Made by a program: the position numbers and the translations under genes. From NCBI GenBank assembly GCA_018239675.1, contig JAFEGX010000135.1:1-64000 (forward strand): a DNA stretch of 64,000 bases, given 5' to 3'. Shown here piece by piece: positions 1-64,000 of the stretch (position 1 is the first letter of the stretch; each line of letters starts with the position of its first letter). This DNA is from Verrucomicrobiota bacterium. GTDB taxonomy: Bacteria > Verrucomicrobiota > Verrucomicrobiia > Opitutales > Opitutaceae. Below the pieces are notes generated by a model. The model was not told the origin of the DNA. It saw only the letters and a program-made list of their open reading frames with translations, and did no database searches.

Positions 1-5
1 CCCAC

Positions 6-55
6 GCAAGCAAATCATATATCAACAAATACAGATGCATAGATATGTGTCTTGC
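6..55 (+). promoter_or_regulatory. AT-rich inverted repeat in the metH leader
   Basis: Two nested complementary segments are visible. GCAAG (6-10) pairs with CTTGC (51-55), and CATATATC (16-23) pairs with GATATGTG (42-49) with one G-T wobble. The 18-base loop is A-rich. The stretch is far more AT-rich than the surrounding GC-rich DNA and ends 42 bases before the likely metH start at 98. It could be an operator or a structured leader. It does not match the cobalamin, SAM-I or SAH riboswitch consensus as I know them. The element may extend beyond the left edge of the window. Confidence 0.45.
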
Positions 56-97
56 AATCGGCTCGCCCCTGGGTTGTCTTCGACCCCTCGTCCCCCG

Positions 98-1171
98 ATG
101 CCGTCCACCCCGCCGACCTTGTCCGCCTCGACCGCCGCGCTGCAGGAACTGCTGGCGCGCCGCATCGTGATCCTCGACGGGGCGATGGGCACGATGATCC
201 AGGAGCGCCAGCTCACCGAGGCCGACTTCCGCGGCACCCGGTTCGCGACGCATAGTCACGACCTGCGGGGCAACAATGACCTGCTCTGCCTCACGCGGCC
301 CGATGTGATCGAGTCCATTCACGCGGCTTATTTCGACGCCGGCGCGGACCTGGTGGAGACCAACACCTTCAACGCGAACGCCATCTCGCAGGCGGACTAC
401 CGGACCGAGTCGCTGGTCGCAGAGATGAACCTCGCGGCCGCGCAGATCGCGCGCCGGGCCGCCGACCACGCCGCGGCGCGCCTCGGCCGGCCGTGTTTCG
501 TCGCCGGCGCGCTCGGGCCGACCAATCGGACCGCCTCGATGTCACCCGACGTCAACCGCCCCGACTTCCGCGCCGTGACCTTCGACGGGCTCGTCGCGGC
601 GTACCTTGAGCAGGCCCGGGCGCTGGCCGCGGGTGGCGTCGACGCCCTCCTGGTCGAGACAATCTTCGACACCCTCAATGCCAAGGCCGCGATCTTCGCC
701 CTCGAACGGCTGTTCGACGAGACCAGCGTGCGCCTGCCGGTGATGATCTCCGTCACGATCACGGACGCCTCGGGCCGCACGCTGTCGGGCCAGACCATCG
801 GCGCCTTCTACCACAGCATCCGGCACGCGCGGCCGCTGTCCGTGGGGATCAACTGCGCGCTGGGTGGCGCCCAGATGCGGCCCTACCTCGAGGAACTCGC
901 GGGCCTGGCCGAATGCCACGTCAGCTGCTATCCCAACGCCGGGCTGCCGAACGCCTTCGGCGGCTATGACGAGACGCCGGCCGACATGGCCCGCGTGCTC
1001 GGCGAGTTCGCCGCCCAGGGCTGGCTCAACGTCGTTGGCGGCTGCTGCGGCTCGACCCCGGCGCACATCGCCGCGATCACCGCCGCCGTGCGCGGGACCG
1101 CACCCCGGCGCCGCCCGGCGCCGCTCGCGGCCCTGCGGCTCAGCGGGCTGGAGGCCCTGACCGCCCCATGA
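98..1171 (+). CDS. metH: Methionine synthase, homocysteine-binding half (split MetH)
   Basis: Homocysteine S-methyltransferase domain of cobalamin-dependent methionine synthase, about 357 residues. This half binds zinc and homocysteine, the methyl acceptor. Visible: the N-terminal DGAMGTM motif (residues 27-33) and the zinc ligands, Cys253 in GINCALG and Cys316/Cys317 in GGCCGS. The reading frame is open back to 35, but the ATG at 98 leaves a normal leader before the conserved domain, and the ATG at 35 lies in the loop of the upstream hairpin, so 98 is preferred. The TGA stop overlaps the ATG of the next gene in an ATGA, indicating translational coupling. The other MetH modules (folate, B12, activation) are on that second polypeptide, so the two products must act together. 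Confidence 0.93.
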
Positions 1172-3873
1172 ACTCGGCCGCCTCCCAGTTCCTCGTCATC
1201 GGCGAACGCACCAACATCACGGGCTCGCCCAAGTTCGCGCAGGCGATCAAGGCCGGCGGGTGGGACGCGTGCCTCGCCATCGCGCGGCAGCAGGTGGAGA
1301 ACGGTGCCAACATCATCGACATCAACGTCGACGAGGCGCTGGTCGACGGCGAGGCGACGATGGTGAAGTTCCTCAACCTCATCGCCGCCGAACCCGAGAT
1401 CGCCCGCGTACCGGTGATGCTCGACTCGTCCAAGTGGACCGTCCTCGAGGCCGGGCTGAAGTGTCTCCAGGGAAAGGGCATCGTGAACTCGATCTCGCTC
1501 AAGGACGGCGAGGCCGAGTTCCTCCGCCGCGCGCGGCTCGTCCAGCGGTACGGTGCGGCCGCGGTCGTGATGGCCTTCGACGAGCAGGGCCAGGCCGCCA
1601 CGCGCCACGACAAGGTGCGCATCTGCACGCGGGCCTACCGCCTGCTCGTCGACCAGCTCGGCTTCGCCCCCGAGGACATCGTCTTCGACCCCAACATCCT
1701 CACCGTCGCCACCGGCATCGAGGAGCACAACGCCTACGCGCTCGATTTCTTCGAGGCGACGCGGGAGATCAAGGCCACCCTGCCCGGCGCCAAGGTGTCG
1801 GGCGGCGTGTCGAACGTGTCGTTCTCGTTCCGCGGCAACAACCCGGTGCGCGAGGCCATCCACACGGTCTTTCTCTACCATGCGATCCGGGCCGGCCTCG
1901 ACATGGCCATCGTCAACGCCGGCATGCTCGGGGTCTACGAGGAGATCCCCGCCGACCTGCGCGAGCGGGTGGAGGACGTGCTGCTCAACCGCCGGCCCGA
2001 CGCGACCGAGCGCCTGGTGGCGTTCGCCGACGCGCTCAAGGCCGCGAGCGGCCCCGCACGGGCCGAGGTGCGCGAGGACCTGGCCTGGCGCAGCCTGCCG
2101 GTCGAGGAGCGACTCGTGCACGCGCTGGTCAAGGGCATCGACACTTTCATCGAAGCCGACACCGAGGAGGCGCGGGCCAACAGCGAGAAGTATCCGCGCC
2201 CGCTGCACGTGATCGAGGGACCGCTGATGGACGGCATGCGCGTGGTCGGCGACCTGTTCGGCGCCGGCAAGATGTTCCTGCCGCAGGTCGTGAAGTCGGC
2301 GCGCGTCATGAAGAAGTCCGTCGCGTACCTCACGCCCTTCATGGAGGAGGAGAAACGGCGCCTGCTCGCCGGCGGCGGCACCGCGCGCACCCAGGGCAAG
2401 GTCGTCCTCGCCACCGTCAAGGGCGACGTCCACGACATTGGCAAGAACATCGTCGGCGTCGTCCTCGCCTGCAACAACTACGAGGTCGTCGACCTCGGCG
2501 TCATGGTACCGTGCGACCGGATCCTCGCCACCGCGCGCGAGCAGCAGGCCGACGTCATCGGTCTCTCGGGCCTGATCACGCCGTCGCTGGACGAGATGGT
2601 GCACGTCGCGCGGGAGATGCAGCGCACCGGGGTCGGGTTGCCGCTCCTGATCGGCGGCGCCACCACCAGCGCCGCGCACACCGCGGTGAAGGTGGCCCCG
2701 GAGTACGCCGCGCCGGTCGTGCACGTGCTCGACGCCTCCCGGGTGATCGGCGTCGTGTCCGCGCTCCTCAGTCCCACGGCGCAGGCCGCGTTCGCCGCGG
2801 AAAACCGGTCCCGGCAGGACCGCCAGCGGGCGGAATTTCTCCAGCGGCGTAGCGCCCGCCCGCTCCTCGCGCTCGAGGCGGCCCGGGCCCGCCGCGAGCA
2901 TTTCGACTGGGCGGCGGTCGACATCCCGCGGCCGGAGTTCCTCGGCCGGCGGGTGTTTTCCACCGCCGGCAATCGCGGCGGGGACGTGCAGCCGCTTCGC
3001 CTCGATGAGATCGCCCGCTACATCGACTGGGGCCCGTTTTTCTCCGCCTGGGAGCTGCATGGGCGGTTCCCGGAAATCCTGCAGGATCCCGTCGTCGGCA
3101 CCGAGGCCACGAAGCTCTACGCCGACGCCCGGGCGCTCCTGGACCGGATCATCGCGGAGCAGCGCTTCACGGCCCGGGCTGTCCTCGGCTTCTGGCCCGC
3201 CAACGCGGTGGGCGACAGCATCGAGCTCTACGCCGACGAGCGGCGCGGCCGGGTGCTCGAGACCTTCCATTTCCTGCGGCAGCAGCACGAGAAGCCCGCC
3301 GGGCAGTTCCAGCACTGCCTGGCGGATTTTGTCGCGCCGCGGGACTCCGGCCGGCTCGATTACGTCGGCGGCTTCGCCGTCACGAGCGGCCACGGCGTGG
3401 AGGCTCTTGCGCAGGAGTTTGCCGGGCGGCACGACGACTATTCGGCGATCATGGTGAAGGCCCTCGGCGATCGCCTCGCGGAGGCCCTGGCGGAACTGCT
3501 CCATCACCGCGCCCGCGAGTTTTGCGGCTACGGCCGCACCGAGAACCTCGCGATGGCGGACATCATCCGCGAGCGATACCGCGGCATCCGGCCGGCGCCC
3601 GGCTACCCGGCCTGTCCCGACCACACGCAGAAGCCGCCGCTGTTCAAGCTGCTCGACGCCACGGCCGCCACCGGCATCACGCTGACGGAAAGCCAGGCGA
3701 TGGCCCCGGCCAGCAGCGTGAGTGGATTCTATTTCAGCCACCCGGCCGCCAAGTACTTTGCCGTCGGCAAGCTCGGCCGCGACCAGGTCGAGGACTACGC
3801 CGCCCGGCAGGGGTGCGCTAGTGCCGAGGTCGAGAAGTGGCTCGCACCCTACCTCGACTACGATCCGTCGTAG
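1168..3873 (+). CDS. metH: Methionine synthase, folate/B12/activation half (split MetH)
   Basis: 901-residue protein carrying the remaining MetH modules in order: pterin-binding (methyltetrahydrofolate) domain about 7-270, B12 cap about 300-395, cobalamin-binding domain about 405-545 with the DxHxxG motif at Asp420-His422-Gly425 (His422 is the lower cobalt ligand), and the activation domain about 560-895 with the AdoMet-binding [13 protein letters not shown] signature starting near residue 808. It transfers the methyl group of 5-methyl-THF through cobalamin to the homocysteine held by the upstream protein. It starts inside the stop codon of the upstream gene. In Escherichia coli all modules are one 1,200-residue chain; here the break falls exactly between the homocysteine and folate barrels. 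Confidence 0.95.
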
Positions 3874-3917
3874 ACCACCTCCCCGCACAGGGGGCCGCCC
3901 CGCCGCACCGCGCAAGC

Positions 3918-4862
3918 TCAGCCGAGCCGCTCGCGGCCGTGCGGCGCCGTGAAGTCCAGATCCGGGCCCAGGGGCACGATGCGCGTCGGATTGATGTCGT
4001 CGTGCGTGACGTAGTAGTGCCGCTTGATGTGGTCGAGATTCACGGTGCCGGCGATGCCGGGCTGCTGGTAGAGGTCGCACAGGTACCCCTGCAGCACGGG
4101 GTAGTCCACGATTCGGCGCAGGTTGCACTTGAAGTGGCCGTGGTAGACGGCGTCGAAGCGCACCAGCGTGCAAAACAAGCGCCAGTCCGCCTCGACCGGG
4201 CGGGCGCCGAACAGGAAGCGCCGCGTGGCGAGGCGCGCCGCGTACTCGTCGAGCGCCGCGAAGACATCACGGCAGCCACGCTCGTAGGCCGCCTGCGTGG
4301 TGGCGAATCCGGCCCGGTACACGCCATTGTTGACGCGCTCATAGAGGTCCGCGGCCACCCGGCGATGCTCGGCCTCGATGGCCGGTGGAAACAGCACCGT
4401 GTCGCCGTGGCCGAGCACGGCGAACGGTCCGTCCAACATCCGGCACAGGTCGTCCTCCGAATTGTTCACGATGCGGCCGCTGCGCCGGTCCCACAGGACC
4501 GGCACGGTGTAGCGGCCGCGATAGCCGGACTGCGAGGCGTGGTAAGCCTCCGCGAGGAACTTGAACCCGTTCACCGGGTCGCGACTGAATCCCGGACCGT
4601 CGCGGAACGCCCAGCCGCGCTCATCGCGCACCGGATCGACCACCGTCAGGCCGATCGCCGCGGTGAGACCCTTGAGCTGTCGCGCGATGACGGTCCGGTG
4701 GGCCCAGGGACAGGCCAGCGAGACGTACAGGTGGTAGCGTCCCGCCTCCACGGGAAAGTCCGCGCGGCCGTCCGCGGACACGAACGCACGAAAGGCATCC
4801 TCCTGCCGCGCGAACTCGCCCGCGGCGGAGATTTCGTCGGGAAACTGGCCGGTGCCGCCCAT
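3918..4862 (-). CDS. Glutathionyl-hydroquinone reductase (Xi-class GST)
   Basis: About 314 residues with the CPWAH active-site motif (Cys51) in an N-terminal thioredoxin-like fold and a helical C-terminal GST domain, ending in the family-typical HYYxTHxxINP segment. Xi-class GSTs (YqjG/ECM4/PcpF family) reduce S-glutathionyl hydroquinones using glutathione. The conserved YxGRYTVPVLWD segment and the length fit this family. I chose the ATG at 4862 because homology begins with the GQFPDE segment right after it; the frame stays open to 4898. It converges with metH across a 44-base gap. It is probably monocistronic and acts in cytoplasmic quinone or thiol redox repair. Confidence 0.88.
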   Translation of the reverse strand: MGGTGQFPDEISAAGEFARQEDAFRAFVSADGRADFPVEAGRYHLYVSLACPWAHRTVIARQLKGLTAAIGLTVVDPVRDERGWAFRDGPGFSRDPVNGFKFLAEAYHASQSGYRGRYTVPVLWDRRSGRIVNNSEDDLCRMLDGPFAVLGHGDTVLFPPAIEAEHRRVAADLYERVNNGVYRAGFATTQAAYERGCRDVFAALDEYAARLATRRFLFGARPVEADWRLFCTLVRFDAVYHGHFKCNLRRIVDYPVLQGYLCDLYQQPGIAGTVNLDHIKRHYYVTHDDINPTRIVPLGPDLDFTAPHGRERLG

Positions 4863-4933
4863 GGCCCGGAACTTGCACCCGGCCCGCCTGCAGCGCAAGC
4901 GGGCCGGGCGCTGATCCGCCCCGGGCGGAGGGC

Positions 4934-5272
4934 TCAGTCGGCGGTGATATTCACCGTCAGGGCGGTGGCGCCGTCGTCTCCGACCGTCACGGTGACATGG
5001 TCACCCACCTTGACGTCGGCGCCGGTGGCCGGCGCCCCACCCTTCGTGTAGGTGGTGGACGCGGTCAGCTTCAGGTCGCGGCCGTCGACCGAGATCGCGG
5101 TGTCGGACTTGGCGTCGACCTTGCCCGAGACGACCTTGGCGGCCTTGGCTTCGCCGGTGGCTGAGGCCACGGTTGCTTCCGGATGGCGGGCGCAGGCGGT
5201 CAGGGGTGCCACGGCGAGACCCGCGCCGAGCAGCAGTCCGAGCAGCGAGGGGGTGATTTTGGGTGTTTTCAT
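4934..5272 (-). CDS. Small secreted lipoprotein with a C-terminal beta domain
   Basis: 112 residues. The N-terminus has lysine, a hydrophobic stretch and a lipobox-like LTAC with the cysteine near residue 27, predicting a lipid-anchored envelope protein. The remainder alternates short beta-strands, including VSGKVDAKSDTAISVDG and VGDHVTVTV, resembling the small OB-like DUF5666 domain. A strand-rich domain with KVGDHVTV is typical of that group, but the assignment is by eye. It lies upstream of, and in the same direction as, the glutathionyl-hydroquinone reductase, about 70 bases away, so co-transcription is possible. No catalytic residues are evident. The 278-base gap to the divergent M3 peptidase must hold both promoters. 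Confidence 0.75.
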   Translation of the reverse strand: MKTPKITPSLLGLLLGAGLAVAPLTACARHPEATVASATGEAKAAKVVSGKVDAKSDTAISVDGRDLKLTASTTYTKGGAPATGADVKVGDHVTVTVGDDGATALTVNITAD

Positions 5273-5550
5273 CTTGATACCTATTGTTTTGTGGGTCGTT
5301 GCGCGACCCGTTGCGGTTGGTGCCTGGCCCCGTCCGGCCGCGGCGCCGACCCGGACCTACCGGCGCATCGGCGGATGGTGGGGACCCTGCGTTCACCCTG
5401 CTTAGTATCGGGTCGGGAGTCCCGGTTCGCGGAAATCGGTGGATTTCGTCGGGGAATATTTGCCACCGGTCGCACCAGCCTTGCCAAGCCCCGGCGCGGT
5501 TCGCCACGTTCGATCCTCACAACAAAAGAAAAGGCCCATCCCTGATCCCC

Positions 5551-7683
5551 ATGCACACCCGCCCGCTCATCCTGGCCAGCGTCGTCACGCTCCTGCCCGC
5601 CCTGCAGGCCGCCGACCCGGCCGCCGACAACCCGCTCTTCGCCGAGAGCCCGCTTCCGCTCCACTACCCGCAGTTTGACCGGATCCGGCCCGAGCATTTC
5701 CGGCCCGCGTTCACGGCGGCGCTGGCCGCGCACCAGCAGGAAATCGAGGCCATCGCGCAGGCGCCGGCGCCGGCGACCTTCGACAACACGATCATGGCGT
5801 TTGACGCCAGCGGCCGGTTTCTCAATCGCGTCGACAATATCTTCTCCAACCTCGCCAGCGCGGACACGAACCCGACCCTGCAGCAGCTGGAGCAGGAACT
5901 CGCGCCGCAACTCGCGGCGCACACCGACGCCATCCACTTCAACGCCGCGCTCTTCGCGCGGATCCGCGCCGTCTACGACCGGCGCGCCACCCTCGGGCTC
6001 GACGCCGAGTCGCTCCAGCTGGTGGAGCGCATCTACCGCGACTTCGTCCGCGGCGGCGCCAAGCTCTCGCCCGCCGACCAGACCCGGCTCCAGGCGCTGA
6101 ATGCCGAGATCGCCTCGGCCGAGACCACCTTCAGCCAGAACGTGCTGAAGGAAAAGAACGCCGACGGCCTGCTGGTCGACACCCGGGCCGAGCTGGCGGG
6201 TCTCACCGAGGGCGAAATTGACGCGGCGGCCGCAGCCGCCCGGGCGGCGGGACACGAGGGCAAGTTTCTGCTGGCCCTCCAGAACACGACCGGCCAGCCG
6301 GTGCTGGCCTCGCTGCGGGACCGCTCGGTCCGGGAGCGCCTGATGCAGGTGTCGCTGGCCCGTGGCAGCCATGGCGGCCCCTACGACAACCGCGACGTGG
6401 TCATCCGCCTCGCCCGTCTTCGGGCCGAGCGGGCCAACCTCCTCGGTTACCCCAACCATGCCGCCTACCAGCTGGCCGAGCAGACCATCGGCTCCGTCGA
6501 CGCGGTCAACCAGCTGCTCGCCCAGCTGGCCGGACCAGCCGTCGCGAACGCCCGGCTCGAGGCGCGCAACCTGCAGACTCTGGTCGACCGCGAGCACGGT
6601 GGCTTCCCGGTGACGGCCGCCGACTGGGACTTCTACGCGGACCAACTCCGCCGCCGCCTCTACCACTTCGACGCCGCCGAGGTTCGCCCGTACTTCGAGC
6701 TGAACCACGTCCTGATCGACGGCGTCTTCTACGCCGCCACCCGCCTCTACGGCGTGACCTTCAAGGAGCGGCATGACCTGCCGGTGTACGAGCCCGACGT
6801 GCGCGTGTTCGACGTTTTCAATGAGGACGGCTCGCAGCTCGCCATCTTCCTCGTCGACTACTACGCCCGTCCCTCGAAGCGCGGCGGCGCCTGGATGAAC
6901 CAGTATGTCTACCAGTCCGGCCTGCTCGGCACGAAGCCGGTGGTCGCCAACCATCTCAACATCCCGAAGCCGGCGGCCGGCCAGCCCACGCTGCTGACCC
7001 TCGACGAGGTGAAGACCGCCTTCCACGAGTTCGGCCACGCCCTCCACGGCATGTTCTCCAACGTCCGCTACCCGCGGTTCGCCGGCACCCGCGTGCCGCG
7101 TGATTTCGTCGAGTTCCCGTCGCAGGTGAACGAGATGTGGCGGTACTGGCCGGAGGTGCTGCAGCACTACGCGCGCCACTACCAGACCGGCGCGCCGATG
7201 CCGGCCGCGCTTCTGCAGCGGGTGCTCGACGCCGAGAAGTTCAACCAGGGCTACGACACGACCGAACTCGTCGCCGTCAACGTGATCGACCAGGCCTGGC
7301 ATCAGCTGAAGCCGTCGGAGATTCCCGGCGACATCGCGGCCTTTGAGGCCGCCTCCCTGCAGCGCGCCGGCGTCGACTTTCCCCCGGTCCCGCCGCGCTA
7401 CCGCAGCACCTACTTCTCCCACTCGTTCGGCGGGAACTACTCCGCCGCATACTATTCGTATTTCTGGAGCGAGGTGCTCGCCGCCGACAGTGTCGAGTGG
7501 TTCAAGGCCCACGGCGGCCTCAACCGCGCCAGCGGCGACCATTTCCGCGCCACCCTGCTGTCGCGCGGCGGCAGCCGGGACGCGCGCGAACTGTTCCGCG
7601 ACTTCGCCGGTGGGGAACCCGACGTGAAGCCGCTGCTCCATCGCCGCGGCCTCGACCAGCCGCCGGCCGCCCTTGGCATTTGA
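5551..7683 (+). CDS. Secreted M3-family oligopeptidase
   Basis: 710-residue zinc metallopeptidase of the M3 family (Dcp/PrlC type). It carries the HEFGH zinc motif (His492, Glu493, His496) and the third ligand Glu521 in DFVEFPSQ, 29 residues after the first histidine as expected. The start at 5551 gives a short signal peptide ending near LPALQA. The open frame continues to 5284, but that stretch is not protein-like. An exported M3 enzyme would degrade short peptides in the periplasm, as Dcp does. The C-terminal YFSHSFGGNYSAAYYSY segment is typical of the substrate-binding region. It is followed 31 bases later by a thioredoxin-like lipoprotein. Confidence 0.93.
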   Translation: MHTRPLILASVVTLLPALQAADPAADNPLFAESPLPLHYPQFDRIRPEHFRPAFTAALAAHQQEIEAIAQAPAPATFDNTIMAFDASGRFLNRVDNIFSNLASADTNPTLQQLEQELAPQLAAHTDAIHFNAALFARIRAVYDRRATLGLDAESLQLVERIYRDFVRGGAKLSPADQTRLQALNAEIASAETTFSQNVLKEKNADGLLVDTRAELAGLTEGEIDAAAAAARAAGHEGKFLLALQNTTGQPVLASLRDRSVRERLMQVSLARGSHGGPYDNRDVVIRLARLRAERANLLGYPNHAAYQLAEQTIGSVDAVNQLLAQLAGPAVANARLEARNLQTLVDREHGGFPVTAADWDFYADQLRRRLYHFDAAEVRPYFELNHVLIDGVFYAATRLYGVTFKERHDLPVYEPDVRVFDVFNEDGSQLAIFLVDYYARPSKRGGAWMNQYVYQSGLLGTKPVVANHLNIPKPAAGQPTLLTLDEVKTAFHEFGHALHGMFSNVRYPRFAGTRVPRDFVEFPSQVNEMWRYWPEVLQHYARHYQTGAPMPAALLQRVLDAEKFNQGYDTTELVAVNVIDQAWHQLKPSEIPGDIAAFEAASLQRAGVDFPPVPPRYRSTYFSHSFGGNYSAAYYSYFWSEVLAADSVEWFKAHGGLNRASGDHFRATLLSRGGSRDARELFRDFAGGEPDVKPLLHRRGLDQPPAALGI

Positions 7684-7714
7684 CGGCCCGACGAGCGGGT
7701 GCAGGCTTCCTGCC

Positions 7715-8179
7715 ATGAAACGTCTGCCCTTCCTCCTCGCGGCGGCCGGCCTGGCGCTCCTGGCTGGCTGCAGCCGCTCGGGCGTGGTCGACCAGACCGC
7801 GGCGACCACCGCCCCCAACACGGCCGGCGCCAAGTCGTCGGTCCCGGCCCGCATCGCTTACGGCGAACGCGTCAATCTCCGCGACTGGCTGGTCCCCGGC
7901 AAGACGACGATCTTCGACTTCACCAGCCAGGGCTGTCCGCCCTGCCGCGCGATCGCGCCCCGGCTGCATCAGCTGCATGCGGAACGCTCCGATGTCGCCG
8001 TGGTGGAGGTGGACCTCAACCGCCCGGGCGTGCGCGGCATCGACTGGCACTCGCCCGTTGCTCAGCAGTTCGGCCTTGAGTCGATCCCGCACTTCAAGAT
8101 CTACGGCCCCGACGGCAAGTTGCGCGCCGAGGGTGACGAGGCCTACGGCATCGTGGTCGGGATGATCGAGGGCCGCTGA
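7715..8179 (+). CDS. Thioredoxin-like lipoprotein
   Basis: 154 residues. The signal peptide ends in the lipobox LLAGC, so it should be lipid-anchored and face the periplasm. The mature part is a thioredoxin fold with a CPPC active site (Cys74, Cys77) and the cis-Pro region SIPHFKIYG. The CPPC dipeptide differs from the CGPC of thioredoxin; the potential is hard to predict, but oxidoreductase or disulfide exchange activity is likely. I chose the ATG at 7715, which gives a proper signal peptide, over the in-frame ATG at 7673 inside the preceding gene. It lies just downstream of the M3 peptidase and is probably co-transcribed with it. Confidence 0.85.
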   Translation: MKRLPFLLAAAGLALLAGCSRSGVVDQTAATTAPNTAGAKSSVPARIAYGERVNLRDWLVPGKTTIFDFTSQGCPPCRAIAPRLHQLHAERSDVAVVEVDLNRPGVRGIDWHSPVAQQFGLESIPHFKIYGPDGKLRAEGDEAYGIVVGMIEGR

Positions 8180-8227
8180 CCGGGCCACGGAACCTTCGCG
8201 GTCTGCGGAGGGTCCCACCCTACCGTC

Positions 8228-8857
8228 ATGTCCCTCCGTCTGCTTCCGCTCCGCCTCGCCCTCCTGGGCGGCTTCGCGGCTGCGGTCCTGGCCCAAGCCG
8301 CGGACGACACCCGGTTCTCGGCCACGCTCAACGCCGCCGAGCGCGCCGCCACCGGCCTAAACCAATTGGCGCCCGACGACGTCGCCGTGATCGACGGCCT
8401 CGTCCGCCAAGACCTCGCGGCCAGCCGGTACCGGCACAATTCGGTGGATGGCACCCGGTTCACGCAGCGGCGCACGGTTCGCGAACGGGAGCTGGCCGGG
8501 TTGGACCACCTCACGCCGGCCCAGCAGGCCCGGCTGGACGAACTGGTCCGCCGGCGCATTGACGAGGCCAATCCGGCGGCGCCGGTGGCAGTGACGGACT
8601 TTGTAGACCCCGGCGCGGCGGCCGGCGTGCGCACCGTGCGCTACGTCCCGCCGACGGAGGTCCACGGCCAGGTCTCGTACACGGTCGGTGGCGGCCGCGG
8701 TGGCTCGTTCCAAGGCGGCGCCGTCGAGCTGTCCTACGATGACCCGGCCCACCGCTACTCGGTCGCGGTCGGCTACTCGGTTTTCCACGGCAAGGGCCTG
8801 CCCTTCTGCTTCGGTCCCGCTGACGCGCCATTCGGGCCGCTGCCTGGTCCGTACTGA
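8228..8857 (+). CDS. Secreted protein with an internal duplication, function unknown
   Basis: 209 residues with a signal peptide ending near VLAQA. Residues about 29-67 and 77-115 are two copies of the same unit, spaced 48 residues apart. Both begin RF[S/T], carry ER...GL[N/D].L[A/T]P, then a D.LVR motif. The unit looks helical and might be a small protein-binding or cell-envelope module. The C-terminal part (about 140-209) is glycine-rich and strand-like and contains SVAVGYSVFHGKG. I do not recognise the family. It lies 48 bases after the thioredoxin-like gene in the same direction and may belong to the same transcript. Confidence 0.7.
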   Translation: MSLRLLPLRLALLGGFAAAVLAQAADDTRFSATLNAAERAATGLNQLAPDDVAVIDGLVRQDLAASRYRHNSVDGTRFTQRRTVRERELAGLDHLTPAQQARLDELVRRRIDEANPAAPVAVTDFVDPGAAAGVRTVRYVPPTEVHGQVSYTVGGGRGGSFQGGAVELSYDDPAHRYSVAVGYSVFHGKGLPFCFGPADAPFGPLPGPY

Positions 8858-8946
8858 GGCCGGCGGCCGACGGGAATAACCAAACGGTCCATTAGGACGC
8901 CATCGGGTCTCGACTCGCGCCGGCCCGCCGGCAGGCTGGGCGGTTC

Positions 8947-9828
8947 ATGCTGTGGCGCTACGTGCTTCTCACGGTCGGGGTGTTCTCCACCTCGATGTCG
9001 GTCATCCTGATCCGGATGAGCCCGACCCAGCCCGTCGTGCTGTCGGCCCTGCGCCTGCTGCTGGCTGGCCTGCTTCTGGGGCCGGTCTTCCTGCACGAGT
9101 GGCGGCGGCATGGGCCCGCCTTCACGGCGGCGCACTGGCGGTGCACGCTCGCGCCGTCGGTGCTCCTGGCGCTGCACTTCAGCTCGTGGTCCTACGGCGC
9201 CCGCCTCACCGGGACCGCCCAGGCCAGCCTGATCGTGAACCTGGTGCCGGTCGCGATGCCCTTTCTCCTGCATTGGCTGGTGCAGGAGCGCATCAACCGC
9301 GTTGAGATCGTCGGCACGGTCATCGCGCTCGGTGGCGTCGCGCTGCTGATGCTGCCGGATGCCCTGGCCGGCGGCGGCGATCTGCGGGGCAACTCGATTT
9401 GCTTTGTGTCCATGCTGCTCGTCGCGGGGTACGTCGCCTATTCGCGGAAGAACCGGGACTTTCCCTCGTTGTGGCTCTACGTGGTCCCGATCTACCTTCA
9501 GTCTGGCCTGCTCTGCCTGCTCGCCGCCCTCCCGCAGGTGCGTGCCTTCGGCCGGCACGGCGCGCAGGAGTGGTGGCTGGTCGTCGCGCTCGCCGTCGGC
9601 CCGACCATTCTCGGGCACACGATCATCAACCACGCGCTCCGGCACATCCGCGGCCAGGTGGTCGGCCTGTTCACCGCCGCGCAGTTCATCTTCCCCACGG
9701 TGGTCGCGTACCTGTTTTTCCACGAGCATCCCGTCGCGCGCTTCTACGTCGCGAGCCTGGTGGTGATCTCCGGCATCGCCCTGGTGATCTTCTCGGCGCC
9801 GTCCGCGCCGCCCCCCGCGGTTGAGTGA
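8947..9828 (+). CDS. EamA/DMT-family transporter
   Basis: 293-residue inner-membrane protein with about ten hydrophobic helices in the duplicated EamA arrangement (two five-helix halves). The second half ends in the characteristic GQVVGLFTAAQFIFPTVVAY region. EamA members export metabolites or amino acids, or act as permeases; the substrate cannot be read from sequence. The ATG at 8947 opens directly into the first helix. It is 89 bases after the preceding secreted protein and 92 bases before the beta-propeller gene. Confidence 0.85.
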   Translation: MLWRYVLLTVGVFSTSMSVILIRMSPTQPVVLSALRLLLAGLLLGPVFLHEWRRHGPAFTAAHWRCTLAPSVLLALHFSSWSYGARLTGTAQASLIVNLVPVAMPFLLHWLVQERINRVEIVGTVIALGGVALLMLPDALAGGGDLRGNSICFVSMLLVAGYVAYSRKNRDFPSLWLYVVPIYLQSGLLCLLAALPQVRAFGRHGAQEWWLVVALAVGPTILGHTIINHALRHIRGQVVGLFTAAQFIFPTVVAYLFFHEHPVARFYVASLVVISGIALVIFSAPSAPPPAVE

Positions 9829-9920
9829 TCCTCGTCGCCGTCGGCCGCCGCCCGACGCGCTCCGCCGTCGCCGGTCGCAACGGGATTGTCCCCGACGCGC
9901 GGGACCGGCAGAAACGGGGC

Positions 9921-11390
9921 ATGACCTCCCTCCGCCGGATTGGCTGGCTGGCGCTCGGCCTCGCCGCAATTCTGCCGGCGCTGCCGGCCGCGCCCGACCC
10001 GGTCGAGGGCGCTTGGCGCGGCACGATTACCGCGCCGCAGGGCACCGTGGCCGATTTCGGGCTCGAGTTTTTCCGCACGCCGCGCGGCACGCTCGTGTTC
10101 CGCCTGTACTTCCCGGACATGTTCACCTACGCGGCTCCCTTCATGATCCCGGTCGAGGCCGACGGCGCCGGGCACTACCGGATCGCGCCGGCGTTCCAGC
10201 TGCAGCTCGAGCTCAAGGGCGACACGCTGGCCGGCACGTTCGGGTCTGGCCGCCTGCCCGTCATCCTGCACCGCACCGCGTCTTTCCCGCCCAAGCCCGC
10301 CCCGGTCACGCACCCCGCCGCGCCCGCGACCGTCTGGCACCTTGATCTGGGCGCCCCGACCTGGGCACCGCCCGTGGCGGCGGACGGGGTCATCTACATC
10401 GGCACCTCGGCCGGACGGGTGTACGCCGTGCGGGCGCGCGACGGCCGGCCGTTGTGGAGCTGGGACGGCGGCCACGCCATCGACGGCGCCGCGGTGGTCG
10501 AGGCCGACTCCGTCTACGTGCTCGACACCCGGCTGGAACTGCACGCGCTGGACCGGCACAGCGGTGTCCTCCGCTGGACGACGCCGCTGCACGACGCCAA
10601 GCTGGCCGGCGGGCCGGTGCCCGACAACCCCACCTTCAACCACCGCGCGGCCCGCCCGCTGGTGTGGGATGGGACCGTCTACTGCGGCTCGAGCGACGGC
10701 GGCCTGTACGCGATCGATGCCGCCAGCGGCCAGGTGCAGTGGCGCCACGCCGCGGGCGCGCCGATCTATTCCGGCGTGGGCCGAACCGGCACCGACACGC
10801 TGATGTTCGGTACGATGGACGGCAGCGTGGTCCTGCTCGACCGCCGGACCCGGCAGGAGACTGCGCGGTTCCGCACCGGAGGCGGCGTCGTGACGACTCC
10901 GGTGGTTGCAGCCGGCAACGTGATTGTCGGGAGCCGGGACTATCTCCTGCATGCGTTCCGGCTCCGGGACGGTGCCAAGGCGTGGACCTTCTCGTACTGG
11001 TTCTCGTGGATCGAATCCACGCCGGTGCTGGTCGACGGCCTGATCTATGTCGGGGCGTCGGATTACAGCCGCGTGACCGCATTCGACCCGGCCACCGGCC
11101 GGGTCCGCTGGGCCACGCCGGTCCACGGCATGAACTGGGGCACGCCGCTGGTGACGGCCGACCGGGTGTTCACCGGCACCGTGGCGCAGAACTTGCCCGG
11201 GACGGTGATCGCCCACGTTGGCGGGCTGGTGGCGCTCGACCGGACGTCGGGCGAAGTCTGCTGGCAGCTCCCCGCCCCGCCGGCGCCGCCGAACGGATTC
11301 GGCGGCTACGCCGGGTCGCTGGCACTGGCCGACGGCTTGGTCATCGCCGCCGGCCTTGACGGCCAGCTGCTCGCCCTCCCGGCGCATTAG
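9921..11390 (+). CDS. Secreted PQQ-like beta-propeller protein
   Basis: 489 residues with a signal peptide ending near LPAAPD. After a lipocalin-like N-terminal stretch (about 25-125, GAWRGTITAPQG...) it has repeated PQQ-type blades, each with an AxDxxxGxxxW pattern such as AIDAASGQVQWRH and AFDPATGRVRWA. This propeller fold occurs in PQQ dehydrogenases and in BamB. No PQQ-dehydrogenase catalytic residues or haem motifs are visible, so a scaffold or ligand-binding role is more likely. The ATG at 9921 was chosen because the signal peptide begins there; the frame is open to 9825. Confidence 0.82.
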   Translation: MTSLRRIGWLALGLAAILPALPAAPDPVEGAWRGTITAPQGTVADFGLEFFRTPRGTLVFRLYFPDMFTYAAPFMIPVEADGAGHYRIAPAFQLQLELKGDTLAGTFGSGRLPVILHRTASFPPKPAPVTHPAAPATVWHLDLGAPTWAPPVAADGVIYIGTSAGRVYAVRARDGRPLWSWDGGHAIDGAAVVEADSVYVLDTRLELHALDRHSGVLRWTTPLHDAKLAGGPVPDNPTFNHRAARPLVWDGTVYCGSSDGGLYAIDAASGQVQWRHAAGAPIYSGVGRTGTDTLMFGTMDGSVVLLDRRTRQETARFRTGGGVVTTPVVAAGNVIVGSRDYLLHAFRLRDGAKAWTFSYWFSWIESTPVLVDGLIYVGASDYSRVTAFDPATGRVRWATPVHGMNWGTPLVTADRVFTGTVAQNLPGTVIAHVGGLVALDRTSGEVCWQLPAPPAPPNGFGGYAGSLALADGLVIAAGLDGQLLALPAH

Positions 11391-11525
11391 TTTCGCTGGA
11401 ACCGCGCGGCCGGACCAGCGCGGAGCCTGAAACTTTCAGTGCTCCCGCCGGATTTGCCTTCGCAACCGGCACGGCGGCTGGCTGAGTGGAGACCAAGTCC
11501 GCCCCGCTCCCCACCCTGTCCGACC

Positions 11526-13634
11526 ATGACCGTCTTTCACCTCTCGCCGCGCGGCAGTGATCGCGCGGCCGGCACCGCCACCCGTCCCTGGGCCACGCTG
11601 GCCGGGGCCCGCGACCATCTCCGCCGCCTCCGGGCGTCCGGCCGGGTCGCCGGACCCGTCACCGTGGAGGTGCACGCCGGCACGTATCCGGTCACGGCGC
11701 CGGTGCAGTTCACCGACGCGGACTCCGCGGTTACTTTTGCCGCCGCGGGCGGTGCGAAGCCGGTGTTCGACGGCGGCGAGGTGCTGACCGGCTGGAAGGT
11801 GGGGCAGCGCAATGGTCGCACCGAGTGGACCCTCGATCTGCCGGAGGTCCCGCTCGGCCGGCGCCACTTCCGCTCGCTCTTCGTGAACGGCCGGCGCGCG
11901 CCGCGGGCGCGGCTCCCGAAGTTCTCGCCGGACCGCGAGGGCGGCCAGCGGGTCTTTCGCGTGGGCGAAATGCTCGAGCCCGAGAAGACGGGCCTCGGCG
12001 ACGGCCGCGACACCTTCAAGCCACGGCCGGGCGACGTGGACCCGCGGTGGACGTCGCTGCCCGAGGCCGAGTTCGTGGTAATGCACTACTGGATCGAGGA
12101 GCGGCTGCCGAAGCCCGCGCTCAACCCGCGCACTGGCTGGGTGAGCTTCGCGCGCCGCTCGGCCTTCTGCTATTACGAGTCGCATCCGCTCCCGGACGGC
12201 ACGCGGCTCCACGCGCGCTACTACATTGACAACCTGTTCGAGGCACTGACCGAACCCGGCGAGTGGTATCTCAGCCGCGAGACTGGTCGCCTGTATTACC
12301 TGCCTCGTCCCGGCGAGACGCCGGAGAACACGACCATCGTCGCGCCGCGCGTGCATTCATTCGTCCGCGCGATCGGCACGGTGTTCGGCGAGGTCGGCGA
12401 GCGGATCGACCTGCACGGGACCCGCCACGTGCGCGGGCTGGAGTTCAAGGGACTGACTTTCCGGCATGGCGACTGGTACTCCCCGCTCGCGGAGCGGCAT
12501 CTTCCGTCGCACGACTCGCTCGAGGGCCAGGACCTGCCCATCGGCGGCAGCCCGCAGGCGGCGATCGCCGTGCCGGGCGCCCTCCTGTTCCGGGCAGCGC
12601 GCGACTGCCGCGTCGAGGACTGTACGATCGAGCACGTGGGGCTCTACGCCCTCGAGTTCGGGCCCGGCTGCCGCGACTGTGCGGCGGTGGGCAACCTCCT
12701 GCACGACCTCGGTGCCGGCGGCATCCGCGCCGGCGGCGCGGAACTCGACGGCCTCGGCGACCGCCGCACCGGCCGGCTCACTCTCACCGACAACCACATC
12801 CACCACATCGGCCGGGTCTTCCACCAGGGCATTGGCGTGCTGCTCGCGAATGCCGCCGACTGCCTCGTCGCGCACAACCACATCCACGACACCTGCTACA
12901 CCGGCATCTCCCTGGGCTGGACGTGGGGCTACCGCGACACGGTCGCCACCCACAACCGGATCGAGCACAACCTGATTCACGACATCGGCGCCGGCTTGCT
13001 GAGCGACATGGGCGGTATCTACACGCTCGGGGTGCAGCCCGGGACCGTCATCCGGGGCAATCATCTCCACCACATCTGGTCGCACGACTACGGCGGCTGG
13101 GGCGTCTATCTCGACGAGGGCACGGCGCACGTGCTCGTGGAGCACAATCTCGTCCACGACACCAAGGACGCCCCGTTCAACATCCACTACGGCCGCGAGA
13201 ACGTGGTTCGCTTCAACCTGCTCGCCCGCGGCAAGCGCGCCATGGTGTCGGTGGGCCGCATCGAGCCCGGTCACTACAGCGCGAATTTCCTCGGCAACAT
13301 CCTCATCGGCCCGAGCGAGTCGCTCTACCGCAGCGGCTACCAGGGCAACATCGCCTCCGGCGCGCTCGTGGCCAACGGCAACTGCCTCTGGTCGCCCGGC
13401 GGCCGGCTGCCGCCAAGCCTCAATCCCGAGACCTGCCTCAAGGGGGAGCCCCGCACCGTGGGCTGGGCCGCCTGGCGGCGGGCCGGTCACGACCTGACCT
13501 CGGTCGTCGCCAATCCGCGCGTCACCGAGGGACGAAAGACCTGGCGGATCGCCGCCACCTCTCCCGCCCTGAAGGTCGGGTTCAAGCCGTGGGATTGGTC
13601 CGGCTGCGGGCCGCGCCCGAGGTCCCGGCGCTGA
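11526..13634 (+). CDS. Right-handed beta-helix protein, GH141-like (copy 1)
   Basis: 702 residues. The N-terminal HLSPRGSDRAAGTATRPWATL and later FDGG...GW elements, the FVNGRRAPRARLP segment and the central array of beta-helix rungs (DNHIHHIG, HNHIHDT, HNLVHDT) match the architecture of GH141 glycosidases (fucosidase or xylanase activity in characterised members) as I know it. It is strongly similar to the copy at 14724. There is no signal peptide: the start at 11526 begins MTVFHLSPRG, so the protein is predicted to be cytoplasmic. The ORF is open to 11439, but the upstream part is low-complexity. Substrate is unknown. It is followed 9 bases later by an NxxGxxxF-repeat gene. Confidence 0.85.
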   Translation: MTVFHLSPRGSDRAAGTATRPWATLAGARDHLRRLRASGRVAGPVTVEVHAGTYPVTAPVQFTDADSAVTFAAAGGAKPVFDGGEVLTGWKVGQRNGRTEWTLDLPEVPLGRRHFRSLFVNGRRAPRARLPKFSPDREGGQRVFRVGEMLEPEKTGLGDGRDTFKPRPGDVDPRWTSLPEAEFVVMHYWIEERLPKPALNPRTGWVSFARRSAFCYYESHPLPDGTRLHARYYIDNLFEALTEPGEWYLSRETGRLYYLPRPGETPENTTIVAPRVHSFVRAIGTVFGEVGERIDLHGTRHVRGLEFKGLTFRHGDWYSPLAERHLPSHDSLEGQDLPIGGSPQAAIAVPGALLFRAARDCRVEDCTIEHVGLYALEFGPGCRDCAAVGNLLHDLGAGGIRAGGAELDGLGDRRTGRLTLTDNHIHHIGRVFHQGIGVLLANAADCLVAHNHIHDTCYTGISLGWTWGYRDTVATHNRIEHNLIHDIGAGLLSDMGGIYTLGVQPGTVIRGNHLHHIWSHDYGGWGVYLDEGTAHVLVEHNLVHDTKDAPFNIHYGRENVVRFNLLARGKRAMVSVGRIEPGHYSANFLGNILIGPSESLYRSGYQGNIASGALVANGNCLWSPGGRLPPSLNPETCLKGEPRTVGWAAWRRAGHDLTSVVANPRVTEGRKTWRIAATSPALKVGFKPWDWSGCGPRPRSRR

Positions 13635-13643
13635 ACCGCCGCC

Positions 13644-14669
13644 ATGAATCCGCGTCACGATCTGTTGCGCCTCGACTGGTCGGTGGTCGCCGAGACGGGC
13701 GAGCGATTCGGCAGCTTCGCGCCCTACGTGCCGTCGGTGTCAGACGACGGAGTGGTCGCCTTCCAGGCCGCGCGCCGGGCCGGCGGCACCGGGCTCTATG
13801 TCGGCCGCGACGGCGTGATTGCCGCCGTGGCGGAATTTGCGGCCGACACCGGCACCGCCTTCATCAGCCATCCCGACCGCAACCGGCGCGGCGAACTCTG
13901 CGCCTATGTCGGCGCCGGGGAAACCGGGCGCGGTCTCTGGTTCTCCGACGGGCACGACGCCCGGGAGACCGCGGGCCCCGCCACCGGCCAGAGTGCGATC
14001 GGTCCGCTGGGTCCCACCCTGAACGAGGCCGGGGCCGCGGCGCTGCGCGCCTGGCGGCCGGACGGCGCCGCGGTGATCCTCGTGACGCGGGGTGATCAGG
14101 TTACCGGCGTCGCAGAAACCGACAAAACCTGGTCGGCCTTCCACGGGCTGCCCGTGATCAACCGGGACGGCCTGGTCGCGTTCCGCGCCGACCGCCACGA
14201 CGGCACCAAGGCGGTCTGCCTCCACGGACCGGGCGGGCTGCAGGTGGTGGCCGACACCACCGGTGAATTCTCGGACCTCGCGAATTTCCCGAGCCTCAAC
14301 GATGCCGGCATCGTGGCCTTCGGCGCCCGGACGCGGGACGGCCAGTGGGGCGTCTTTGTCGCGCAGTCCGGACATCAGGCGGCGGCAGTGGCGGCGACTC
14401 ACCGGATCGAATCGGTGCGCAACGCGCTGATCGACGGCCGCGGCCGGGTCATCTTCGCCGGCACGCCCAAGGGCGGCACCCTGGCGATCTTCGGACCCGC
14501 CGGGGCCGACGAGCCGCCGCTGCTGGCCGTCGGCGAGTCCCGCTTTGGCGGCGTGGTGGCTGAGTTCGCGCTGAATCCGGTCTCGCTCAACGCCTCCGGC
14601 GACTTCGCCGTGCGGGTCCGGCTCGCCGACGGCCGCGAGCGGATCGCCGCAGCCCGGCTGCCGGACTAG
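13644..14669 (+). CDS. NxxGxxxF tandem-repeat protein
   Basis: 341 residues made of repeated blocks of the form SxxDxGxVAFxA, LNEAGAAALRA, INRDGLVAFRA, LNDAGIVAFGA and LNASGDFAVRV. This matches the repeat that defines the choice-of-anchor NxxGxxxF family, probably a beta-propeller. No signal peptide is visible at the ATG used, which is unusual for a family often found in extracellular proteins. No catalytic residues are recognised. It sits between two beta-helix paralogues with gaps of 9 and 54 bases, so it is probably part of the same transcript and may bind the same class of saccharide. Confidence 0.78.
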   Translation: MNPRHDLLRLDWSVVAETGERFGSFAPYVPSVSDDGVVAFQAARRAGGTGLYVGRDGVIAAVAEFAADTGTAFISHPDRNRRGELCAYVGAGETGRGLWFSDGHDARETAGPATGQSAIGPLGPTLNEAGAAALRAWRPDGAAVILVTRGDQVTGVAETDKTWSAFHGLPVINRDGLVAFRADRHDGTKAVCLHGPGGLQVVADTTGEFSDLANFPSLNDAGIVAFGARTRDGQWGVFVAQSGHQAAAVAATHRIESVRNALIDGRGRVIFAGTPKGGTLAIFGPAGADEPPLLAVGESRFGGVVAEFALNPVSLNASGDFAVRVRLADGRERIAAARLPD

Positions 14670-14723
14670 GCGGCGCTTTTCCTTCGCCACGCGCGGCCGG
14701 CCCGGCTTGGTTCCCGTCACCGC

Positions 14724-16820
14724 ATGCACGTCTTTCACCTCTCACCCCGGGGCCGAGACTCGAACCCGGGCACCGCCCAGCGCCCGTGGGCCACGCTGGC
14801 CGGGGCCCGCGACCGGCTCCGGCGCCTCCGTGCCGCAGGCCGCGTCGACGGCCCGGTGCAGGTCACGGTGCACGCCGGCCGGTATGAGCTCCCCGAGACC
14901 GTCGGCTTCGGTCCCGCCGACTCGCACACGCGCTACGTGGCGGCGCCGCGGGCGGAGCCGGTGTTCGACGGCGGCCGCCGCCTGGCGGGCTGGAAAGTGG
15001 GCGAGCGCAACGGCCGGACCGAATGGACGCTCGACCTCCCGGAGGTGGCGGCGGGCCGCTGGAATTTCCGCTCGCTCTTCGTAAACGGGCGGCGCGCGCC
15101 GCGGGCCCGGCTGCCCAAATTCTCGCCGGACGCGCAGGGCGTGGACTGGGTCTTCCGCATCGGGGAGATCCGGCACCCGGAGAAAACCGACCTGTTCGCC
15201 GGTTCCGACACCTTCCGGCCCGCTCCCGGCGATGTGCAGGACTGGGCGTCGCTGCCGGATGCCGAGTGCGTCGTGCTGCACTACTGGATCGAGGAGCGCC
15301 TGCCGCGGCCCATGCTCAATCCGCGCACCGGCTGGCTGCGGTTCGCCCGTCGTTCGGCGTTCTGCCTGTACGAGGCGTACGAGAACGCGCATGGGCACCG
15401 GGACCTCGCCCGTTACTACATCGACAATCTCTTCGAGGCCCTGACCGAGCCGGGCGAATGGTATCTCAACCGCGAGACCGGCCGCCTCCATTACCTGCCG
15501 CGACCCGGCGAGACGCCGGCCAACACCGAGGTGTGGGCGCCGCGGCTCCACGCCTTCGTGAAGGCCGGGGGCCAATTGTTCAACGACAGCACCGATCCGC
15601 TCGACGCCCACGCGACGATCCACCTGCGCGGGCTGGAACTCGCGGGCCTGACCTTCCGGCACGGCGACTGGTTCTCCCCGCTCGCCACCCTCCCTCCCTT
15701 CCACCGCGAACAGGCCTACGGCGAGGACCTGCCGATCGGCGGCAGCGTCCAGGCCGCGCACATGGTGCCGGGCGCGATCACCTTCCACGCGGCCCGGGAC
15801 TGCGCCGTGCGGGACTGCACGATCGAGCACGCCGGACTCTACGGGCTCGAGTTTGGCGAGGGCTGCCGGCACTGCGCCGCGGTCGGCAACCGTCTCCACG
15901 ACCTCGGCGGTGGCGGCATCCGCGGCGGTGGCAGCGACCTCGACGGCCACGTCGAGGCCCGCACCGGCCATCTCACCATCACCGATAACACGATCCATCA
16001 CATCGGCCGGATCTTTCATCAAGGCGTGGGCGTGCTGCTCGGCCACGCCTTCGACTGCACCGTCGCCCACAACCACATCCACCACGCCGCCTACACCGGC
16101 ATCTCGCTGGGCTGGACGTGGGGCTTCCGCGAGACACCGTCCCGCAACAATCGCATCGAGCACAATCTCATCCACGACATCGGCGCCGGCGTGCTGAGCG
16201 ACATGGGCGGCATCTACGTGCTGGGCGTGCAACCCGGCACCGTCATCCGCGGCAATCACCTCCACCACATTTGGTCGCAGGCCTACGGGGGCTGGGGCAT
16301 CTATCTCGACGAGGGCACGTCCCACGTGATCGTGGAGCACAACCTCGTCCACGACACCAAGGACGCGCCGTTCAACATCCACTACGGCCGCGAGGCGGTG
16401 GTGCGGCACAACATCTTCGCCCGCGGCCAGCACGCCCTCGTGTCCGTCTACCGCGTGGAGCCGGGCCACTTCAGCGCTTCGTTCTTCCAGAACATCCTGG
16501 TCGGGCCGAGCGAGCGGCTCTACCTCGGCGGCTACAAGGGCGACATCACCCGGGGTGCGCTGGCGGCCCATGCCAACTGCGTCTGGTTTCCCGGCGGCCG
16601 GGTCGCGGTCAGCGGGCACAATGCGACGCGGACCGACGGTGTGCCGCATCGGCTGGGCTGGGCGGCCTGGCGCCGGCGAGGCCATGACGCGCTGTCCGTC
16701 GTTGCCGATCCGCGGCTCACCGAGGGCCGCCGGACCTGGCGGCTGGCGCGCCACTCCCCCGCCCTGAAGCTCGGCTTCGTGCCCTACGACTGGTCGGACT
16801 GCGGGCCCCGTCGGCGCTGA
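14724..16820 (+). CDS. Right-handed beta-helix protein, GH141-like (copy 2)
   Basis: 698 residues, a close paralogue of the protein at 11526: the HLSPRGRD start, the FVNGRRAPRARLPKFSPD block, the LHYWIEERLPRP block and the whole rung array (NRIEHNLIHDIGAGVLSDMGGIY) align throughout without large gaps. The differences are spread evenly, suggesting an older tandem duplication rather than recent gene conversion. It has no signal peptide. The ATG at 14724 matches the conserved start of copy 1. GH141 membership is inferred from recalled family architecture, and the substrate is unknown. It is followed 39 bases later by an M20 peptidase. Confidence 0.86.
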   Translation: MHVFHLSPRGRDSNPGTAQRPWATLAGARDRLRRLRAAGRVDGPVQVTVHAGRYELPETVGFGPADSHTRYVAAPRAEPVFDGGRRLAGWKVGERNGRTEWTLDLPEVAAGRWNFRSLFVNGRRAPRARLPKFSPDAQGVDWVFRIGEIRHPEKTDLFAGSDTFRPAPGDVQDWASLPDAECVVLHYWIEERLPRPMLNPRTGWLRFARRSAFCLYEAYENAHGHRDLARYYIDNLFEALTEPGEWYLNRETGRLHYLPRPGETPANTEVWAPRLHAFVKAGGQLFNDSTDPLDAHATIHLRGLELAGLTFRHGDWFSPLATLPPFHREQAYGEDLPIGGSVQAAHMVPGAITFHAARDCAVRDCTIEHAGLYGLEFGEGCRHCAAVGNRLHDLGGGGIRGGGSDLDGHVEARTGHLTITDNTIHHIGRIFHQGVGVLLGHAFDCTVAHNHIHHAAYTGISLGWTWGFRETPSRNNRIEHNLIHDIGAGVLSDMGGIYVLGVQPGTVIRGNHLHHIWSQAYGGWGIYLDEGTSHVIVEHNLVHDTKDAPFNIHYGREAVVRHNIFARGQHALVSVYRVEPGHFSASFFQNILVGPSERLYLGGYKGDITRGALAAHANCVWFPGGRVAVSGHNATRTDGVPHRLGWAAWRRRGHDALSVVADPRLTEGRRTWRLARHSPALKLGFVPYDWSDCGPRRR

Positions 16821-16859
16821 CCGCAACCCGCCCGATTTCGCGCTTTCGCTCCGCGGCGC

Positions 16860-18035
16860 ATGTGCGATGCTGTCCCGATTGTGACCCTGACCCTCCCTCC
16901 TCTCCGGGACCGGCTGATCCGCTGGGCCAACCAGAATTCCGGCAGCGACCACCTTGCGGGCCTGGCCGCGATGCTGGACCTGCTGGAGGCCGATTTCGCC
17001 GCGCTGCCCGGGGTGCGGGTGGAGCGGGTGGCGTGCACCAACCCGCCGGCCCAGGCGCTGCGGGTGACCTTCCAGCCGCAGGCGCCGCGGCAGGTCCTGC
17101 TCTGCGGCCACTACGACACGGTCTACGGCGCCAACAGCCCGTTCCAGCGCTGCGAGCTGGTCGATGAGCGCACGCTGCGCGGGCCGGGGGTGACCGACAT
17201 GAAGGGCGGCATCGTGGTCATGCTGGCCGCCCTGCAGCTCCATCTCGCCGCCTCGCCGTCGCCCGCGCTGGGTTTCGAGGTGCTGCTGACCCCGGATGAG
17301 GAAACGGGATCCTTCGGCAGCGCGGCACTCTTCGCCGCGGCGGCCCGCCGGCACCAGCTGGGACTGGTGTTCGAGCCGGCCCGGCCAAACGGCAACCTCG
17401 TGCAGTCGCGCAAGGGCACCGGCAATTTCGTCGCCACCTGCCACGGCCGCGCGGGCCACGCCGCCAAGCACCCGAGCGACGCCCGCAACGCGATCGCCGC
17501 CCTGGCGGAATTCCTTGTGGCGGTCCACCGCCTTCCGTCCGAGATGCCCGGGGTGCTCCTGAACATCGGCCTGGTCCGCGGCGGCAGCGAGGCGACCAAC
17601 GTCGTGCCGGACTTCGCGCAGGCGCTGCTCGACGTGCGCATCACCCATGTGGCGGAGCGCGAGCCGGTCCTCGCCCGCCTGCGGGAACTCGCGGACGTGA
17701 TCAACGCCCGCGAGGGTTTCCGTCTCGAGGTGACCGGCCGCTTCAACCGGCCGCCGAAGGAGTGCGGGCCCGTTGAGGAGGCCGCCTTCGCCGTCTACCA
17801 GGAGTGCGGCCGCGAGCTGGGGCTCCCGCCCTTCTCATGGATCCATGCCGGCGGCGGCTCCGACGGCAACCTGCTATCGGCCGCGGGCCTCCCGAACCTC
17901 GACGGACTCGGCGTCATTGGCGAGCACCTCCACAGCGACCGCGAATCCTGCGTGCTGCCCAGCCTGGTCGAGCGCGCCGAGCTCTGCGCGCGCTTCCTCG
18001 GCCGGCTGGCCACGGGCGCCGGCGTCCTGCGCTAG
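16860..18035 (+). CDS. M20-family metallopeptidase (CPG2/ArgE-like)
   Basis: 391 residues with the dinuclear zinc site of M20 peptidases: GHYDTVYG (His84, Asp86), the bridging Asp113 in TDMKGG, the Glu147/Glu148 pair in DEETGS, and the C-terminal His in GEHLHSDRE. A dimerisation domain (about 180-300) contains the family GRAGHAAKHP segment. Members hydrolyse N-acyl or terminal amino acids; the closest general match is glutamate carboxypeptidase (CPG2-like). No signal peptide. It follows the second beta-helix gene by 39 bases and may be the last gene of that run. A strong bidirectional hairpin follows at 18085. Confidence 0.88.
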   Translation: MCDAVPIVTLTLPPLRDRLIRWANQNSGSDHLAGLAAMLDLLEADFAALPGVRVERVACTNPPAQALRVTFQPQAPRQVLLCGHYDTVYGANSPFQRCELVDERTLRGPGVTDMKGGIVVMLAALQLHLAASPSPALGFEVLLTPDEETGSFGSAALFAAAARRHQLGLVFEPARPNGNLVQSRKGTGNFVATCHGRAGHAAKHPSDARNAIAALAEFLVAVHRLPSEMPGVLLNIGLVRGGSEATNVVPDFAQALLDVRITHVAEREPVLARLRELADVINAREGFRLEVTGRFNRPPKECGPVEEAAFAVYQECGRELGLPPFSWIHAGGGSDGNLLSAAGLPNLDGLGVIGEHLHSDRESCVLPSLVERAELCARFLGRLATGAGVLR

Positions 18036-18084
18036 GGACCGGGCCGCTCACTGGTTCTGTTCGCAGGGCGATCGGAGCTGGTTC

Positions 18085-18161
18085 TTACCACGAAGCACAC
18101 GAAGGCCACGAAGCCCAATCGCCTGGTCCCCCCTTCGTGGCCTTCGTGAGCTTCGTGGTAA
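18085..18161. repeat. CCACGAAG-family 9-base-period inverted repeat
   Basis: Two 29-base arms (18085-18113 and 18133-18161) are reverse complements with a single mismatch and a 19-base loop. Each arm is three copies of a 9-base unit: CCACGAAGC, ACACGAAGG, CCACGAAGC. It lies between the convergent M20 and DUF6786 genes and is well placed to act as a bidirectional terminator. It belongs to the set of periodic intergenic repeats described in the findings. Confidence 0.9.
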
Positions 18162-18200
18162 ATCCGGTTCGATTCAGCAGGACCCGACCCGTCTGCCAGA

Positions 18201-19412
18201 CTAGCGGGCGAAGACTTGGGTGATCTCCTTGAGGCCAACTCCGAGCGCGGCACGCGCGATGCGGTCCAGTGCCGCCTCGTCGCCCTGCAGGTGGATTGTC
18301 TGGTGGACATGGCTGGCGCTCGCGCCCGGCGCGAGGGCCAGCGCCGGCGACGAGGTCTCGAGCTCATAGAAGTGGCCGAGGCCTTTCGCACCAGAGGCCA
18401 GCGGCCCGTCGTTGTAGCTGTTCACGACGTCGCCGCCGAATGGGTGCTCCTGCAGCTCCCACATCGAGTTGACGTAGTCGGTCGCGCCCTGGGGCAGCGT
18501 GTAGTGCACAAGGGTCAGGGTGTGGCTCGCGGCGTCGTAGCTGCCGAGCAGCGGCTGGGCGCGCTGCGGGGGAAAGCCGATCTTGCTGCGGTGATTGGCG
18601 TCGCCGCGGAAGAAGACCCGGCCGTCCTTCACCACCAGCCGCTCCGCCGGCACCTTGCCGAAATACGCGTCGTTCACGATCGGGCCGCGCTCCGCCTCGG
18701 AGCCCGGCTTGAAGGGCACCACGATCGTCGCCGTGGGCGAGGCGTTGAACATGCCGAGGATCCAGATCGAGAGGAGCCCGTGTGGCTTCTGCCAGGCTGA
18801 GGACCCGGTGTTGCGCACCGTGTTGGCCGACTCGAACGCCACGGCGGCCACGCCCGCCGGCAGTGCCAGGCCCAGGCCCTTCAGGGCGGCGTCGGCGGCC
18901 AGCAGGCGCAGCGTGCGGGTGACCTCGAGGTCGAACCTGGTCCCGGAATAATTGGTCAGGTGAATCTCCCGGCGGCACACCACCTGGTCCGCGCCGGCGC
19001 TGACCACCTCGAAAGGCTCCGTGTCGATGGCCGCCGGCGTGAACCAGTGGTCGAAGTCGAACTTCACCCCGGGGGCGAAAAAGATCGAATACTGACCGCC
19101 CTCGGGCCCCAGCCAGAAGCGGTCCTCGCCGCCGAACACGTTGATGTGCTGCGCCACCTGGCCGGACGCGATGAAGTCGCGGTTGACCCAGCCGTAGCTG
19201 TCGCCCCCCACGCCGCCCGCCGTGCTGGTCATGATCCGCCCCTGCCATGCCGGCACGACCGCGACCCGCGCCCGGCCCGAGGCGTCGGTGAGCTCGATTA
19301 CCTTCTGGTGCTGGCGCAGGAAGGCCACGTCGTCGCCAAAGGTGGCGGCGCGAACCGGGACGAGGAGAGCCGCCGCGGTCGCGGTGGCCAGAAGCAGGCG
19401 GGGCGTCTTCAT
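18201..19412 (-). CDS. Secreted DUF6786-family protein
   Basis: 403 residues with a signal peptide ending near PVRA. The mature protein is beta-rich with aldose-epimerase-like strand patterns (RIMTSTAGGxGG..SYGWVN, HINVFGGEDRFWLGPEGGQ, and a late HQTIHLQG segment). It matches my recollection of DUF6786; the fold suggests saccharide binding or processing but no function is known. The ATG at 19412 gives the signal peptide (open frame to 19436). It is the last gene of a four-gene operon on this strand, 20 bases after the GH172 gene. Confidence 0.8.
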   Translation of the reverse strand: MKTPRLLLATATAAALLVPVRAATFGDDVAFLRQHQKVIELTDASGRARVAVVPAWQGRIMTSTAGGVGGDSYGWVNRDFIASGQVAQHINVFGGEDRFWLGPEGGQYSIFFAPGVKFDFDHWFTPAAIDTEPFEVVSAGADQVVCRREIHLTNYSGTRFDLEVTRTLRLLAADAALKGLGLALPAGVAAVAFESANTVRNTGSSAWQKPHGLLSIWILGMFNASPTATIVVPFKPGSEAERGPIVNDAYFGKVPAERLVVKDGRVFFRGDANHRSKIGFPPQRAQPLLGSYDAASHTLTLVHYTLPQGATDYVNSMWELQEHPFGGDVVNSYNDGPLASGAKGLGHFYELETSSPALALAPGASASHVHQTIHLQGDEAALDRIARAALGVGLKEITQVFAR

Positions 19413-19432
19413 GGGAAAACTCGGGCGGATCC

Positions 19433-20563
19433 TCACTTCGCCGGGTCCGGCACCGCGGTCCAGTGGTCGATCGGCAGCCGCTCCGCCACCGGCGGCAGCG
19501 GCGGGAACTTGAGGTGCGGCTCGGATTGGTACCAGTAGGCGACCGACGAGTAGTCGTCGGCGCGGTTGTTGTTGGTGCCATGTTCGATCGAAACCCGGAT
19601 CGACTGGTCAAAGGTCACGGGATCCTCGAGGTGGAAACGGTACATCGAGTGACGCCCGGTGTAGTCCGGATGGGCGTTGCCCTTCCGCGAGTAGCCGAAA
19701 TACGGGAAATTATACTCGCGGTTGAGGAGGTTGAAATTCCAGGCGCCCGCGAAGTAGTCCTCGAGTCCGGTGCCGTGGAGCGTCGGGTGGGCGTCGCCGT
19801 CGATCGTAATCATGTCGTCTCCCTCGCCCCACCAGCCGGTCGAGAGCGCCTGAATGTGCAGGACGACGCCGACATAGTGGCCGCGACCCTTCGCTTCCAT
19901 GATCAGGTAGTTGTGCTTCCCGTCGACGTTCGGCGCGCCGTCGGTTGCCTTCGTCAGCTCGCGGTGCCACCACGCGTGAAACCGGCCCTGACCCTCGGTC
20001 GCCTTCGCCAGCGCCGAGCCGGGCGCGTAGGTTTCGTAGTCGACGTAGTAGTAGAACGCGCCGATGGGCTTATCGCCCTGGTTCTCGATCTCGATCCGCG
20101 CCCCGCGCGAAAACGGCATCGGGAAGAAGCAGTTCATGGCGCGGTCCGCGACCGCCAGCGGCGCACTCGCCCAGTAGTTCGGTTCACCAAAGCCAAGGCC
20201 GAAGAAGTCGCCAATCGGGGCCTCGATGCTCGGGTCGGTCTCGCCGTCCCAGTACGCGCGCAACACGATGCGCCGGAGGTGATAAACCTCGGGTGACGAG
20301 ATCGTCACCCAGAGGTGGGTCACGGTCCCGGCGCCGGTGATCTCCGCGAGCGTGGCCTTCTGTCCCGGCCCGATGTTCGAGAGATAGTCGTGATTGCCGC
20401 CGGTGCGGTCGTAGCTCGACACGCGCCCGCGCTTCACGCCCTCGCGCAGGTTCGGCAGGTCGCGGAGGCCGCCGAGCGAGACCGCCGGGGAGGCGGCGCC
20501 TTGGCCGAAGGCCGCGGCGGTGAAGAGGAACGCGCAGGACAGGGGGGCCAGCAGTCGTCTCAT
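19433..20563 (-). CDS. GH172 (DUF2961) glycosidase, secreted
   Basis: 376 residues with a signal peptide ending near AFG. It carries the DUF2961 core: YWDGETDPSIEAPIGDFFG, NCFFPMPF, TGWWGEGDDMITIDGD, GTGLEDYFAGAW, and the late YRFHLEDPVTF. GH172 enzymes characterised so far act on alpha-furanosides (arabinofuranose, fructofuranose linkages) and assemble as oligomers. The acidic residues in GEGDDM and GLEDYF are the likely catalytic region. ATG 20563 precedes the signal peptide; the frame is open to 20647. Third gene of the operon, 87 bases after the GxGYxYP gene. A second, non-secreted GH172 gene lies at 51160. Confidence 0.9.
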   Translation of the reverse strand: MRRLLAPLSCAFLFTAAAFGQGAASPAVSLGGLRDLPNLREGVKRGRVSSYDRTGGNHDYLSNIGPGQKATLAEITGAGTVTHLWVTISSPEVYHLRRIVLRAYWDGETDPSIEAPIGDFFGLGFGEPNYWASAPLAVADRAMNCFFPMPFSRGARIEIENQGDKPIGAFYYYVDYETYAPGSALAKATEGQGRFHAWWHRELTKATDGAPNVDGKHNYLIMEAKGRGHYVGVVLHIQALSTGWWGEGDDMITIDGDAHPTLHGTGLEDYFAGAWNFNLLNREYNFPYFGYSRKGNAHPDYTGRHSMYRFHLEDPVTFDQSIRVSIEHGTNNNRADDYSSVAYWYQSEPHLKFPPLPPVAERLPIDHWTAVPDPAK

Positions 20564-20650
20564 GGCGCAGGGGTGGCAGCGGGAGGCCCCCAGCCTGAAC
20601 TCGCCCGCCCGAGCGTCAACCTCCGCGTCACGCGGAGGCGGGCGCACGGG

Positions 20651-22312
20651 TCACTGCGTGTTCGCGTCCCAGGGCTGCGTGGCCGGACGCTCGTCCTTGT
20701 AGCGGACCTTGAAGGTCGGACTGGACGCGGCGAGCTTGAGGAAGGTGTCGAGCGGGACGATCTCGGGCTTTTCCTCAAGGCCGTTCATGATGCTCATCAC
20801 GCGCTTGATGCTGTTGGACTCGCGCACGTGGAGCAGCAGAAAGTACGGCCGCACTGGGTTGAGCCGCGCAAGCTCGTCGAGGTCGGCGATCGCGCTGGCT
20901 TCCGGGCGATGCTCGTCGAGGTAGTAGTCGTACGACATGAACGCCTGGCCGTTGCGGAGGTCAAAGGTGTGCGCCGCGGCGTAGCCATTGATGAAACCAA
21001 TCGTGTCGGGTACGTTGGCGTAGTACTCGTCCACCACCCGCTTCGGCAGGTCAAAGTAGCCGATGGGGATGCCGCGGTCGGTGTGGTCCATGATCGTCAC
21101 CGTGTGCTCGTCCATCAGCGGCATGAGCTGGTTCATCTCGCGCATGAGGCCCGGGAACCGGTCCGCCGGCACGGCCGCCGGGTACATGTAGCCCGACTGG
21201 CCCCCGATGAAGTAGTCGTTCGGGGTCTTGTCCTGGGAGAACATCTCCATCGCCGCCGGGTACCACTTCGCGCCATCCACGCCGACCTCCCAGTTGTACG
21301 GGATCTGCCCGCGCTCCGGCTGCGTCCACGCCCCGATGCCCATGCTGTCGGACTGCACGAGGCAGATGTAGAATTTCTTCTCGGCCCGCACCTGGCTCTG
21401 GCGCGTGACGTGGTTGCTGTTCGTGAGCTTGAAGCCCGGCGAGAAGCCGATCTGGCTCATGAACGTGCCGTTCGGAAAGGTGTTCAGGCCGATGACCTTC
21501 AGGCCGTAGCCCGAGGTAAGCGTGACCCACTGACCCTCGGTATCCTTCGCGTACGAATGCCAGCCCATGATCCACGCGGTCGGCTTCATCTGCGCCAGGA
21601 TCTCCTTGTGGAAAGCGAACTCCGCGGCGTCGCGCGGGTTGGCGGACAGGTCCGTCACGAAGGCGCCGAACGCGATCGCGAGGTCGGCCACGCCCGGCTC
21701 CATGGTGTCGCCGGCGACGCCACCCATCCAGATCAGGTAATCGCGGCTGCAGCGGCTCCAGTACTCATGGTACGCCCAGCGGTAGATCTGCAGGTCGCTC
21801 TGGCCGGTGAATTTTCCCCGGAAATCGGCCAGCGGCTTCAGTCCGTGCTTCTCGGCCAGCGGGATCAGGCTCTCGTCCACCACGACGGCCCGCAGCACGC
21901 CGGCAGCGGTGAACGCGACATTGAGCGACGCCCGCACGTTCCGGTCCCAGACCACGTAACCCTTCGCGAAATGCCCCAGCTGCGCCAGCGCCGCCTCGGG
22001 CGTGCCAAGCCGCGTGAACTTGATCCCGTAGCGCTGGGCGTAGAAATCCTTCAGCGGGTTGAAGTCGTGGAAATGCCACGTCTCGGGGTACTCGATGTAG
22101 ACCCGCGGGGCATCGGTGTTCGCGAGGCCCTGCAGGCCGATGAGGAAGGCGTTCTCGGGCAGCGCACCGGAGATCTGCCAGTTGTCCTTCACCGGGATGA
22201 GCCAGGCTTCCTTGGGCGCCGGGCCGGGCACGCCGGGCACCGCCTGGGCCGCGGGCACCAGCGCGGCGACCGCGAGCACGAGCGGCAGAACGAGGGAAAG
22301 GGGAGATTTCAT
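20651..22312 (-). CDS. Secreted GxGYxYP-family protein (copy A)
   Basis: 553 residues with a signal peptide ending near PAAQA. Family blocks: FLIGLQGLANTDAPRVYIEYP, KGYVVWDRNVRASLNVAFTAAGV, MGWHSYAKDTEGQ, MGIGAWTQPERGQIPYNW and the signature region DYFIGGQSGYMYP. Pfam treats GxGYxYP as a putative glycoside hydrolase; activity is not established to my knowledge. In this copy the diagnostic motif reads QSGYMYP, without the first glycine; copy B at 26458 has GPGYMYP. Only 18 bases separate it from the small secreted protein upstream, as in copy B. Confidence 0.86.
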   Translation of the reverse strand: MKSPLSLVLPLVLAVAALVPAAQAVPGVPGPAPKEAWLIPVKDNWQISGALPENAFLIGLQGLANTDAPRVYIEYPETWHFHDFNPLKDFYAQRYGIKFTRLGTPEAALAQLGHFAKGYVVWDRNVRASLNVAFTAAGVLRAVVVDESLIPLAEKHGLKPLADFRGKFTGQSDLQIYRWAYHEYWSRCSRDYLIWMGGVAGDTMEPGVADLAIAFGAFVTDLSANPRDAAEFAFHKEILAQMKPTAWIMGWHSYAKDTEGQWVTLTSGYGLKVIGLNTFPNGTFMSQIGFSPGFKLTNSNHVTRQSQVRAEKKFYICLVQSDSMGIGAWTQPERGQIPYNWEVGVDGAKWYPAAMEMFSQDKTPNDYFIGGQSGYMYPAAVPADRFPGLMREMNQLMPLMDEHTVTIMDHTDRGIPIGYFDLPKRVVDEYYANVPDTIGFINGYAAAHTFDLRNGQAFMSYDYYLDEHRPEASAIADLDELARLNPVRPYFLLLHVRESNSIKRVMSIMNGLEEKPEIVPLDTFLKLAASSPTFKVRYKDERPATQPWDANTQ

Positions 22313-22330
22313 GACAGTGGAACGGCGGAG

Positions 22331-22870
22331 TTACTGGCGCGTGAAGAGGTAGACCATGGGTTCGTCGCGCGTGGAGCGCAGCTCGTACAGCCGCAGGGTG
22401 CGGCCGTCGGCGGAGAGCCGGTACTCATCGTAAAGGTGCACCGGGTGGTCGCCCTGCTGCGCCTCCAGCTGGAGGTTGGCCTCGACCTTGAGCACGCGCC
22501 CGCCGTCGAGCCACTCGCCGGTCACCAGTTTCTTCCGGTCGCCGCCGATGTAAACATTCGTGTACCAGGTATCGAGCCAGTAGGCCACCGGGTTGGCGGT
22601 GATGGTGCGGCCGTCGGTCTTCAGCGTCGTGACGTCATCCACCTTGCGGTCGGCGCCCCAGGCGAGGTGCCGCGTGAGCGTGACGGTGTCGCCCGCGACG
22701 GCGATCATGACCGTGAGCCGGTCCCACGGCCGGATCGGCGTGCTGCGGGCCACGTCCAGGGCCCACGTGCCGACCAGCCGCGAGGGCGCATCGGCGGCGG
22801 GCAGCCGGCTGGCCGCGACAAGGAGGATCAGGAGGGAAGCGAGCGGAAGGAAGGTTGGGCGGAGGCGCAT
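22331..22870 (-). CDS. Small secreted partner of GxGYxYP protein (copy A)
   Basis: About 179 residues. The signal peptide ends near LPAADA, and the mature part begins LVGTWALDVARST, like the first strand of a lipocalin-type barrel. Strand-rich throughout, closing with ELRSTRDEPMVYLF. A clear paralogue lies at 28140 (LAGIWRYDPAHST ... ELRSTRNDPIVYVF) and it too precedes a GxGYxYP gene. I do not recognise a named family. It is the first gene of the four-gene operon, diverging from tspO across 137 bases. ATG 22870 gives the signal peptide; the frame is open to 22921. Probable role: a co-secreted binding or chaperone subunit (inference). Confidence 0.75.
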   Translation of the reverse strand: MRLRPTFLPLASLLILLVAASRLPAADAPSRLVGTWALDVARSTPIRPWDRLTVMIAVAGDTVTLTRHLAWGADRKVDDVTTLKTDGRTITANPVAYWLDTWYTNVYIGGDRKKLVTGEWLDGGRVLKVEANLQLEAQQGDHPVHLYDEYRLSADGRTLRLYELRSTRDEPMVYLFTRQ

Positions 22871-23007
22871 GGCTGGGCGTTGAGCTGCCCGGACGTTCGA
22901 CGCATCGCCGCGGCGACACAAGCCGCCCGGCCAGATTGCCGATGAAAGTTCACCCTGCGCGGCGCCTTGCGCGATCGGCCGCGGGCGCCGAGAATCCCGT
23001 CCAAAAC

Positions 23008-23478
23008 ATGAACCGCTGGCTGGCCCTGCTCCTGTTTCTGGTGGCGTCGTTCACCGCCGCGGCGATCGGCGGATACGCCACGGGCACTTCGGTGCAGACC
23101 TGGTACCCGACGCTGGCCAAGCCCGCGTGGAATCCCCCGCCGTGGGTGTTCGCTCCGGTTTGGACGCTGCTCTACGCGCTGATGAGCGTGGCGGCATGGC
23201 GCGTGTGGCTGAGGCGCACCCAGCCGGGCGCCGCCGGTGCCCTGGCCGGATTTGGAGTGAGCCTCGCGCTCAACGCCCTCTGGTCGCTGCTCTTTTTCGG
23301 GGCGCGGAGCCCCGGCGGCGCCTTCGCCGAGGTGGTGGTGTTCTGGTCCTGTCTCGTCGTGCTGCAGGTCCGATTCTGGCGACTGGATCGTGTGGCCGGA
23401 GTCCTCTGGCTGCCTTATCTCGCCTGGGTGAGCTTCGCCTCCGTGCTCAACGGCACCGTGTGGTGGCTCAACCGGTGA
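23008..23478 (+). CDS. tspO: TspO/MBR family membrane protein
   Basis: 156 residues with five predicted membrane helices and the family core WNPPPWVFAPVWTLLYALM, followed by LNALWSLLFF and WLPYLAWVSFASVLN. TspO proteins bind tetrapyrroles and sterol-like ligands and are usually implicated in porphyrin or oxidative-stress handling. The ATG at 23008 is the start that opens into the first helix; the longer frame from 22855 overlaps the divergent gene. It ends 14 bases before the beta-lactamase-fold gene, so these two are probably co-transcribed. Confidence 0.9.
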   Translation: MNRWLALLLFLVASFTAAAIGGYATGTSVQTWYPTLAKPAWNPPPWVFAPVWTLLYALMSVAAWRVWLRRTQPGAAGALAGFGVSLALNALWSLLFFGARSPGGAFAEVVVFWSCLVVLQVRFWRLDRVAGVLWLPYLAWVSFASVLNGTVWWLNR

Positions 23479-23492
23479 CTTTCCTCCCGGTC

Positions 23493-25172
23493 ATGAAACG
23501 TCTCGGCCTCACCCTGCTCCTGCCCCTTCTCGCCCACGCCGCGCCCGGGGCCGGCGCCCCGGCCGTCCCCACCACGGAAACCGCCGCGGTGCTGCCGGCG
23601 GTCGAACGCGCCGCGGCCGGCCTCGCCGCGGGCGGCTTCGTGCTCGCGGAGGTCGACGGCGACCGCGTCACCTACGGCAATGCGGGCCGCCCCGGGCCGC
23701 ACGACGGGCTGCCGCCGGAAAAAATCATCTTTGAGATCGGCTCCATCACGAAGGTCTTCACCGGCCTGCTGCTCGCCGAAGCGGTGAATGAGGGCAAGGT
23801 GAAGCTGACCGATCCGATTGGGAAATTTCTGCCGGCCGAGGTGGTGCTGAAGCCCGGTACGGCGGCCATCACGCTCGAGCAACTCGCGACGCACACGTCG
23901 GGCCTGCCGTCGCTGCCGGCCAACTTTCACCCGGCCGACCAGAATGATCCCTATGCCGACTACACCGTCGGGCAGCTGTACGCTTTCCTTCGCGAGTACC
24001 AGCCGGAGCAACCGGCGCCGCAGCCGGCGTCCTATTCCAACCTGGGTGTCGGGCTGCTGGGCCACCTGCTCGAGCGCATCTTCGGACGGTCCTATGCGGA
24101 GCTGGTGGCGGTCCGGATTGCCGGGCCGCTGGGCCTGATGGACACCGTGATCGACCTGAGCCCGGAGCAGCGCGACCGGCTCGCGCCGCCGCATTCGGGC
24201 AGCTTCGCGGTCCCGCCGTGGCACCTCCCCACTTTCGCGGGCGCGGGCGCGCTGCACTCCACGGCCGCCGACCTGGCGCGCCTGGCGCAGGCGCTGCTGG
24301 AACCAAAGGATCCCGCGCTCGCCGCCGCGTGGGAACTGGCGCGCCAGCCCCGCGCCGCCTACGGCGCCCGCGGGCACATCGGGCTGAACCTCCTGATCGC
24401 CGAGCGCAACGGCGTCACCGTTTACAACCACAGCGGAGGCACGGGCGGGACCCGGTCGTACCTGGAGCTGGTGCCGTCGCTTCACCGCGCCACGGTGCTC
24501 CTGCTTAACAACGACACCGTCGAGCCCGCGCGCATTGTTGGTTCCGTCCGCCGCCCGCCGAGCCCGGCGGGCAACGCCCAGGCGGGGCGCGCGGAAGAAC
24601 TCCTTCCGGTCAAGCGCCTGACGGAGTATGTCGGGGTCTACGCGATGGATGCCCATCGCCGATTCACGTTCGTGATCGACAACACCGGTCGGCTCCGGGG
24701 CCGGCTCACCGCGCAGGCGTTCCTCCCGGTGTTCCACGCCGGCCAAGACCGTTTCTTTCTGCGGGTGGTCGAGGCCGAGTACCAGTTCGAACGCGACGCC
24801 GCCGGCCACATCACGGCGGTGGTGCTCCACCAGAACGGCCGCGAGATCCGCGCCCCGCGCGTGGAGGAGCCGGTTCCACCCGTGCGTTTCCTGACCTCGG
24901 ACGAGGCGCGCGACTACGAGGGCCGGTACGGCGAACGCCCGCCGCTGCAGTTTGACGTCACGGCGCGCGGCGAGCAGGTGTTCGCCAAGCTGATTGGCCA
25001 ATCCGCCTTCCCGGTCTTTTGCGACCGGCCCGACCACTTTGTCTACGATGTCGTGCCCGCGGCGCTGACGTTCGAGCGCAATGCCCAGGGCGAGATCACC
25101 GCGCTGGTGCTGCACCAAAACGGGCGCGACCAGCGCGCGGTCCGGCTGCCCGCCCCGGCCGCGAGCCCCTAG
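23493..25172 (+). CDS. Secreted serine hydrolase, beta-lactamase class C fold
   Basis: 559 residues with a signal peptide ending near AHAA. The penicillin-binding-protein/class C fold is shown by SITK (Ser84, Lys87), the YSN motif (Tyr181) and HSGGTGG (His313) in place of KTG. Two related C-terminal strand-rich domains follow, each ending in ITA[V/L]VLHQNGR (about residues 375-465 and 470-555). They resemble DUF3471-type domains that occur in this class. Members are esterases, D-aminopeptidases or lactamases; the actual substrate is unknown. ATG 23493 was chosen for the signal peptide; the longer frame runs through tspO. Confidence 0.9.
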   Translation: MKRLGLTLLLPLLAHAAPGAGAPAVPTTETAAVLPAVERAAAGLAAGGFVLAEVDGDRVTYGNAGRPGPHDGLPPEKIIFEIGSITKVFTGLLLAEAVNEGKVKLTDPIGKFLPAEVVLKPGTAAITLEQLATHTSGLPSLPANFHPADQNDPYADYTVGQLYAFLREYQPEQPAPQPASYSNLGVGLLGHLLERIFGRSYAELVAVRIAGPLGLMDTVIDLSPEQRDRLAPPHSGSFAVPPWHLPTFAGAGALHSTAADLARLAQALLEPKDPALAAAWELARQPRAAYGARGHIGLNLLIAERNGVTVYNHSGGTGGTRSYLELVPSLHRATVLLLNNDTVEPARIVGSVRRPPSPAGNAQAGRAEELLPVKRLTEYVGVYAMDAHRRFTFVIDNTGRLRGRLTAQAFLPVFHAGQDRFFLRVVEAEYQFERDAAGHITAVVLHQNGREIRAPRVEEPVPPVRFLTSDEARDYEGRYGERPPLQFDVTARGEQVFAKLIGQSAFPVFCDRPDHFVYDVVPAALTFERNAQGEITALVLHQNGRDQRAVRLPAPAASP

Positions 25173-25182
25173 CCTGACCCGC

Positions 25183-25833
25183 TCAGGCCGGTCCCGTCAG
25201 GTACCCGAACACCGCGGCCCAGTGGCACGCGCTGCCGGCGAGCACCCACAGATGCCAGATGGCGTGGTGGTAGGGCACGCGCTTCATGAGATAGAACACC
25301 GCGCCACCCGTGTAGCAGACGCCGCCGACGAAAAGCAGCCAGAGGCCGCCGGCAGGCAGGGCATGGATCAGCGGGCGGATCGCGACGACCACGAGCCAGC
25401 CCATGCCGACGTAGATGAGCGTGGACAGCAGCCGGAAGCGGCCGGTGAACCAGAATTTCAGCGCCACCCCCACGACGGCCAAACCCCACACCACGCCCAA
25501 CAGGCTCCAGCCCCAGGGACCGCGCAGGCTGATCAGGAGGAACGGCGTGTAGGTGCCCGCAATCAGGAGGAAGATCGCCGCGTGATCGAATTTCCGCATC
25601 AGGCGCTTGAGGTTCTCCTCGCGGAAACTGTGGTACAGCGTGGACGTCGTGTAGAGCAGCACCAGCGTGCTGCCAAAGATCGCCGTGCTCGTCACCGTCC
25701 ACGCATCCGCGCGCTGGGCAGAAAACGACACCAGCAGGACCAGTCCCACGATGCTCAGCAGCAGGCCAAACGCGTGCGTGAGGACATTGGCCAGTTCCTC
25801 CCGGGGCGTGTACTGGGCGGCGGTCGCGGTCAT
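25183..25833 (-). CDS. Hemolysin III / PAQR-like membrane protein
   Basis: 216 residues with seven hydrophobic helices and the family signature: an N-terminal EELANVLTHAFG, the STLYHSF segment, KFDHAAIFLLIAGTYTP, and the C-terminal PYHHAIWHLWVLAGSACH. The histidines and aspartate of these motifs form the zinc site of PAQR-fold proteins. Despite the name, bacterial homologues (YqfA) are not proven hemolysins. ATG 25833 directly precedes the typical N-terminus. It converges with the beta-lactamase-fold gene over 10 bases and diverges from the helical periplasmic protein. Confidence 0.92.
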   Translation of the reverse strand: MTATAAQYTPREELANVLTHAFGLLLSIVGLVLLVSFSAQRADAWTVTSTAIFGSTLVLLYTTSTLYHSFREENLKRLMRKFDHAAIFLLIAGTYTPFLLISLRGPWGWSLLGVVWGLAVVGVALKFWFTGRFRLLSTLIYVGMGWLVVVAIRPLIHALPAGGLWLLFVGGVCYTGGAVFYLMKRVPYHHAIWHLWVLAGSACHWAAVFGYLTGPA

Positions 25834-25919
25834 GCACGCACGCTAGTCCTGGGCACCAATGCCCGCAAGTGTTGTCAATGTCCCCGGCACCGCCACTTTC
25901 ATTCCGTCCCCATCGCGCC

Positions 25920-26321
25920 ATGCACCTCCATCGTCTCGCCCTGCCCCTCCTCGCCCTCGCCGCGGCCGCCACGCTGCGCGCCGAGGAACCCAGCAAGCTC
26001 GACCAGGCCAAGACCGCCATCAAGGACGCCGCCTCCGACGCGGCCGACGCCACCAAGCGCGCCGCCACGGCCACGAAGGAGTGGTCGGTCGAGGCCTACG
26101 AGAAAACCGCCGACGGCACCCGCCACGCGGTCGAGGTCACCAAGGAAAAGTCCCGGGAAGCCTACGCGGCGACCAAGGAGGTCACCGAGGAAACGGCGGC
26201 CAAGGTGAAGAAAAAGTCCATCGAGGTCGGCCACGCCGTCGCCGAGAAGACCGAGGAGGCCGCGGCGGCCGTGAAGGAAAAGGCGCGCGAACTCACCTCG
26301 TCCCAGGACGGGAAGAAATAG
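25920..26321 (+). CDS. Secreted amphipathic-helix repeat protein
   Basis: 133 residues with a signal peptide ending near TLRAEE. The mature part is rich in Ala, Lys, Glu and Thr, in irregular 11-residue-like periods (AIKDAASDAADATKRAATA, EVTEETAAKVKKK), the pattern of LEA-like or apolipoprotein-like helices. No aromatic core or catalytic residues. It may bind membranes or protect the envelope under stress (inference). ATG 25920 gives the signal peptide; 25869 is the alternative. A strong hairpin lies between this gene and the convergent GxGYxYP gene. Confidence 0.7.
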   Translation: MHLHRLALPLLALAAAATLRAEEPSKLDQAKTAIKDAASDAADATKRAATATKEWSVEAYEKTADGTRHAVEVTKEKSREAYAATKEVTEETAAKVKKKSIEVGHAVAEKTEEAAAAVKEKARELTSSQDGKK

Positions 26322-26352
26322 GCGCCCCTGCCCGGGCCACCCATGGCCTGGA

Positions 26353-26400
26353 GCGGGTATCCTCACCCGCCAGCGCGGGAGCGGGGTGAGGGCACCCCGC
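26353..26400. repeat. GC-rich paired inverted repeat between convergent genes
   Basis: Two small hairpins, 26353-26370 (gcgggt/acccgc arms) and 26381-26400 (gcggggt/accccgc arms), are also complementary to each other, so they can form one longer cruciform. The position between the helical-repeat gene and the convergent GxGYxYP gene suggests a bidirectional terminator. No T-tract follows. It is not 7- or 9-base periodic. Confidence 0.6.
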
Positions 26401-26457
26401 CCACATGCCACCGTCAACTCCCGGCTCAAGCCCCGCGCGACCGACTGACGCCGGCCC

Positions 26458-28122
26458 CTACGGATTCGGGCTGATCGGGTCCGCCGGCTCCTGGTAATGG
26501 GTGCGGTAGGTTGGCGCGCTCGCGGCGAGCTTGAGCAAGACATCCAGCGGAACCACCTCGACCGGCTCGGTAAGTGAGTGGAGGATCTCGGTGACCTTCT
26601 CGACTGTATTGCGCTCGCGGATGTGCAGCAGGAGAAAGTACGGTCGCTGCGGGTTGAGCTGGATCAGTTCCTCTAGGTCGGCCGCGGCGTCGCGCACCGA
26701 GCGGTTCACGTCGAGGTAGTAGTCGTAGCTGATCAGCGGCTTTCCGTCGCGCAGGTCGTAGGTCCGCGCGGTGCCGTAGCCATTGATGAAGCCGATCGCG
26801 TCCGGGAACTCGTGATAGTACCGGTCGACCACCGCCTTTGGGAGGTCGGTGTTGCCCACGTGCCGGTTGCCCTCGGAATAGTCCATGATCTCCATCACGC
26901 GCAGGTCGAGCTGCGCCATCAGCGCGCGGGCATCCTTCATCAGGGCCGGAAACTTGTCGGCCGGGATCGCCTTCGGGTACATGTAGCCCGGGCCACTGAG
27001 CCCGGCGATGAAGTAGTCGTTCGGGGTGCGGTCCTCATAGAAGAACTGCAGCGCCGGCGGATTCATCCAGGCCCAGTTCATGGTGACCTGCCAGGTGTAC
27101 GGGATCTTCCCGCGGCCCGGCTTGGTCCAGGCCCCGATGCCCATCGAGTCGGTCGCAACGGCGCAGACGTAGACCTTTGGTTCCGCCTGGAGGCGGGCGC
27201 CGGGCGCGACGTGATGGTTGTTCGTGAACTTGAAGTCCGGCGTAAGCGGGATCTGGCAGGTGAACGAGACGTTCGGGAGATTGTGCAGGCCTTCCATCTT
27301 CAGCCCGTAGTTGCCGACCAGCGTGGTGTGCTGGCCCTCGGTGTCCTTGCCGTACGAGTGCCAGCCGACGACGATGCTCGCCGGGTGCTGGCCACCGAGG
27401 ATCTTCCGCTCGAGCGCGAGTTCCTCGGGGTGCTTCGGGTTGGCCGACAGGTCGGTGAAGAACGCCCGCTGCTTGACGCCAAAGTCGGCGATGCCCGGCT
27501 GCATTTCCGCGCCCGCATGGCCGCCGAGCAGCACGTAGTAGTCGCGGGAACACCGCGCCCAGTAGTGGTCATAGGCCCACTGGTAGATCGCATGGTCGGG
27601 CTGACCGGCGAACCTGCCGCGCAGGTCCGCGACGCATTTCAGGCCGTGCTTCTCCGCCAGCGGGATCAGGTCGGGGCTCACGACCACGGCGTCCTCCACG
27701 CCCGAGATCGTGAAAGCGACGATCAGCGAGGCGCGCACCGCGCGATCCCAGACGACGTAGCCCTTCGCGTAGCGCCCGAAGCGCGCGAGCGCCGCATCGG
27801 CATCGTCCTGCCCGAGCCGCTCGAACTTCACGCCGTGGCGGCGCTCAAGGAAACCCTCGAGCGGCCGCACGATCTCCCACTGCCAGTCGGCGGGATACTC
27901 CAGGTAGACCCGGGGCGCCTCCCGGTTCGCGAGGCCCTGCAGCGAGATCAGCAGCGCGTGCACCGGCACGTCGCCGTCGAGGCGCCAGTTCGACGACAGG
28001 GGAATGATGGTCGCGGTGGCCGGCGCGCGGCTGACCTTGGCGGGGATGGGCTGGGCCAGCGCCGGCAACGCGGCCAGGACCGCGCCGAGCACCAGCCAAC
28101 GGGGAAGGGAGCAGGGCTTCAT
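26458..28122 (-). CDS. Secreted GxGYxYP-family protein (copy B)
   Basis: 554 residues, paralogue of the protein at 20651 along its full length: HALLISLQGLANREAPRVYLEYP, KGYVVWDRAVRASLIVAFTISGV, GWHSYGKDTEGQ, MGIGAWTKPGRGKIPYTW, and the intact signature GPGYMYP. The start at 28122 is supported by GGAGG eight bases upstream and by a regular signal peptide ending near LPALAQ. The frame is open to 28143, where its ATG overlaps the TGA of the upstream gene. It is translationally linked to the small secreted gene, exactly as in copy A. The molecular activity is not established. Confidence 0.87.
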   Translation of the reverse strand: MKPCSLPRWLVLGAVLAALPALAQPIPAKVSRAPATATIIPLSSNWRLDGDVPVHALLISLQGLANREAPRVYLEYPADWQWEIVRPLEGFLERRHGVKFERLGQDDADAALARFGRYAKGYVVWDRAVRASLIVAFTISGVEDAVVVSPDLIPLAEKHGLKCVADLRGRFAGQPDHAIYQWAYDHYWARCSRDYYVLLGGHAGAEMQPGIADFGVKQRAFFTDLSANPKHPEELALERKILGGQHPASIVVGWHSYGKDTEGQHTTLVGNYGLKMEGLHNLPNVSFTCQIPLTPDFKFTNNHHVAPGARLQAEPKVYVCAVATDSMGIGAWTKPGRGKIPYTWQVTMNWAWMNPPALQFFYEDRTPNDYFIAGLSGPGYMYPKAIPADKFPALMKDARALMAQLDLRVMEIMDYSEGNRHVGNTDLPKAVVDRYYHEFPDAIGFINGYGTARTYDLRDGKPLISYDYYLDVNRSVRDAAADLEELIQLNPQRPYFLLLHIRERNTVEKVTEILHSLTEPVEVVPLDVLLKLAASAPTYRTHYQEPADPISPNP

Positions 28123-28139
28123 GGTGATTGCCTCCGGGG

Positions 28140-28706
28140 TCATTCGGCCCGGCCCTTGGCGGTGGCCGCGTCAGCCGCCTCATCCGTGACCCGCTTGAAC
28201 ACATACACGATGGGGTCGTTGCGGGTGCTGCGCAGCTCGATGAGCGTGAGCTGGGCGCCGTTGGCCGAGACGCGGTAGTCGCTCAGGATGTTGACCGCGC
28301 GTTCGCCCTGCTGGGTGGCCAGCACGAGGTCGGCGCTGGTGCGCAGGAGCCGGCCGTCGTCGAGCACCTCGGTGCGGATGCGCTTGGTCCGGTCCCCGCC
28401 GATGTAGGCACCGAGGTGGCGGTTGTCGGGCCACCAAGCGACGGGCACGACGTTGACCGGCCGGGTCAGGTCGAGCGGCGTCACCTCGTCATAGGTGCGG
28501 CGCCCGGCGGCGTACTGGCGCGTGAGCGTGACCTGGCTGCCGTCCACGGTGATGATCAGCCGCAGCGCGCCCCACGCGCTGAGTTCGGTGCTGTGCGCCG
28601 GGTCGTAGCGCCAGATCCCCGCGAGGCGCCGGACGTCCGGCGCGGTTTTCGCGGCGCCGGCGGTGACGGCCGCCAGCCACAGGCCCAGGAGAAGGATGCG
28701 ATGCAT
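28140..28706 (-). CDS. Small secreted partner of GxGYxYP protein (copy B)
   Basis: 188 residues with a signal peptide ending near TAGAA. It aligns with the small protein at 22331: LAGIWRYDPAHST against LVGTWALDVARST, YIGGDRTKRI against YIGGDRKKLV, and ELRSTRNDPIVYVFKR against ELRSTRDEPMVYLFTR. Copy B has an extra charged tail of about 14 residues. It is predicted to be an all-beta periplasmic or outer-surface protein. It is the first gene of a two-gene unit with the GxGYxYP gene, and its stop codon overlaps an in-frame ATG of that gene. A perfect 14-base palindrome lies 43 bases upstream. Confidence 0.76.
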   Translation of the reverse strand: MHRILLLGLWLAAVTAGAAKTAPDVRRLAGIWRYDPAHSTELSAWGALRLIITVDGSQVTLTRQYAAGRRTYDEVTPLDLTRPVNVVPVAWWPDNRHLGAYIGGDRTKRIRTEVLDDGRLLRTSADLVLATQQGERAVNILSDYRVSANGAQLTLIELRSTRNDPIVYVFKRVTDEAADAATAKGRAE

Positions 28707-28748
28707 GACGTCCCCACCAACGTCCGCCGCGCCCGGTTTTCAAACCCG

Positions 28749-28762
28749 ATATTCGCGAATAT
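28749..28762. promoter_or_regulatory. Perfect 14-base palindrome ATATTCGCGAATAT
   Basis: ATATTCGCGAATAT is fully self-complementary with no spacer and sits 43 bases upstream of the small secreted protein gene on the minus strand (start 28706). An AT-rich palindrome in otherwise GC-rich DNA at this distance looks like a dimeric repressor or activator site. No regulator gene is adjacent. Confidence 0.4.
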
Positions 28763-28834
28763 TCCCGCGGGCAGTCCAGTCCCCGCCAAGCCCGGGAGAG
28801 AGCCGCCCACCCCGTTGCGCGCGAACGGCGCGGC

Positions 28835-31120
28835 CTAAAGCGGGCGGCAGGTAAACGTGGTGAGCAGGTCGAAGGCCCGCGCCGAGTGGAGCCGGGCCTC
28901 GAGGTGCCAGACCGGCTCGAGGCGGAAGTCGATCGAGTCCTCCTGCTGACAGATCTCGTCCGCCCAGGGCGCGGCCAAGGCGAGTTCCCAGCCGTCGACC
29001 CGCAGCACGGCGGTGCGTCCCTGGATCTCCCATGGCACCCGGGTGTTGAGATTGAAGGCCAGCGCGGACGGGGCCAGCAGTTCGCCGCGGTCGCGGACCG
29101 AGAAGACCTCGGGCTCGTCGGCGCTGATCTCGCGGATGCAGGACGCCATGACACCGCGCCAGACATGTCCGAGGTCGACGCGGACCCGCAGGCGCCGCGC
29201 GTCGCCCTCCCCTTCCGGGATGACCGCCTGCTCGACGCTGCCCTGGTTGAGATAGATGCCCTCGGCGGTTACCGGCGTGAGCGTGTTGTGCAGCTCGGTC
29301 CGCTTGAGCAACTGGGTGCGCAGGTCGTCGTAGCGCACCTGGCCGCGGTCGAGCAGGACCGGGAACCGGTCGAGCTCGAGCAGGAACGAGCCCTTGTCGA
29401 GGTGGGTGTGCGAGGCCCGGGCCTTGGCGCCCACGACGTGCAGGCGCACCGTGCGGCCCGCGGCGGTGTGGCGCCGGCTGGTCAGGTGGCCGGTCTGCGG
29501 CAGCCGGGCGAATTCCGGCACGATGCTCTCGGGGACCGCCAGCCGCGTGGGACCGGCGACGAAGGCGAACACGCCCTCCGTGAAATACTGGTCGTAGTAG
29601 CCCGGCGGGCGCCGGCGGGTCAGGCACGCGCCGGCGACCCGCGCATACACGCTGGCCGGGTAGATGGCGGCCAGCAGCGCCACGGTGTCGCCGACGACGA
29701 GGTCGGTGGTGTTGTCGCCCTCGGTGATCACCTTGCCCGGCTCCATCGCCGACAGCGCCGCCACGAACGCCTCGGTGTGCACGAACTGGGGCGGCAGCAG
29801 CGGGGCCACCGCCTGGCCGCGGGCCCGGGCGTAGGCGATCAGCCCGGGCAGGACCGCGTGCAGGGTCACGGAGAAATAGCCCAGGCCCTCATCCGTGCCG
29901 CCGTCGGGCAGGAGGTAGTTGGCCATGCCCGCCTGGAGGTCGCCCAGCGCGAGCTCCGTGTGCGCCCGCATGCGCGGCCAGACGGTCTCGAGGTAGAGGC
30001 CGGCCAGCAGCCGCGCGCGGCAGAACCAGGGACCCTGGTTCATCGTGTAGAGGTAGTCCCACTTGAGCATGTCGCGCTCGATCACCGCGAGGCCCTTGTC
30101 CCAGAGCACCTGCTGCGCGAGGTAGCGCGCGCGCGGCGTGAGCGCGAAGTCGTACCAGTCGAGGAGCAGCGCCGCGGCCGTGGTCGCCATCTCCTCGTTG
30201 AAGCAGCGCTGGTCCCACACGCTGCCCCGCGCCCGGCTCTCGGCCGACTGGGCCCAGGACGTCGTGTGCAGGAGGCACATCAGGTAGCGCAGCGCGTGGA
30301 AGCCGAGCGCCCGGTCGCCGTTCACGAGGCCAACGAAACCGAGGATCAACGGCTCGGAGAAATACGTGGCGCGGCCGGCCTCGCGGGCGCGGATGTAGCG
30401 CTGGTCGGTCTGCGGCAGATAGTCGTCGAGCTGGTCCTCGGGCGAGCGCCCGAGGTACTGCTGCGCCCGCTCCTCGAGGAGCCGCCAGTGTTCCGCCCAG
30501 TACGGCGCCGCGCGCTTGGCGCGGAGGGCCGGCAGGTCGCCCACGTCGAAGAGCAGGCCGCGGGCGAGCCGCGGCTCGGGCCACTCCTCCGGCGGGAGGA
30601 TCAGGCCGGTCCAGCGTCCGTCGTACCGCGGCCGCGCCGCCGCGAGCTCGGCCACCAGCGCCGCGCGCGCGAGGCCCCACCACTGGAGGCTGAGATGGAC
30701 GGGCGCCGCCGCGGTGGCGGTCAGGGTGACCCGCACTGCCTCCACCGGCCGCTCGCCGATCGGCCGGGTCAGCTCATGGCGCCGACCGCGGCCCGCCACG
30801 GGCTCGCCCAGCGGGGACCACCGGCCACCCCGGCAGGCCTCGAACGTCAGGGTGACGTGGGCCGGCGCGACGTGGCAGAAGACAAAATGGTCGAAGCGCT
30901 CCGGCAGGCCGGACACCGCCATCGCGAAGCGCGCCGCCACCTGGCCCGGCGCCGCGAGGTCCCAGGAAATCTTGGTGCCGTCCCAGCCAAAGTCGCGCCG
31001 AAGCCCCCGGGCGGCGCCCGCTTCCAGCGTGAGGGGCAGCTGCTCGGCGACCGTTCCGTCGTGGAACGGCGCGAACATGGACTCGGCGGGCGTCAGTTCG
31101 AACAGCTGGGTCGGGGGCAT
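28835..31120 (-). CDS. Heparinase II/III-like protein without signal peptide
   Basis: 761 residues. The N-terminal half is an alpha-helical toroid (about 220-420; FSEPLILGFVGLVNGDRALGFHALRYLM), and the C-terminal beta-sandwich (about 530-740) has the heparinase II/III core SHTHLDKGSFLLELDRFPVLLDRG. These are the two domains of polysaccharide lyases of the heparinase II/III superfamily. The first 150 residues form an extra beta domain (SLGLPERF-like strands), perhaps carbohydrate-binding. No signal peptide is visible, so it is predicted to be cytoplasmic, like the GH141-like pair. The substrate class (alginate, heparan or other uronate polymer) cannot be assigned. It is 139 bases upstream of a PhyH gene on the same strand. 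Confidence 0.82.
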   Translation of the reverse strand: MPPTQLFELTPAESMFAPFHDGTVAEQLPLTLEAGAARGLRRDFGWDGTKISWDLAAPGQVAARFAMAVSGLPERFDHFVFCHVAPAHVTLTFEACRGGRWSPLGEPVAGRGRRHELTRPIGERPVEAVRVTLTATAAAPVHLSLQWWGLARAALVAELAAARPRYDGRWTGLILPPEEWPEPRLARGLLFDVGDLPALRAKRAAPYWAEHWRLLEERAQQYLGRSPEDQLDDYLPQTDQRYIRAREAGRATYFSEPLILGFVGLVNGDRALGFHALRYLMCLLHTTSWAQSAESRARGSVWDQRCFNEEMATTAAALLLDWYDFALTPRARYLAQQVLWDKGLAVIERDMLKWDYLYTMNQGPWFCRARLLAGLYLETVWPRMRAHTELALGDLQAGMANYLLPDGGTDEGLGYFSVTLHAVLPGLIAYARARGQAVAPLLPPQFVHTEAFVAALSAMEPGKVITEGDNTTDLVVGDTVALLAAIYPASVYARVAGACLTRRRPPGYYDQYFTEGVFAFVAGPTRLAVPESIVPEFARLPQTGHLTSRRHTAAGRTVRLHVVGAKARASHTHLDKGSFLLELDRFPVLLDRGQVRYDDLRTQLLKRTELHNTLTPVTAEGIYLNQGSVEQAVIPEGEGDARRLRVRVDLGHVWRGVMASCIREISADEPEVFSVRDRGELLAPSALAFNLNTRVPWEIQGRTAVLRVDGWELALAAPWADEICQQEDSIDFRLEPVWHLEARLHSARAFDLLTTFTCRPL

Positions 31121-31149
31121 GGATGGAGCCGTCCCGCGCCGGCGGAACG

Positions 31150-31240
31150 GCGGAGCTGGGAACGGGTAGATGGGAGTTCGAAAACCTTGGCCGCGGGCGC
31201 AAGGGTATTCGATCTCCCATCGGCAAACTGCGCTCTCCGC
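31150..31240. repeat. GGAGTTN-family 7-base-period inverted repeat
   Basis: The left arm (about 31150-31190) reads as 7-base units GGAGCTG, GGAACGG, GTAGATG, GGAGTTC, GAAAACC. The right arm (about 31200-31240) is its imperfect reverse complement. The same units, ending in the same GAAAACC, recur at 47702-47779. It lies between the heparinase-like and PhyH genes on the minus strand. Confidence 0.75.
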
Positions 31241-31259
31241 GGCGGGCGCGGCCCGCCGT

Positions 31260-32084
31260 TCAGCCCTTGCCGGCTTCCTCGTTGCTCACCGGCTTGAAAC
31301 TGGGGCGCCCGTAGCGCTGGGTGGGCGACGTGCCGTACGGGTTGTGGCGGAACTCGTCCACGCCGCGGCACAGGTAGATCTTGAAGTTCGGGTTCACCGA
31401 CAGGTCGTTCTTCACGTTGGTGCCCGAGTACCGGATGGTAAGGCCGGCGCGCCGGCGGTTCGAAGGATTGCCGGGGGAGCCGTGGATCGCGCGGTCGTCG
31501 TGGAGCGAGCACTCGCCGGCCTTGAGGCGGAACTGCACGGACTTCGAGGCGTCGAAGTCGGAGCCGTCCTCCAGCTCGAGCGAGAGCACCGACTGGGTCT
31601 GCGACGAGCGGCGATGCTTGATGAGGCCGCCGCGGTGTGAACCCGGCAGCAGCTTCATGCCGCCGTTCTCCTCGTCAACGTCGTCAAACGCGAGCCAGAC
31701 GGTCACGGAATGATGCGGCGCCATCGGCCAGTAGTAGGCATCCTGGTGCCAGCCCACGGTGGCCAGGTTGTGCGGCTCCTTGATGAAGAAGTTGCTGGCC
31801 CAGGCGTAGAAGTTCGGCCCGAGCACGCCCTCGACGAGGTCGAGGATCCGCGGATTCATCACGATTTCGTACAGATAGGTGCTCGTCTCGTGCCACTCGC
31901 GGATGTCCTTGGAGGTCTCGCCGGGCTTCAGCAGGGCGAGGAGATTGGGCAGCTCGGCATTGATCTTCGCCATCTCCTCCCGGGAGAAAATCGGGGGGAG
32001 GCCGAGCAAGTAGCCGTTCTCGTGGTAGAACTTCTGCTGGGCGGCGGTGAGGCGATAGGGATTGGCGGCGGTGGCGGTGGACAT
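31260..32084 (-). CDS. Phytanoyl-CoA dioxygenase family protein 1
   Basis: 274-residue Fe(II)/2-oxoglutarate dioxygenase of the PhyH family. The iron triad is visible: His113 and Asp115 in WHQD and the distal His201 in DDRAIHGS; an arginine (about 210, NRRR) is placed to bind 2-oxoglutarate. Members hydroxylate small carboxylic or acyl substrates; the substrate here is unknown. The ATG at 32084 precedes the family-typical AAQQKFYHENGYL start. It diverges from an AraC regulator at 32217 across 132 bases, suggesting that the regulator controls it. Confidence 0.88.
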   Translation of the reverse strand: MSTATAANPYRLTAAQQKFYHENGYLLGLPPIFSREEMAKINAELPNLLALLKPGETSKDIREWHETSTYLYEIVMNPRILDLVEGVLGPNFYAWASNFFIKEPHNLATVGWHQDAYYWPMAPHHSVTVWLAFDDVDEENGGMKLLPGSHRGGLIKHRRSSQTQSVLSLELEDGSDFDASKSVQFRLKAGECSLHDDRAIHGSPGNPSNRRRAGLTIRYSGTNVKNDLSVNPNFKIYLCRGVDEFRHNPYGTSPTQRYGRPSFKPVSNEEAGKG

Positions 32085-32171
32085 GGGGAGGGACAGGTTC
32101 AGGGAAAAGGCGGGGCGACAATAGCGGGAAAGCCCGCGCCCCGCGTTCAGATTTTGCGGTGGAAATGTACA

Positions 32172-32187
32172 GGATATTACGTCATCC
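32172..32187. promoter_or_regulatory. Divergent promoter element between PhyH 1 and AraC
   Basis: An AT-rich stretch in the PhyH/AraC intergenic region contains the interrupted repeat GGAT-N8-ATCC (32172-32187) with the core ATTACGT (32176-32182). The same ATTACGT core, on the complementary strand, lies in the perfect palindrome at 34200-34236 between another PhyH gene and an SDR gene. It may be the AraC operator. Confidence 0.3.
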
Positions 32188-32216
32188 CAGAATAAAGTGC
32201 ACTCCGAGCCGAGCCC

Positions 32217-33104
32217 ATGAGAGTCCTGCGCGACCCCCAGATCATCAGCGGCTACGTCTACGAGCACCCGGTGGACGACCTGCCGGCGCTGACCCACTGC
32301 GGGGAGGCGCTCTGCTGCCGGGGCCATCACCTCAAGCCCCACTCGCACCCGGGGTTCGAGTTCCTCTATCTGGCCCGCGGCAAGGCGTCCTGGCGCGCGG
32401 GCGGGGAGGTCACGACCCAGGCGATGGGCGATGTCTACCTCACCTATCCGCACGAGAAGCACGGCACGGGGTCGGCGGGGAATCCCGAGAACCACCACCT
32501 GTGGGTCGGGCTCAAGCTCGACCAGCTCGGGCCGAGTGCGCGCCGGCTGGCCCAGGAGCTACGGCGGCGCGAGGTGCGGACGCTGAGCAGCTGCCCGGAG
32601 GTCGAGCCCGTGCTGCGGGGCCTCGTGGCGCAGGTGATCGCGCACCACCCCGACCGCCGGGAGACGATCCTGGCGTACCTGGAGCTGTTCATCGCGCTGG
32701 TGGCGCAGCGCCTGCACGCGGGCGAGGGCCGCGCGCCGGTCCCGACCGCCCTGCCCTACTCCTTCGCGGTGCAGCGCGCGGTGGCGTACATGGAGCAGCA
32801 CCTCGACCGGCGGATTCCGCTGCGCGACCTCGCGTCGATGGCCACGGCGCGGAGCGTGCCGCACTTCTGCACGCAGTTCCGGCGCGAGGTGGGCGTGAGC
32901 CCGGCGGCGCACCATCTCCAGCTGCGGCTGGATGCGGCGCGGCTGGCGCTGCGGCAGCCGAATTTCGACGTGACCAAGGCCGCGCTGCAGCACGGCTTCA
33001 GCTCCTCGCAGCATTTCAGCACGCTGTTCCGGCGCGCGTACGGCGTGACGCCGCGCGAGTGGCGGCGGCAGCACGCCGGGACCCGGCGGCCGGCGGCGCG
33101 CTAG
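32217..33104 (+). CDS. AraC-family transcriptional regulator (PhyH-linked)
   Basis: 295 residues. N-terminal cupin-like sensor domain (about 30-120, with HLKPHSHPGFEFLYLARG) and a C-terminal double helix-turn-helix domain (about 185-290; RIPLRDLASMATARSVPHFCTQFRREVGVSP and the second ATKAALQHGFSSSQHFSTLFRRAYGVTPREWRR). A histidine-rich cupin suggests sugar or small-acid sensing. It diverges from PhyH 1 and converges with PhyH 2. Its TAG stop overlaps that of PhyH 2: both sit within CTAG at 33101-33104. The start at 32217 is the first ATG and gives the complete cupin. Confidence 0.88.
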   Translation: MRVLRDPQIISGYVYEHPVDDLPALTHCGEALCCRGHHLKPHSHPGFEFLYLARGKASWRAGGEVTTQAMGDVYLTYPHEKHGTGSAGNPENHHLWVGLKLDQLGPSARRLAQELRRREVRTLSSCPEVEPVLRGLVAQVIAHHPDRRETILAYLELFIALVAQRLHAGEGRAPVPTALPYSFAVQRAVAYMEQHLDRRIPLRDLASMATARSVPHFCTQFRREVGVSPAAHHLQLRLDAARLALRQPNFDVTKAALQHGFSSSQHFSTLFRRAYGVTPREWRRQHAGTRRPAAR

Positions 33105-34111
33105 GCGCCCGCCACGCCCTGCGGCCAGCGGCGGATCACCGAGAAATTCGGCTTCACCTTGTCGAACACCTCGCGGCGGCGGGCGTACTCGGCGTAGTCG
33201 GTGACCTGCTCCGGGTGCCGGGCGCTCGCGACCAGGAAGTCGGCCTCGGGCGGGTAGCACGCGATGTTGCCCTTGGCGTAGAACTCGTCGTCGGCCTTGC
33301 CCTCGGCGTCGATCGTCTCGGGCCAGAGGCCGACGTTGTTCGGGGCCTCGGCGGACTGGTAGCGGAGGTCGACGCTCCAGCGGATGTGGTCCGAGTAGTT
33401 CGGCGTCGAGCAATGCGGCGTCCGGTTCGTCATGAACACCACGCCGCCGCGCGGGCACGCGGCCGTGATGGCCTTGCGCGGATCGTCGGGCAGGTTCTCG
33501 TCCTTGATGACCAGGAAGCCGGCGTTGCCCCCGGTGTGGTGGGTCGCAACCGCGCCCTGATGGGTCCGCGGAAGAATCTGCATGCAGCCGTTCTCCACCG
33601 TCGCATCCACCAGCGGAATCCAGCAGGTGATGATAAGCTGCCGGTCGCACAGCGGCGTGAAGTAGCCGCTGTCCTGGTGCCAGGGCACGACGCCCCGCCC
33701 GATGTTGGGGAGCTTCGGCCGGATGCGGTAGACCGACGAGGCCACGATCTCCTCGGAGCCCAGCAGGCCGGCAACCTTCTTCAGGAGCCGCCGATGCGCG
33801 ATCACCTCGAACATCTCCGGCGCGTGAAACCCGCCGCCGCGCAGTCCCTCGAGATGGCGCATGATCGCCTCGCCGTTCTCCTTCGCGTCGCGGTAGATCG
33901 CGGCGAGCCGGTGGTCGAAATCGAGTTCCGCATGCAGGTTCGCAAGCTTCCCCGCGGCGTGGAGCTCGCGCGCCTTGCGGTCGATCTCCTTGTCCAGCTC
34001 CCGGCGGAGCGGCTCGAGGTCCGCGGGATCAAACACGTCCGGGACAATCAGGTAGCCTTCCTCGTGAAAAAAACGAATCTGCTGCGCGGTCAGCGCCTTG
34101 GGGTGGTTCAT
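33101..34111 (-). CDS. Phytanoyl-CoA dioxygenase family protein 2
   Basis: 336 residues, PhyH family. Iron ligands His145 and Asp147 in PWHQDSGYF and distal His233 in NRTPHCSTPNYSDHIRWSVD, with an arginine just after for 2-oxoglutarate. The C-terminal DLRYQSAEAPNN segment is often seen in members with broad-substrate or ectoine-hydroxylase-like folds, but no family substrate can be assigned. ATG 34111 was preferred; the frame is open to 34147. It diverges from an SDR gene across a perfect 37-base palindrome, and its stop codon overlaps the AraC stop. Confidence 0.87.
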   Translation of the reverse strand: MNHPKALTAQQIRFFHEEGYLIVPDVFDPADLEPLRRELDKEIDRKARELHAAGKLANLHAELDFDHRLAAIYRDAKENGEAIMRHLEGLRGGGFHAPEMFEVIAHRRLLKKVAGLLGSEEIVASSVYRIRPKLPNIGRGVVPWHQDSGYFTPLCDRQLIITCWIPLVDATVENGCMQILPRTHQGAVATHHTGGNAGFLVIKDENLPDDPRKAITAACPRGGVVFMTNRTPHCSTPNYSDHIRWSVDLRYQSAEAPNNVGLWPETIDAEGKADDEFYAKGNIACYPPEADFLVASARHPEQVTDYAEYARRREVFDKVKPNFSVIRRWPQGVAGA

Positions 34112-34199
34112 GAACACCACTTTCGCAGCTTCCTCCCGGGTTGGCAATGGCCCGCAGTCACCTTTGGTGGTGAATAAACACCGCAGTTGGCCCCCACCC

Positions 34200-34236
34200 C
34201 CGCCGTCGTGTCACGTAATACGTGACACGACGGCGG
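34200..34236. promoter_or_regulatory. Perfect 37-base palindrome between PhyH 2 and SDR
   Basis: Two 18-base arms (34200-34217 and 34219-34236) around a single central A, perfectly complementary. The core reads TCACGTAATACGTGA. It lies in the 147-base divergent gap, 23 bases before the SDR start and 89 bases from the PhyH start, where a dimeric repressor could control both. It is too long and symmetric to be chance. A terminator is unlikely in a divergent region. Confidence 0.75.
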
Positions 34237-34258
34237 CGCGGCGTAGGGTGGCGGGCGC

Positions 34259-35080
34259 ATGGATCGATTCGGGGGCCGGGTCGTGTGGATCACGGGGGCG
34301 TCGTCGGGCATCGGCGAGGCGCTGGCGCACGCGTTCGCCGGCGAGGGCGCGCGGGTCGTGCTGTCGAGTCGCCGGCCGGCGGAGCTGGAGCGCGTGCGGC
34401 AGGCCCTGCCGCGGGCGGCCGAGCACTGGTGCGTTCCGCTGGACCTCGCCCGCGCCCCAACCTTTCCGGGGATCGTGGCGGAGGTCCGACAACTGGCGGG
34501 CCGGATCGACATCCTGGTCAACAATGGCGGGGTGAGCCAGCGGGCGCTGGCGCTGGACGCGACGCTGGAGGTCGAGCGGGCGCTGATGGAGGTCGACTAT
34601 TTCGGGCCGGTGGCCCTGACGAAGGCCGTGCTGCCCGGCATGCTGGAGCAGCGCGCGGGGCACGTGGTGGTCATCAGCAGCGTGATGGGCTACGTCGGCA
34701 CGCCGGGCCGTTCGACCTATGCTGCGGCCAAGCACGCGCTGCACGGCTACTTTGATTCGCTCCGCGCGGAAGTCTGGCGGGAAGGCATCAAGGTCACGCT
34801 CGTCTGTCCCGGCTACGTGCTGACCCAAGTTTCCGCCAACGCGGTCGGACCCCGCGGCGAAAAGCACGGCGTGACGGATGCGACGCACGAGCGCGGGATC
34901 AGCCCCGGGCGGGTGGCCCGGGCGACGCTCGACGCGGTCGCGCGCGGCCGGGAGGAAATCGCCATCGGCGGCACCGAGCGATGGGCAATCCTCCTCAAGC
35001 GCCTGCTGCCCGGGGTGGCCGCGCGCGTGATCCGGGGGATGAAGTTCTCCGTGCACGCGGGCGAAGGCGGCGGACGGTAG
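34259..35080 (+). CDS. Short-chain dehydrogenase/reductase
   Basis: 273 residues of the classical SDR fold. Visible: the Rossmann motif GASSGIG (13-19), NNGG (NAG-type, about 86-89), the catalytic Ser about 141 and Tyr154-x3-Lys158 (SMGYVG...STYAAAKHAL). It resembles the DHRS7-type SDRs, but the substrate is unknown. The ATG at 34259 directly precedes the nucleotide-binding domain. It converges with the RhaI-type isomerase and diverges from PhyH 2. Confidence 0.9.
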   Translation: MDRFGGRVVWITGASSGIGEALAHAFAGEGARVVLSSRRPAELERVRQALPRAAEHWCVPLDLARAPTFPGIVAEVRQLAGRIDILVNNGGVSQRALALDATLEVERALMEVDYFGPVALTKAVLPGMLEQRAGHVVVISSVMGYVGTPGRSTYAAAKHALHGYFDSLRAEVWREGIKVTLVCPGYVLTQVSANAVGPRGEKHGVTDATHERGISPGRVARATLDAVARGREEIAIGGTERWAILLKRLLPGVAARVIRGMKFSVHAGEGGGR

Positions 35081-35182
35081 CGGAGCTTGGGAGATCGGGA
35101 TTCGGCACCGCACAGCGGATTGGTGTAATTGCGCCGGGCGCATTCCCCGGTCCAACCACCGAATTCCGAATTTCGAACTCCG
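35081..35182. repeat. TTCGGAA-family 7-base-period inverted repeat
   Basis: The left arm (35081-35105) is built of 7-base units GGAGCTT, GGGAGAT, CGGGATT. The right arm (35159-35182) reads on the complementary strand CGGAGTT, CGAAATT, CGGAATT. The arms match imperfectly. It lies between the convergent SDR and RhaI-type genes, so it is placed as a bidirectional terminator. The right-arm units recur at 52247. Confidence 0.78.
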
Positions 35183-35207
35183 CCTCACCGCGCGGGCGGC
35201 GAGCCGC

Positions 35208-36407
35208 TTAGGCGAAGCTGCCGCCGCGGACAATGCCGAGGGCGCGGCGGCGGGCGCGGCGATCCGCGGCGGCGTGGCGCTCATAGCCGCTGCGCCGGTG
35301 CTCGGCGAGCGGATCGGCGGGCAGGCGGTGGCGCCGGCGCCAGGCGGCGACCGCCGGCGTGACGTCGGTGAAGAATGCCTGCTTCAGCAGCAGCTCCGCA
35401 TCGATGACGCGGTTTTTCGCCTGGGCGGCCCGGAGCCGGTCGTGGTCGACCAGCGCGGCCTTCGCGTAAAGTTCCTGGGCAATCACCACCGTCTGGATCA
35501 TCGCCTCGACCTTGGGTTTCTCGTTGTGGCACTGGTCGACCATGTAGGCGATCTTCGGCAGGCGGCCGCGGTCGGCGGCGAAGGAGTGGATCTCGTGGAA
35601 GATCCGGAAAATCTGGTATGGGTCGATCGAGCCCAGCGTGAGGTCGTCGTCGGCGTAGCGGCGGTCGTTGAAGTGGAAGCCGCCGAGCATGTCCTCGTCG
35701 AGCAGCCAAGCCACGATCTGCTCGATGTTCTGCGCACTGTAGTGGTGGCCGGTGTCGACCAGCACCTTGGCGCGCGGGCCGGCGCGCTTGGACAGCAGAT
35801 ACGCCATGCCCCAGTCGGCGATGTCGGTCTGGTAGAAGGCCGGCTCGAAGGGCTTGTACTCGACGAGCATCGTCTGCTTCGGGCCGAGCTTCTGATGCAG
35901 CGCCCGGAGGCAGTCGGTGAAGTAACCCTTGCGCTCGCGGATGCTGCCCTGGCCCGGGTAATTCGTGCCGTCCGCAAACCAGAGCGAGAGATATTCGCTG
36001 CCGACGGCCTTCATGATGGCGACGGAGTCGAAGCAATGCTGCAGCGCCTGGCGCCGGACCGCGGGGTCGTTGTGACCGAACGAGCCCCACTTGTAGCACT
36101 GGTCCTGAAAGACGTTGGGATTGATGGCGCCAAGCTTCACCCCGTGCTTCCGCGCGAGCCGCACCACCTTCCGCGGATCCTCGCCCGGGGTAAAGTCCCA
36201 CAGCACGTGCGTCGCGACGGTCGGGCAGCAGCCGGTGACGGCGTGCACCTGGCCGGCGTCGGCCAGCTTGTCGTTCATGTCGATCGCTGCGGCATCCTGG
36301 AAGAACTTGCCGAAGCGCGTGCCCGTGTCGGCAAAGCCCCACGAGGGCGTCTCGACGTTGAAGGTTTCAAGCGCCTCGACGGCGCGGCGGAGTTGTTTCG
36401 GGGTCAT
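35208..36407 (-). CDS. rhaI: L-rhamnose isomerase-type sugar isomerase
   Basis: 399-residue TIM-barrel isomerase of the RhaI/xylose-isomerase-like family. Metal ligands are visible: Glu in VEYKPFEPAFY, Asp in VDTGHHY, His/Asp in GGFHFNDRRYADDDLTLG, where the family-typical DDDLTLGS occurs. RhaI-type enzymes convert L-rhamnose to L-rhamnulose, and some accept other deoxy-sugars, so the substrate may differ. A basic C-terminal tail (about 360-399) is low in complexity. It converges with the SDR gene. No rhamnulokinase or aldolase is in the window, so the pathway context is missing. Confidence 0.85.
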   Translation of the reverse strand: MTPKQLRRAVEALETFNVETPSWGFADTGTRFGKFFQDAAAIDMNDKLADAGQVHAVTGCCPTVATHVLWDFTPGEDPRKVVRLARKHGVKLGAINPNVFQDQCYKWGSFGHNDPAVRRQALQHCFDSVAIMKAVGSEYLSLWFADGTNYPGQGSIRERKGYFTDCLRALHQKLGPKQTMLVEYKPFEPAFYQTDIADWGMAYLLSKRAGPRAKVLVDTGHHYSAQNIEQIVAWLLDEDMLGGFHFNDRRYADDDLTLGSIDPYQIFRIFHEIHSFAADRGRLPKIAYMVDQCHNEKPKVEAMIQTVVIAQELYAKAALVDHDRLRAAQAKNRVIDAELLLKQAFFTDVTPAVAAWRRRHRLPADPLAEHRRSGYERHAAADRRARRRALGIVRGGSFA

Positions 36408-36661
36408 GGCAGACCCATTTGGGCCTCGGGGAACGGGGTTGTCAGCCGCGAAATCCTCGGCTCTCGTGGCCGCGCGATGTGCGACGCCTGCCGCATGCTG
36501 GGATCACCATGGCTGCCAAGCCTCCACGGCGGCCGGCCACGCCCCCGCCCGACCGCGGCGTCGCTGGGACTGCGACGCAAGGCAACGCCAGAGCCGGCGC
36601 AGACCGAACCGAAACCAACGAAGACCCGCGGGCCGCGCCGGAAGTGACCGGGTGGCCTTGG

Positions 36662-36733
36662 TTGCCACGAAGAACACGAAGGGCCCGAAGACCGATCTGG
36701 GCTGCTTCGCGGCCCTGGCGGACTTCGCGGCAA
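36662..36733. repeat. CACGAAG-family 9-base-period inverted repeat
   Basis: Arms 36662-36690 and 36705-36733 (29 bases each) are imperfect reverse complements. Left units: CCACGAAGA, ACACGAAGG, GCCCGAAG. Same family as 18085-18161. It lies in the rhaI/lnt gap. Confidence 0.82.
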
Positions 36734-36758
36734 CAAAAAAGCCGGACCGTCGATCCAT

Positions 36759-36832
36759 TTCACCGCCAAGCCCGCGGAGGGCGAGAAGACCTGATGGTCC
36801 GGGCTTCGTGCGCTTCGTGACCTTGGTGGCAA
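36759..36832. repeat. CACGAAG-family 9-base-period inverted repeat (second)
   Basis: Arms 36759-36788 and 36804-36832 are imperfect reverse complements built of 9-base units (CCGCCAAGC, CCGCGGAGG, GCGAGAAG on the left; CCACCAAGG, TCACGAAGC, GCACGAAG on the right). It follows the previous element by 25 bases, making a tandem of two hairpins. Confidence 0.78.
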
Positions 36833-36859
36833 TACCCAGCCCTGCGCCCGGCGAACAGG

Positions 36860-38518
36860 TCAGTCTTCGGGTGGCGGGGTGACGGGGGCGGGGCGGTGGG
36901 TGCGGAGCAGCAGGTAGCCGAAAAGCACGAGGCCGGCGCAGACTGCGACGAACCAGTCGCCGTGCAGCACATAGAACGTAGGCCGGCCGATCCAGCGGGC
37001 GTCGCGGGTGACGGCGATGGTCTGCGTGCCGCGGAAATAAATGGAGCCGTCCTCGTTCACGAGCTTGGCGCGAATGCTGCCAAATTCGTCGATCCAGCCG
37101 CTCCAGCCGCCGTTGCCGCAACGCAGCACCGGGCGGCGGGTCTCGACGGCGCGCAACACCGAGTGCGCCGCATGCTGGTAAGCCGCCCCACCCTCGCCGA
37201 ACCAGGCGTTGTTGGTCTGGACCAGGAGCACATCGGCGCCAGCCAGGGCGCTCTCCCGCGCAAGCTGCGGGTAGATGTCCTCGTAGCAGATCAGCGGTCC
37301 GAAGGTCACGGCGTTGCCGGCGATCGGCACGACCAGCGGCGACGAGTCGAGACCGTGCGCGAAATCGTCGCCGATCGGGACGAATTTCGAGAGCCAGCCG
37401 AGGATCGGACGCAGCGGGACATACTCGCCGAACGGCACGAGGTGGCGCTTCGCGTAGTAGGCCGTCTGGAGGCCGGTCACGGGATCAACGGCGAACACGC
37501 CGTTGTACCACGCCTCGTTCGGGGTGTGGTCAGACTCGACGGCCACGGAGCCGAGCAGCAGGGGCGCGTGGGCGCGCCGCGCGAGCGACTCGACGAAGGC
37601 GCGGGCATCGGGGTCGCCGCGCACGGCCCAGGGGGTCGTCGCCTCCGGCCAAAGGATCGCATCCGGCAGCGTCGCCGCGGCCCTGAGGGTGGTGTCCTCC
37701 AGTACCTGCAGGATGCCGGGTCCCTTCGCCGGGTCCCACTTCACGTCCTGCGGGATGTACGGCTGGACAAAGGCGAAGCGGCCGAGCGGCACGCTGAAGC
37801 GGAGCCGGTTGAACGACTCCTGCACGTGCACGCAGAGGCAGACCAGCAGGAGAAACATCGCGAGGAAGAACTCCTGGCTGCGCTTGCGCAGGCCGGTCTC
37901 GCCCTCGCGGAAGAGCCGGTGCGCGTAGGCGGCGAACCCGAGGTTCATCATCACGAGGACGAATGAGACGCCCCACGCGCCGGTATAGGCGGCGATCTGG
38001 AGGATGCTGGCGCGCTCCCATTGGCTCGCCGAGAGCGTCAGCCACGGAAAGCCGCTAAGCAGCCACGACCGGGTCCACTCGATCACGACCCAGGCGCCGG
38101 CGAGGCCGAGAATGGCGACCAGGCGCACGGGCGTCGGCCGGCCGACGATCCGCGGCAGGGTCCACCAGGCGAGGAGGAACCAGCTGCCGACCCACCCGCC
38201 GATGAACGGCCCGAGCAGGAACAGGCCCAGCCACGTCACATGGTGCAGCCAGCCCAGCACGATCGTCCACGCGACGGCCTGCGCGCCGAGCACGGTCAGG
38301 GCGAAGAGGCGGAACGGCGGGCGGAGATAGGCCCAGAACAGCGCCGGCACGAGCATCGCGTACGCAAATTCCGGCATCTGGAACGGCGGAAACGACAGCA
38401 CGCCAAGCAGCGCCGTGAGACCGAAGACGATCACGGCGGCGATCGCGTCCGGATAGCGGTCCCAGAGCGTCGGCTGCGGCGCGTAGGGATCAGTCGTCGG
38501 TGACGGAGAGTCGGGCAC
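36860..38518 (-). CDS. lnt: Apolipoprotein N-acyltransferase
   Basis: 552 residues. N-terminal part with about six to eight membrane helices, then a nitrilase domain facing the periplasm. Catalytic triad motifs: Glu in LWPEATTPWA, Lys in KRHLVPFGEYVP, Cys in ICYEDIYP. Lnt adds the third acyl chain to mature lipoproteins, which agrees with the several lipobox proteins in the window. It is somewhat longer than E. coli Lnt (512). Same strand as secA, which lies upstream across a repeat-filled gap of 144 bases. Confidence 0.95.
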   Translation of the reverse strand: MPDSPSPTTDPYAPQPTLWDRYPDAIAAVIVFGLTALLGVLSFPPFQMPEFAYAMLVPALFWAYLRPPFRLFALTVLGAQAVAWTIVLGWLHHVTWLGLFLLGPFIGGWVGSWFLLAWWTLPRIVGRPTPVRLVAILGLAGAWVVIEWTRSWLLSGFPWLTLSASQWERASILQIAAYTGAWGVSFVLVMMNLGFAAYAHRLFREGETGLRKRSQEFFLAMFLLLVCLCVHVQESFNRLRFSVPLGRFAFVQPYIPQDVKWDPAKGPGILQVLEDTTLRAAATLPDAILWPEATTPWAVRGDPDARAFVESLARRAHAPLLLGSVAVESDHTPNEAWYNGVFAVDPVTGLQTAYYAKRHLVPFGEYVPLRPILGWLSKFVPIGDDFAHGLDSSPLVVPIAGNAVTFGPLICYEDIYPQLARESALAGADVLLVQTNNAWFGEGGAAYQHAAHSVLRAVETRRPVLRCGNGGWSGWIDEFGSIRAKLVNEDGSIYFRGTQTIAVTRDARWIGRPTFYVLHGDWFVAVCAGLVLFGYLLLRTHRPAPVTPPPED

Positions 38519-38529
38519 GGCAGGGAACG

Positions 38530-38614
38530 CTCAACGCTCGACTCTCATCTTTCAACGTTCAACTCCGGGGAAGGCGAACGGCGAACCTCGAACGCCGGAC
38601 GTCGAACATCGAAG
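38530..38614. repeat. Two 7-base-period arrays (TCAACGN and CGAACNN)
   Basis: 38530-38564 is five 7-base units in register: CTCAACG, CTCGACT, CTCATCT, TTCAACG, TTCAACT. 38573-38614 is six units: GGCGAAC, GGCGAAC, CTCGAAC, GCCGGAC, GTCGAAC, ATCGAAG. Pairing between them is weak. It lies between lnt and secA. Confidence 0.8.
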
Positions 38615-38662
38615 GGGTCGGACGATGAGCCACTCCTCCGGAGTTCGTCTTCCCGCAGGGGA

Positions 38663-41644
38663 TCAAGCGCCGTGGCAGTTCTTGTATTTCTTGCCGCTGC
38701 CGCAGGGGCACGGGTCGTTGCGGCCGACCTTGGGGGTCTCGCGGCGGACGGTGACCTTGGGGAGCTGGATCTCGCGCTCGCCGCCGGCGGTGGTGCCGCC
38801 GGTGGTCGCGGTCGTGGTGGTCTCGACGCGCGGGGCGGAGGCGGCGGGGGCGTCGGTGGGGCCGACGGCGCGCGCGGTGCGGCTGAGGAGCGCAAGCATG
38901 TTCTCGAACGACTCGAGATTGGACGCGCTGCGGAACAGGCCGGTGCAGATCTGCAGGCGGACGTTGTTCATCAGCTCCTCGAAGAAACGGTAGGCCTCGG
39001 ACTTGTACTCGACGAGCGGGTCCTTCTGGCCGTAGCTGCGCAGGCCGATGCTCTTGCGCAGGTCCTCCATCTCGGTGAGGTGCTCCTGCCAATGGTGATC
39101 GATGGCGTTGATCACGACATAGCGCTCGAGCGAGCCCAGCGCCTCGGGAACCTCGGCCGACTCCTTGATCGCGTAGGCCCGTTGGATGCGCTCGATGACC
39201 AGGCGGCCGAGGGCCTCGACGTCGCTGCCGGCGAGCTCGTCGACGCGGAGGGAGATCGGGAAGTGGGAGTTGACCCAGCCGACGAGGCTCTCGACCGCGG
39301 CCGGGACGGCGCCGGTCTTCTCGCCGAAGCCGGCGGCCTCGAGCCGGTTGAGGATCTCCTCCTCGACCTGCTCGAAGATGATGGTCTTGGGGCGCTCGGC
39401 GTGGATGGCGGCGTTGCGGATCCCGTACACGACCTCGCGCTGCTGGTTGAGCACGTCGTCGTACTGGAGCAGGCGCTTGCGGATGGAGAAATTCTGCTGC
39501 TCGACCTTCTTCTGGGCGGACTCGATGGAGCGGTTGAGCCACGGGTGCTCGAGCTCCTCACCCTCCTTCATCGAGCCCTCCATGAGGCGCGACGCGAGGT
39601 TGCCCTGGAGGAAGAGGCGCATCAGGTCGTCCTCGAGGGAGAGGAAGAACTTGGTGAGGCCCGGGTCGCCCTGGCGCGAGCAGCGGCCGCGCAGCTGGCG
39701 GTCGACGCGGCGGGACTCGTGGCGCTCGGTGCCGATGACGTAGAGGCCGCCGAGTTCGCGGACGCCCTCGCCCAGCTTGATGTCGGTGCCGCGGCCAGCC
39801 ATGTTGGTGGCGATCGTGACGGCGCTACGCTGGCCCGCGCGGGCGACGATCTCGGACTCCTGCTGGTGGAACTTGGCGTTGAGGACGGTGTGGACGACGC
39901 CCGCGCGCTTGAGCATGCGCGAAAGGATTTCGGACGACTCGACCGAGACGGTGCCGACCAGCACGGGCTGGCCCCGCTGGTGGGCGGACTCGATCTCGCG
40001 CACGACGGCGGCGTACTTGTCGCGTCGCGTCTTGAAGATCGAGTCGTTCCGGTCGATGCGGATGCAGGGCTTGTTGGTCGGGATGACCTGCACCGCGAGG
40101 CGGTAGATGTCGTGAAACTCGGTGGCTTCCGTCTCGGCCGTGCCGGTCATGCCGGCCAGCTTCTCATACATGCGGAAGTAGTTCTGGATGGTGATCGTCG
40201 CGTAGGTGCGGGTCTCGCGCTCGATCATGACGCCCTCCTTGGCCTCGACCGCCTGGTGCAGGCCGTCAGACCAGCGGCGGCCGGGCATGACGCGACCGGT
40301 ATTCTCGTCGACGATCATGACCTTACCTTCCTGGATGACGTACTCGACGTCCTTCTCGTAGAGGGAGTAGGCGCGGAGCAGCTGGGAGATGGCGTGGATG
40401 TCCTCGGAGACCTCGGTGTAGCGGGCCTGGGCGGCGAGCTTGCGCTCCTCGCGCTGCTCGGGCGTGAAGGCGTGGTCCTTGTCGAGGTCGCTGAACTCGG
40501 TGGCGAGGTCGGGCAGGACGAAGGCGTCGGGATTGTCGGGGCGGAGGGCCTTGCGGCCGATCTCGGTGAGGTCGGCCTGGTGCTGGCGCTCGTCGATCGT
40601 GTAGAACAGGTCCTCCTTGAGGCGGTAGAGCTCGTCCTTGTTGAGGTCCGAGTTCATCTCCGTCTCGGTCTTGTCGAGGAGCTTGCGCCACTCGGGCGTC
40701 TCCATGAGCCGGAGCAGGAACTTGTTCTTCGGATTGCCCATCTTCACCTGCAAGAGCTTCCGGGCGGCCACGAGTTGGTCGTCCTCGCTGACGCCGGCCT
40801 GCTCGAGCATCGCCTTGGCCTCGGACGCAATGCGGTTGCAGAGGCGGGTCTGGTCGCTGACGAGGCGCTCGACCGGGGGCTTGATGCGGGTGAAGGGCTG
40901 CTCGCGCTCGACGGGGGCGGGGCCGGAGATGATGAGCGGCGTGCGAGCCTCGTCGATCAGGATGGAGTCGATCTCGTCGACGATGCAGTACCAGTGGTCA
41001 CGCTGGACCTGGTCCTCCCGGCGGGTGGCCATGCCGTTGTCGCGGAGGTAGTCGAAGCCGAACTCGCTGGCGGTGCCATAGGTGATGTCGCGGCCGTACA
41101 TCTCGCGGCGGAGGTCGGGGGCCATCTGCTGCTGGATGCAGCCGACCGAGACGCCGAGGAAGTTGTACAGGTGCCCCATCCACTCGGAGTCGCGGCGGGC
41201 GAGGTAGTCGTTGACCGTGACCAGCTGGGTGTTCCGGCCGTTGAGGGAGTTGAGGTAGAGCGGGAGGGTCGAGACGAGCGTCTTGCCTTCGCCGGTGGCC
41301 ATCTCGGCGATGCGGCCCTGATGGATGGCGAGGCCGCCGATGATCTGGACGTCGAAATGGACCATGTCCCAGGTCAACTCGTGGTCGCAGACGATGATCG
41401 TGCGGCCGACCAGGCGGCGGGCGGCGTTCTTGACGGTGGCGAACGCCTCGGGGAGGATCTGGTCGAGGGTCTCGCCGGCCTTCACCCGGGCGCGAAACTC
41501 GTCGGTCTTGGCGCGTAGCTGCTCGTCGGTGAGGGACTGGTAGCTCTGCTCAAGCTCGTTGACGCGCGCAACCGTGGGGCGGGCCTTCTCCAGGAACTTT
41601 TTGTAGTGCCGGCCGGCGAAGCGTTTGAACAGAAAGGACAACAT
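38663..41644 (-). CDS. secA: Preprotein translocase ATPase SecA
   Basis: 993 residues. DEAD-type ATPase motifs ([20 protein letters not shown] as Walker [64 protein letters not shown]) and the C-terminal zinc-binding [14 protein letters not shown] (SEC-C). SecA powers export of secretory proteins through SecYEG, including the many signal-peptide proteins in this window. The ATG at 41644 gives the canonical MLSFLFKRF start; the open frame to 42064 upstream is not protein-like. An insertion-rich region (about 560-640) makes it longer than E. coli SecA (901). It diverges from a membrane acyltransferase-like gene. Confidence 0.97.
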
Positions 41645-41860
41645 GAAGGGCCGATACCATAGGAGCACCCGGGGGCTTGGCAAATGGCAAATCGGACGGC
41701 GGACCGACCGCGGCAGGCCAGTGACTATCAGAACGTTGGGGCGACGCTGGACGCCGGGCCGGAGCCGATTCGATTCAACCGGCACGATTCGGCGGGCGCC
41801 GCCGGAATCCAGCTCGCCACCGGCGACGGAATCGCCAGCGTTCCGGCACCCCACCTTGCC

Positions 41861-43051
41861 ATGACGGATACCCCTGCCGCCATTGCAGCCCCGGCGCCGC
41901 CCGCCCGCCTGGAGTCTGTCGACCTGTTGCGCGGCCTCATCATGGTCGTGATGGCCATCGACCACGTCCGGGACTACCTGCATTTCGGCTCGATCCAGGG
42001 CGTGGACCCGCTCGACCTGGCCCGGACAACGGCGCCGCTCTTCCTGACCCGCTGGATCACGCACTTCTGCGCCCCGATCTTCTCGTTCCTGGCGGGCACG
42101 GGCGTCTGCTTCGCGCTGGCGCGCGGGCGGAGCCGCGCGGAGATGAGCTGGTTTCTGGTCACGCGCGGCGCCTGGCTGATCTTCCTCGAGCTGACGCTGC
42201 TGACTTGGTTCGGGTGGATGTTCAAGGTCTCGCTGAGCTTCTTCGTGCTCGCGACCCTGTGGTCGCTGGGCTGGTCGATGATCGCGCTGGCCGCGCTGAT
42301 CTGGCTACCGCTGGGCGTGACGACGATCCTGTCGCTGGCGCTCGTGCTCGGCCACAATGCCCTCGATGGCGTCGCCCCGGCGGCGTGGGGCGCGTGGGCG
42401 CCGCTGTGGCAGGTGCTGCATGCCGGCGGCCACTTTGACCTCGGCCCGGTGCATTTCTGGGCCTTCTACCCGCTGCTCCCGTGGCCCGGCGTGATGGCGC
42501 TGGGCTACGTCTTCGGCTCACTGTATCGCCTCGACGCCGCGGTGCGCCGGCGCCGGCTGTGGCAGCTGGGACTCGGCCTAACGGCGGCTTTTGTCCTGCT
42601 GCGCTGGACGAATCTCTACGGCAATCCGTCGCATTGGGCCCGCCAGAGCAGCGGACTTTTCACGGCGCTGTCCTTCCTGGACTGCACCAAGTATCCGCCG
42701 TCGCTGCTCTACCTCCTGATGACCCTCGGGCCCGCGAGCCTGCTGCTCGCATGGTGGGACGGCGGCACGCCGTCGGTGCTGCGGCCGCTGCTGGTGTACG
42801 GCCGGGTGCCGATGTTCTACTACGTGCTGCACATCCCGCTCATCCATGCGCTCGCGTGGGTCTGGGCGAAGGCGAGCTTCGGTCGCGCCGACTTTCTGCT
42901 GCTGGGGGTGAATTCGCCGCCGGGCGCCGGGTTCGGCCTGCTGGTCGTGTATGCCGTCTGGGCCGCGGTCGTGCTGGCGCTGTACCGCCCGTGCCGCTGG
43001 TTCGCCGACGTGAAGCGCCGCCGGCGCGAGGCGTGGCTGAGCTATTTCTGA
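41861..43051 (+). CDS. DUF1624/HGSNAT-like acyltransferase membrane protein
   Basis: 396 residues with about ten hydrophobic helices. The N-terminal [21 protein letters not shown] and the [16 protein letters not shown] segment are typical of the heparan-alpha-glucosaminide N-acetyltransferase-like family. The conserved His in AIDHVRD is the candidate catalytic residue of this fold. Members transfer acetyl groups across the membrane in sugar or envelope modification; the substrate here is unknown. ATG 41861 was chosen over upstream in-frame ATGs because homology begins just after it. It converges with uxs. Confidence 0.82.
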
Positions 43052-43053
43052 GT

Positions 43054-43126
43054 GGGAGTTGAACGCCGAGTGCCGCGAGTTAAAAGGCACACGGCCTTTC
43101 AACTTTCGACCGGCCAGCTTCAACCC
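43054..43126. repeat. GAGTTGA-family 7-base-period inverted repeat
   Basis: Left arm 43054-43086: GAGTTGA, ACGCCGA, GTGCCGC, GAGTTAA. Right arm 43095-43126 on the complementary strand: GGGTTGA, AGCTGGC, CGGTCGA, AAGTTGA. Arms end in a shared AAGGC/GCCTT core. It lies between convergent genes. Confidence 0.75.
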
Positions 43127-43138
43127 TTCCCGCGGGGC

Positions 43139-44065
43139 TCAGACCCGGCCGCGGAAGTATTCGATGGTGCGCTTGAGGCCCTCCTCGAGTGGCACCTTGG
43201 GTGCCCACTTGAGCACCTTGCGGGCGAGCGCGATGTCGGGTTGGCGCTGCTTCGGGTCGTCGGAGGGCAGCGGCTTGTGGACTAGCTTCGACTTGCCGCC
43301 CACGAGCTTCAGGGTGACCTCGGCGAGCTGCTTCATCGTAAACTCGCCCGGATTGCCGAGATTCAGCGGGCCGACGGTTTCCGTCTGGGCCATGAACCGG
43401 ACGAAGCCCTCGATCAGGTCGTCGACGTAGCAGAACGAGCGCGTCTGCGAGCCGTCGCCATAGATCGTGAGATCGTCGCCCCGGAGGGCCTGGACGATGA
43501 AATTCGACACCACGCGGCCGTCGGCCTCGTGCATGCGGGGACCGTAAGTGTTGAAGATGCGGACGACGCGGATATCGACCTTGTTCTCGCGGTGGTAGTC
43601 GAAGAACAGCGTCTCGGCGCACCGCTTGCCCTCGTCGTAGCACGAGCGCTTGCCGATCGGGTTGACATTGCCCCAGTAGGTCTCGGGCTGCGGGTGGACC
43701 TGAGGGTCGCCGTAGACCTCGGAAGTCGAGGCCTGGAAGACGCGGGCCTTGAGTCGCTTGGCGAGCCCGAGGCAGTTGATCGAACCCATCACGGACGTCT
43801 TGATGGTCTTGATCGGGTTGTACTGGTAGTGCGGCGGGGACGCGGGGCAGGCGAGGTTGTAGATCTGGTCCACCTCGAACTTGAACGGGTCGATGATGTC
43901 GTGCCGGACGAACTCGAAGCGCGGGTTTCCGAGTAGGTGTTCGATGTTGCTCTTCCGGCCAGTGAACAGGTTGTCGATGCAGATGACCTCGTGGCCCTCG
44001 CGAAGGAGGCGTTCGCAAAGATGGGAGCCGAGAAACCCGGCGCCGCCGGTGACGAGAATGCGCAT
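43139..44065 (-). CDS. uxs: UDP-glucuronate decarboxylase (UDP-xylose synthase)
   Basis: 308 residues of the extended SDR family. Rossmann GGAGFLGSH (7-15), the UXS-specific [15 protein letters not shown] segment and [10 protein letters not shown] with the catalytic Tyr and Lys. It converts UDP-glucuronate to UDP-xylose with bound NAD+. UDP-xylose serves envelope glycan or exopolysaccharide synthesis. Upstream UDP-glucose dehydrogenase is not in the window. The ATG at 44065 gives the exact Rossmann start. Confidence 0.93.
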
Positions 44066-44071
44066 GTTCTA

Positions 44072-44182
44072 ATTGCGGATTGCGGATCGCGGATTGCGGA
44101 TTGGCGGACGACCAAGGCGCAGCCGGATTTGATATTATGCGATTATGTCGGCCCGCCGACCGAGATTCGGCAATCAGAATCC
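44072..44182. repeat. ATTGCGG-family 7-base-period element
   Basis: 44072-44106 is five units in register: ATTGCGG, ATTGCGG, ATCGCGG, ATTGCGG and a longer ATTGGCGG. A partial, degenerate complementary arm is seen at about 44152-44182. Same family as 45389-45542. It lies between uxs and the tgt stop. Confidence 0.75.
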
Positions 44183-44230
44183 ACCGGGGGTGCGAGGCAC
44201 GACCAGTCCAATCCCCATCCCGGCATCAGG

Positions 44231-45382
<1,152 letters not shown>

Positions 45383-45388
45383 GGGCAA

Positions 45389-45542
45389 ATTGCGGATTGC
45401 GAATCGCGGATTGCGGATTGGGAAGCCGGCGGGCGAATTTGGCAAGGGAGGAGCCACCCCGGATTGCGCCAAATAGGCCGCCCGCGGCCAATTGCGGATT
45501 TGCCACTCGAACGGTTCCCTGTTCTTTTGGGCAATCCGCAAT
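45389..45542. repeat. ATTGCGG-family 7-base-period element between tgt and trpG
   Basis: 45389-45423: ATTGCGG, ATTGCGA, ATCGCGG, ATTGCGG, ATTGGGA in register. A second hairpin follows: 45491-45504 (attgcggatttgcc) and 45530-45542 (ggcaatccgcaat) pair as 13-14 bp arms. The array starts six bases before the tgt TTG, and the hairpin ends eight bases before the trpG GTG. Confidence 0.85.
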
Positions 45543-45550
45543 TTCAAGCC

Positions 45551-46117
45551 GTGCTGCTCGTCATCGATAACTACGACTCGTTCACCTTCAACCTCGTCCA
45601 GTATTTTGGGCAACTGGGCGTGGCGCAGCGCGTTTTCCGCAACAACGAGATCACGCCGGCCGAGGCTCTTGCCCTAAAACCCGACCGGGTGCTGCTTTCG
45701 CCCGGGCCCTGCTCGCCCAAGGAGGCCGGGGTGACGCTGGACATCGTCAAGGCCTTTGCGGGAGTCAGGCCGATTTTCGGGGTCTGTCTCGGGCACCAGT
45801 CGATCGGGCAGTATTTCGGTGGCAAGGTCGTGCGGGCATCGCGCCTGATGCACGGCAAGACCTCGCCGATCCGCCACCGGGACACGGATGTGTTCAAGGG
45901 TCTGCCGCAGGGGTTTGCGGCCACGCGGTACCATTCGCTGCTGGTCGAGCGCGAGTCCTTCCCGGCGGAGCTCGAAATCACGGCGGAAACCGCGGAGGGT
46001 GAGGTGATGGGCCTCCGCCACCGCCGCCTCCCGATCTGGGGCGTGCAGTTCCACCCCGAGTCCATCGCCACCGAAGGCGGCATGAGGATTCTGGAGAATT
46101 TCCTGAAGCTAAATTGA
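45551..46117 (+). CDS. trpG: Anthranilate/aminodeoxychorismate synthase glutaminase subunit
   Basis: 188-residue class I glutamine amidotransferase. Catalytic Cys in [10 protein letters not shown], His and Glu in [10 protein letters not shown], and the family start [18 protein letters not shown]. It supplies ammonia to anthranilate synthase (TrpE) or to PabB; the two cannot be separated by sequence alone, and no trpE is present. The start is a GTG at 45551, because alignment with TrpG/PabA begins exactly there. There is no Shine-Dalgarno sequence, and a repeat hairpin lies in the leader. It is followed 130 bases later by nrdR. Confidence 0.92.
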
Positions 46118-46126
46118 TCCCAGTCC

Positions 46127-46237
46127 GTAGTTGGTAGCTAGCATCAAATCTCAAAATCCCGGACCTCATCCCAAATCTCGCTGTCTTTGTCACCGTTCCC
46201 TTACCCTACCAACTACCATCTTCTAGCTACCAGCTAC
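46127..46237. repeat. GTAGCTA-family 7-base-period inverted repeat (trpG/nrdR)
   Basis: The left arm (46127-46145) begins GTAGTTG, GTAGCTA. The right arm (46206-46237) is, on the complementary strand, GTAGCTG, GTAGCTA, GAAGATG, GTAGTTG. It ends 10 bases before the nrdR ATG. The same arrangement occurs before the HIT gene. Confidence 0.82.
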
Positions 46238-46247
46238 TTCACCATCC

Positions 46248-46706
46248 ATGCGCTGCCCTAAATGCACCTCCATTGAGGACAAGGTCATCGACTCCCGGAT
46301 TTCGAAGGAGGGATCGACGATCCGCCGCCGGCGCGAGTGCCTCGAATGCGGACACCGTTTCACCACGACCGAGGGATTGGTGCGGGACGGCATGGTGGTG
46401 ATCAAGCGCGACGGCCGGCGCGAGGAGTTTTCCCGCGAGAAGCTGCTGCATGCGGTGCGCGCAGCCTGTCACAAGCGCCCGGTTGACGCCGAGCAGATCG
46501 GCATGCTGCTGGAGGACGTGATCGACGTGCTCGAAGCGCAGTACGAAAGTGAGATTCCGTCGGCGGCGATCGGCGACGCGGTCATGCAGCGCCTCCGGGC
46601 GGTGGACCAGGTGGCATACGTGCGCTTCGCGAGCGTCTACAAGGAATTCCGGGACGTGGCGGAGTTCATGACCGAGATCAGCGCCCTGGCGAAGAAGCCG
46701 AAATGA
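46248..46706 (+). CDS. nrdR: Transcriptional repressor NrdR
   Basis: 152 residues. N-terminal zinc ribbon (CPKC..., CLECGHRFTT) and C-terminal ATP-cone (about 49-140). NrdR represses ribonucleotide reductase genes in response to bound ATP/dATP. Length and domain order are typical. The ATG at 46248 starts exactly at the canonical MRCPKC. The TGA stop overlaps the ATG of the following gene in ATGA, so the pair is translationally coupled. Confidence 0.97.
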   Translation: MRCPKCTSIEDKVIDSRISKEGSTIRRRRECLECGHRFTTTEGLVRDGMVVIKRDGRREEFSREKLLHAVRAACHKRPVDAEQIGMLLEDVIDVLEAQYESEIPSAAIGDAVMQRLRAVDQVAYVRFASVYKEFRDVAEFMTEISALAKKPK

Positions 46707-47206
46707 GCCGCGACCGCGCCGACCTGCGCCGCCTCCACTTCATCAACGCGCTGTTCGCGCACGCGACCGGTCACGACCTCTACCTGGCGGAGCAGATCAA
46801 GCAGGCCATCACGTTCAGCCTGTCCGACCTCGCCGCCCAGACGGTGGCGCACCCGGAGTACGCCGCGCGGTTCGACACCGAGTTCAACGCGGCCGCCGCG
46901 CTGCTCATGGCCCGGCTGTTCTCGCACCTGCCCCGGCGCGGCTTCTACCACTGGGATGCCGCCCTGACCCCCGAGGCGGCAACTCCGCTCTTTGCGCGCG
47001 CCGAGCTCATGGCGGGCCTGCGCCACCTGGCGCGGTTCCGGGAGTCGACGCTGCTGGTGACAAACCTGCGTCCGGCGTTGATCCCGCCCGAGAAACGCGC
47101 GACCCCGCGCCGCCGCCGCGACTACGAGGAGGCGCTGGCCTTTATTCAGGACCTGACCGCCGCCCGGACGACGAGGACGGCGGAGCTGCAGCTGTTGTTT
47201 TTGTAA
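46703..47206 (+). CDS. Conserved hypothetical protein coupled to nrdR
   Basis: 167 residues, no signal peptide or membrane helix. It looks mostly alpha-helical, with a charged C-terminus (KRATPRRRRDYEEALAFIQD). I do not recognise a family. Its ATG lies in the nrdR stop codon (ATGA), which argues that it is real and translated together with nrdR. A role in nucleotide metabolism or DNA replication is only a suggestion from the neighbour. Confidence 0.7.
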   Translation: MSRDRADLRRLHFINALFAHATGHDLYLAEQIKQAITFSLSDLAAQTVAHPEYAARFDTEFNAAAALLMARLFSHLPRRGFYHWDAALTPEAATPLFARAELMAGLRHLARFRESTLLVTNLRPALIPPEKRATPRRRRDYEEALAFIQDLTAARTTRTAELQLLFL

Positions 47207-47212
47207 TGGCGT

Positions 47213-47332
47213 GTAGTTGGTAGCTAGTAGCTGGTTGGCGGACCAGAATTCGATTCGCGAGGCTTTGCTTTGGCGGGCGGCCCGCTCAAGCTGCACTCGC
47301 CGTCTAACTACTAGCTAACAGCTCCTAGCTAC
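47213..47332. repeat. GTAGCTA-family 7-base-period inverted repeat (before HIT gene)
   Basis: Left arm 47213-47240: GTAGTTG, GTAGCTA, GTAGCTG, GTTGGCG. The right arm 47304-47332, on the complementary strand, is GTAGCTA, GGAGCTG, TTAGCTA, GTAGTTA. It ends 10 bases before the HIT start, with a similar CTACTTC sequence following in both cases (compare 46127-46237). Confidence 0.85.
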
Positions 47333-47342
47333 TTCTCTGTCC

Positions 47343-47681
47343 ATGAAAACCATCTTCCAAAAAATCATCGACCGGGAGATTCCGGCGAAGATCGAGCATG
47401 AGGACGAGCATTGCGTGGTGATCCACGATATCCAGCCGCAGGCCCCGGTACACATGCTCGTGATCCCGAAGCGGCTCGTGACCCGCCTGAGCGAGGCACG
47501 GGTGGACGACCAGGCCCTGCTGGGTCACCTGCTTCTGACCGCGGGAAGCGTCGCGCGGAGGCTCCAGCTCACCGAGGGCTACCGGATCGTGATCAACAAC
47601 GGGCCGTTCGGCGGCGAGTCCGTGCCGCACCTGCACGTCCATGTGCTCGGCCGCAGGCAGCTGACCTGGCCACCGGGTTGA
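47343..47681 (+). CDS. HIT-family nucleotide-binding protein
   Basis: 112 residues with the HIT motif PHLHVHVLG (HxHxH) near the C-terminus and an N-terminal IFQKIIDREIPAKIEHEDE segment like HinT/PKCI. HinT-type proteins hydrolyse AMP-N linkages such as adenosine phosphoramidates. No signal peptide. The ATG at 47343 matches the usual MKTIFQKII start. It converges with lysA across a repeat. Confidence 0.95.
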   Translation: MKTIFQKIIDREIPAKIEHEDEHCVVIHDIQPQAPVHMLVIPKRLVTRLSEARVDDQALLGHLLLTAGSVARRLQLTEGYRIVINNGPFGGESVPHLHVHVLGRRQLTWPPG

Positions 47682-47701
47682 GCCGCGGACGCGGCTGGAC
47701 G

Positions 47702-47779
47702 GTGGGAGATTGGAGTTGGGAGATGGAAAACCTGCAGTCGGCTGCAGGGGCATTCCAGCTTCCGGCTCCTAACTTCCAC
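47702..47779. repeat. GGAGATT-family 7-base-period inverted repeat
   Basis: Left arm 47702-47736 contains GGGAGAT, TGGAGTT, GGGAGAT, GGAAAAC in register, followed by CCTGCAG. The right arm 47742-47779 is its imperfect reverse complement (closing with CTGCAG). Same family as 31150-31240. It lies between the convergent HIT and lysA genes. Confidence 0.8.
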
Positions 47780-47802
47780 TAGCCGACGGCGCGAAGCGCC
47801 GC

Positions 47803-49086
47803 CTAGCGCAGGCCCGGGTAGTCGAGCGTGCCGAAGTGGTCGGCGAGCGTCTCGGCCCGGCGGATCACCTTGAACTTCGTGCCGCCCTGCCAGAGCACCT
47901 CGGCGGAGCGGAGCTTGCCGTTGTAGTTGAAGCCCATCGCGTGGCCGTGCGCGCCCGTGTCGTGGATCACGAGCAAATCACCGATGGCCGGGTCCGCGAT
48001 CTCGCGGTCGACGGCGAACTTGTCGTTGTTCTCACAGAGCGAACCTGTGACGTCGTAGACCTTGCGCGGCCCGTTTTCCTTCCCGGGCACGGTGATGTGG
48101 TGGTACGAGCCGTACATGCCGGGACGCATGAGGTTGGCCATGCACGCATCGAGGCCGACATAGTCCTTGTAAATCGCCTTCTTGTGGAGCACGCGCGACA
48201 CGAGATAACCGTAGGGTCCCGTGATCATGCGCCCGCATTCCATGGCGATGCGGACCGGGCCGAGTCCGGCGGCGACGATCGTGCGCTCGTAGACCTCGCG
48301 GATCCGGGCGCCGAGCGCGGCGAGGTCGACGGCCGCCTGGTTCGGCCGGTACGGGATCCCGATGCCGCCGCCGAGGTTGACGTACTCGAAACGGATGCCG
48401 AGCTCGCGGCTCAGCTCCACGACGAGGGTGAAGAGCATCTGGGCCGTCTCGACGAAATAGTCGGGATTAAGCTCGTTCGACGCCACCATCGTATGCAGGC
48501 CGAAGCGCTTCACGCCCTTGTCACGGATGATCCGGTAGCCCTCGAACAGCTGCTCACGGGTGAAACCGTACTTGGCCTCCTCGGGCTTGCCGATGATGGC
48601 ATTGCCGGCCTTGAGCGGGCCCGGATTGTAACGGAAGCACAGCATCTCGGGCAGCTTGCCGCCGAGGCTCTGCTCGAGGAACGCGATGTGGCTGAGGTCG
48701 TCGAGGTTGATCAGCGCGCCGAGCCTGTGGGCCTGCTGGTACTCGTAGGCCGGCGTGTCATTCGAAGTGAAGACGATCTGCTGGCCCGTGATGCCCACCG
48801 CCTCGCACAGCCGGAGTTCGGCCAGCGACGAGCAGTCGCCGCCGAGGCCTTCCTGCTTGAGGATCTCGAGCACGTAGGGGTTCGGCAGCGCCTTGACCGC
48901 ATAGTGGTTCATGAACCCGCCCGGGACCCACGAGAACGCCTGGTAGAACGCGCGGGCATTCCGGCGCATCGCCGCCTCATCATAGAGGTGGAAGGGCGTC
49001 GGCACCTGGGCGGTGATGGCCTCGAGTTGTTCCTTGGTGAACGGGAGCGATTTGGTCGTCACGGCGAAAGGCGCAAAAAAGGGCAA
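47803..49086 (-). CDS. lysA: Diaminopimelate decarboxylase-type enzyme
   Basis: 427 residues, fold-type III PLP decarboxylase. PLP lysine Lys65 in HYAVKALPNPY, the glycine-rich phosphate loop NLGGGIGIPYRP, and the C-terminal active-site SLCENNDKFAVDR with the catalytic Cys. It makes lysine from meso-diaminopimelate. It belongs to a variant class: the usual GLHxHIGS segment reads GLHTMVASNEL. ATG 49086 gives the longest plausible form; a GTG at 49062 (VTTKSLPFTK) is an alternative. Confidence 0.88.
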   Translation of the reverse strand: MPFFAPFAVTTKSLPFTKEQLEAITAQVPTPFHLYDEAAMRRNARAFYQAFSWVPGGFMNHYAVKALPNPYVLEILKQEGLGGDCSSLAELRLCEAVGITGQQIVFTSNDTPAYEYQQAHRLGALINLDDLSHIAFLEQSLGGKLPEMLCFRYNPGPLKAGNAIIGKPEEAKYGFTREQLFEGYRIIRDKGVKRFGLHTMVASNELNPDYFVETAQMLFTLVVELSRELGIRFEYVNLGGGIGIPYRPNQAAVDLAALGARIREVYERTIVAAGLGPVRIAMECGRMITGPYGYLVSRVLHKKAIYKDYVGLDACMANLMRPGMYGSYHHITVPGKENGPRKVYDVTGSLCENNDKFAVDREIADPAIGDLLVIHDTGAHGHAMGFNYNGKLRSAEVLWQGGTKFKVIRRAETLADHFGTLDYPGLR

Positions 49087-49110
49087 AGCATCCGTCCGGT
49101 GTCAACCGTG

Positions 49111-49126
49111 GGCGCCGAAAGGCGCC
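49111..49126. terminator. GGCGCC hairpin with GAAA tetraloop
   Basis: A perfect GGCGCC/GGCGCC stem encloses GAAA on the plus strand (TTTC on the minus strand). It lies in the 83-base gap between the AraC gene and lysA, both on the minus strand. It may terminate the AraC transcript or be part of the lysA leader. No T-run follows directly. Confidence 0.35.
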
Positions 49127-49169
49127 GGTGGCCCAAAGCGACCCAGCAGCTCGGGCCCGCCCCACCCTC

Positions 49170-50009
49170 TCACCGGCCGGGCCGGTGGCGCTGGCGGTAG
49201 CCGCGGGCGTCGAGCCCGGTGAAGTGACGGAAGACGCGGGCGAAGTACTGGCTGGAGTTGAAGCCGCAGGCCAGGGCGATGTCAGTGACGGAGGCCTCGG
49301 TCTCCTTGAGCGCCCGCTTGGCCCGGTCGATCCGCAGGCGGTTGACGAGCACCAGCGGGCTGTCGCCGGTCAGGCGCCGGCACAGGGTGGCAAATCGTGA
49401 ACGTCCCAGGCCGCATTGGTCGGCCATGTGCTCGAGGGCCCAGGTCTCCGCGCTGCGTTCCCGCAGCCGCCCGATGAAGTCGGCCACGCGTCGCTCGGAG
49501 GCCGCGGCGGCGCCTTCCGCCGGTCCCGCCTCGATGCTGCGCACCAGCTCGAACACCGCCAGCCGCACCAGGGCGTGGCAGTAGCCCGGGCTGTGGGCGC
49601 CGGGATGGGCGAGTTCCTCGACGACGACCGGCAGGAGCCAGCGCATGCGCGGCGTGGCGGGGTAGCAATGCCGGCCGCTGCGGGTCAGGAGGCCGCTGAT
49701 GCGCCGCGCCTCCGCGGGGCCGATGCCGAAGGCCGGATGGAAGCCGAAGGTCTCGCGCGGGCGGCGCAGCCCGCCGTCGAGGCCGATCTGCACCCAGTGC
49801 CAGTAGTGCCCCGGCTCGAACTCGTCGACGCTGCCGTGCTCCTGCCACGGCAGCGAGAAATACACCGAGCCGGCCGTGACCCGCTCGACGCGGCCCTCGA
49901 CATGCCAGTTGAGCGCGCCTTTCTCGAGCAGGATGATTTCCAGCCCTTGGTCGCGGTGCGTCGGAAGGACACGGGCGCTGCCGCGACCGAAGCGCGGGAT
50001 GCTTTTCAT
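49170..50009 (-). CDS. AraC-family transcriptional regulator (PhyH 3-linked)
   Basis: 279 residues. N-terminal cupin-like domain (about 20-110; GLEIILLEKGALNWHVEGR...SLPWQEHGSVDEFEPGHYWHWVQIG) and a C-terminal double helix-turn-helix (about 180-275, ALACGFNSSQYFARVFRHFTGLDARGYRQRH as its second half). It diverges from PhyH 3 and is the candidate regulator for it. ATG 50009 was chosen; ATG 50048 adds a short, less conserved extension. Downstream on the same strand is lysA. Confidence 0.85.
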   Translation of the reverse strand: MKSIPRFGRGSARVLPTHRDQGLEIILLEKGALNWHVEGRVERVTAGSVYFSLPWQEHGSVDEFEPGHYWHWVQIGLDGGLRRPRETFGFHPAFGIGPAEARRISGLLTRSGRHCYPATPRMRWLLPVVVEELAHPGAHSPGYCHALVRLAVFELVRSIEAGPAEGAAAASERRVADFIGRLRERSAETWALEHMADQCGLGRSRFATLCRRLTGDSPLVLVNRLRIDRAKRALKETEASVTDIALACGFNSSQYFARVFRHFTGLDARGYRQRHRPGR

Positions 50010-50030
50010 CAATGTGCACGATCTGCCACT

Positions 50031-50044
50031 GTCCAACGCTGGAC
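50031..50044. promoter_or_regulatory. Interrupted repeat in the AraC/PhyH 3 divergent region
   Basis: GTCCA-N4-TGGAC (5-base arms) lies about 125 bases before the PhyH 3 start and 20 bases before the AraC ATG at 50009. The spacing is compatible with an AraC-type half-site pair, but such a short repeat can occur by chance. Confidence 0.2.
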
Positions 50045-50165
50045 GCAAGCCGGCGCCGCAGCTGGTAGACTCGACGACGAACCCAGACTACCCGATCTCG
50101 CAGGAGGCAGCGGAGGCACCACCGTCTCCTCCATGGCCACCTGTAAAATGGATCGAACCCACCCC

Positions 50166-50981
50166 ATGAAACTCTCCCCGACCCAGATCGACCAGTTCCG
50201 CCGCAAGGGCTACGTGGCCGTGCCCGGCTTCTTCAACGCCCAGGAAACCGCGGCCCTGCAGGCCGACATCGCCCGCCTCAAGCGCAACGGCTTCCTGCGC
50301 AACGTCGCGACCGACGGCGACGGCAAGACCCATTCGTCCACGAAGCAAAACCTGCAGCTCTGTCCCGCAAACTTCTACAGCACGCTGATCCGCGCCCTGC
50401 CCTTCGGGCCGAAGGTCATTGACGCCGTGACCAAGCTGATCGGGCCGGAAATCACGCTCCACCTCGACCAGATCTTCCTGAAGCCCGGCAGGACCGGCAT
50501 GGGCACGGCCTGGCACCAGGACAACGCGTACTTCCGGATCCCCAAGCCGCTCCGCGGGACCGCCATGTGGATCGCAATCCACGACGCCACCGCGGCAAAC
50601 GGCACGATCCGGGTGATTCCCGACGCCTGGGAGGAGGCGCTGCCCCACCAGCGCGACGGCAACAGCGACCACCACATCCGGTGCTTCCCGGACGAAGCGA
50701 AGGCCGAGACCGTCGAACTGAAGGCCGGCGGCGTGGTGTTCTTCTGCTACGGGACGCCCCACGCGACGGGTGACAACCAGACCGACACCGAGCGCGCGGG
50801 GCTGGCGTACCATTTTCTCTGCGAGGACCAGACCGACGACGCCTTCTACTCGACGGGCCGCATCGGCAATCCCCGCCCCCGCCTCACCGGTCCCCGCGCC
50901 ACCGGCGGCCTCGAGGAGTACGGCAATATCATCGCCGGAACCTGGGACGCCGAGGTCGCCCGCGCCAGCGCCGCACGCTAA
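50166..50981 (+). CDS. Phytanoyl-CoA dioxygenase family protein 3
   Basis: 271 residues, PhyH family. Iron ligands His117 and Asp119 in AWHQDNAYF and His199 in YGTPHATGDN, with TERAGLAYHF including the 2-oxoglutarate arginine. It is nearest to the PhyH members that follow AraC regulators in similar genomes. ATG 50166 matches the domain start (MKLSPTQIDQFRRKGY); 50148 is an in-frame alternative. It diverges from the AraC regulator and converges with a second GH172 gene. Confidence 0.88.
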   Translation: MKLSPTQIDQFRRKGYVAVPGFFNAQETAALQADIARLKRNGFLRNVATDGDGKTHSSTKQNLQLCPANFYSTLIRALPFGPKVIDAVTKLIGPEITLHLDQIFLKPGRTGMGTAWHQDNAYFRIPKPLRGTAMWIAIHDATAANGTIRVIPDAWEEALPHQRDGNSDHHIRCFPDEAKAETVELKAGGVVFFCYGTPHATGDNQTDTERAGLAYHFLCEDQTDDAFYSTGRIGNPRPRLTGPRATGGLEEYGNIIAGTWDAEVARASAAR

Positions 50982-51011
50982 GGCGTTTTCAAACCCAGAC
51001 TCCACCTCTTG

Positions 51012-51151
51012 CGGTCATCCCGAGCGGAGCCGAAGGACGACGGCACGAGATTGAGGTGGGCTTGAGGGCCCACCCGAATCGAAGAGCGCAGTCTCTGGTC
51101 GGTCGACACCGCTCGTCGACCCTGGTCCTTCGACCTCCGCCCTTCAACCCG
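51012..51151. repeat. Inverted repeat of the TCATCCCGAGCGGAG type
   Basis: Left arm 51012-51039 (cggtcatcccgagcggagcc...) and right arm 51121-51151, which on the complementary strand reads gggttgaagggcggaggtcgaa..., are imperfectly complementary. An inner hairpin GTGGGC-loop-GCCCAC lies at 51056-51073. It is between the convergent PhyH 3 and GH172 genes. Similar repeats are widespread in bacteria, to my knowledge. Confidence 0.65.
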
Positions 51152-51159
51152 ATCGGGTC

Positions 51160-52242
51160 CTAGATGATCTCGCGGTAGTCGCGGTCCGGCAGCGGCTCGA
51201 GCGGGGCGCCGGGCAGCGTCTGGTACCAGTAGGCGACCGACGCGATGTCGTCCTGGAGCGCGAGGTAGCGCTTGTGCGGGAAGTCGCGGTCGAGGTCGCG
51301 CCAACCGAGCGCCTGCATGGTCACGCGGAGGTCCTGCTTGAAGAACACCGGGTCATGCACATGGAACCGGTACAGCGTCATGCGCGCGCCCACCTGCATG
51401 GACTTGCCCACCACGTGCTGGAAGCCGAAGTACGGCGACGAGAAGTTGCTCTCGTCGAAGCCCCACGCCCCTCCAAAATAGTCCTCGGTGCCGGTGCCGC
51501 AGATCGTCGGCCACTCCTTGTCCCCGTCGAGGTACATCTTGATCTCGCCCTCGCCCCACCAGCCGGCGCTGTTCTGCTGCCAGCTCATGAAGGTGCCGAC
51601 GTACTGGCCGTGACCCTTCACGCCCTGGAGGATCGTGTAGACCTCCTTGTACGGCACCGGGTTGGTCCGGCGGAACTGGGCATGGAAATACAGCGCGTCC
51701 GCCGGCACCGGCTCGAGGGTGAAGTTGATCGTGTAGAAAAAGTGGGTCAGGTCCTGGGCCATCGTGTTCTCCACCGTGATTCGCGCGTGCTTCCGGAACG
51801 GCATCGGAAAGAAGCAGTTCATCCCGCCCTTCGGGTTCACGTTGATCGGCTGCGCCGTGATGTTCTGGTCCTTGCTCCACGACTGACACATGAAGTCGCC
51901 GATCGGGCACTCGACCGACGGGTGCTTCTGTCCGTCCCAGTAAATGCGGAGGATCGTCTGCCGGCGGAAACGCATGTCGAAGGTGATCCAGACGTGGCGG
52001 ATGAATCCCGGACCCTCATGATCCATGATCGTGATGGTCTCGCCCGCCTTGATCGGCCGGCACGGCGAACACTTCCAGCCCTGGCCCAGGTCGCGCGCCT
52101 GGTTCCAGGCGGCCGGCTCGAGCGTCGTCTTGGGCGTTGCGGAGCCGCCCACGCCCTTTTTCCCGTCAGGGTTCTCCGCCGAGATCGAGCGGGACTCAGC
52201 CTGGCGCTTTTGGAAGAGGTTCGAGAGATCGATGGAGTTCAT
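51160..52242 (-). CDS. GH172 (DUF2961) glycosidase, cytoplasmic form
   Basis: 360 residues. DUF2961 core blocks: YWDGQKHPSVECPIGDFMCQ, MNCFFPMPFRK, GWWGEGEIKMYLDGD, GTGTEDYFGGAWG and YRFHVHDPVFF. It lacks a signal peptide, unlike the GH172 at 19433. The acidic pair in GEGE and TEDYF is the presumed active site. The AraC and PhyH 3 genes lie on its far side, and the stretch between PhyH 3 and this gene is a repeat. Substrate unknown. A 7-base-period array (52247-52271) ends five bases upstream of the ATG. Confidence 0.9.
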   Translation of the reverse strand: MNSIDLSNLFQKRQAESRSISAENPDGKKGVGGSATPKTTLEPAAWNQARDLGQGWKCSPCRPIKAGETITIMDHEGPGFIRHVWITFDMRFRRQTILRIYWDGQKHPSVECPIGDFMCQSWSKDQNITAQPINVNPKGGMNCFFPMPFRKHARITVENTMAQDLTHFFYTINFTLEPVPADALYFHAQFRRTNPVPYKEVYTILQGVKGHGQYVGTFMSWQQNSAGWWGEGEIKMYLDGDKEWPTICGTGTEDYFGGAWGFDESNFSSPYFGFQHVVGKSMQVGARMTLYRFHVHDPVFFKQDLRVTMQALGWRDLDRDFPHKRYLALQDDIASVAYWYQTLPGAPLEPLPDRDYREII

Positions 52243-52246
52243 GCTG

Positions 52247-52271
52247 GGTTCGAAATTCGGAATTCGGGGAT
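52247..52271. repeat. TTCGGAA-family 7-base-period array, single arm
   Basis: Units CGAAATT, CGGAATT, CGGGGAT (52251-52271) stand directly upstream of the GH172 start on the minus strand. Same family as 35081-35182. No paired arm is seen nearby. Confidence 0.65.
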
Positions 52272-52341
52272 GACCGGACGCTGAACCGGAGGCAGGAGCG
52301 ACGCGAATCGATTTTGGCGACCGCGCGCTTGCCGGAATGTT

Positions 52342-52437
52342 TTTTCACCGCGAAGGACGCGAGGATCGCGAAGTGAGACCTAGCCGATAAAAGCGCTGAG
52401 TTGGTCTTCGCGACCTTTGCGCCCTTTGCGGTGAAAA
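52342..52437. repeat. CGCGAAG-family 9-base-period inverted repeat
   Basis: Arms 52342-52373 and 52406-52437 (32 bases each) are imperfect complements with several G-T pairs; units of the left arm are CCGCGAAGG, ACGCGAGGA, TCGCGAAGT. The right arm ends four bases from the dprA stop (52442). Confidence 0.8.
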
Positions 52438-52441
52438 TCGC

Positions 52442-53566
52442 TTAGGACCGCGCCTCGAAGGTGCCGTCGGCGTGTTTGGCGATGAGGCGCTTCAGTTCCA
52501 GCAGCATCAACGCCGCGGCGAGGCGGTCGGCCGGCAGACGGGTTGACGCGCCCAGCGCATCGGCGTTCAGGATCGCGCCGCCGCGAAACTGCTCCCAGAC
52601 CGCGGCCTCGTCCGGACCCAGGTCACAGGGCTCGGACGGCGCGGCTCCGGGCTTGGGCGGGATGGGCGCGGGGCGAAGGCCCTCGAGGTAATTCAGCTCG
52701 GACAGCAAGTCGTCGACGCCGGTCAGCAGCGTGGCGCCGTCGCGGATGAGCTGGTGGCAGCCCGCGCTGGAGGGCTGGTCGATCCGGCCGGGCACGGCAA
52801 AAAGCAGGCGGCCCTGTTCGCCGGCAAACCGGGCGGTGATCATCGCCCCGCCGCTGACATCGGTCTCAACGACAATCGTGGCCTCGCACATGCCGGCCAC
52901 CACGCGGTTGCGCATCGGGAAGCTCTGCTTGTCTGCCCGCCGGCCGAACGGGAATTCCGAGAGAATCGCGCCGGTGCCCTCGATCTGCCGGTACAGGCCG
53001 AGGTTCTCCGGTGGATAAATGATATCAATTCCGCAGCCGAGCACGGCCGCGGTCATGCCGCCGACGGACAGGGCACCCTCATGGGCGGCCGTGTCGATGC
53101 CGCGCGCGAGCCCGCTCACGATGCAAAACCCGAGGCGGGCGAGCTCGGCGCCCAGCCGGCGGGCCGTCGCCTGGCCGTAGAGCGTTGCGCGCCGGGAGCC
53201 CACGATCGCGAGGTTGGGCCGGGTGAACTCGTAGCGACCCTTCCGGTAGAGTCCGATCGGCGGGTCGCTGATCTCCTTCAGGAGCTTCGGGTACGCGGCG
53301 TCGCGCGTGGTGATGAAGCTGGCTCCGGCCTTCGCCATGCGCTCCTCCTCGCGCGTCAGGTCGAAATGCTCTGGCCACTTCGCGATGGTCGCGCTGATCA
53401 CCGGGCCGACCCCCTTCACCGCTTCCAGGCGGCGCGCTCCGGCGGTGAACACGGCCCGCGGATCGCCGCCCAGCTCGGCCAGCAGGCGATTGAGGGTGAT
53501 CGGCCCGATGTTCGGCAGGGCGTTCAGCACGAGGAACGCCTGCGACTCGGTCAGTTCACGGCTCAT
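52442..53566 (-). CDS. dprA: DNA-processing protein DprA
   Basis: 374 residues. N-terminal helical region, Rossmann-like DprA core (GSRRATLYGQATARRLG, SGLARGIDTAAHEGAL, VLGCGIDIIYPPEN, SEFPFG, RNRVVAGMCEATIVVE) and a C-terminal winged-helix-like region (about 310-374). DprA loads RecA on incoming single-stranded DNA during transformation. The ATG at 53566 is where the family sequence begins; its first bases overlap the stop of the upstream nnr gene by 11 bases. It is the last gene of a four-gene operon with acpS, a 146-residue gene and nnr. Confidence 0.95.
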   Translation of the reverse strand: MSRELTESQAFLVLNALPNIGPITLNRLLAELGGDPRAVFTAGARRLEAVKGVGPVISATIAKWPEHFDLTREEERMAKAGASFITTRDAAYPKLLKEISDPPIGLYRKGRYEFTRPNLAIVGSRRATLYGQATARRLGAELARLGFCIVSGLARGIDTAAHEGALSVGGMTAAVLGCGIDIIYPPENLGLYRQIEGTGAILSEFPFGRRADKQSFPMRNRVVAGMCEATIVVETDVSGGAMITARFAGEQGRLLFAVPGRIDQPSSAGCHQLIRDGATLLTGVDDLLSELNYLEGLRPAPIPPKPGAAPSEPCDLGPDEAAVWEQFRGGAILNADALGASTRLPADRLAAALMLLELKRLIAKHADGTFEARS

Positions 53567-55040
53567 GCCGCGACTCTCGCAGCGCTGCGGCCAGAAAGTC
53601 GAGCAGCTGTGTCGTCTGCACCGCAGTCTGGCCAAGATTTCGGGCCAGCAAATCAGCTGCGCTACCATGCCAGACCGCGCCGCGCGCCGCCGCCAGCAGC
53701 GGGTGCTCCGGCGTCTGGGCCAGGAGTCCGCCGATCAATCCGGCCAGGAGATCACCGCTGCCGCCGCGGGCCAGGACCGGTCCGCCATGCAGGCTGTGGT
53801 AAACGGCCTCGCCATCGCTGACGCGCGTGACCGGACCCTTGAGGACCACCGTCGCCTTTCGCCGGCGCGCATATTCGCGCAAGTCGTAACCCTCGGAGAT
53901 CCGGGCAAATTCGCCGGCGTGAGGCGTGAGCACCAGGGGCGCCTTGGCCGCCTTGATCAACTCGGGCTGGAGGGCATCGGCGTCGAGCAGCGTCGGCAGG
54001 CGCACCGAACCCAGCACGTCCGCCACCAGCGCGTAGGTCTCGGCCTCGCGACCGATTCCGGGTCCAATCACCAGCGCCTGCGCCTTTCCGAGCCGCGCCT
54101 GCAGCAGGGCCCGCCCTTCCAGGGCGAGGCCGCCGTCGGGCGTCTCGGGCCAGCCAACCCACATCGCTTCCGGCGCACGCGCCGCAAACGCCGGCGCCAG
54201 AGATTCCGGCACGAGGGCGGTCACCAGCCCTGCTCCACCCCGCAGCGCGGCCAGCACGGTCATCAGCACGGCGCCCGGATAGCTGCGGGAGCCGCCCAGC
54301 ACGAGGACGTGACCGAGCTTGCGCTTGTCGACATCCGCGGGACGCAGCCCGGCCAGCGGCGCGAGCAGGCCGGACGCAATCACCCGGTCGCGGCCTTGCT
54401 CGGTGCCGGAGAAGAACCCAAGATCGAGATACCGGATGCGACCGGCGCGGTCACCGGTGAAAAGCGGTGCCTTCACGCTGCCCGTGGCGTAGGTGAAATC
54501 GGCGCGGAACAGGCCGGCGCTCGGCAAGTCCACCGCCGCCCGGAGCCGGACCGGGAGCTCGTTCGCGCGGTCCAGCAGCACGGCGACCTCGGGGCCGACC
54601 GGCGGCCGGAACTGAAAGCCGAACACCCCGTCGAGGCACAGCTCATAGCTCCCGCCGAGCACCTGGCCCGGCGGCAGCACCACGAGCCGAGGACCGGCCG
54701 CCTGGGCGAGCTCCCGGTACGCACGCAGGGCCAGCGGCCGCAGCGCGCGTTCGCCGAAGGCAAACCGCACGTGAAAGCCCGCCCGCGGGAACCGCCCGGC
54801 CAGGTCGGCCGCGGCCAGCAGCGCATCGCCGCCGTTGTGACCCTTGCCGACGAGCACCAGCACGCGACCCGTCGGGGCCAACCCGCCGATCTCGCGGAAA
54901 TCCTCCAGCACCCCCGCGGCCACCGCGCGGCCCGCCTGCTGCATCGCGGGCCACTCGCGGGCCTCGTCGCCGCCGAACCGCTTCGCCTCAAGCCGGCCGG
55001 CGGCCTCGCACGACAGGATCGGATGACTGGGCAGACTCAT
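53556..55040 (-). CDS. nnr: Bifunctional NAD(P)HX epimerase/dehydratase
   Basis: 494 residues. The N-terminal half (about 1-215) is NnrE (epimerase; GKGHNGGDALLAA and VDLPSAG), and the C-terminal half (about 220-490) is NnrD (ADP-dependent dehydratase; GGSRSYPGAVLMTVLAA, GPGIG, DADAL, LTPHAGEF, GGSGDLLAGLIGGLLAQ). It repairs hydrated NAD(P)H. The NnrE half is slightly short around VDLPSAGLF, where a loop of about ten residues is missing. It overlaps dprA by 11 bases. The ATG at 55040 precedes the normal N-terminus. Confidence 0.93.
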   Translation of the reverse strand: MSLPSHPILSCEAAGRLEAKRFGGDEAREWPAMQQAGRAVAAGVLEDFREIGGLAPTGRVLVLVGKGHNGGDALLAAADLAGRFPRAGFHVRFAFGERALRPLALRAYRELAQAAGPRLVVLPPGQVLGGSYELCLDGVFGFQFRPPVGPEVAVLLDRANELPVRLRAAVDLPSAGLFRADFTYATGSVKAPLFTGDRAGRIRYLDLGFFSGTEQGRDRVIASGLLAPLAGLRPADVDKRKLGHVLVLGGSRSYPGAVLMTVLAALRGGAGLVTALVPESLAPAFAARAPEAMWVGWPETPDGGLALEGRALLQARLGKAQALVIGPGIGREAETYALVADVLGSVRLPTLLDADALQPELIKAAKAPLVLTPHAGEFARISEGYDLREYARRRKATVVLKGPVTRVSDGEAVYHSLHGGPVLARGGSGDLLAGLIGGLLAQTPEHPLLAAARGAVWHGSAADLLARNLGQTAVQTTQLLDFLAAALRESRHEP

Positions 55041-55052
55041 GGGAGGGAAAAC

Positions 55053-55493
55053 TCACCGGGGCGTGCCGCCCGTCAGCCACTCGCGGCGCTGCTCCTCGGT
55101 CTCGGTGTATTGCAGCGGGGAGTTCTTGGGCACGCCGTGATTCAGGATCGGGCGGGTCAGCTGCGGGATCGAGCGGAAGTAAAGCGTGTCGCCCACGCGC
55201 ATGACCTCGTAGTAGATCGAGTACGTCTTCTTCTCGACATCCCAGAGCGCCACCTCGGTGAGATCGTGGTCCCACGCGGCGTGCTTCCCCCAGTCGGCGA
55301 AGACCGCCTCGATGTCACTCTCCTTCGGACGCTCCAGCACCACCCGCTGCGCCGGCGGTTCCGGCCGGTCGGGCGGAACCGGCCGGGGCAGCGCCCAGAC
55401 GAAAAGGGCGCCGATCACGAAGCCCAGCAGGACCCACGACGGAGTCTTGGAGAGGCGGGACGGCGACGGCGGCCGGTCGGATAACTCATCCAT
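55053..55493 (-). CDS. Small single-span membrane protein, function unknown
   Basis: 146 residues. A hydrophobic segment at about 20-37 (WVLLGFVIGALFVWAL) follows a short proline-rich cytoplasmic tail, so most of the chain is probably outside. The soluble part includes DIEAVFADWGKHAAWDHDLTEVALWDVEKKTYSIYYEV. I do not recognise the family; it appears related to proteins carried next to AcpS in similar genomes (weak recollection). Operon position: 8 bases after acpS, 13 bases before nnr. Confidence 0.7.
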   Translation of the reverse strand: MDELSDRPPSPSRLSKTPSWVLLGFVIGALFVWALPRPVPPDRPEPPAQRVVLERPKESDIEAVFADWGKHAAWDHDLTEVALWDVEKKTYSIYYEVMRVGDTLYFRSIPQLTRPILNHGVPKNSPLQYTETEEQRREWLTGGTPR

Positions 55494-55500
55494 GGGAGGT

Positions 55501-55908
55501 TCAAGCCCGCACCAGGGCGGCGACCGCCATGGCGTGGGTTTCGGTGTGCGAGAGCGTGAGCAGCACGTGGGTGGCCCCGACATGGCGGAGCAGGGCCTGG
55601 CCCTTTTCATCGAGCCGGACGAGCGGCTCGTGGCGCAGCCCGTGGTAGACCGAGACGGAGCGCCAGCCCAGCTCGGCGCCGATGCCGGTGGTGAAGCACT
55701 TCGAGACCGCCTCCTTGGCGGCAAACCGCGCCGCGTAGTGCTTGTGCGGGTGGGCCATCGCGCCGCAGTACGCGCGTTCCTCCTCGGTGAACACCCGCTC
55801 GAGAAACCGCGGCCCCTGCCGCTCCAGGACGCCCCGCACGCGTTCGACCTCGATCAGGTCGGCGCCAAGGGCAACGAGGATGCCACCGGGAGGGAGGGAG
55901 AGATTCAT
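55501..55908 (-). CDS. acpS: Holo-[acyl-carrier-protein] synthase
   Basis: 135 residues. Mg-binding GADLIEVERVRGVLER, then the FTEEERAYC and HYAARFAAKEAVSKCF segments with catalytic Glu and Lys, and the C-terminal VLLTLSHTETHAMAVAAL. AcpS transfers 4'-phosphopantetheine from CoA to ACP. The ATG at 55908 is followed by about ten extra residues before the conserved core. It is the first gene of the operon; a repeat fills the promoter side. Confidence 0.95.
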   Translation of the reverse strand: MNLSLPPGGILVALGADLIEVERVRGVLERQGPRFLERVFTEEERAYCGAMAHPHKHYAARFAAKEAVSKCFTTGIGAELGWRSVSVYHGLRHEPLVRLDEKGQALLRHVGATHVLLTLSHTETHAMAVAALVRA

Positions 55909-55913
55909 GGGAA

Positions 55914-56127
55914 GTAGCTAGCGGCTAGTAGTTGGTAATTAGTAGCTGGTTGTTAATAGGCACACACGGGGCGGTGGAGAGGAAGACAGGCTTGAGCGTG
56001 AACACTGTACTGACCGAGGCAATGCTGCGGTGCTTGCCCAAAACTCGTCGCTATGTGTCCTGCCGATTTTAGAGCGGCCGGCGTGCCCGGCATCCTACCA
56101 TCTACCAGCTACAAACTACCAACTACC
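55914..56127. repeat. GTAGCTA-family 7-base-period inverted repeat
   Basis: Left arm 55914-55951: GTAGCTA, GCGGCTA, GTAGTTG, GTAATTA, GTAGCTG, GTTG in register. The right arm 56095-56127, on the complementary strand, is GTAGTTG, GTAGTTT, GTAGCTG, GTAGATG, GTAG. The arms are separated by 143 bases. It lies between the acpS start and the pdxJ stop. Confidence 0.83.
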
Positions 56128-56138
56128 ATGGCGGTTCC

Positions 56139-56882
56139 TCACGGATTCATCCTCGCCTTCAGCTCGCGGACGGCTTCCTCGATGCCGGTGAAGAGGGCGC
56201 GGCTGATGATGCTGTGGCCAATGTTGAGTTCGTGGAGATGCGGCAGGGTCCGGACCTCGGCGATGTTGACGTAGTTGATCCCGTGGCCGGCGTTGACCGT
56301 GAGGCCCAGCTCGTGGGCCCGCACGCAGCCGAGCCGGAGGGCGTTGAACTCCCTCGCCCGGCCCGGCGTGAAGTAGGCGTTGGCGTAGGCGCCCGTGTGC
56401 AGTTCGACGATCGGCGCGCGCAGCTTGGCCGCCAGATCGATCTGCGCCTCGTCCGGGTCGATGAACAGGCTAGTCTGGATGCCCGCGTCGGTCATCGCCT
56501 CGATCACCGCCTTCACCCGGGCGCGCTGGCCGACGACGTCGAGACCTCCCTCGGTGCTGACCTCCTGGCGGTTCTCCGGCACGAGGCAGACCGTGGCGGG
56601 CTTCAGCTTCAGGGCGAAGGCCGTCATTTCAGGGGTGCAAGCCATCTCGAGATTGAGCCGGGTCGTGATGCTTTCGCGCAGGCGCCAGACATCGCGCTCC
56701 TGGATGTGCCGGCGGTCCTCGCGGAGGTGGACCGTGATGCCGTCGGCCCCCGCCCGCTCGCCGAGCAGGGCCAGGGTGACCGGATCGGGCTCGATCGCCC
56801 CGCCGACGGTTGCCGGCGCTTCACGGTAGCGCGCCTGCCGGACCGTGGCGCAATGGTCAATGTTCAGGCCGAGCAAAATCAT
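56139..56882 (-). CDS. pdxJ: Pyridoxine 5'-phosphate synthase
   Basis: 247 residues, TIM barrel. Family signatures: LGLNIDHCATVRQARY, DGITVHLREDRRHIQ, NLEMACTPEM, and VNAGHGINYVN. It condenses 1-deoxyxylulose-5-phosphate with 3-amino-1-hydroxyacetone phosphate to form pyridoxine phosphate. Length is typical. The ATG at 56882 gives the canonical start. It diverges from a membrane protein gene (VC0807-like). Confidence 0.96.
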   Translation of the reverse strand: MILLGLNIDHCATVRQARYREAPATVGGAIEPDPVTLALLGERAGADGITVHLREDRRHIQERDVWRLRESITTRLNLEMACTPEMTAFALKLKPATVCLVPENRQEVSTEGGLDVVGQRARVKAVIEAMTDAGIQTSLFIDPDEAQIDLAAKLRAPIVELHTGAYANAYFTPGRAREFNALRLGCVRAHELGLTVNAGHGINYVNIAEVRTLPHLHELNIGHSIISRALFTGIEEAVRELKARMNP

Positions 56883-56936
56883 GGGACGGAGGTTTGACGC
56901 GATTAAGCGACCTGTGAATCTGCAAGGCAAAGCGAA

Positions 56937-57692
56937 ATGACCCCGCCTTCCGAGCCGAAGCCCGTCCCGCCTGCCGCGCCCAAGCAGGAGAACCTGCTGG
57001 TCAGCATCATCTGCAACATCGTCATCCCGGCGGTCGTGCTGGGCAACCTGAGCGGACCCAACCGGCTCGGTACGGCGGGTGCGCTCGTGGTCGCGCTCAT
57101 TTTTCCCGTCGGCTACGGCCTCCATGACTTCTACCGCCGCCGCAAGACGAACTTCATCTCCGTGGTCAGCTTCGTCGGCGTGCTGCTGACCGGAGGGCTG
57201 GGCCTGCTCAAGCTCGGGGGCTTCTGGTTCGCCGTGAAAGATGCGGCCATTTCCTCGATCATCGGCATCGCCGTCCTCGCGTCGGTCCGCGCCCGTGAAC
57301 CGCTGGTGAAAAGCCTGTTCTGCAACGAGACGGTCATGGACCTGCCGCGCGTGGAGACGGCCCTGCGCGACCGCGGGACGGAGGCGGCATTCCGGGGCCT
57401 GCTGCGCCGCTGCACCCTGATCGTGGCGTCGGCATTCTTCGTGAGCGCGGTCCTCGGCTATTCGCTGGCTCGCTACCTCCTGCGCAGCCCGGCCGGCACC
57501 GAGGCCTTCAACTCCGAACTGGCGAAGATGCACTGGCTCAGCTGGCCGGTGATTGTCATCCCCTGCATGGTGCTGATGATGGTCGCCCTCTGGCGCCTCG
57601 TGGTGGGACTCAAAAGCCTGACCGGCCTGACGGTTGACGAGATTTTCAAGTCGGAGCCCGGCAAGGCCGGGACCGAAAAGCCGGGCGCATAA
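56937..57692 (+). CDS. VC0807-like integral membrane protein
   Basis: 251 residues with a proline-rich N-terminus and about five to six hydrophobic helices (LLVSIICNIVIPAVVL, AGALVVALIFPVGYG, FISVVSFVGVLLTGGLGLL, LIVASAFFVSAVLGYSLARYLL and others). The central part fits the VC0807 family (septation protein A-like fold), whose function is unknown. The GYGLHDFYRRRKTNFISVVSF segment is family-typical. It precedes ychJ by 53 bases in the same direction. Confidence 0.65.
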   Translation: MTPPSEPKPVPPAAPKQENLLVSIICNIVIPAVVLGNLSGPNRLGTAGALVVALIFPVGYGLHDFYRRRKTNFISVVSFVGVLLTGGLGLLKLGGFWFAVKDAAISSIIGIAVLASVRAREPLVKSLFCNETVMDLPRVETALRDRGTEAAFRGLLRRCTLIVASAFFVSAVLGYSLARYLLRSPAGTEAFNSELAKMHWLSWPVIVIPCMVLMMVALWRLVVGLKSLTGLTVDEIFKSEPGKAGTEKPGA

Positions 57693-57745
57693 GCCGGGCC
57701 ATTCCGCCCTCGCGTCCGGCGGGTGCGGCACGCTAGGCGTGGGGG

Positions 57746-58267
57746 ATGTCTTCCGCCCCCACCACGGACCAACGACCCAAGCGCGGCCAACCCTGCCCCT
57801 GCGGCACGGGCCGGCTTTTCGAGGCCTGCTGCGAGCCCGTCCTCGCGGGACAGAGCGCGCCGGCGACCGCCGAGCAGCTGATGCGCGCCAGGTTCACGGC
57901 GCACGTAGGGCACGATTTCCGGTTCCTCCACGAGACCTACCGCTCGACCGCGGGCACGCCCTTCTTGCCGGAGGAAGGCACGCCGTCGGTCACGTGGACC
58001 AAACTCGAGGTGCACGCGCACGAGGTGACCGAGAACCCGGACAAATCGTTCGTGGACTTCTCGGCCTACGGCACGGAGGACGGGGTGGAGAAAGTGCTGC
58101 ACGAGAAGGCCGAGTTCCAGCGGATCAATGGCCGCTGGCTCTACACCCGCGAGGCGCGGCTCGGGCCCGCCCCGTACAAGTCACCGACGCCGAAGGTCGG
58201 CCGCAATGACCCGTGTCCGTGCGGCAGCGGCAAGAAATACAAGCACTGTTGCTGGGGAAAAAAGTGA
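57746..58267 (+). CDS. ychJ: YchJ-family protein with two SEC-C zinc motifs
   Basis: 173 residues. An N-terminal SEC-C motif ([13 protein letters not shown]), a central NTF2-like domain (about 45-140), and a C-terminal SEC-C motif ([13 protein letters not shown]) very like the one in the SecA tail. The function of YchJ is unknown. It converges with a small basic gene on the other strand. Confidence 0.9.
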
Positions 58268-58268
58268 C

Positions 58269-58472
58269 CTACGGGTGATCGGGAGCCTGGCGCCGCGGGT
58301 CGGTTTCGACCTGCCGGCGCAACGCCGCCATATTGTCGACCAGATTGGGGTAACGGCGCCCGGCGGCCTTCGCCCTGGCGCGGGCCCACGCGACGCTCTC
58401 CGGTGAAAGCTTGGCGCCGGTGCCGGTCTTGGGCCGCGGCTTTTTCCAAGGTGGAGTCCGATGGCTTGGCAT
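58269..58472 (-). CDS. Small basic protein
   Basis: 67 residues, very basic. The central LSPESVAWARARAKAAG segment is followed by RRYPNLVDNMAALRR; this looks like a conserved small family in this group of bacteria, and it is too non-random to be a chance frame. No DNA-binding signature is recognised. ATG 58472 shares the CATG at 58470-58473 with an alternative plus-strand start of the next gene, so it limits where that gene can start. Its stop is one base from ychJ, convergent. Confidence 0.55.
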   Translation of the reverse strand: MPSHRTPPWKKPRPKTGTGAKLSPESVAWARARAKAAGRRYPNLVDNMAALRRQVETDPRRQAPDHP

Positions 58473-58575
58473 GGAGCCATTCGACCAAGCGTGGTGGGAC
58501 CGGGGCAATGCCAGACTGCATCCGCCGCTTCTGGCTTCTGCTGCTCCCGATCTTTCGCCTTACTTCGGGGAAGCC

Positions 58576-60588
58576 ATGGCAGAAAATCCGGCCCTCCCCG
58601 ACCGCATCCGGCACACCGCGGCGAATGAACTCGCGGCCATCTTCGCCACGCGGACCGCCCCGGATCGTGTGGTGCTCGGGCTGCTGGGCGAACTCCCGGC
58701 CGCCCGCGAGCTGGCCGCCCGGGGGTTGGTGAGCCTCGGGACGGTACCCCCGGGCGAGGATGCCTTCTCGGTCCTGCACCACGACGGCACGCTGTGGCTG
58801 CTCGGCACCACGCCGCGGGGCGTCCTGCAGGCGGTGTTCGCCCTGCACGGCGCCCTCGAGGCCGGCGAGGTGCCGGCCGACGGCTTCAAGCGCGAGGGCC
58901 GCTTCCGGTTCTCTCAGCGGATCTTTCATGCGCGATTCCAGCCGTGGCCCGGCGAGGCGGCAGATGTGCGTTACCTCGCGCACCTGGGCGCCAGCCACTG
59001 CCTCGTGTCGCACGACTGGCAGGGAAGCCGGCGCTCGCTCCAGGGGTACGTCACGAGCCCGGTTTTTCCCGGCGCCGTTCCGCCCAAGGAAGTGGCGGAG
59101 AATCACGCCGGCCTGAGGCGGCTCCTCGACGCCTGCGCGGACTTCGGGCTGGGGGCGATGCTCTGGCTCACCGAGTTGCCGTGCCAGGGCGGGCCCTGGC
59201 TGACCGACGCCGAGCGGGCCGGGTTCCTGGAACGGTTCCCGGCCGAGGTCCTCAGCGAGTCCGGCACCTACGAGGGTCGCGTGCTGTGCTTCAGCCACCC
59301 GCGCGTGCAGGATTTCTACCGCGACCTGCTCGCCCGGTTTTTCGCCGACTTCCCGGAGATCGAGACGCTGTTCGTCTTCGGGCAGGATTCCGGCGGCGAG
59401 TTCTGCGATCCCGACTCCTGCCCGCGCTGCCGCGGCCTGAGCCGGATCGCGCAGCGCGACCGGCTGATCCGGTTCCTCGCCGACGAGGGCCGCCGGGTCC
59501 GGCCCGGTCTGCGCGTGCTCACGACCGGCTGGGGCTGGGACAGCGACTCCGCGGACTTCCTCCGGCGGCAGGCCGCCTTGCCGGCGGCGAGCGGACTCTA
59601 CCTGGCGGCGCAGAAGGATGGCTGGCAGTGCGAGCGGCAAAACCACGATTTCCTCGCCGCCGCCGGCCGCTGCTGCCGTGACCACGGGCAGGTGTTCATC
59701 GGCTACGACAACCTGCACTGGGGCGACGACAGTGTGCACCGGATGAACGACATCCAGGACTATCCCTTCGGCATCGCCGCAAAGCTGCGCCGGTGGCATG
59801 CGCTGGGGGCCGACGGAGTCTTCGACCACTGGGGTGCGTCCAGCGAGGATCTCTGGATCAACTCGGTCGCGTGCCGCGAGTTCTTCCTCGATCCGACAGC
59901 CGAGCCGGCACCGGTCATCCGCCGGATTGCCGAGCGGGAGTTCGGACCCGAAGCCGCGGCCTTGGTCGTCGGCGCATGGCAATCACTCGAGCGGGCCCAG
60001 GCGCGCCTTTCGGACGCCTGCACCTGGGCGCCCGGCCAGTGGCCGGCGTGGTACCATGGCCGCGCGGCCGGACCGATCCCGGCCGCACGGGACCTCGACG
60101 AGCTACGGCGCACCCAACTGCCGCCGCGGCCCGCGGGCGAGAAGCTGTACAATCCGCCCGACTTCGCCGCCGCGCTCCAGGCGGTCGCCGACGCGTGGCA
60201 CGATGCCCTGCCCCACCTGGCTGAATCGGCAAGCCAACTGGCCCGGGCCGAGGGTGTGGTCGAAGACGGACCCCTCCATCACCGCTTCTGGTGGAATGGC
60301 GCGGCCGCCTCGCCCGATCGCCGGGAACATCTGCGCCGGCAGCGCCGCTATGTCGAGAGCACGGCCGCCGCGGGTCGCGAGATCGGGCTGCAGTTCGGAT
60401 TGTACGCGCGCTGGGTCCGGCTCAATGGCGACCCGGAGGCCTATCGGACCGCCTCGGCGGCCGAGATGCGGGAACTTACCGACGCATGCCATGCGGCCGC
60501 GGAATATTTCGGCGCCGTGGGACAGCCGCCGCAGTGGGCGGAAGATTACGCCGCCAAGGCCGCACGCTTCGCGGAGTTCCTGAAATAG
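58576..60588 (+). CDS. GH20/GH67-like carbohydrate-active protein
   Basis: About 670 residues. The N-terminal domain (about 1-100) with LLGTTPRGVLQAVFALHGALEAG resembles the GH20b-type domain of family-20 and family-67 relatives. The central TIM-barrel-like region includes VLCFSHPRVQDFYRDLL, ETLFVFGQDSGGEFCDPDSCPRC, and FVHWGDD-type segments. The CPRC cysteine pair is typical of DUF4838/GH67-like proteins, which process uronate- or hexosamine-containing saccharides. No signal peptide. ATG 58576 (with GGGGAA upstream) is preferred; ATG 58471 would overlap the small basic gene's start codon. Confidence 0.75.
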   Translation: MAENPALPDRIRHTAANELAAIFATRTAPDRVVLGLLGELPAARELAARGLVSLGTVPPGEDAFSVLHHDGTLWLLGTTPRGVLQAVFALHGALEAGEVPADGFKREGRFRFSQRIFHARFQPWPGEAADVRYLAHLGASHCLVSHDWQGSRRSLQGYVTSPVFPGAVPPKEVAENHAGLRRLLDACADFGLGAMLWLTELPCQGGPWLTDAERAGFLERFPAEVLSESGTYEGRVLCFSHPRVQDFYRDLLARFFADFPEIETLFVFGQDSGGEFCDPDSCPRCRGLSRIAQRDRLIRFLADEGRRVRPGLRVLTTGWGWDSDSADFLRRQAALPAASGLYLAAQKDGWQCERQNHDFLAAAGRCCRDHGQVFIGYDNLHWGDDSVHRMNDIQDYPFGIAAKLRRWHALGADGVFDHWGASSEDLWINSVACREFFLDPTAEPAPVIRRIAEREFGPEAAALVVGAWQSLERAQARLSDACTWAPGQWPAWYHGRAAGPIPAARDLDELRRTQLPPRPAGEKLYNPPDFAAALQAVADAWHDALPHLAESASQLARAEGVVEDGPLHHRFWWNGAAASPDRREHLRRQRRYVESTAAAGREIGLQFGLYARWVRLNGDPEAYRTASAAEMRELTDACHAAAEYFGAVGQPPQWAEDYAAKAARFAEFLK

Positions 60589-60601
60589 CCGGAGAGTTCG
60601 G

Positions 60602-61678
60602 CTACCGGGCCCAGTCCATCGGGGCGGGCGGCGCGAACGACGAATTCACGGCGACCACCCCGCCCTGCTTCATGGACGTGCCCATGGCCTCAAGGATCTC
60701 GACCACATGCGCGGCCTGGCTGCCGCTCGCGCGCTGCGGACGACCCGCCAGCATGGCCTGGGTCATGTCGTCCACGGCCCGCGCGAATTCGACCCCGTCG
60801 AACGGCGGCCGGACCAGTGGAACGGGCTCGTACTTGCCGCCAAAGGGCGCGTATTCGACGGAGGCGTTGAAGCCCTGGAAATTTCCGAGATAGACGCTGC
60901 CGTGGTCGCCGTTGAACTCGATTCCGCCGCCCTGCTTGCCGCCGGCCACGTAGAAATTCGCCGACAGCCGGGCGGTCAGGCCCTCCTCGAACTCCAACAT
61001 CGCGAGCACGTAATCGGGCGTGGTGATGGTGAACTTGCGTCCCTCCTTGGTGACCCGGTGGGGATGCACGACCTTGCCGGTTGCAGTGACCCGCCGCACC
61101 TTCCCAAACATCGTGGTCAGCAGCGTGAGCGGGTAGACGCCGACATCCCACTGGATGCCGACTTCATAGAACGGCTCGGGATTGGGGTGCCAGGCCTCAA
61201 TGCGCCCGTGGTTGATGTCCGCGTAGACGAGCCGCACCGGTCCGGCCTGCCCGCTGCGGAGCAGCTTCCACGCGGTCTGCTGGGCCTCGCCCATGTACGT
61301 GATGGGCGCGCTGCCGAGGCGGAGTCCGCGGGCCGCGGCCAGATCCACCAGCTCCTTGGCGTCGACGTAGCGCAGCGCGAGCGGTTTCTCGGTGTGCACG
61401 TGCTTGCCGGCCAGCAGGCACTGCTTCACGACCGCGTAGTGCGCAAAATGGATCGTGAGGTTCACGACCAGCGCAATGCCCGGGTCCGCCAGCATCTGTT
61501 CCAGGCTCTCGTAGGCGCGGCCCCCGAACTTCGCGGCAAACGCGCGGGCGCGGGCGGGATCGAGATCGGAAAAACCGACGAGATCGCAGGTCGGGTAGGT
61601 CTTGATGCGTTCGGCGTAGCGGTCGGCGATGTTGCCGCACCCGACGATGGCAACGCGGATTTTCTGGGGTGAGGACAT
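60602..61678 (-). CDS. Gfo/Idh/MocA-family oxidoreductase
   Basis: 358 residues. Rossmann NAD(P) motif GCGNIADRYAERI and the family EKPLA motif (TEKPLALRYVDAKELV), with the substrate-domain GGGIEFNGDHGSVYLG. Members oxidise or epimerise sugars and inositols using NAD(P). The ATG at 61678 precedes the standard N-terminus. It lies 13 bases after the GH20/67-like gene, convergent, and diverges from the fatty acid hydroxylase-type gene. Confidence 0.9.
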   Translation of the reverse strand: MSSPQKIRVAIVGCGNIADRYAERIKTYPTCDLVGFSDLDPARARAFAAKFGGRAYESLEQMLADPGIALVVNLTIHFAHYAVVKQCLLAGKHVHTEKPLALRYVDAKELVDLAAARGLRLGSAPITYMGEAQQTAWKLLRSGQAGPVRLVYADINHGRIEAWHPNPEPFYEVGIQWDVGVYPLTLLTTMFGKVRRVTATGKVVHPHRVTKEGRKFTITTPDYVLAMLEFEEGLTARLSANFYVAGGKQGGGIEFNGDHGSVYLGNFQGFNASVEYAPFGGKYEPVPLVRPPFDGVEFARAVDDMTQAMLAGRPQRASGSQAAHVVEILEAMGTSMKQGGVVAVNSSFAPPAPMDWAR

Positions 61679-61750
61679 GAGTAACGGAAAACCACCAATC
61701 ACACCCGGCGCCCCGAGCCAAACCAAACCGCGCGGCCCAATGGATTGGAC

Positions 61751-61923
61751 AATCGCCACCAAGGGCACGAAGCACCCGAAGGCCGGGCCCTGGCTGGCTT
61801 CGGGCTCCTCGCGTTCTTGGCGGTGGAGTGGATCAGGATCGAAGGGGATTGATCGCGAAGACCGCCACGACCGCGAAGCTTCAAGGTCTGGTCTTTGTGT
61901 GCTTCGTGCCCTTCGTGGCGAAT
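61751..61923. repeat. Nested CACGAAG-family 9-base-period inverted repeats
   Basis: Outer arms 61751-61781 and 61893-61923 (31 bases) match well: CCACCAAGG, GCACGAAGC, ACCCGAAGG against CCACGAAGG, GCACGAAGC, ACACAAAG on the other strand. An inner, more degenerate pair is at about 61798-61825 and 61851-61878. It is in the 298-base divergent region between the Gfo/Idh and fatty acid hydroxylase-type genes. Confidence 0.8.
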
Positions 61924-61976
61924 CCCCGCGGTCGTGGGCTTGCCAATGAAGGCGAACGGGCCAAGCTCGGCGGCCG

Positions 61977-62990
61977 ATGTCCGCCGAGTCACCCCGCTCC
62001 GCCGCGATCCCCGCCGAGCTTGGCACGCGCAACGCCAAGGGCGAGTGGCGGCCGCCGTACCCGGTGCGGTATGCCCCGCTGTTCACGTGGCCGCTGAAGC
62101 TGGTGCCGCTGGGAAAATGGCTGTTCGGCTTTCCCGGTTTCCTGTGGCCGCTGAACACCCTGCTCCTCCTGATCTCGGCGGTGTCCTGGTACGCCACGCA
62201 GCCGGACGTGGCGCGGTGCGCGCATTTCGAGGTGGGCTGGATCGCGCAGGTCTACGTCCGCAACCTCGCGATGATGTGGCTCTTTTACGGGGCCTACTAC
62301 TGGTACCTCTACATCCACAAGGGCGAGGGCACCAAGGGCAAGTACGACCCGAACTGGCCGGCCCGGAACAGCCGCCTGTTCCTCTTCCGCGACCAGGTTT
62401 ACGACAATGTGTTCTGGACCAGCGGTGTCGCCCTGCTCGTGTGGACCGGCTACGAGGTCCTGACCCTCTGGCTCTATGCGAACCACCACATCCCTTGGCT
62501 GGAATGGTTGGAGCATCCGGCCTGGTTCGTCGCGTGGTTCTTCGTGATCCCGCTGTGGCGCGAGTTTCACTTCTACTGGGTCCACCGCCTGATCCACTGG
62601 AAACCGCTCTACAAGCACGTGCACTCGCTGCACCACAAGAACATCAACCCGAACCCGTGGTCGGGCATGGCGATGCACCCGGTGGAGACCATCCTCTACC
62701 TCAGCGTCGTGCTGATCCACTGGGTCGTGCCGTCGCATCCCTTCCATTTCCTGTTCGACCTGCAGCACGCGGCCCTCGGGCCGGCCAGCGGACACCACGG
62801 TTTCGAGGGTCCGATCGTGAAGGGGAAATTTCCGACCGGTTCCTATTTTCACTATCTCCATCACCGCTACTTCGAGTGCAACTACGGCGAGAGCACGCTG
62901 CCGTTGGACCGCTGGTTCGGCACGTTCCGCGACGGCCTGCCGGAAGGCGAAGGCTCAAAGCTGGCGGAGGAGCATCGGTACCAGGGCTGA
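61977..62990 (+). CDS. Fatty acid hydroxylase/sterol desaturase family protein
   Basis: 337 residues with about four to five hydrophobic segments and the three histidine boxes HFYWVHR, HSLHHK and HYLHHR that bind a di-iron centre. Members hydroxylate or desaturate lipids and sterol-like substrates in membranes. No signal peptide; the membrane helices would anchor it. The ATG at 61977 gives about 25 residues before the first helix. It diverges from the Gfo/Idh gene. Confidence 0.93.
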   Translation: MSAESPRSAAIPAELGTRNAKGEWRPPYPVRYAPLFTWPLKLVPLGKWLFGFPGFLWPLNTLLLLISAVSWYATQPDVARCAHFEVGWIAQVYVRNLAMMWLFYGAYYWYLYIHKGEGTKGKYDPNWPARNSRLFLFRDQVYDNVFWTSGVALLVWTGYEVLTLWLYANHHIPWLEWLEHPAWFVAWFFVIPLWREFHFYWVHRLIHWKPLYKHVHSLHHKNINPNPWSGMAMHPVETILYLSVVLIHWVVPSHPFHFLFDLQHAALGPASGHHGFEGPIVKGKFPTGSYFHYLHHRYFECNYGESTLPLDRWFGTFRDGLPEGEGSKLAEEHRYQG

Positions 62991-62997
62991 TTGCGCG

Positions 62998-63055
62998 GGA
63001 GGCAACGGAGGGCATGGAGGCCCCAAAGAAGGAACCCGAATTCCTCCGTTGCCTC
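62998..63055. repeat. GGAGGCAAC 9-base-period inverted repeat
   Basis: 9-base units GGAGGCAAC, GGAGGGCAT, GGAGGCCCC (62998-63024) followed by a perfect 13-base complement: GAGGCAACGGAGG at 62999-63012 against 63043-63055. It lies just after the fatty acid hydroxylase-type gene and may terminate it. Confidence 0.8.
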
Positions 63056-63165
63056 CGGTGCAGTGTTTGAAGCCGAATTTGGACTGACCAGTCGGTCTGA
63101 CGAGAAATTGGCTTTGGTTCGACCGGTTCGACCGCTAGGCTGCGGGGCCAAGCACCGGAGTTGCC

Positions 63166-64000
63166 ATGCCACCGCCAAACCAAGCCTCGGGCAGCAAACC
63201 CAACGACCTCAAGCGGTCCGATTTTCCCTGCAATCCCGACTGGAAAAACGATTCGGGCGGGCGGCACCATATCTTCCTCTTTGACGGGACCTGGAATGAC
63301 GAGACGGGGATGAATCCCGCCGACTTCCGGTGGGACGCGGCCCGTCACCTCTGGGTCAGCCAGAGCGATCCCACGCAGGCGTTCCCGCCCATCGTCACCA
63401 ACCTGGTCAAGACCTACACGGCGCTCGGGCCGGACAGCGACCGGCAGGTCACGCATTATTTCCGGGGTATTGGCAACGACGACGAGAACGATGCGCTCAA
63501 CCAGCGCACCGAGGGAATGTTGGCGACGATGGAGCAGCACATCCGCAACGCCGCGTACTGCGAGTTTCTCCGGACCTACCGGCGCGGCGACCAGATCTCG
63601 ATTCTCGGTTTCAGCCGCGGCGCCGCGAGTGCGCGCCTGTTCGCGCGGGACCTTGCGACCATCGGCTTCCTCAAGGAAGTTACGATCGAAAGCCGATACT
63701 GCCGCGTGCGGAACAGCGGCGAGATCCGCCATGACGTGTGGACGCTTGAGACCAAGTGGGCCGGCCGGCCGCTGGTGGCCGGACCGGACCTCCCGATCGC
63801 CTTTCTCGGAGTCTGGGACACGGTGGCCACGAGCCTCTCCGCCAAGCCGAACGACTGGCGGGTGCCGGACTCCGTGGGGCGCGCGGTGCACTGCCTGGCC
63901 CTCGACGAGACCCGGAAGCTTTTCGCGCCCACCCTGCTGCAGTACCCAAAGAGCCGGGCCGCCGACATGAAGGAAGTCTGGTTCCCCGGCGCGCACAGCG
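63166..64000 (+). CDS. DUF2235 alpha/beta hydrolase (Tle1-like), partial
   Basis: Start of a larger gene that runs past the right edge; 278 complete codons are present. It has the DUF2235 features [12 protein letters not shown] and, near the middle, [16 protein letters not shown] with the nucleophile serine in GxSxG, then [10 protein letters not shown] with a possible catalytic Asp. The visible end is EVWFPGAHS, where the catalytic His would follow. DUF2235 contains type VI secretion lipase effectors of the Tle1 group. No T6SS genes are visible here, so a secretion role is only inferred. The ATG at 63166 is the first in frame. Confidence 0.8.

Follow-up and report, generated by a model that had tools for sequence, protein, structure and literature searches.

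A perfect palindrome beside an Opitutaceae SDR gene is probably a copy of a REP-like repeat family with a candidate HTH partner

Results

The PhyH-SDR locus and its palindrome

The window analysed here, the whole 64-kb stretch of an Opitutaceae contig, contains a divergent pair of PhyH and SDR genes, their families confirmed by Pfam, and between them, where the original prediction had placed it, an unusual palindrome (Table 1). Its 18-nt arms (34200-34217 and 34219-34236) are 100% complementary around a single central A, as had been claimed. No other perfect palindrome of the window comes near it in length, the runner-up having 9-nt arms; in 12 windows simulated with an order-2 Markov model the longest arms were 8-11, and the expected number of 18-arm palindromes per 64 kb is 9.5e-6. 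The palindrome is real and far beyond chance. Fold computation gives a 17-bp hairpin for it in single-stranded DNA (z -8.6). A scan of 34050-34320 found no sigma-70 promoter. Elsewhere in the window, an AraC gene is flanked by two PhyH-family genes, one at 31260-32084 and the other that of Table 1, and there are 17-27 PhyH-like matches per genome across the genus.

Table 1. Features of the PhyH-SDR locus, in window coordinates
Feature	Coordinates	Strand	Basis
PhyH gene (phytanoyl-CoA dioxygenase family), divergent to SDR	33101..34111	-	Pfam; best start ATG at 34111, from translation
Motif adjoining PhyH, consensus GGCAATGGCCCGCnGTCACCnTTGnTGGTAAATAATCA	34143..34182	.	12/12 genus genomes, read from spacers
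Perfect 18+1+18 palindrome, copy of dispersed REP-like family	34200..34236	.	Sequence, simulation, fold
Conserved 21-bp core GTGTCACGTAATACGTGACAC	34208..34228	.	Common to ~50 genome copies and other Opitutaceae
SDR gene	34259..35080	+	Pfam; start 22 bp past palindrome end

PhyH orthologues are present in 12/12 genus genomes, and in nine of these, our own included, SDR is the divergent neighbour. The spacer of the intact pair holds a copy of the palindrome in three of the nine (G000, G008 and, with one central change, G005) and no intact copy in the other six (G002, G004, G006, G009, G010 and G011), with a half-like remnant, judged by eye, in G010. The original prediction had named as evidence against itself any orthologous regions that lack the palindrome while expression of the pair is conserved; the sequence half of that situation is what these six spacers present. 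In G001 a palindrome lies upstream of PhyH, at a contig edge. The stretch that adjoins PhyH itself, GGCAATGGCCCGC...GGTAAATAATCA (also given as GGCAATGGCCCGCnGTCACC..GGTAAATAATCA), persists throughout the 12 genomes, even in G003 and G007, where SDR was not found as neighbour. Judged from this conservation, it appears a likelier candidate than the palindrome for a local control element. Besides the palindrome, the G005 spacer between PhyH and SDR (L269) carries an inverted pair of TTGTCA-CTCTGA-like repeats, which resemble TGTC/CGTC-type REPs.

Copies in the same genome

That the palindrome has many copies had not been reported in the original prediction; a search of its own genome (3.85 Mb in 148 contigs) returned about 50. 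The core GTGTCAC-nnAWTnn-GTGACAC recurs roughly 50 times, mostly between genes and in all gene orientations; allowing up to 3 mismatches, the 21-bp form GTGTCACGTAWTACGTGACAC is found at 39 sites, while the forward pattern of the degenerate form GTGTCACNNNWTNNGTGACAC, with 1 mismatch at most, is matched 49 times and its reversed control 0 times. Only the inner 21-25 bp are common to the window palindrome and the other copies. Because pairing at positions 11-18 from the centre is no commoner in this genome than base composition predicts, the 37-bp length is peculiar to the window copy, as are the outermost 8 bp on either arm.

Placed against codon-usage gene calls made in this analysis, 52 sites (up to 1 mismatch, fetched regions) comprise 4 genic, 13 divergent, 22 tandem and 11 convergent sites and 2 at contig ends. 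The genic share of 4/52 compares with about 85% coding sequence in the same regions. Spacers with copies (10 divergent, 11 tandem, 8 convergent) occur in proportion to spacer length (p = 0.27), and orientation tracks spacer length in two other sets as well (p = 0.25 and 0.70). Within tandem spacers, 64 sites are shifted towards the 3' end of the upstream gene (on average 0.39 of the way along the spacer, p = 0.0004), a lean that REPs are likewise described as having in the portion of PMC3733652 consulted. Sites are not concentrated at promoters, given this lean and the lack of orientation bias, and the 3'-end lean does not fit a promoter operator. Some spacers hold arrays of up to 6 copies, with no regular doublets in this genome; tandem repeat scans of four array loci found a long (180-bp) tandem unit containing copies in one of them (L049).

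These dispersion data bear heavily on the first reading, which makes the palindrome an operator private to the divergent promoter of PhyH and SDR. Its position between divergent genes and close to the SDR start would suit such a role, but the scattering of copies and the six spacers without an intact one make this the least probable of the readings we weighed. A hairpin acting at the RNA level, amplified for 3' ends either to terminate transcription or to stabilise mRNA ends, is also very doubtful. The strength of the hairpin, the 3' lean in tandem spacers and the A- and T-flanked copies in G015 and G017 are in keeping with it; against it, the window copy has no T run, no terminator was found in 34050-34320, divergent spacers hold about as many copies as their length predicts, and the sequence is strongly conserved beyond pairing. 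Rfam matched microRNA models and one sRNA alone, all far under gathering scores, as expected because any perfect hairpin gives such matches.

Spread and variants within Opitutaceae

In GTDB contigs the strict core occurs in at least 115 stretches, and all 115 listed are titled Opitutaceae, Opitutae, Opitutia, Opitutus, Cephaloticoccus or Verrucomicrobia; viral contigs gave 0 matches to the strict 21-bp pattern. The form TGTCACGYAWTRCGTGACA is present in 47 of 200 family genomes at 0-66 copies each, with gaps within genera and a control of 0 in all 200. A looser form matched in 14 of 18 chosen genomes, and genomes without the main form can carry another. TGTCAC arms are nearly constant among copies, and many genomes have a variant of their own with both arms altered in concert: TGTCACTTAATAAGTGACA in G058 (TTAATAA type, 57 sites), TGTCACTTAATAGGTGACA in G070 (TTAATAG type, 29 sites), TGTCACCYAATRGGTGACA in G020 and G066 (CYAATRG type) and TGTAAC/GTTACA in G189. 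Literature matches listed held no description of Opitutaceae palindromic repeats or of these sequences, which is not proof of absence.

Selection on the symmetry itself, as had been proposed, is borne out by covariation. Across 173 genome-site pairs, pairing exceeds expectation at positions +-3 (135 vs 72), +-10 (135 vs 67), +-11 (125 vs 71) and +-12 (81 vs 52), with no excess at +-13. The 56 distinct 21-mers have a covariation score of 0.184, whereas shuffles gave 0.075 (0/500 reached the observed score) and sliding gave no more than 0.082; since most arm columns are held constant by the search patterns, this evidence comes from the free columns only.

Some copies sit in larger structures. 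Asymmetric flanks around the core, AACGTCTCTT on one side and ACGGGAATT on the other, mark a longer element that recurs in several assemblies (L146:7179, L147:1296, L150:4481, L157:1006, L188:3744 and others). In assembly CAMAXB (L148:3826, L165:3939, L200:5866, L169:3767) the outer arms vary by copy yet remain paired, so that stems exceed the core. A 14.5-kb block is present twice in one contig of G189 (G189:C1; L426, L427) at 99.97% identity; the 12.5-kb site spacing seen in that genome is this duplicated block, and a similar spacing in G043 is unrelated.

Inverted pairs and copies within reading frames

In G070, oppositely oriented copies form pairs 42-44 bp apart with a common linker, and fold computation turns such a unit into one hairpin of about 21-23 bp. 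Pairs are also found in G017 and G058; the G017 copies form groups with distances of 46 and 55 bp. These units match the REP doublets as described in the part of PMC3116915 consulted.

Among intragenic copies, 31 fit the exact family pattern, of which 27 read CHV(I/L)RDT or close and 4 read SVTYYVTL. This frame bias arises because the other frames bring stops and the genes are open. Host genes encode UvrA, RlmN, Fmt, a methyltransferase and a helicase with DEAD_2 and Helicase_C_2 domains, which we take to be DinG-like. The RlmN copy falls within about 15 residues missing from the solved RlmN structure 6fz6. In the methyltransferase (31 sequences), one loop carries the palindrome in several genera, G058 has its own variant there, and others have none; the loci concerned are L131:3051, L195, L207, L182 and L288-L317. 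In-frame copies in the helicase gene (L215, L216, L217, L222) differ in position and number by genome. In-frame REPs, with uvrA among their hosts, are described in the available portion of PMC3733652.

A small HTH gene bracketed by palindromes

Clustering of genes near copies brought out a small HTH protein of 118-148 residues with the motif G.TLRPG..TPLWN, and tblastn over the fetched loci placed its gene in 7 genomes. Two further HTH genes were predicted from 411- and 433-bp gaps between sites and were found (G020:C15 and G051:C183). They account for the 2 of 8 non-G058 regions of that follow-up in which the gene was present; it was missing from the fetched regions G108:C12, G045:C30, G070:C84, G070:C22, G008:C9 and G066:C97. 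Of 32 G058 regions fetched, one held it. The DNA in which the gene was sought had mostly been chosen for its palindromes, and every find came from regions fetched on that account. In the own genome the gene lies at G000:C52:5696-6103 (L049:4697-5104).

In 10/10 genomes where the gene was found, its start is preceded by a palindrome at a distance of 6-70 bp. Palindromes stand on both sides in 7 of the 10 (G000, G005, G020, G051, G070, SJ16 and Prado242), some overlapping the stop codon, and upstream only in the G017, G058 and JACQWL loci examined. A screen for genes bracketed by copies picked out 11 of 1558 called genes. The HTH family makes up 5 of the 11 and no other family recurs, the remaining 6 being single genes of different kinds; the screen missed the HTH genes of G005 and G051 through start placement or scoring by the gene caller. 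Within flanks of up to 2 kb, the 10 HTH loci share no neighbours, one weak match apart (the G070 flanks are short); the gene sits at a different place in each genome.

Sites near the HTH gene are mostly of the type seen elsewhere in the same genome. The JACQWL gene is preceded by TGTCAT..ATGACA sites, and its recognition helix differs too. Such sites are rare elsewhere, with two more in other JACQWL DNA examined and 2 in 2.28 Mb of other loci. TGTCAC-type sites are also present in JACQWL, with no matching HTH gene in the loci examined.

The protein itself has no Pfam or NCBIfam model at cut-off, no match at E up to 1 in a PDB sequence-profile search with the family, and no confirmed relative in viral contigs. 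Its structure model is of modest confidence (pLDDT 77), with four confident helices in the C-terminal half. Foldseek returned nothing at E <= 0.001, and VIA-align matched it to XRE/lambda-repressor-type and other HTH proteins at middling Z of 5-7. The HTH fold class is supported by this modelling, with no family assignable. Since no catalytic domain was recognised, no known route would let the protein move DNA on its own.

Among the fold matches are autoregulated XRE/Cro-type repressors (C.Esp1396I, P22 c2, HigA2 and YdaS), which share with the protein the HTH fold class and the placing of a palindrome immediately before the start of the regulator's gene. They differ in that here there are tens of sites per genome, also within genes and in convergent spacers. 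In a regulon, the palindromes would mainly be operators of the HTH regulator selected at target genes, SDR included. In favour of this, the site before the HTH start is in the usual place of an autorepressor operator, the SDR site stands at a similar distance (22 bp upstream of the start), the arms hardly vary and the HTH is of lambda-repressor type. A regulon is nonetheless unlikely, with copies lying in convergent spacers and inside genes, tandem-spacer copies leaning away from starts, most orthologous spacers holding no copy and copy number running from 0 to 66 per genome within the family. Of the operator idea in the original prediction, binding by a dimer is plausible in the light of an HTH gene beside copies in 10 genomes, while the assignment to the PhyH/SDR promoter is not supported, given the dispersed copies and the six spacers without an intact one.

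The search for a link to RAYT and Y1 transposases

Classical REP/REPIN elements moved by a RAYT (Y1/HUH transposase), its gene missing from the assembly or too diverged, offer a further explanation. In size, in their bias towards intergenic DNA, in forming inverted pairs and in having species-specific variants, the palindromes match REPs as described in the parts of PMC3116915 and PMC3733652 consulted, and 17 of 20 palindrome-rich genomes have Y1_Tnp. Among 38 relatives, 27 have it. The count is, however, 0 in three high-copy genomes, G000 and G001 (assemblies 95% complete) and G070 (84% complete), all fragmentary. Y1 genes are plentiful in palindrome-free genomes. The 68 Y1 loci fetched, which include one gene fetched repeatedly (at least 4 repeats), yielded a single locus with a palindrome, about 1.35 kb away. 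Neither the 52 own-genome copies nor the 153 GTDB copies compared showed a GTAG/GTGG tetranucleotide tag in the composition of their flanks. A RAYT/Y1 mobiliser is weakened as a candidate by the Y1-free high-copy genomes and by Y1 genes unflanked by the palindrome, and we regard the classical system as rather improbable here, even more so than a regulon.

Discussion

The palindrome at 34200 probably belongs to a family of palindromic repeats in Opitutaceae (Verrucomicrobia) that is REP-like, largely extragenic and accompanied by a candidate HTH partner, with spread and recognition as inferred steps. Like the REP, BIME and REPIN elements that accompany RAYTs, as presented in the portions of PMC3116915, PMC2817692 and PMC6006769 consulted, the family consists of palindromes of about 20 bp, mostly extragenic and in tens of copies, with inverted pairs that form one hairpin and species-specific variants with complementary changes. 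Unlike them, it has no GTAG/GTRG tag and no RAYT beside its copies, and brackets an HTH gene instead. REPs are described in these sources as species-specific, whereas the arm core TGTCA is common to many genera here.

Another parallel is found in the CGTC-tagged REPs and Rickettsia palindromic elements (RPE), which, as far as the accessible part of PMC3733652 goes, apparently lack a dedicated transposase, form inverted dimers and have in-frame genic copies, including in repair genes, as with uvrA here. Theirs have 8-9 bp stems, 4-5 bp loops and a CCA tail (PMC3733652, in the same part); the palindrome of this study has 10-bp arms around one base and no common CGTC tag. The tag of those elements, CGTC (or TGTC/CCTC), is unpaired; CGTC does precede GTGTCAC in the window copy, but it is paired with GACG, and the own-genome copies have no tag of any kind in common. 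Also in contrast to those elements, as covered in that part of PMC3733652, a candidate partner gene was found here.

Palindrome units may spread by insertion. The HTH protein would bind the palindrome as a dimer, could repress its own gene and may help to spread or maintain the copies. The genomes compared showed no excision or insertion event. The copy at 34200 would have arrived as such a unit, and any effect it has on SDR or PhyH would be a by-product; the window palindrome is most readily regarded as an incidental member of the REP-like family. As a tentative extension, which we hold to be possible rather than likely, the family may represent minimal dispersing DNA of a new class: a unit of about 0.4 kb, consisting of a small HTH gene with its own palindromes on either side, and tens of gene-less copies dispersed over the genome, reading frames included. 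Specificity would then come from a non-catalytic, coevolving HTH protein that borrows host enzymes and takes the place of a RAYT.

A perfect palindrome in a promoter region need not be a local operator, and this locus may serve as a caution in that respect. What is new here is the RAYT-less setting together with a candidate HTH partner, a small, recurrent, repeat-bracketed gene beside the genome's own palindrome variant. Such a candidate partner gene makes the question of how RAYT-less palindromes spread testable.
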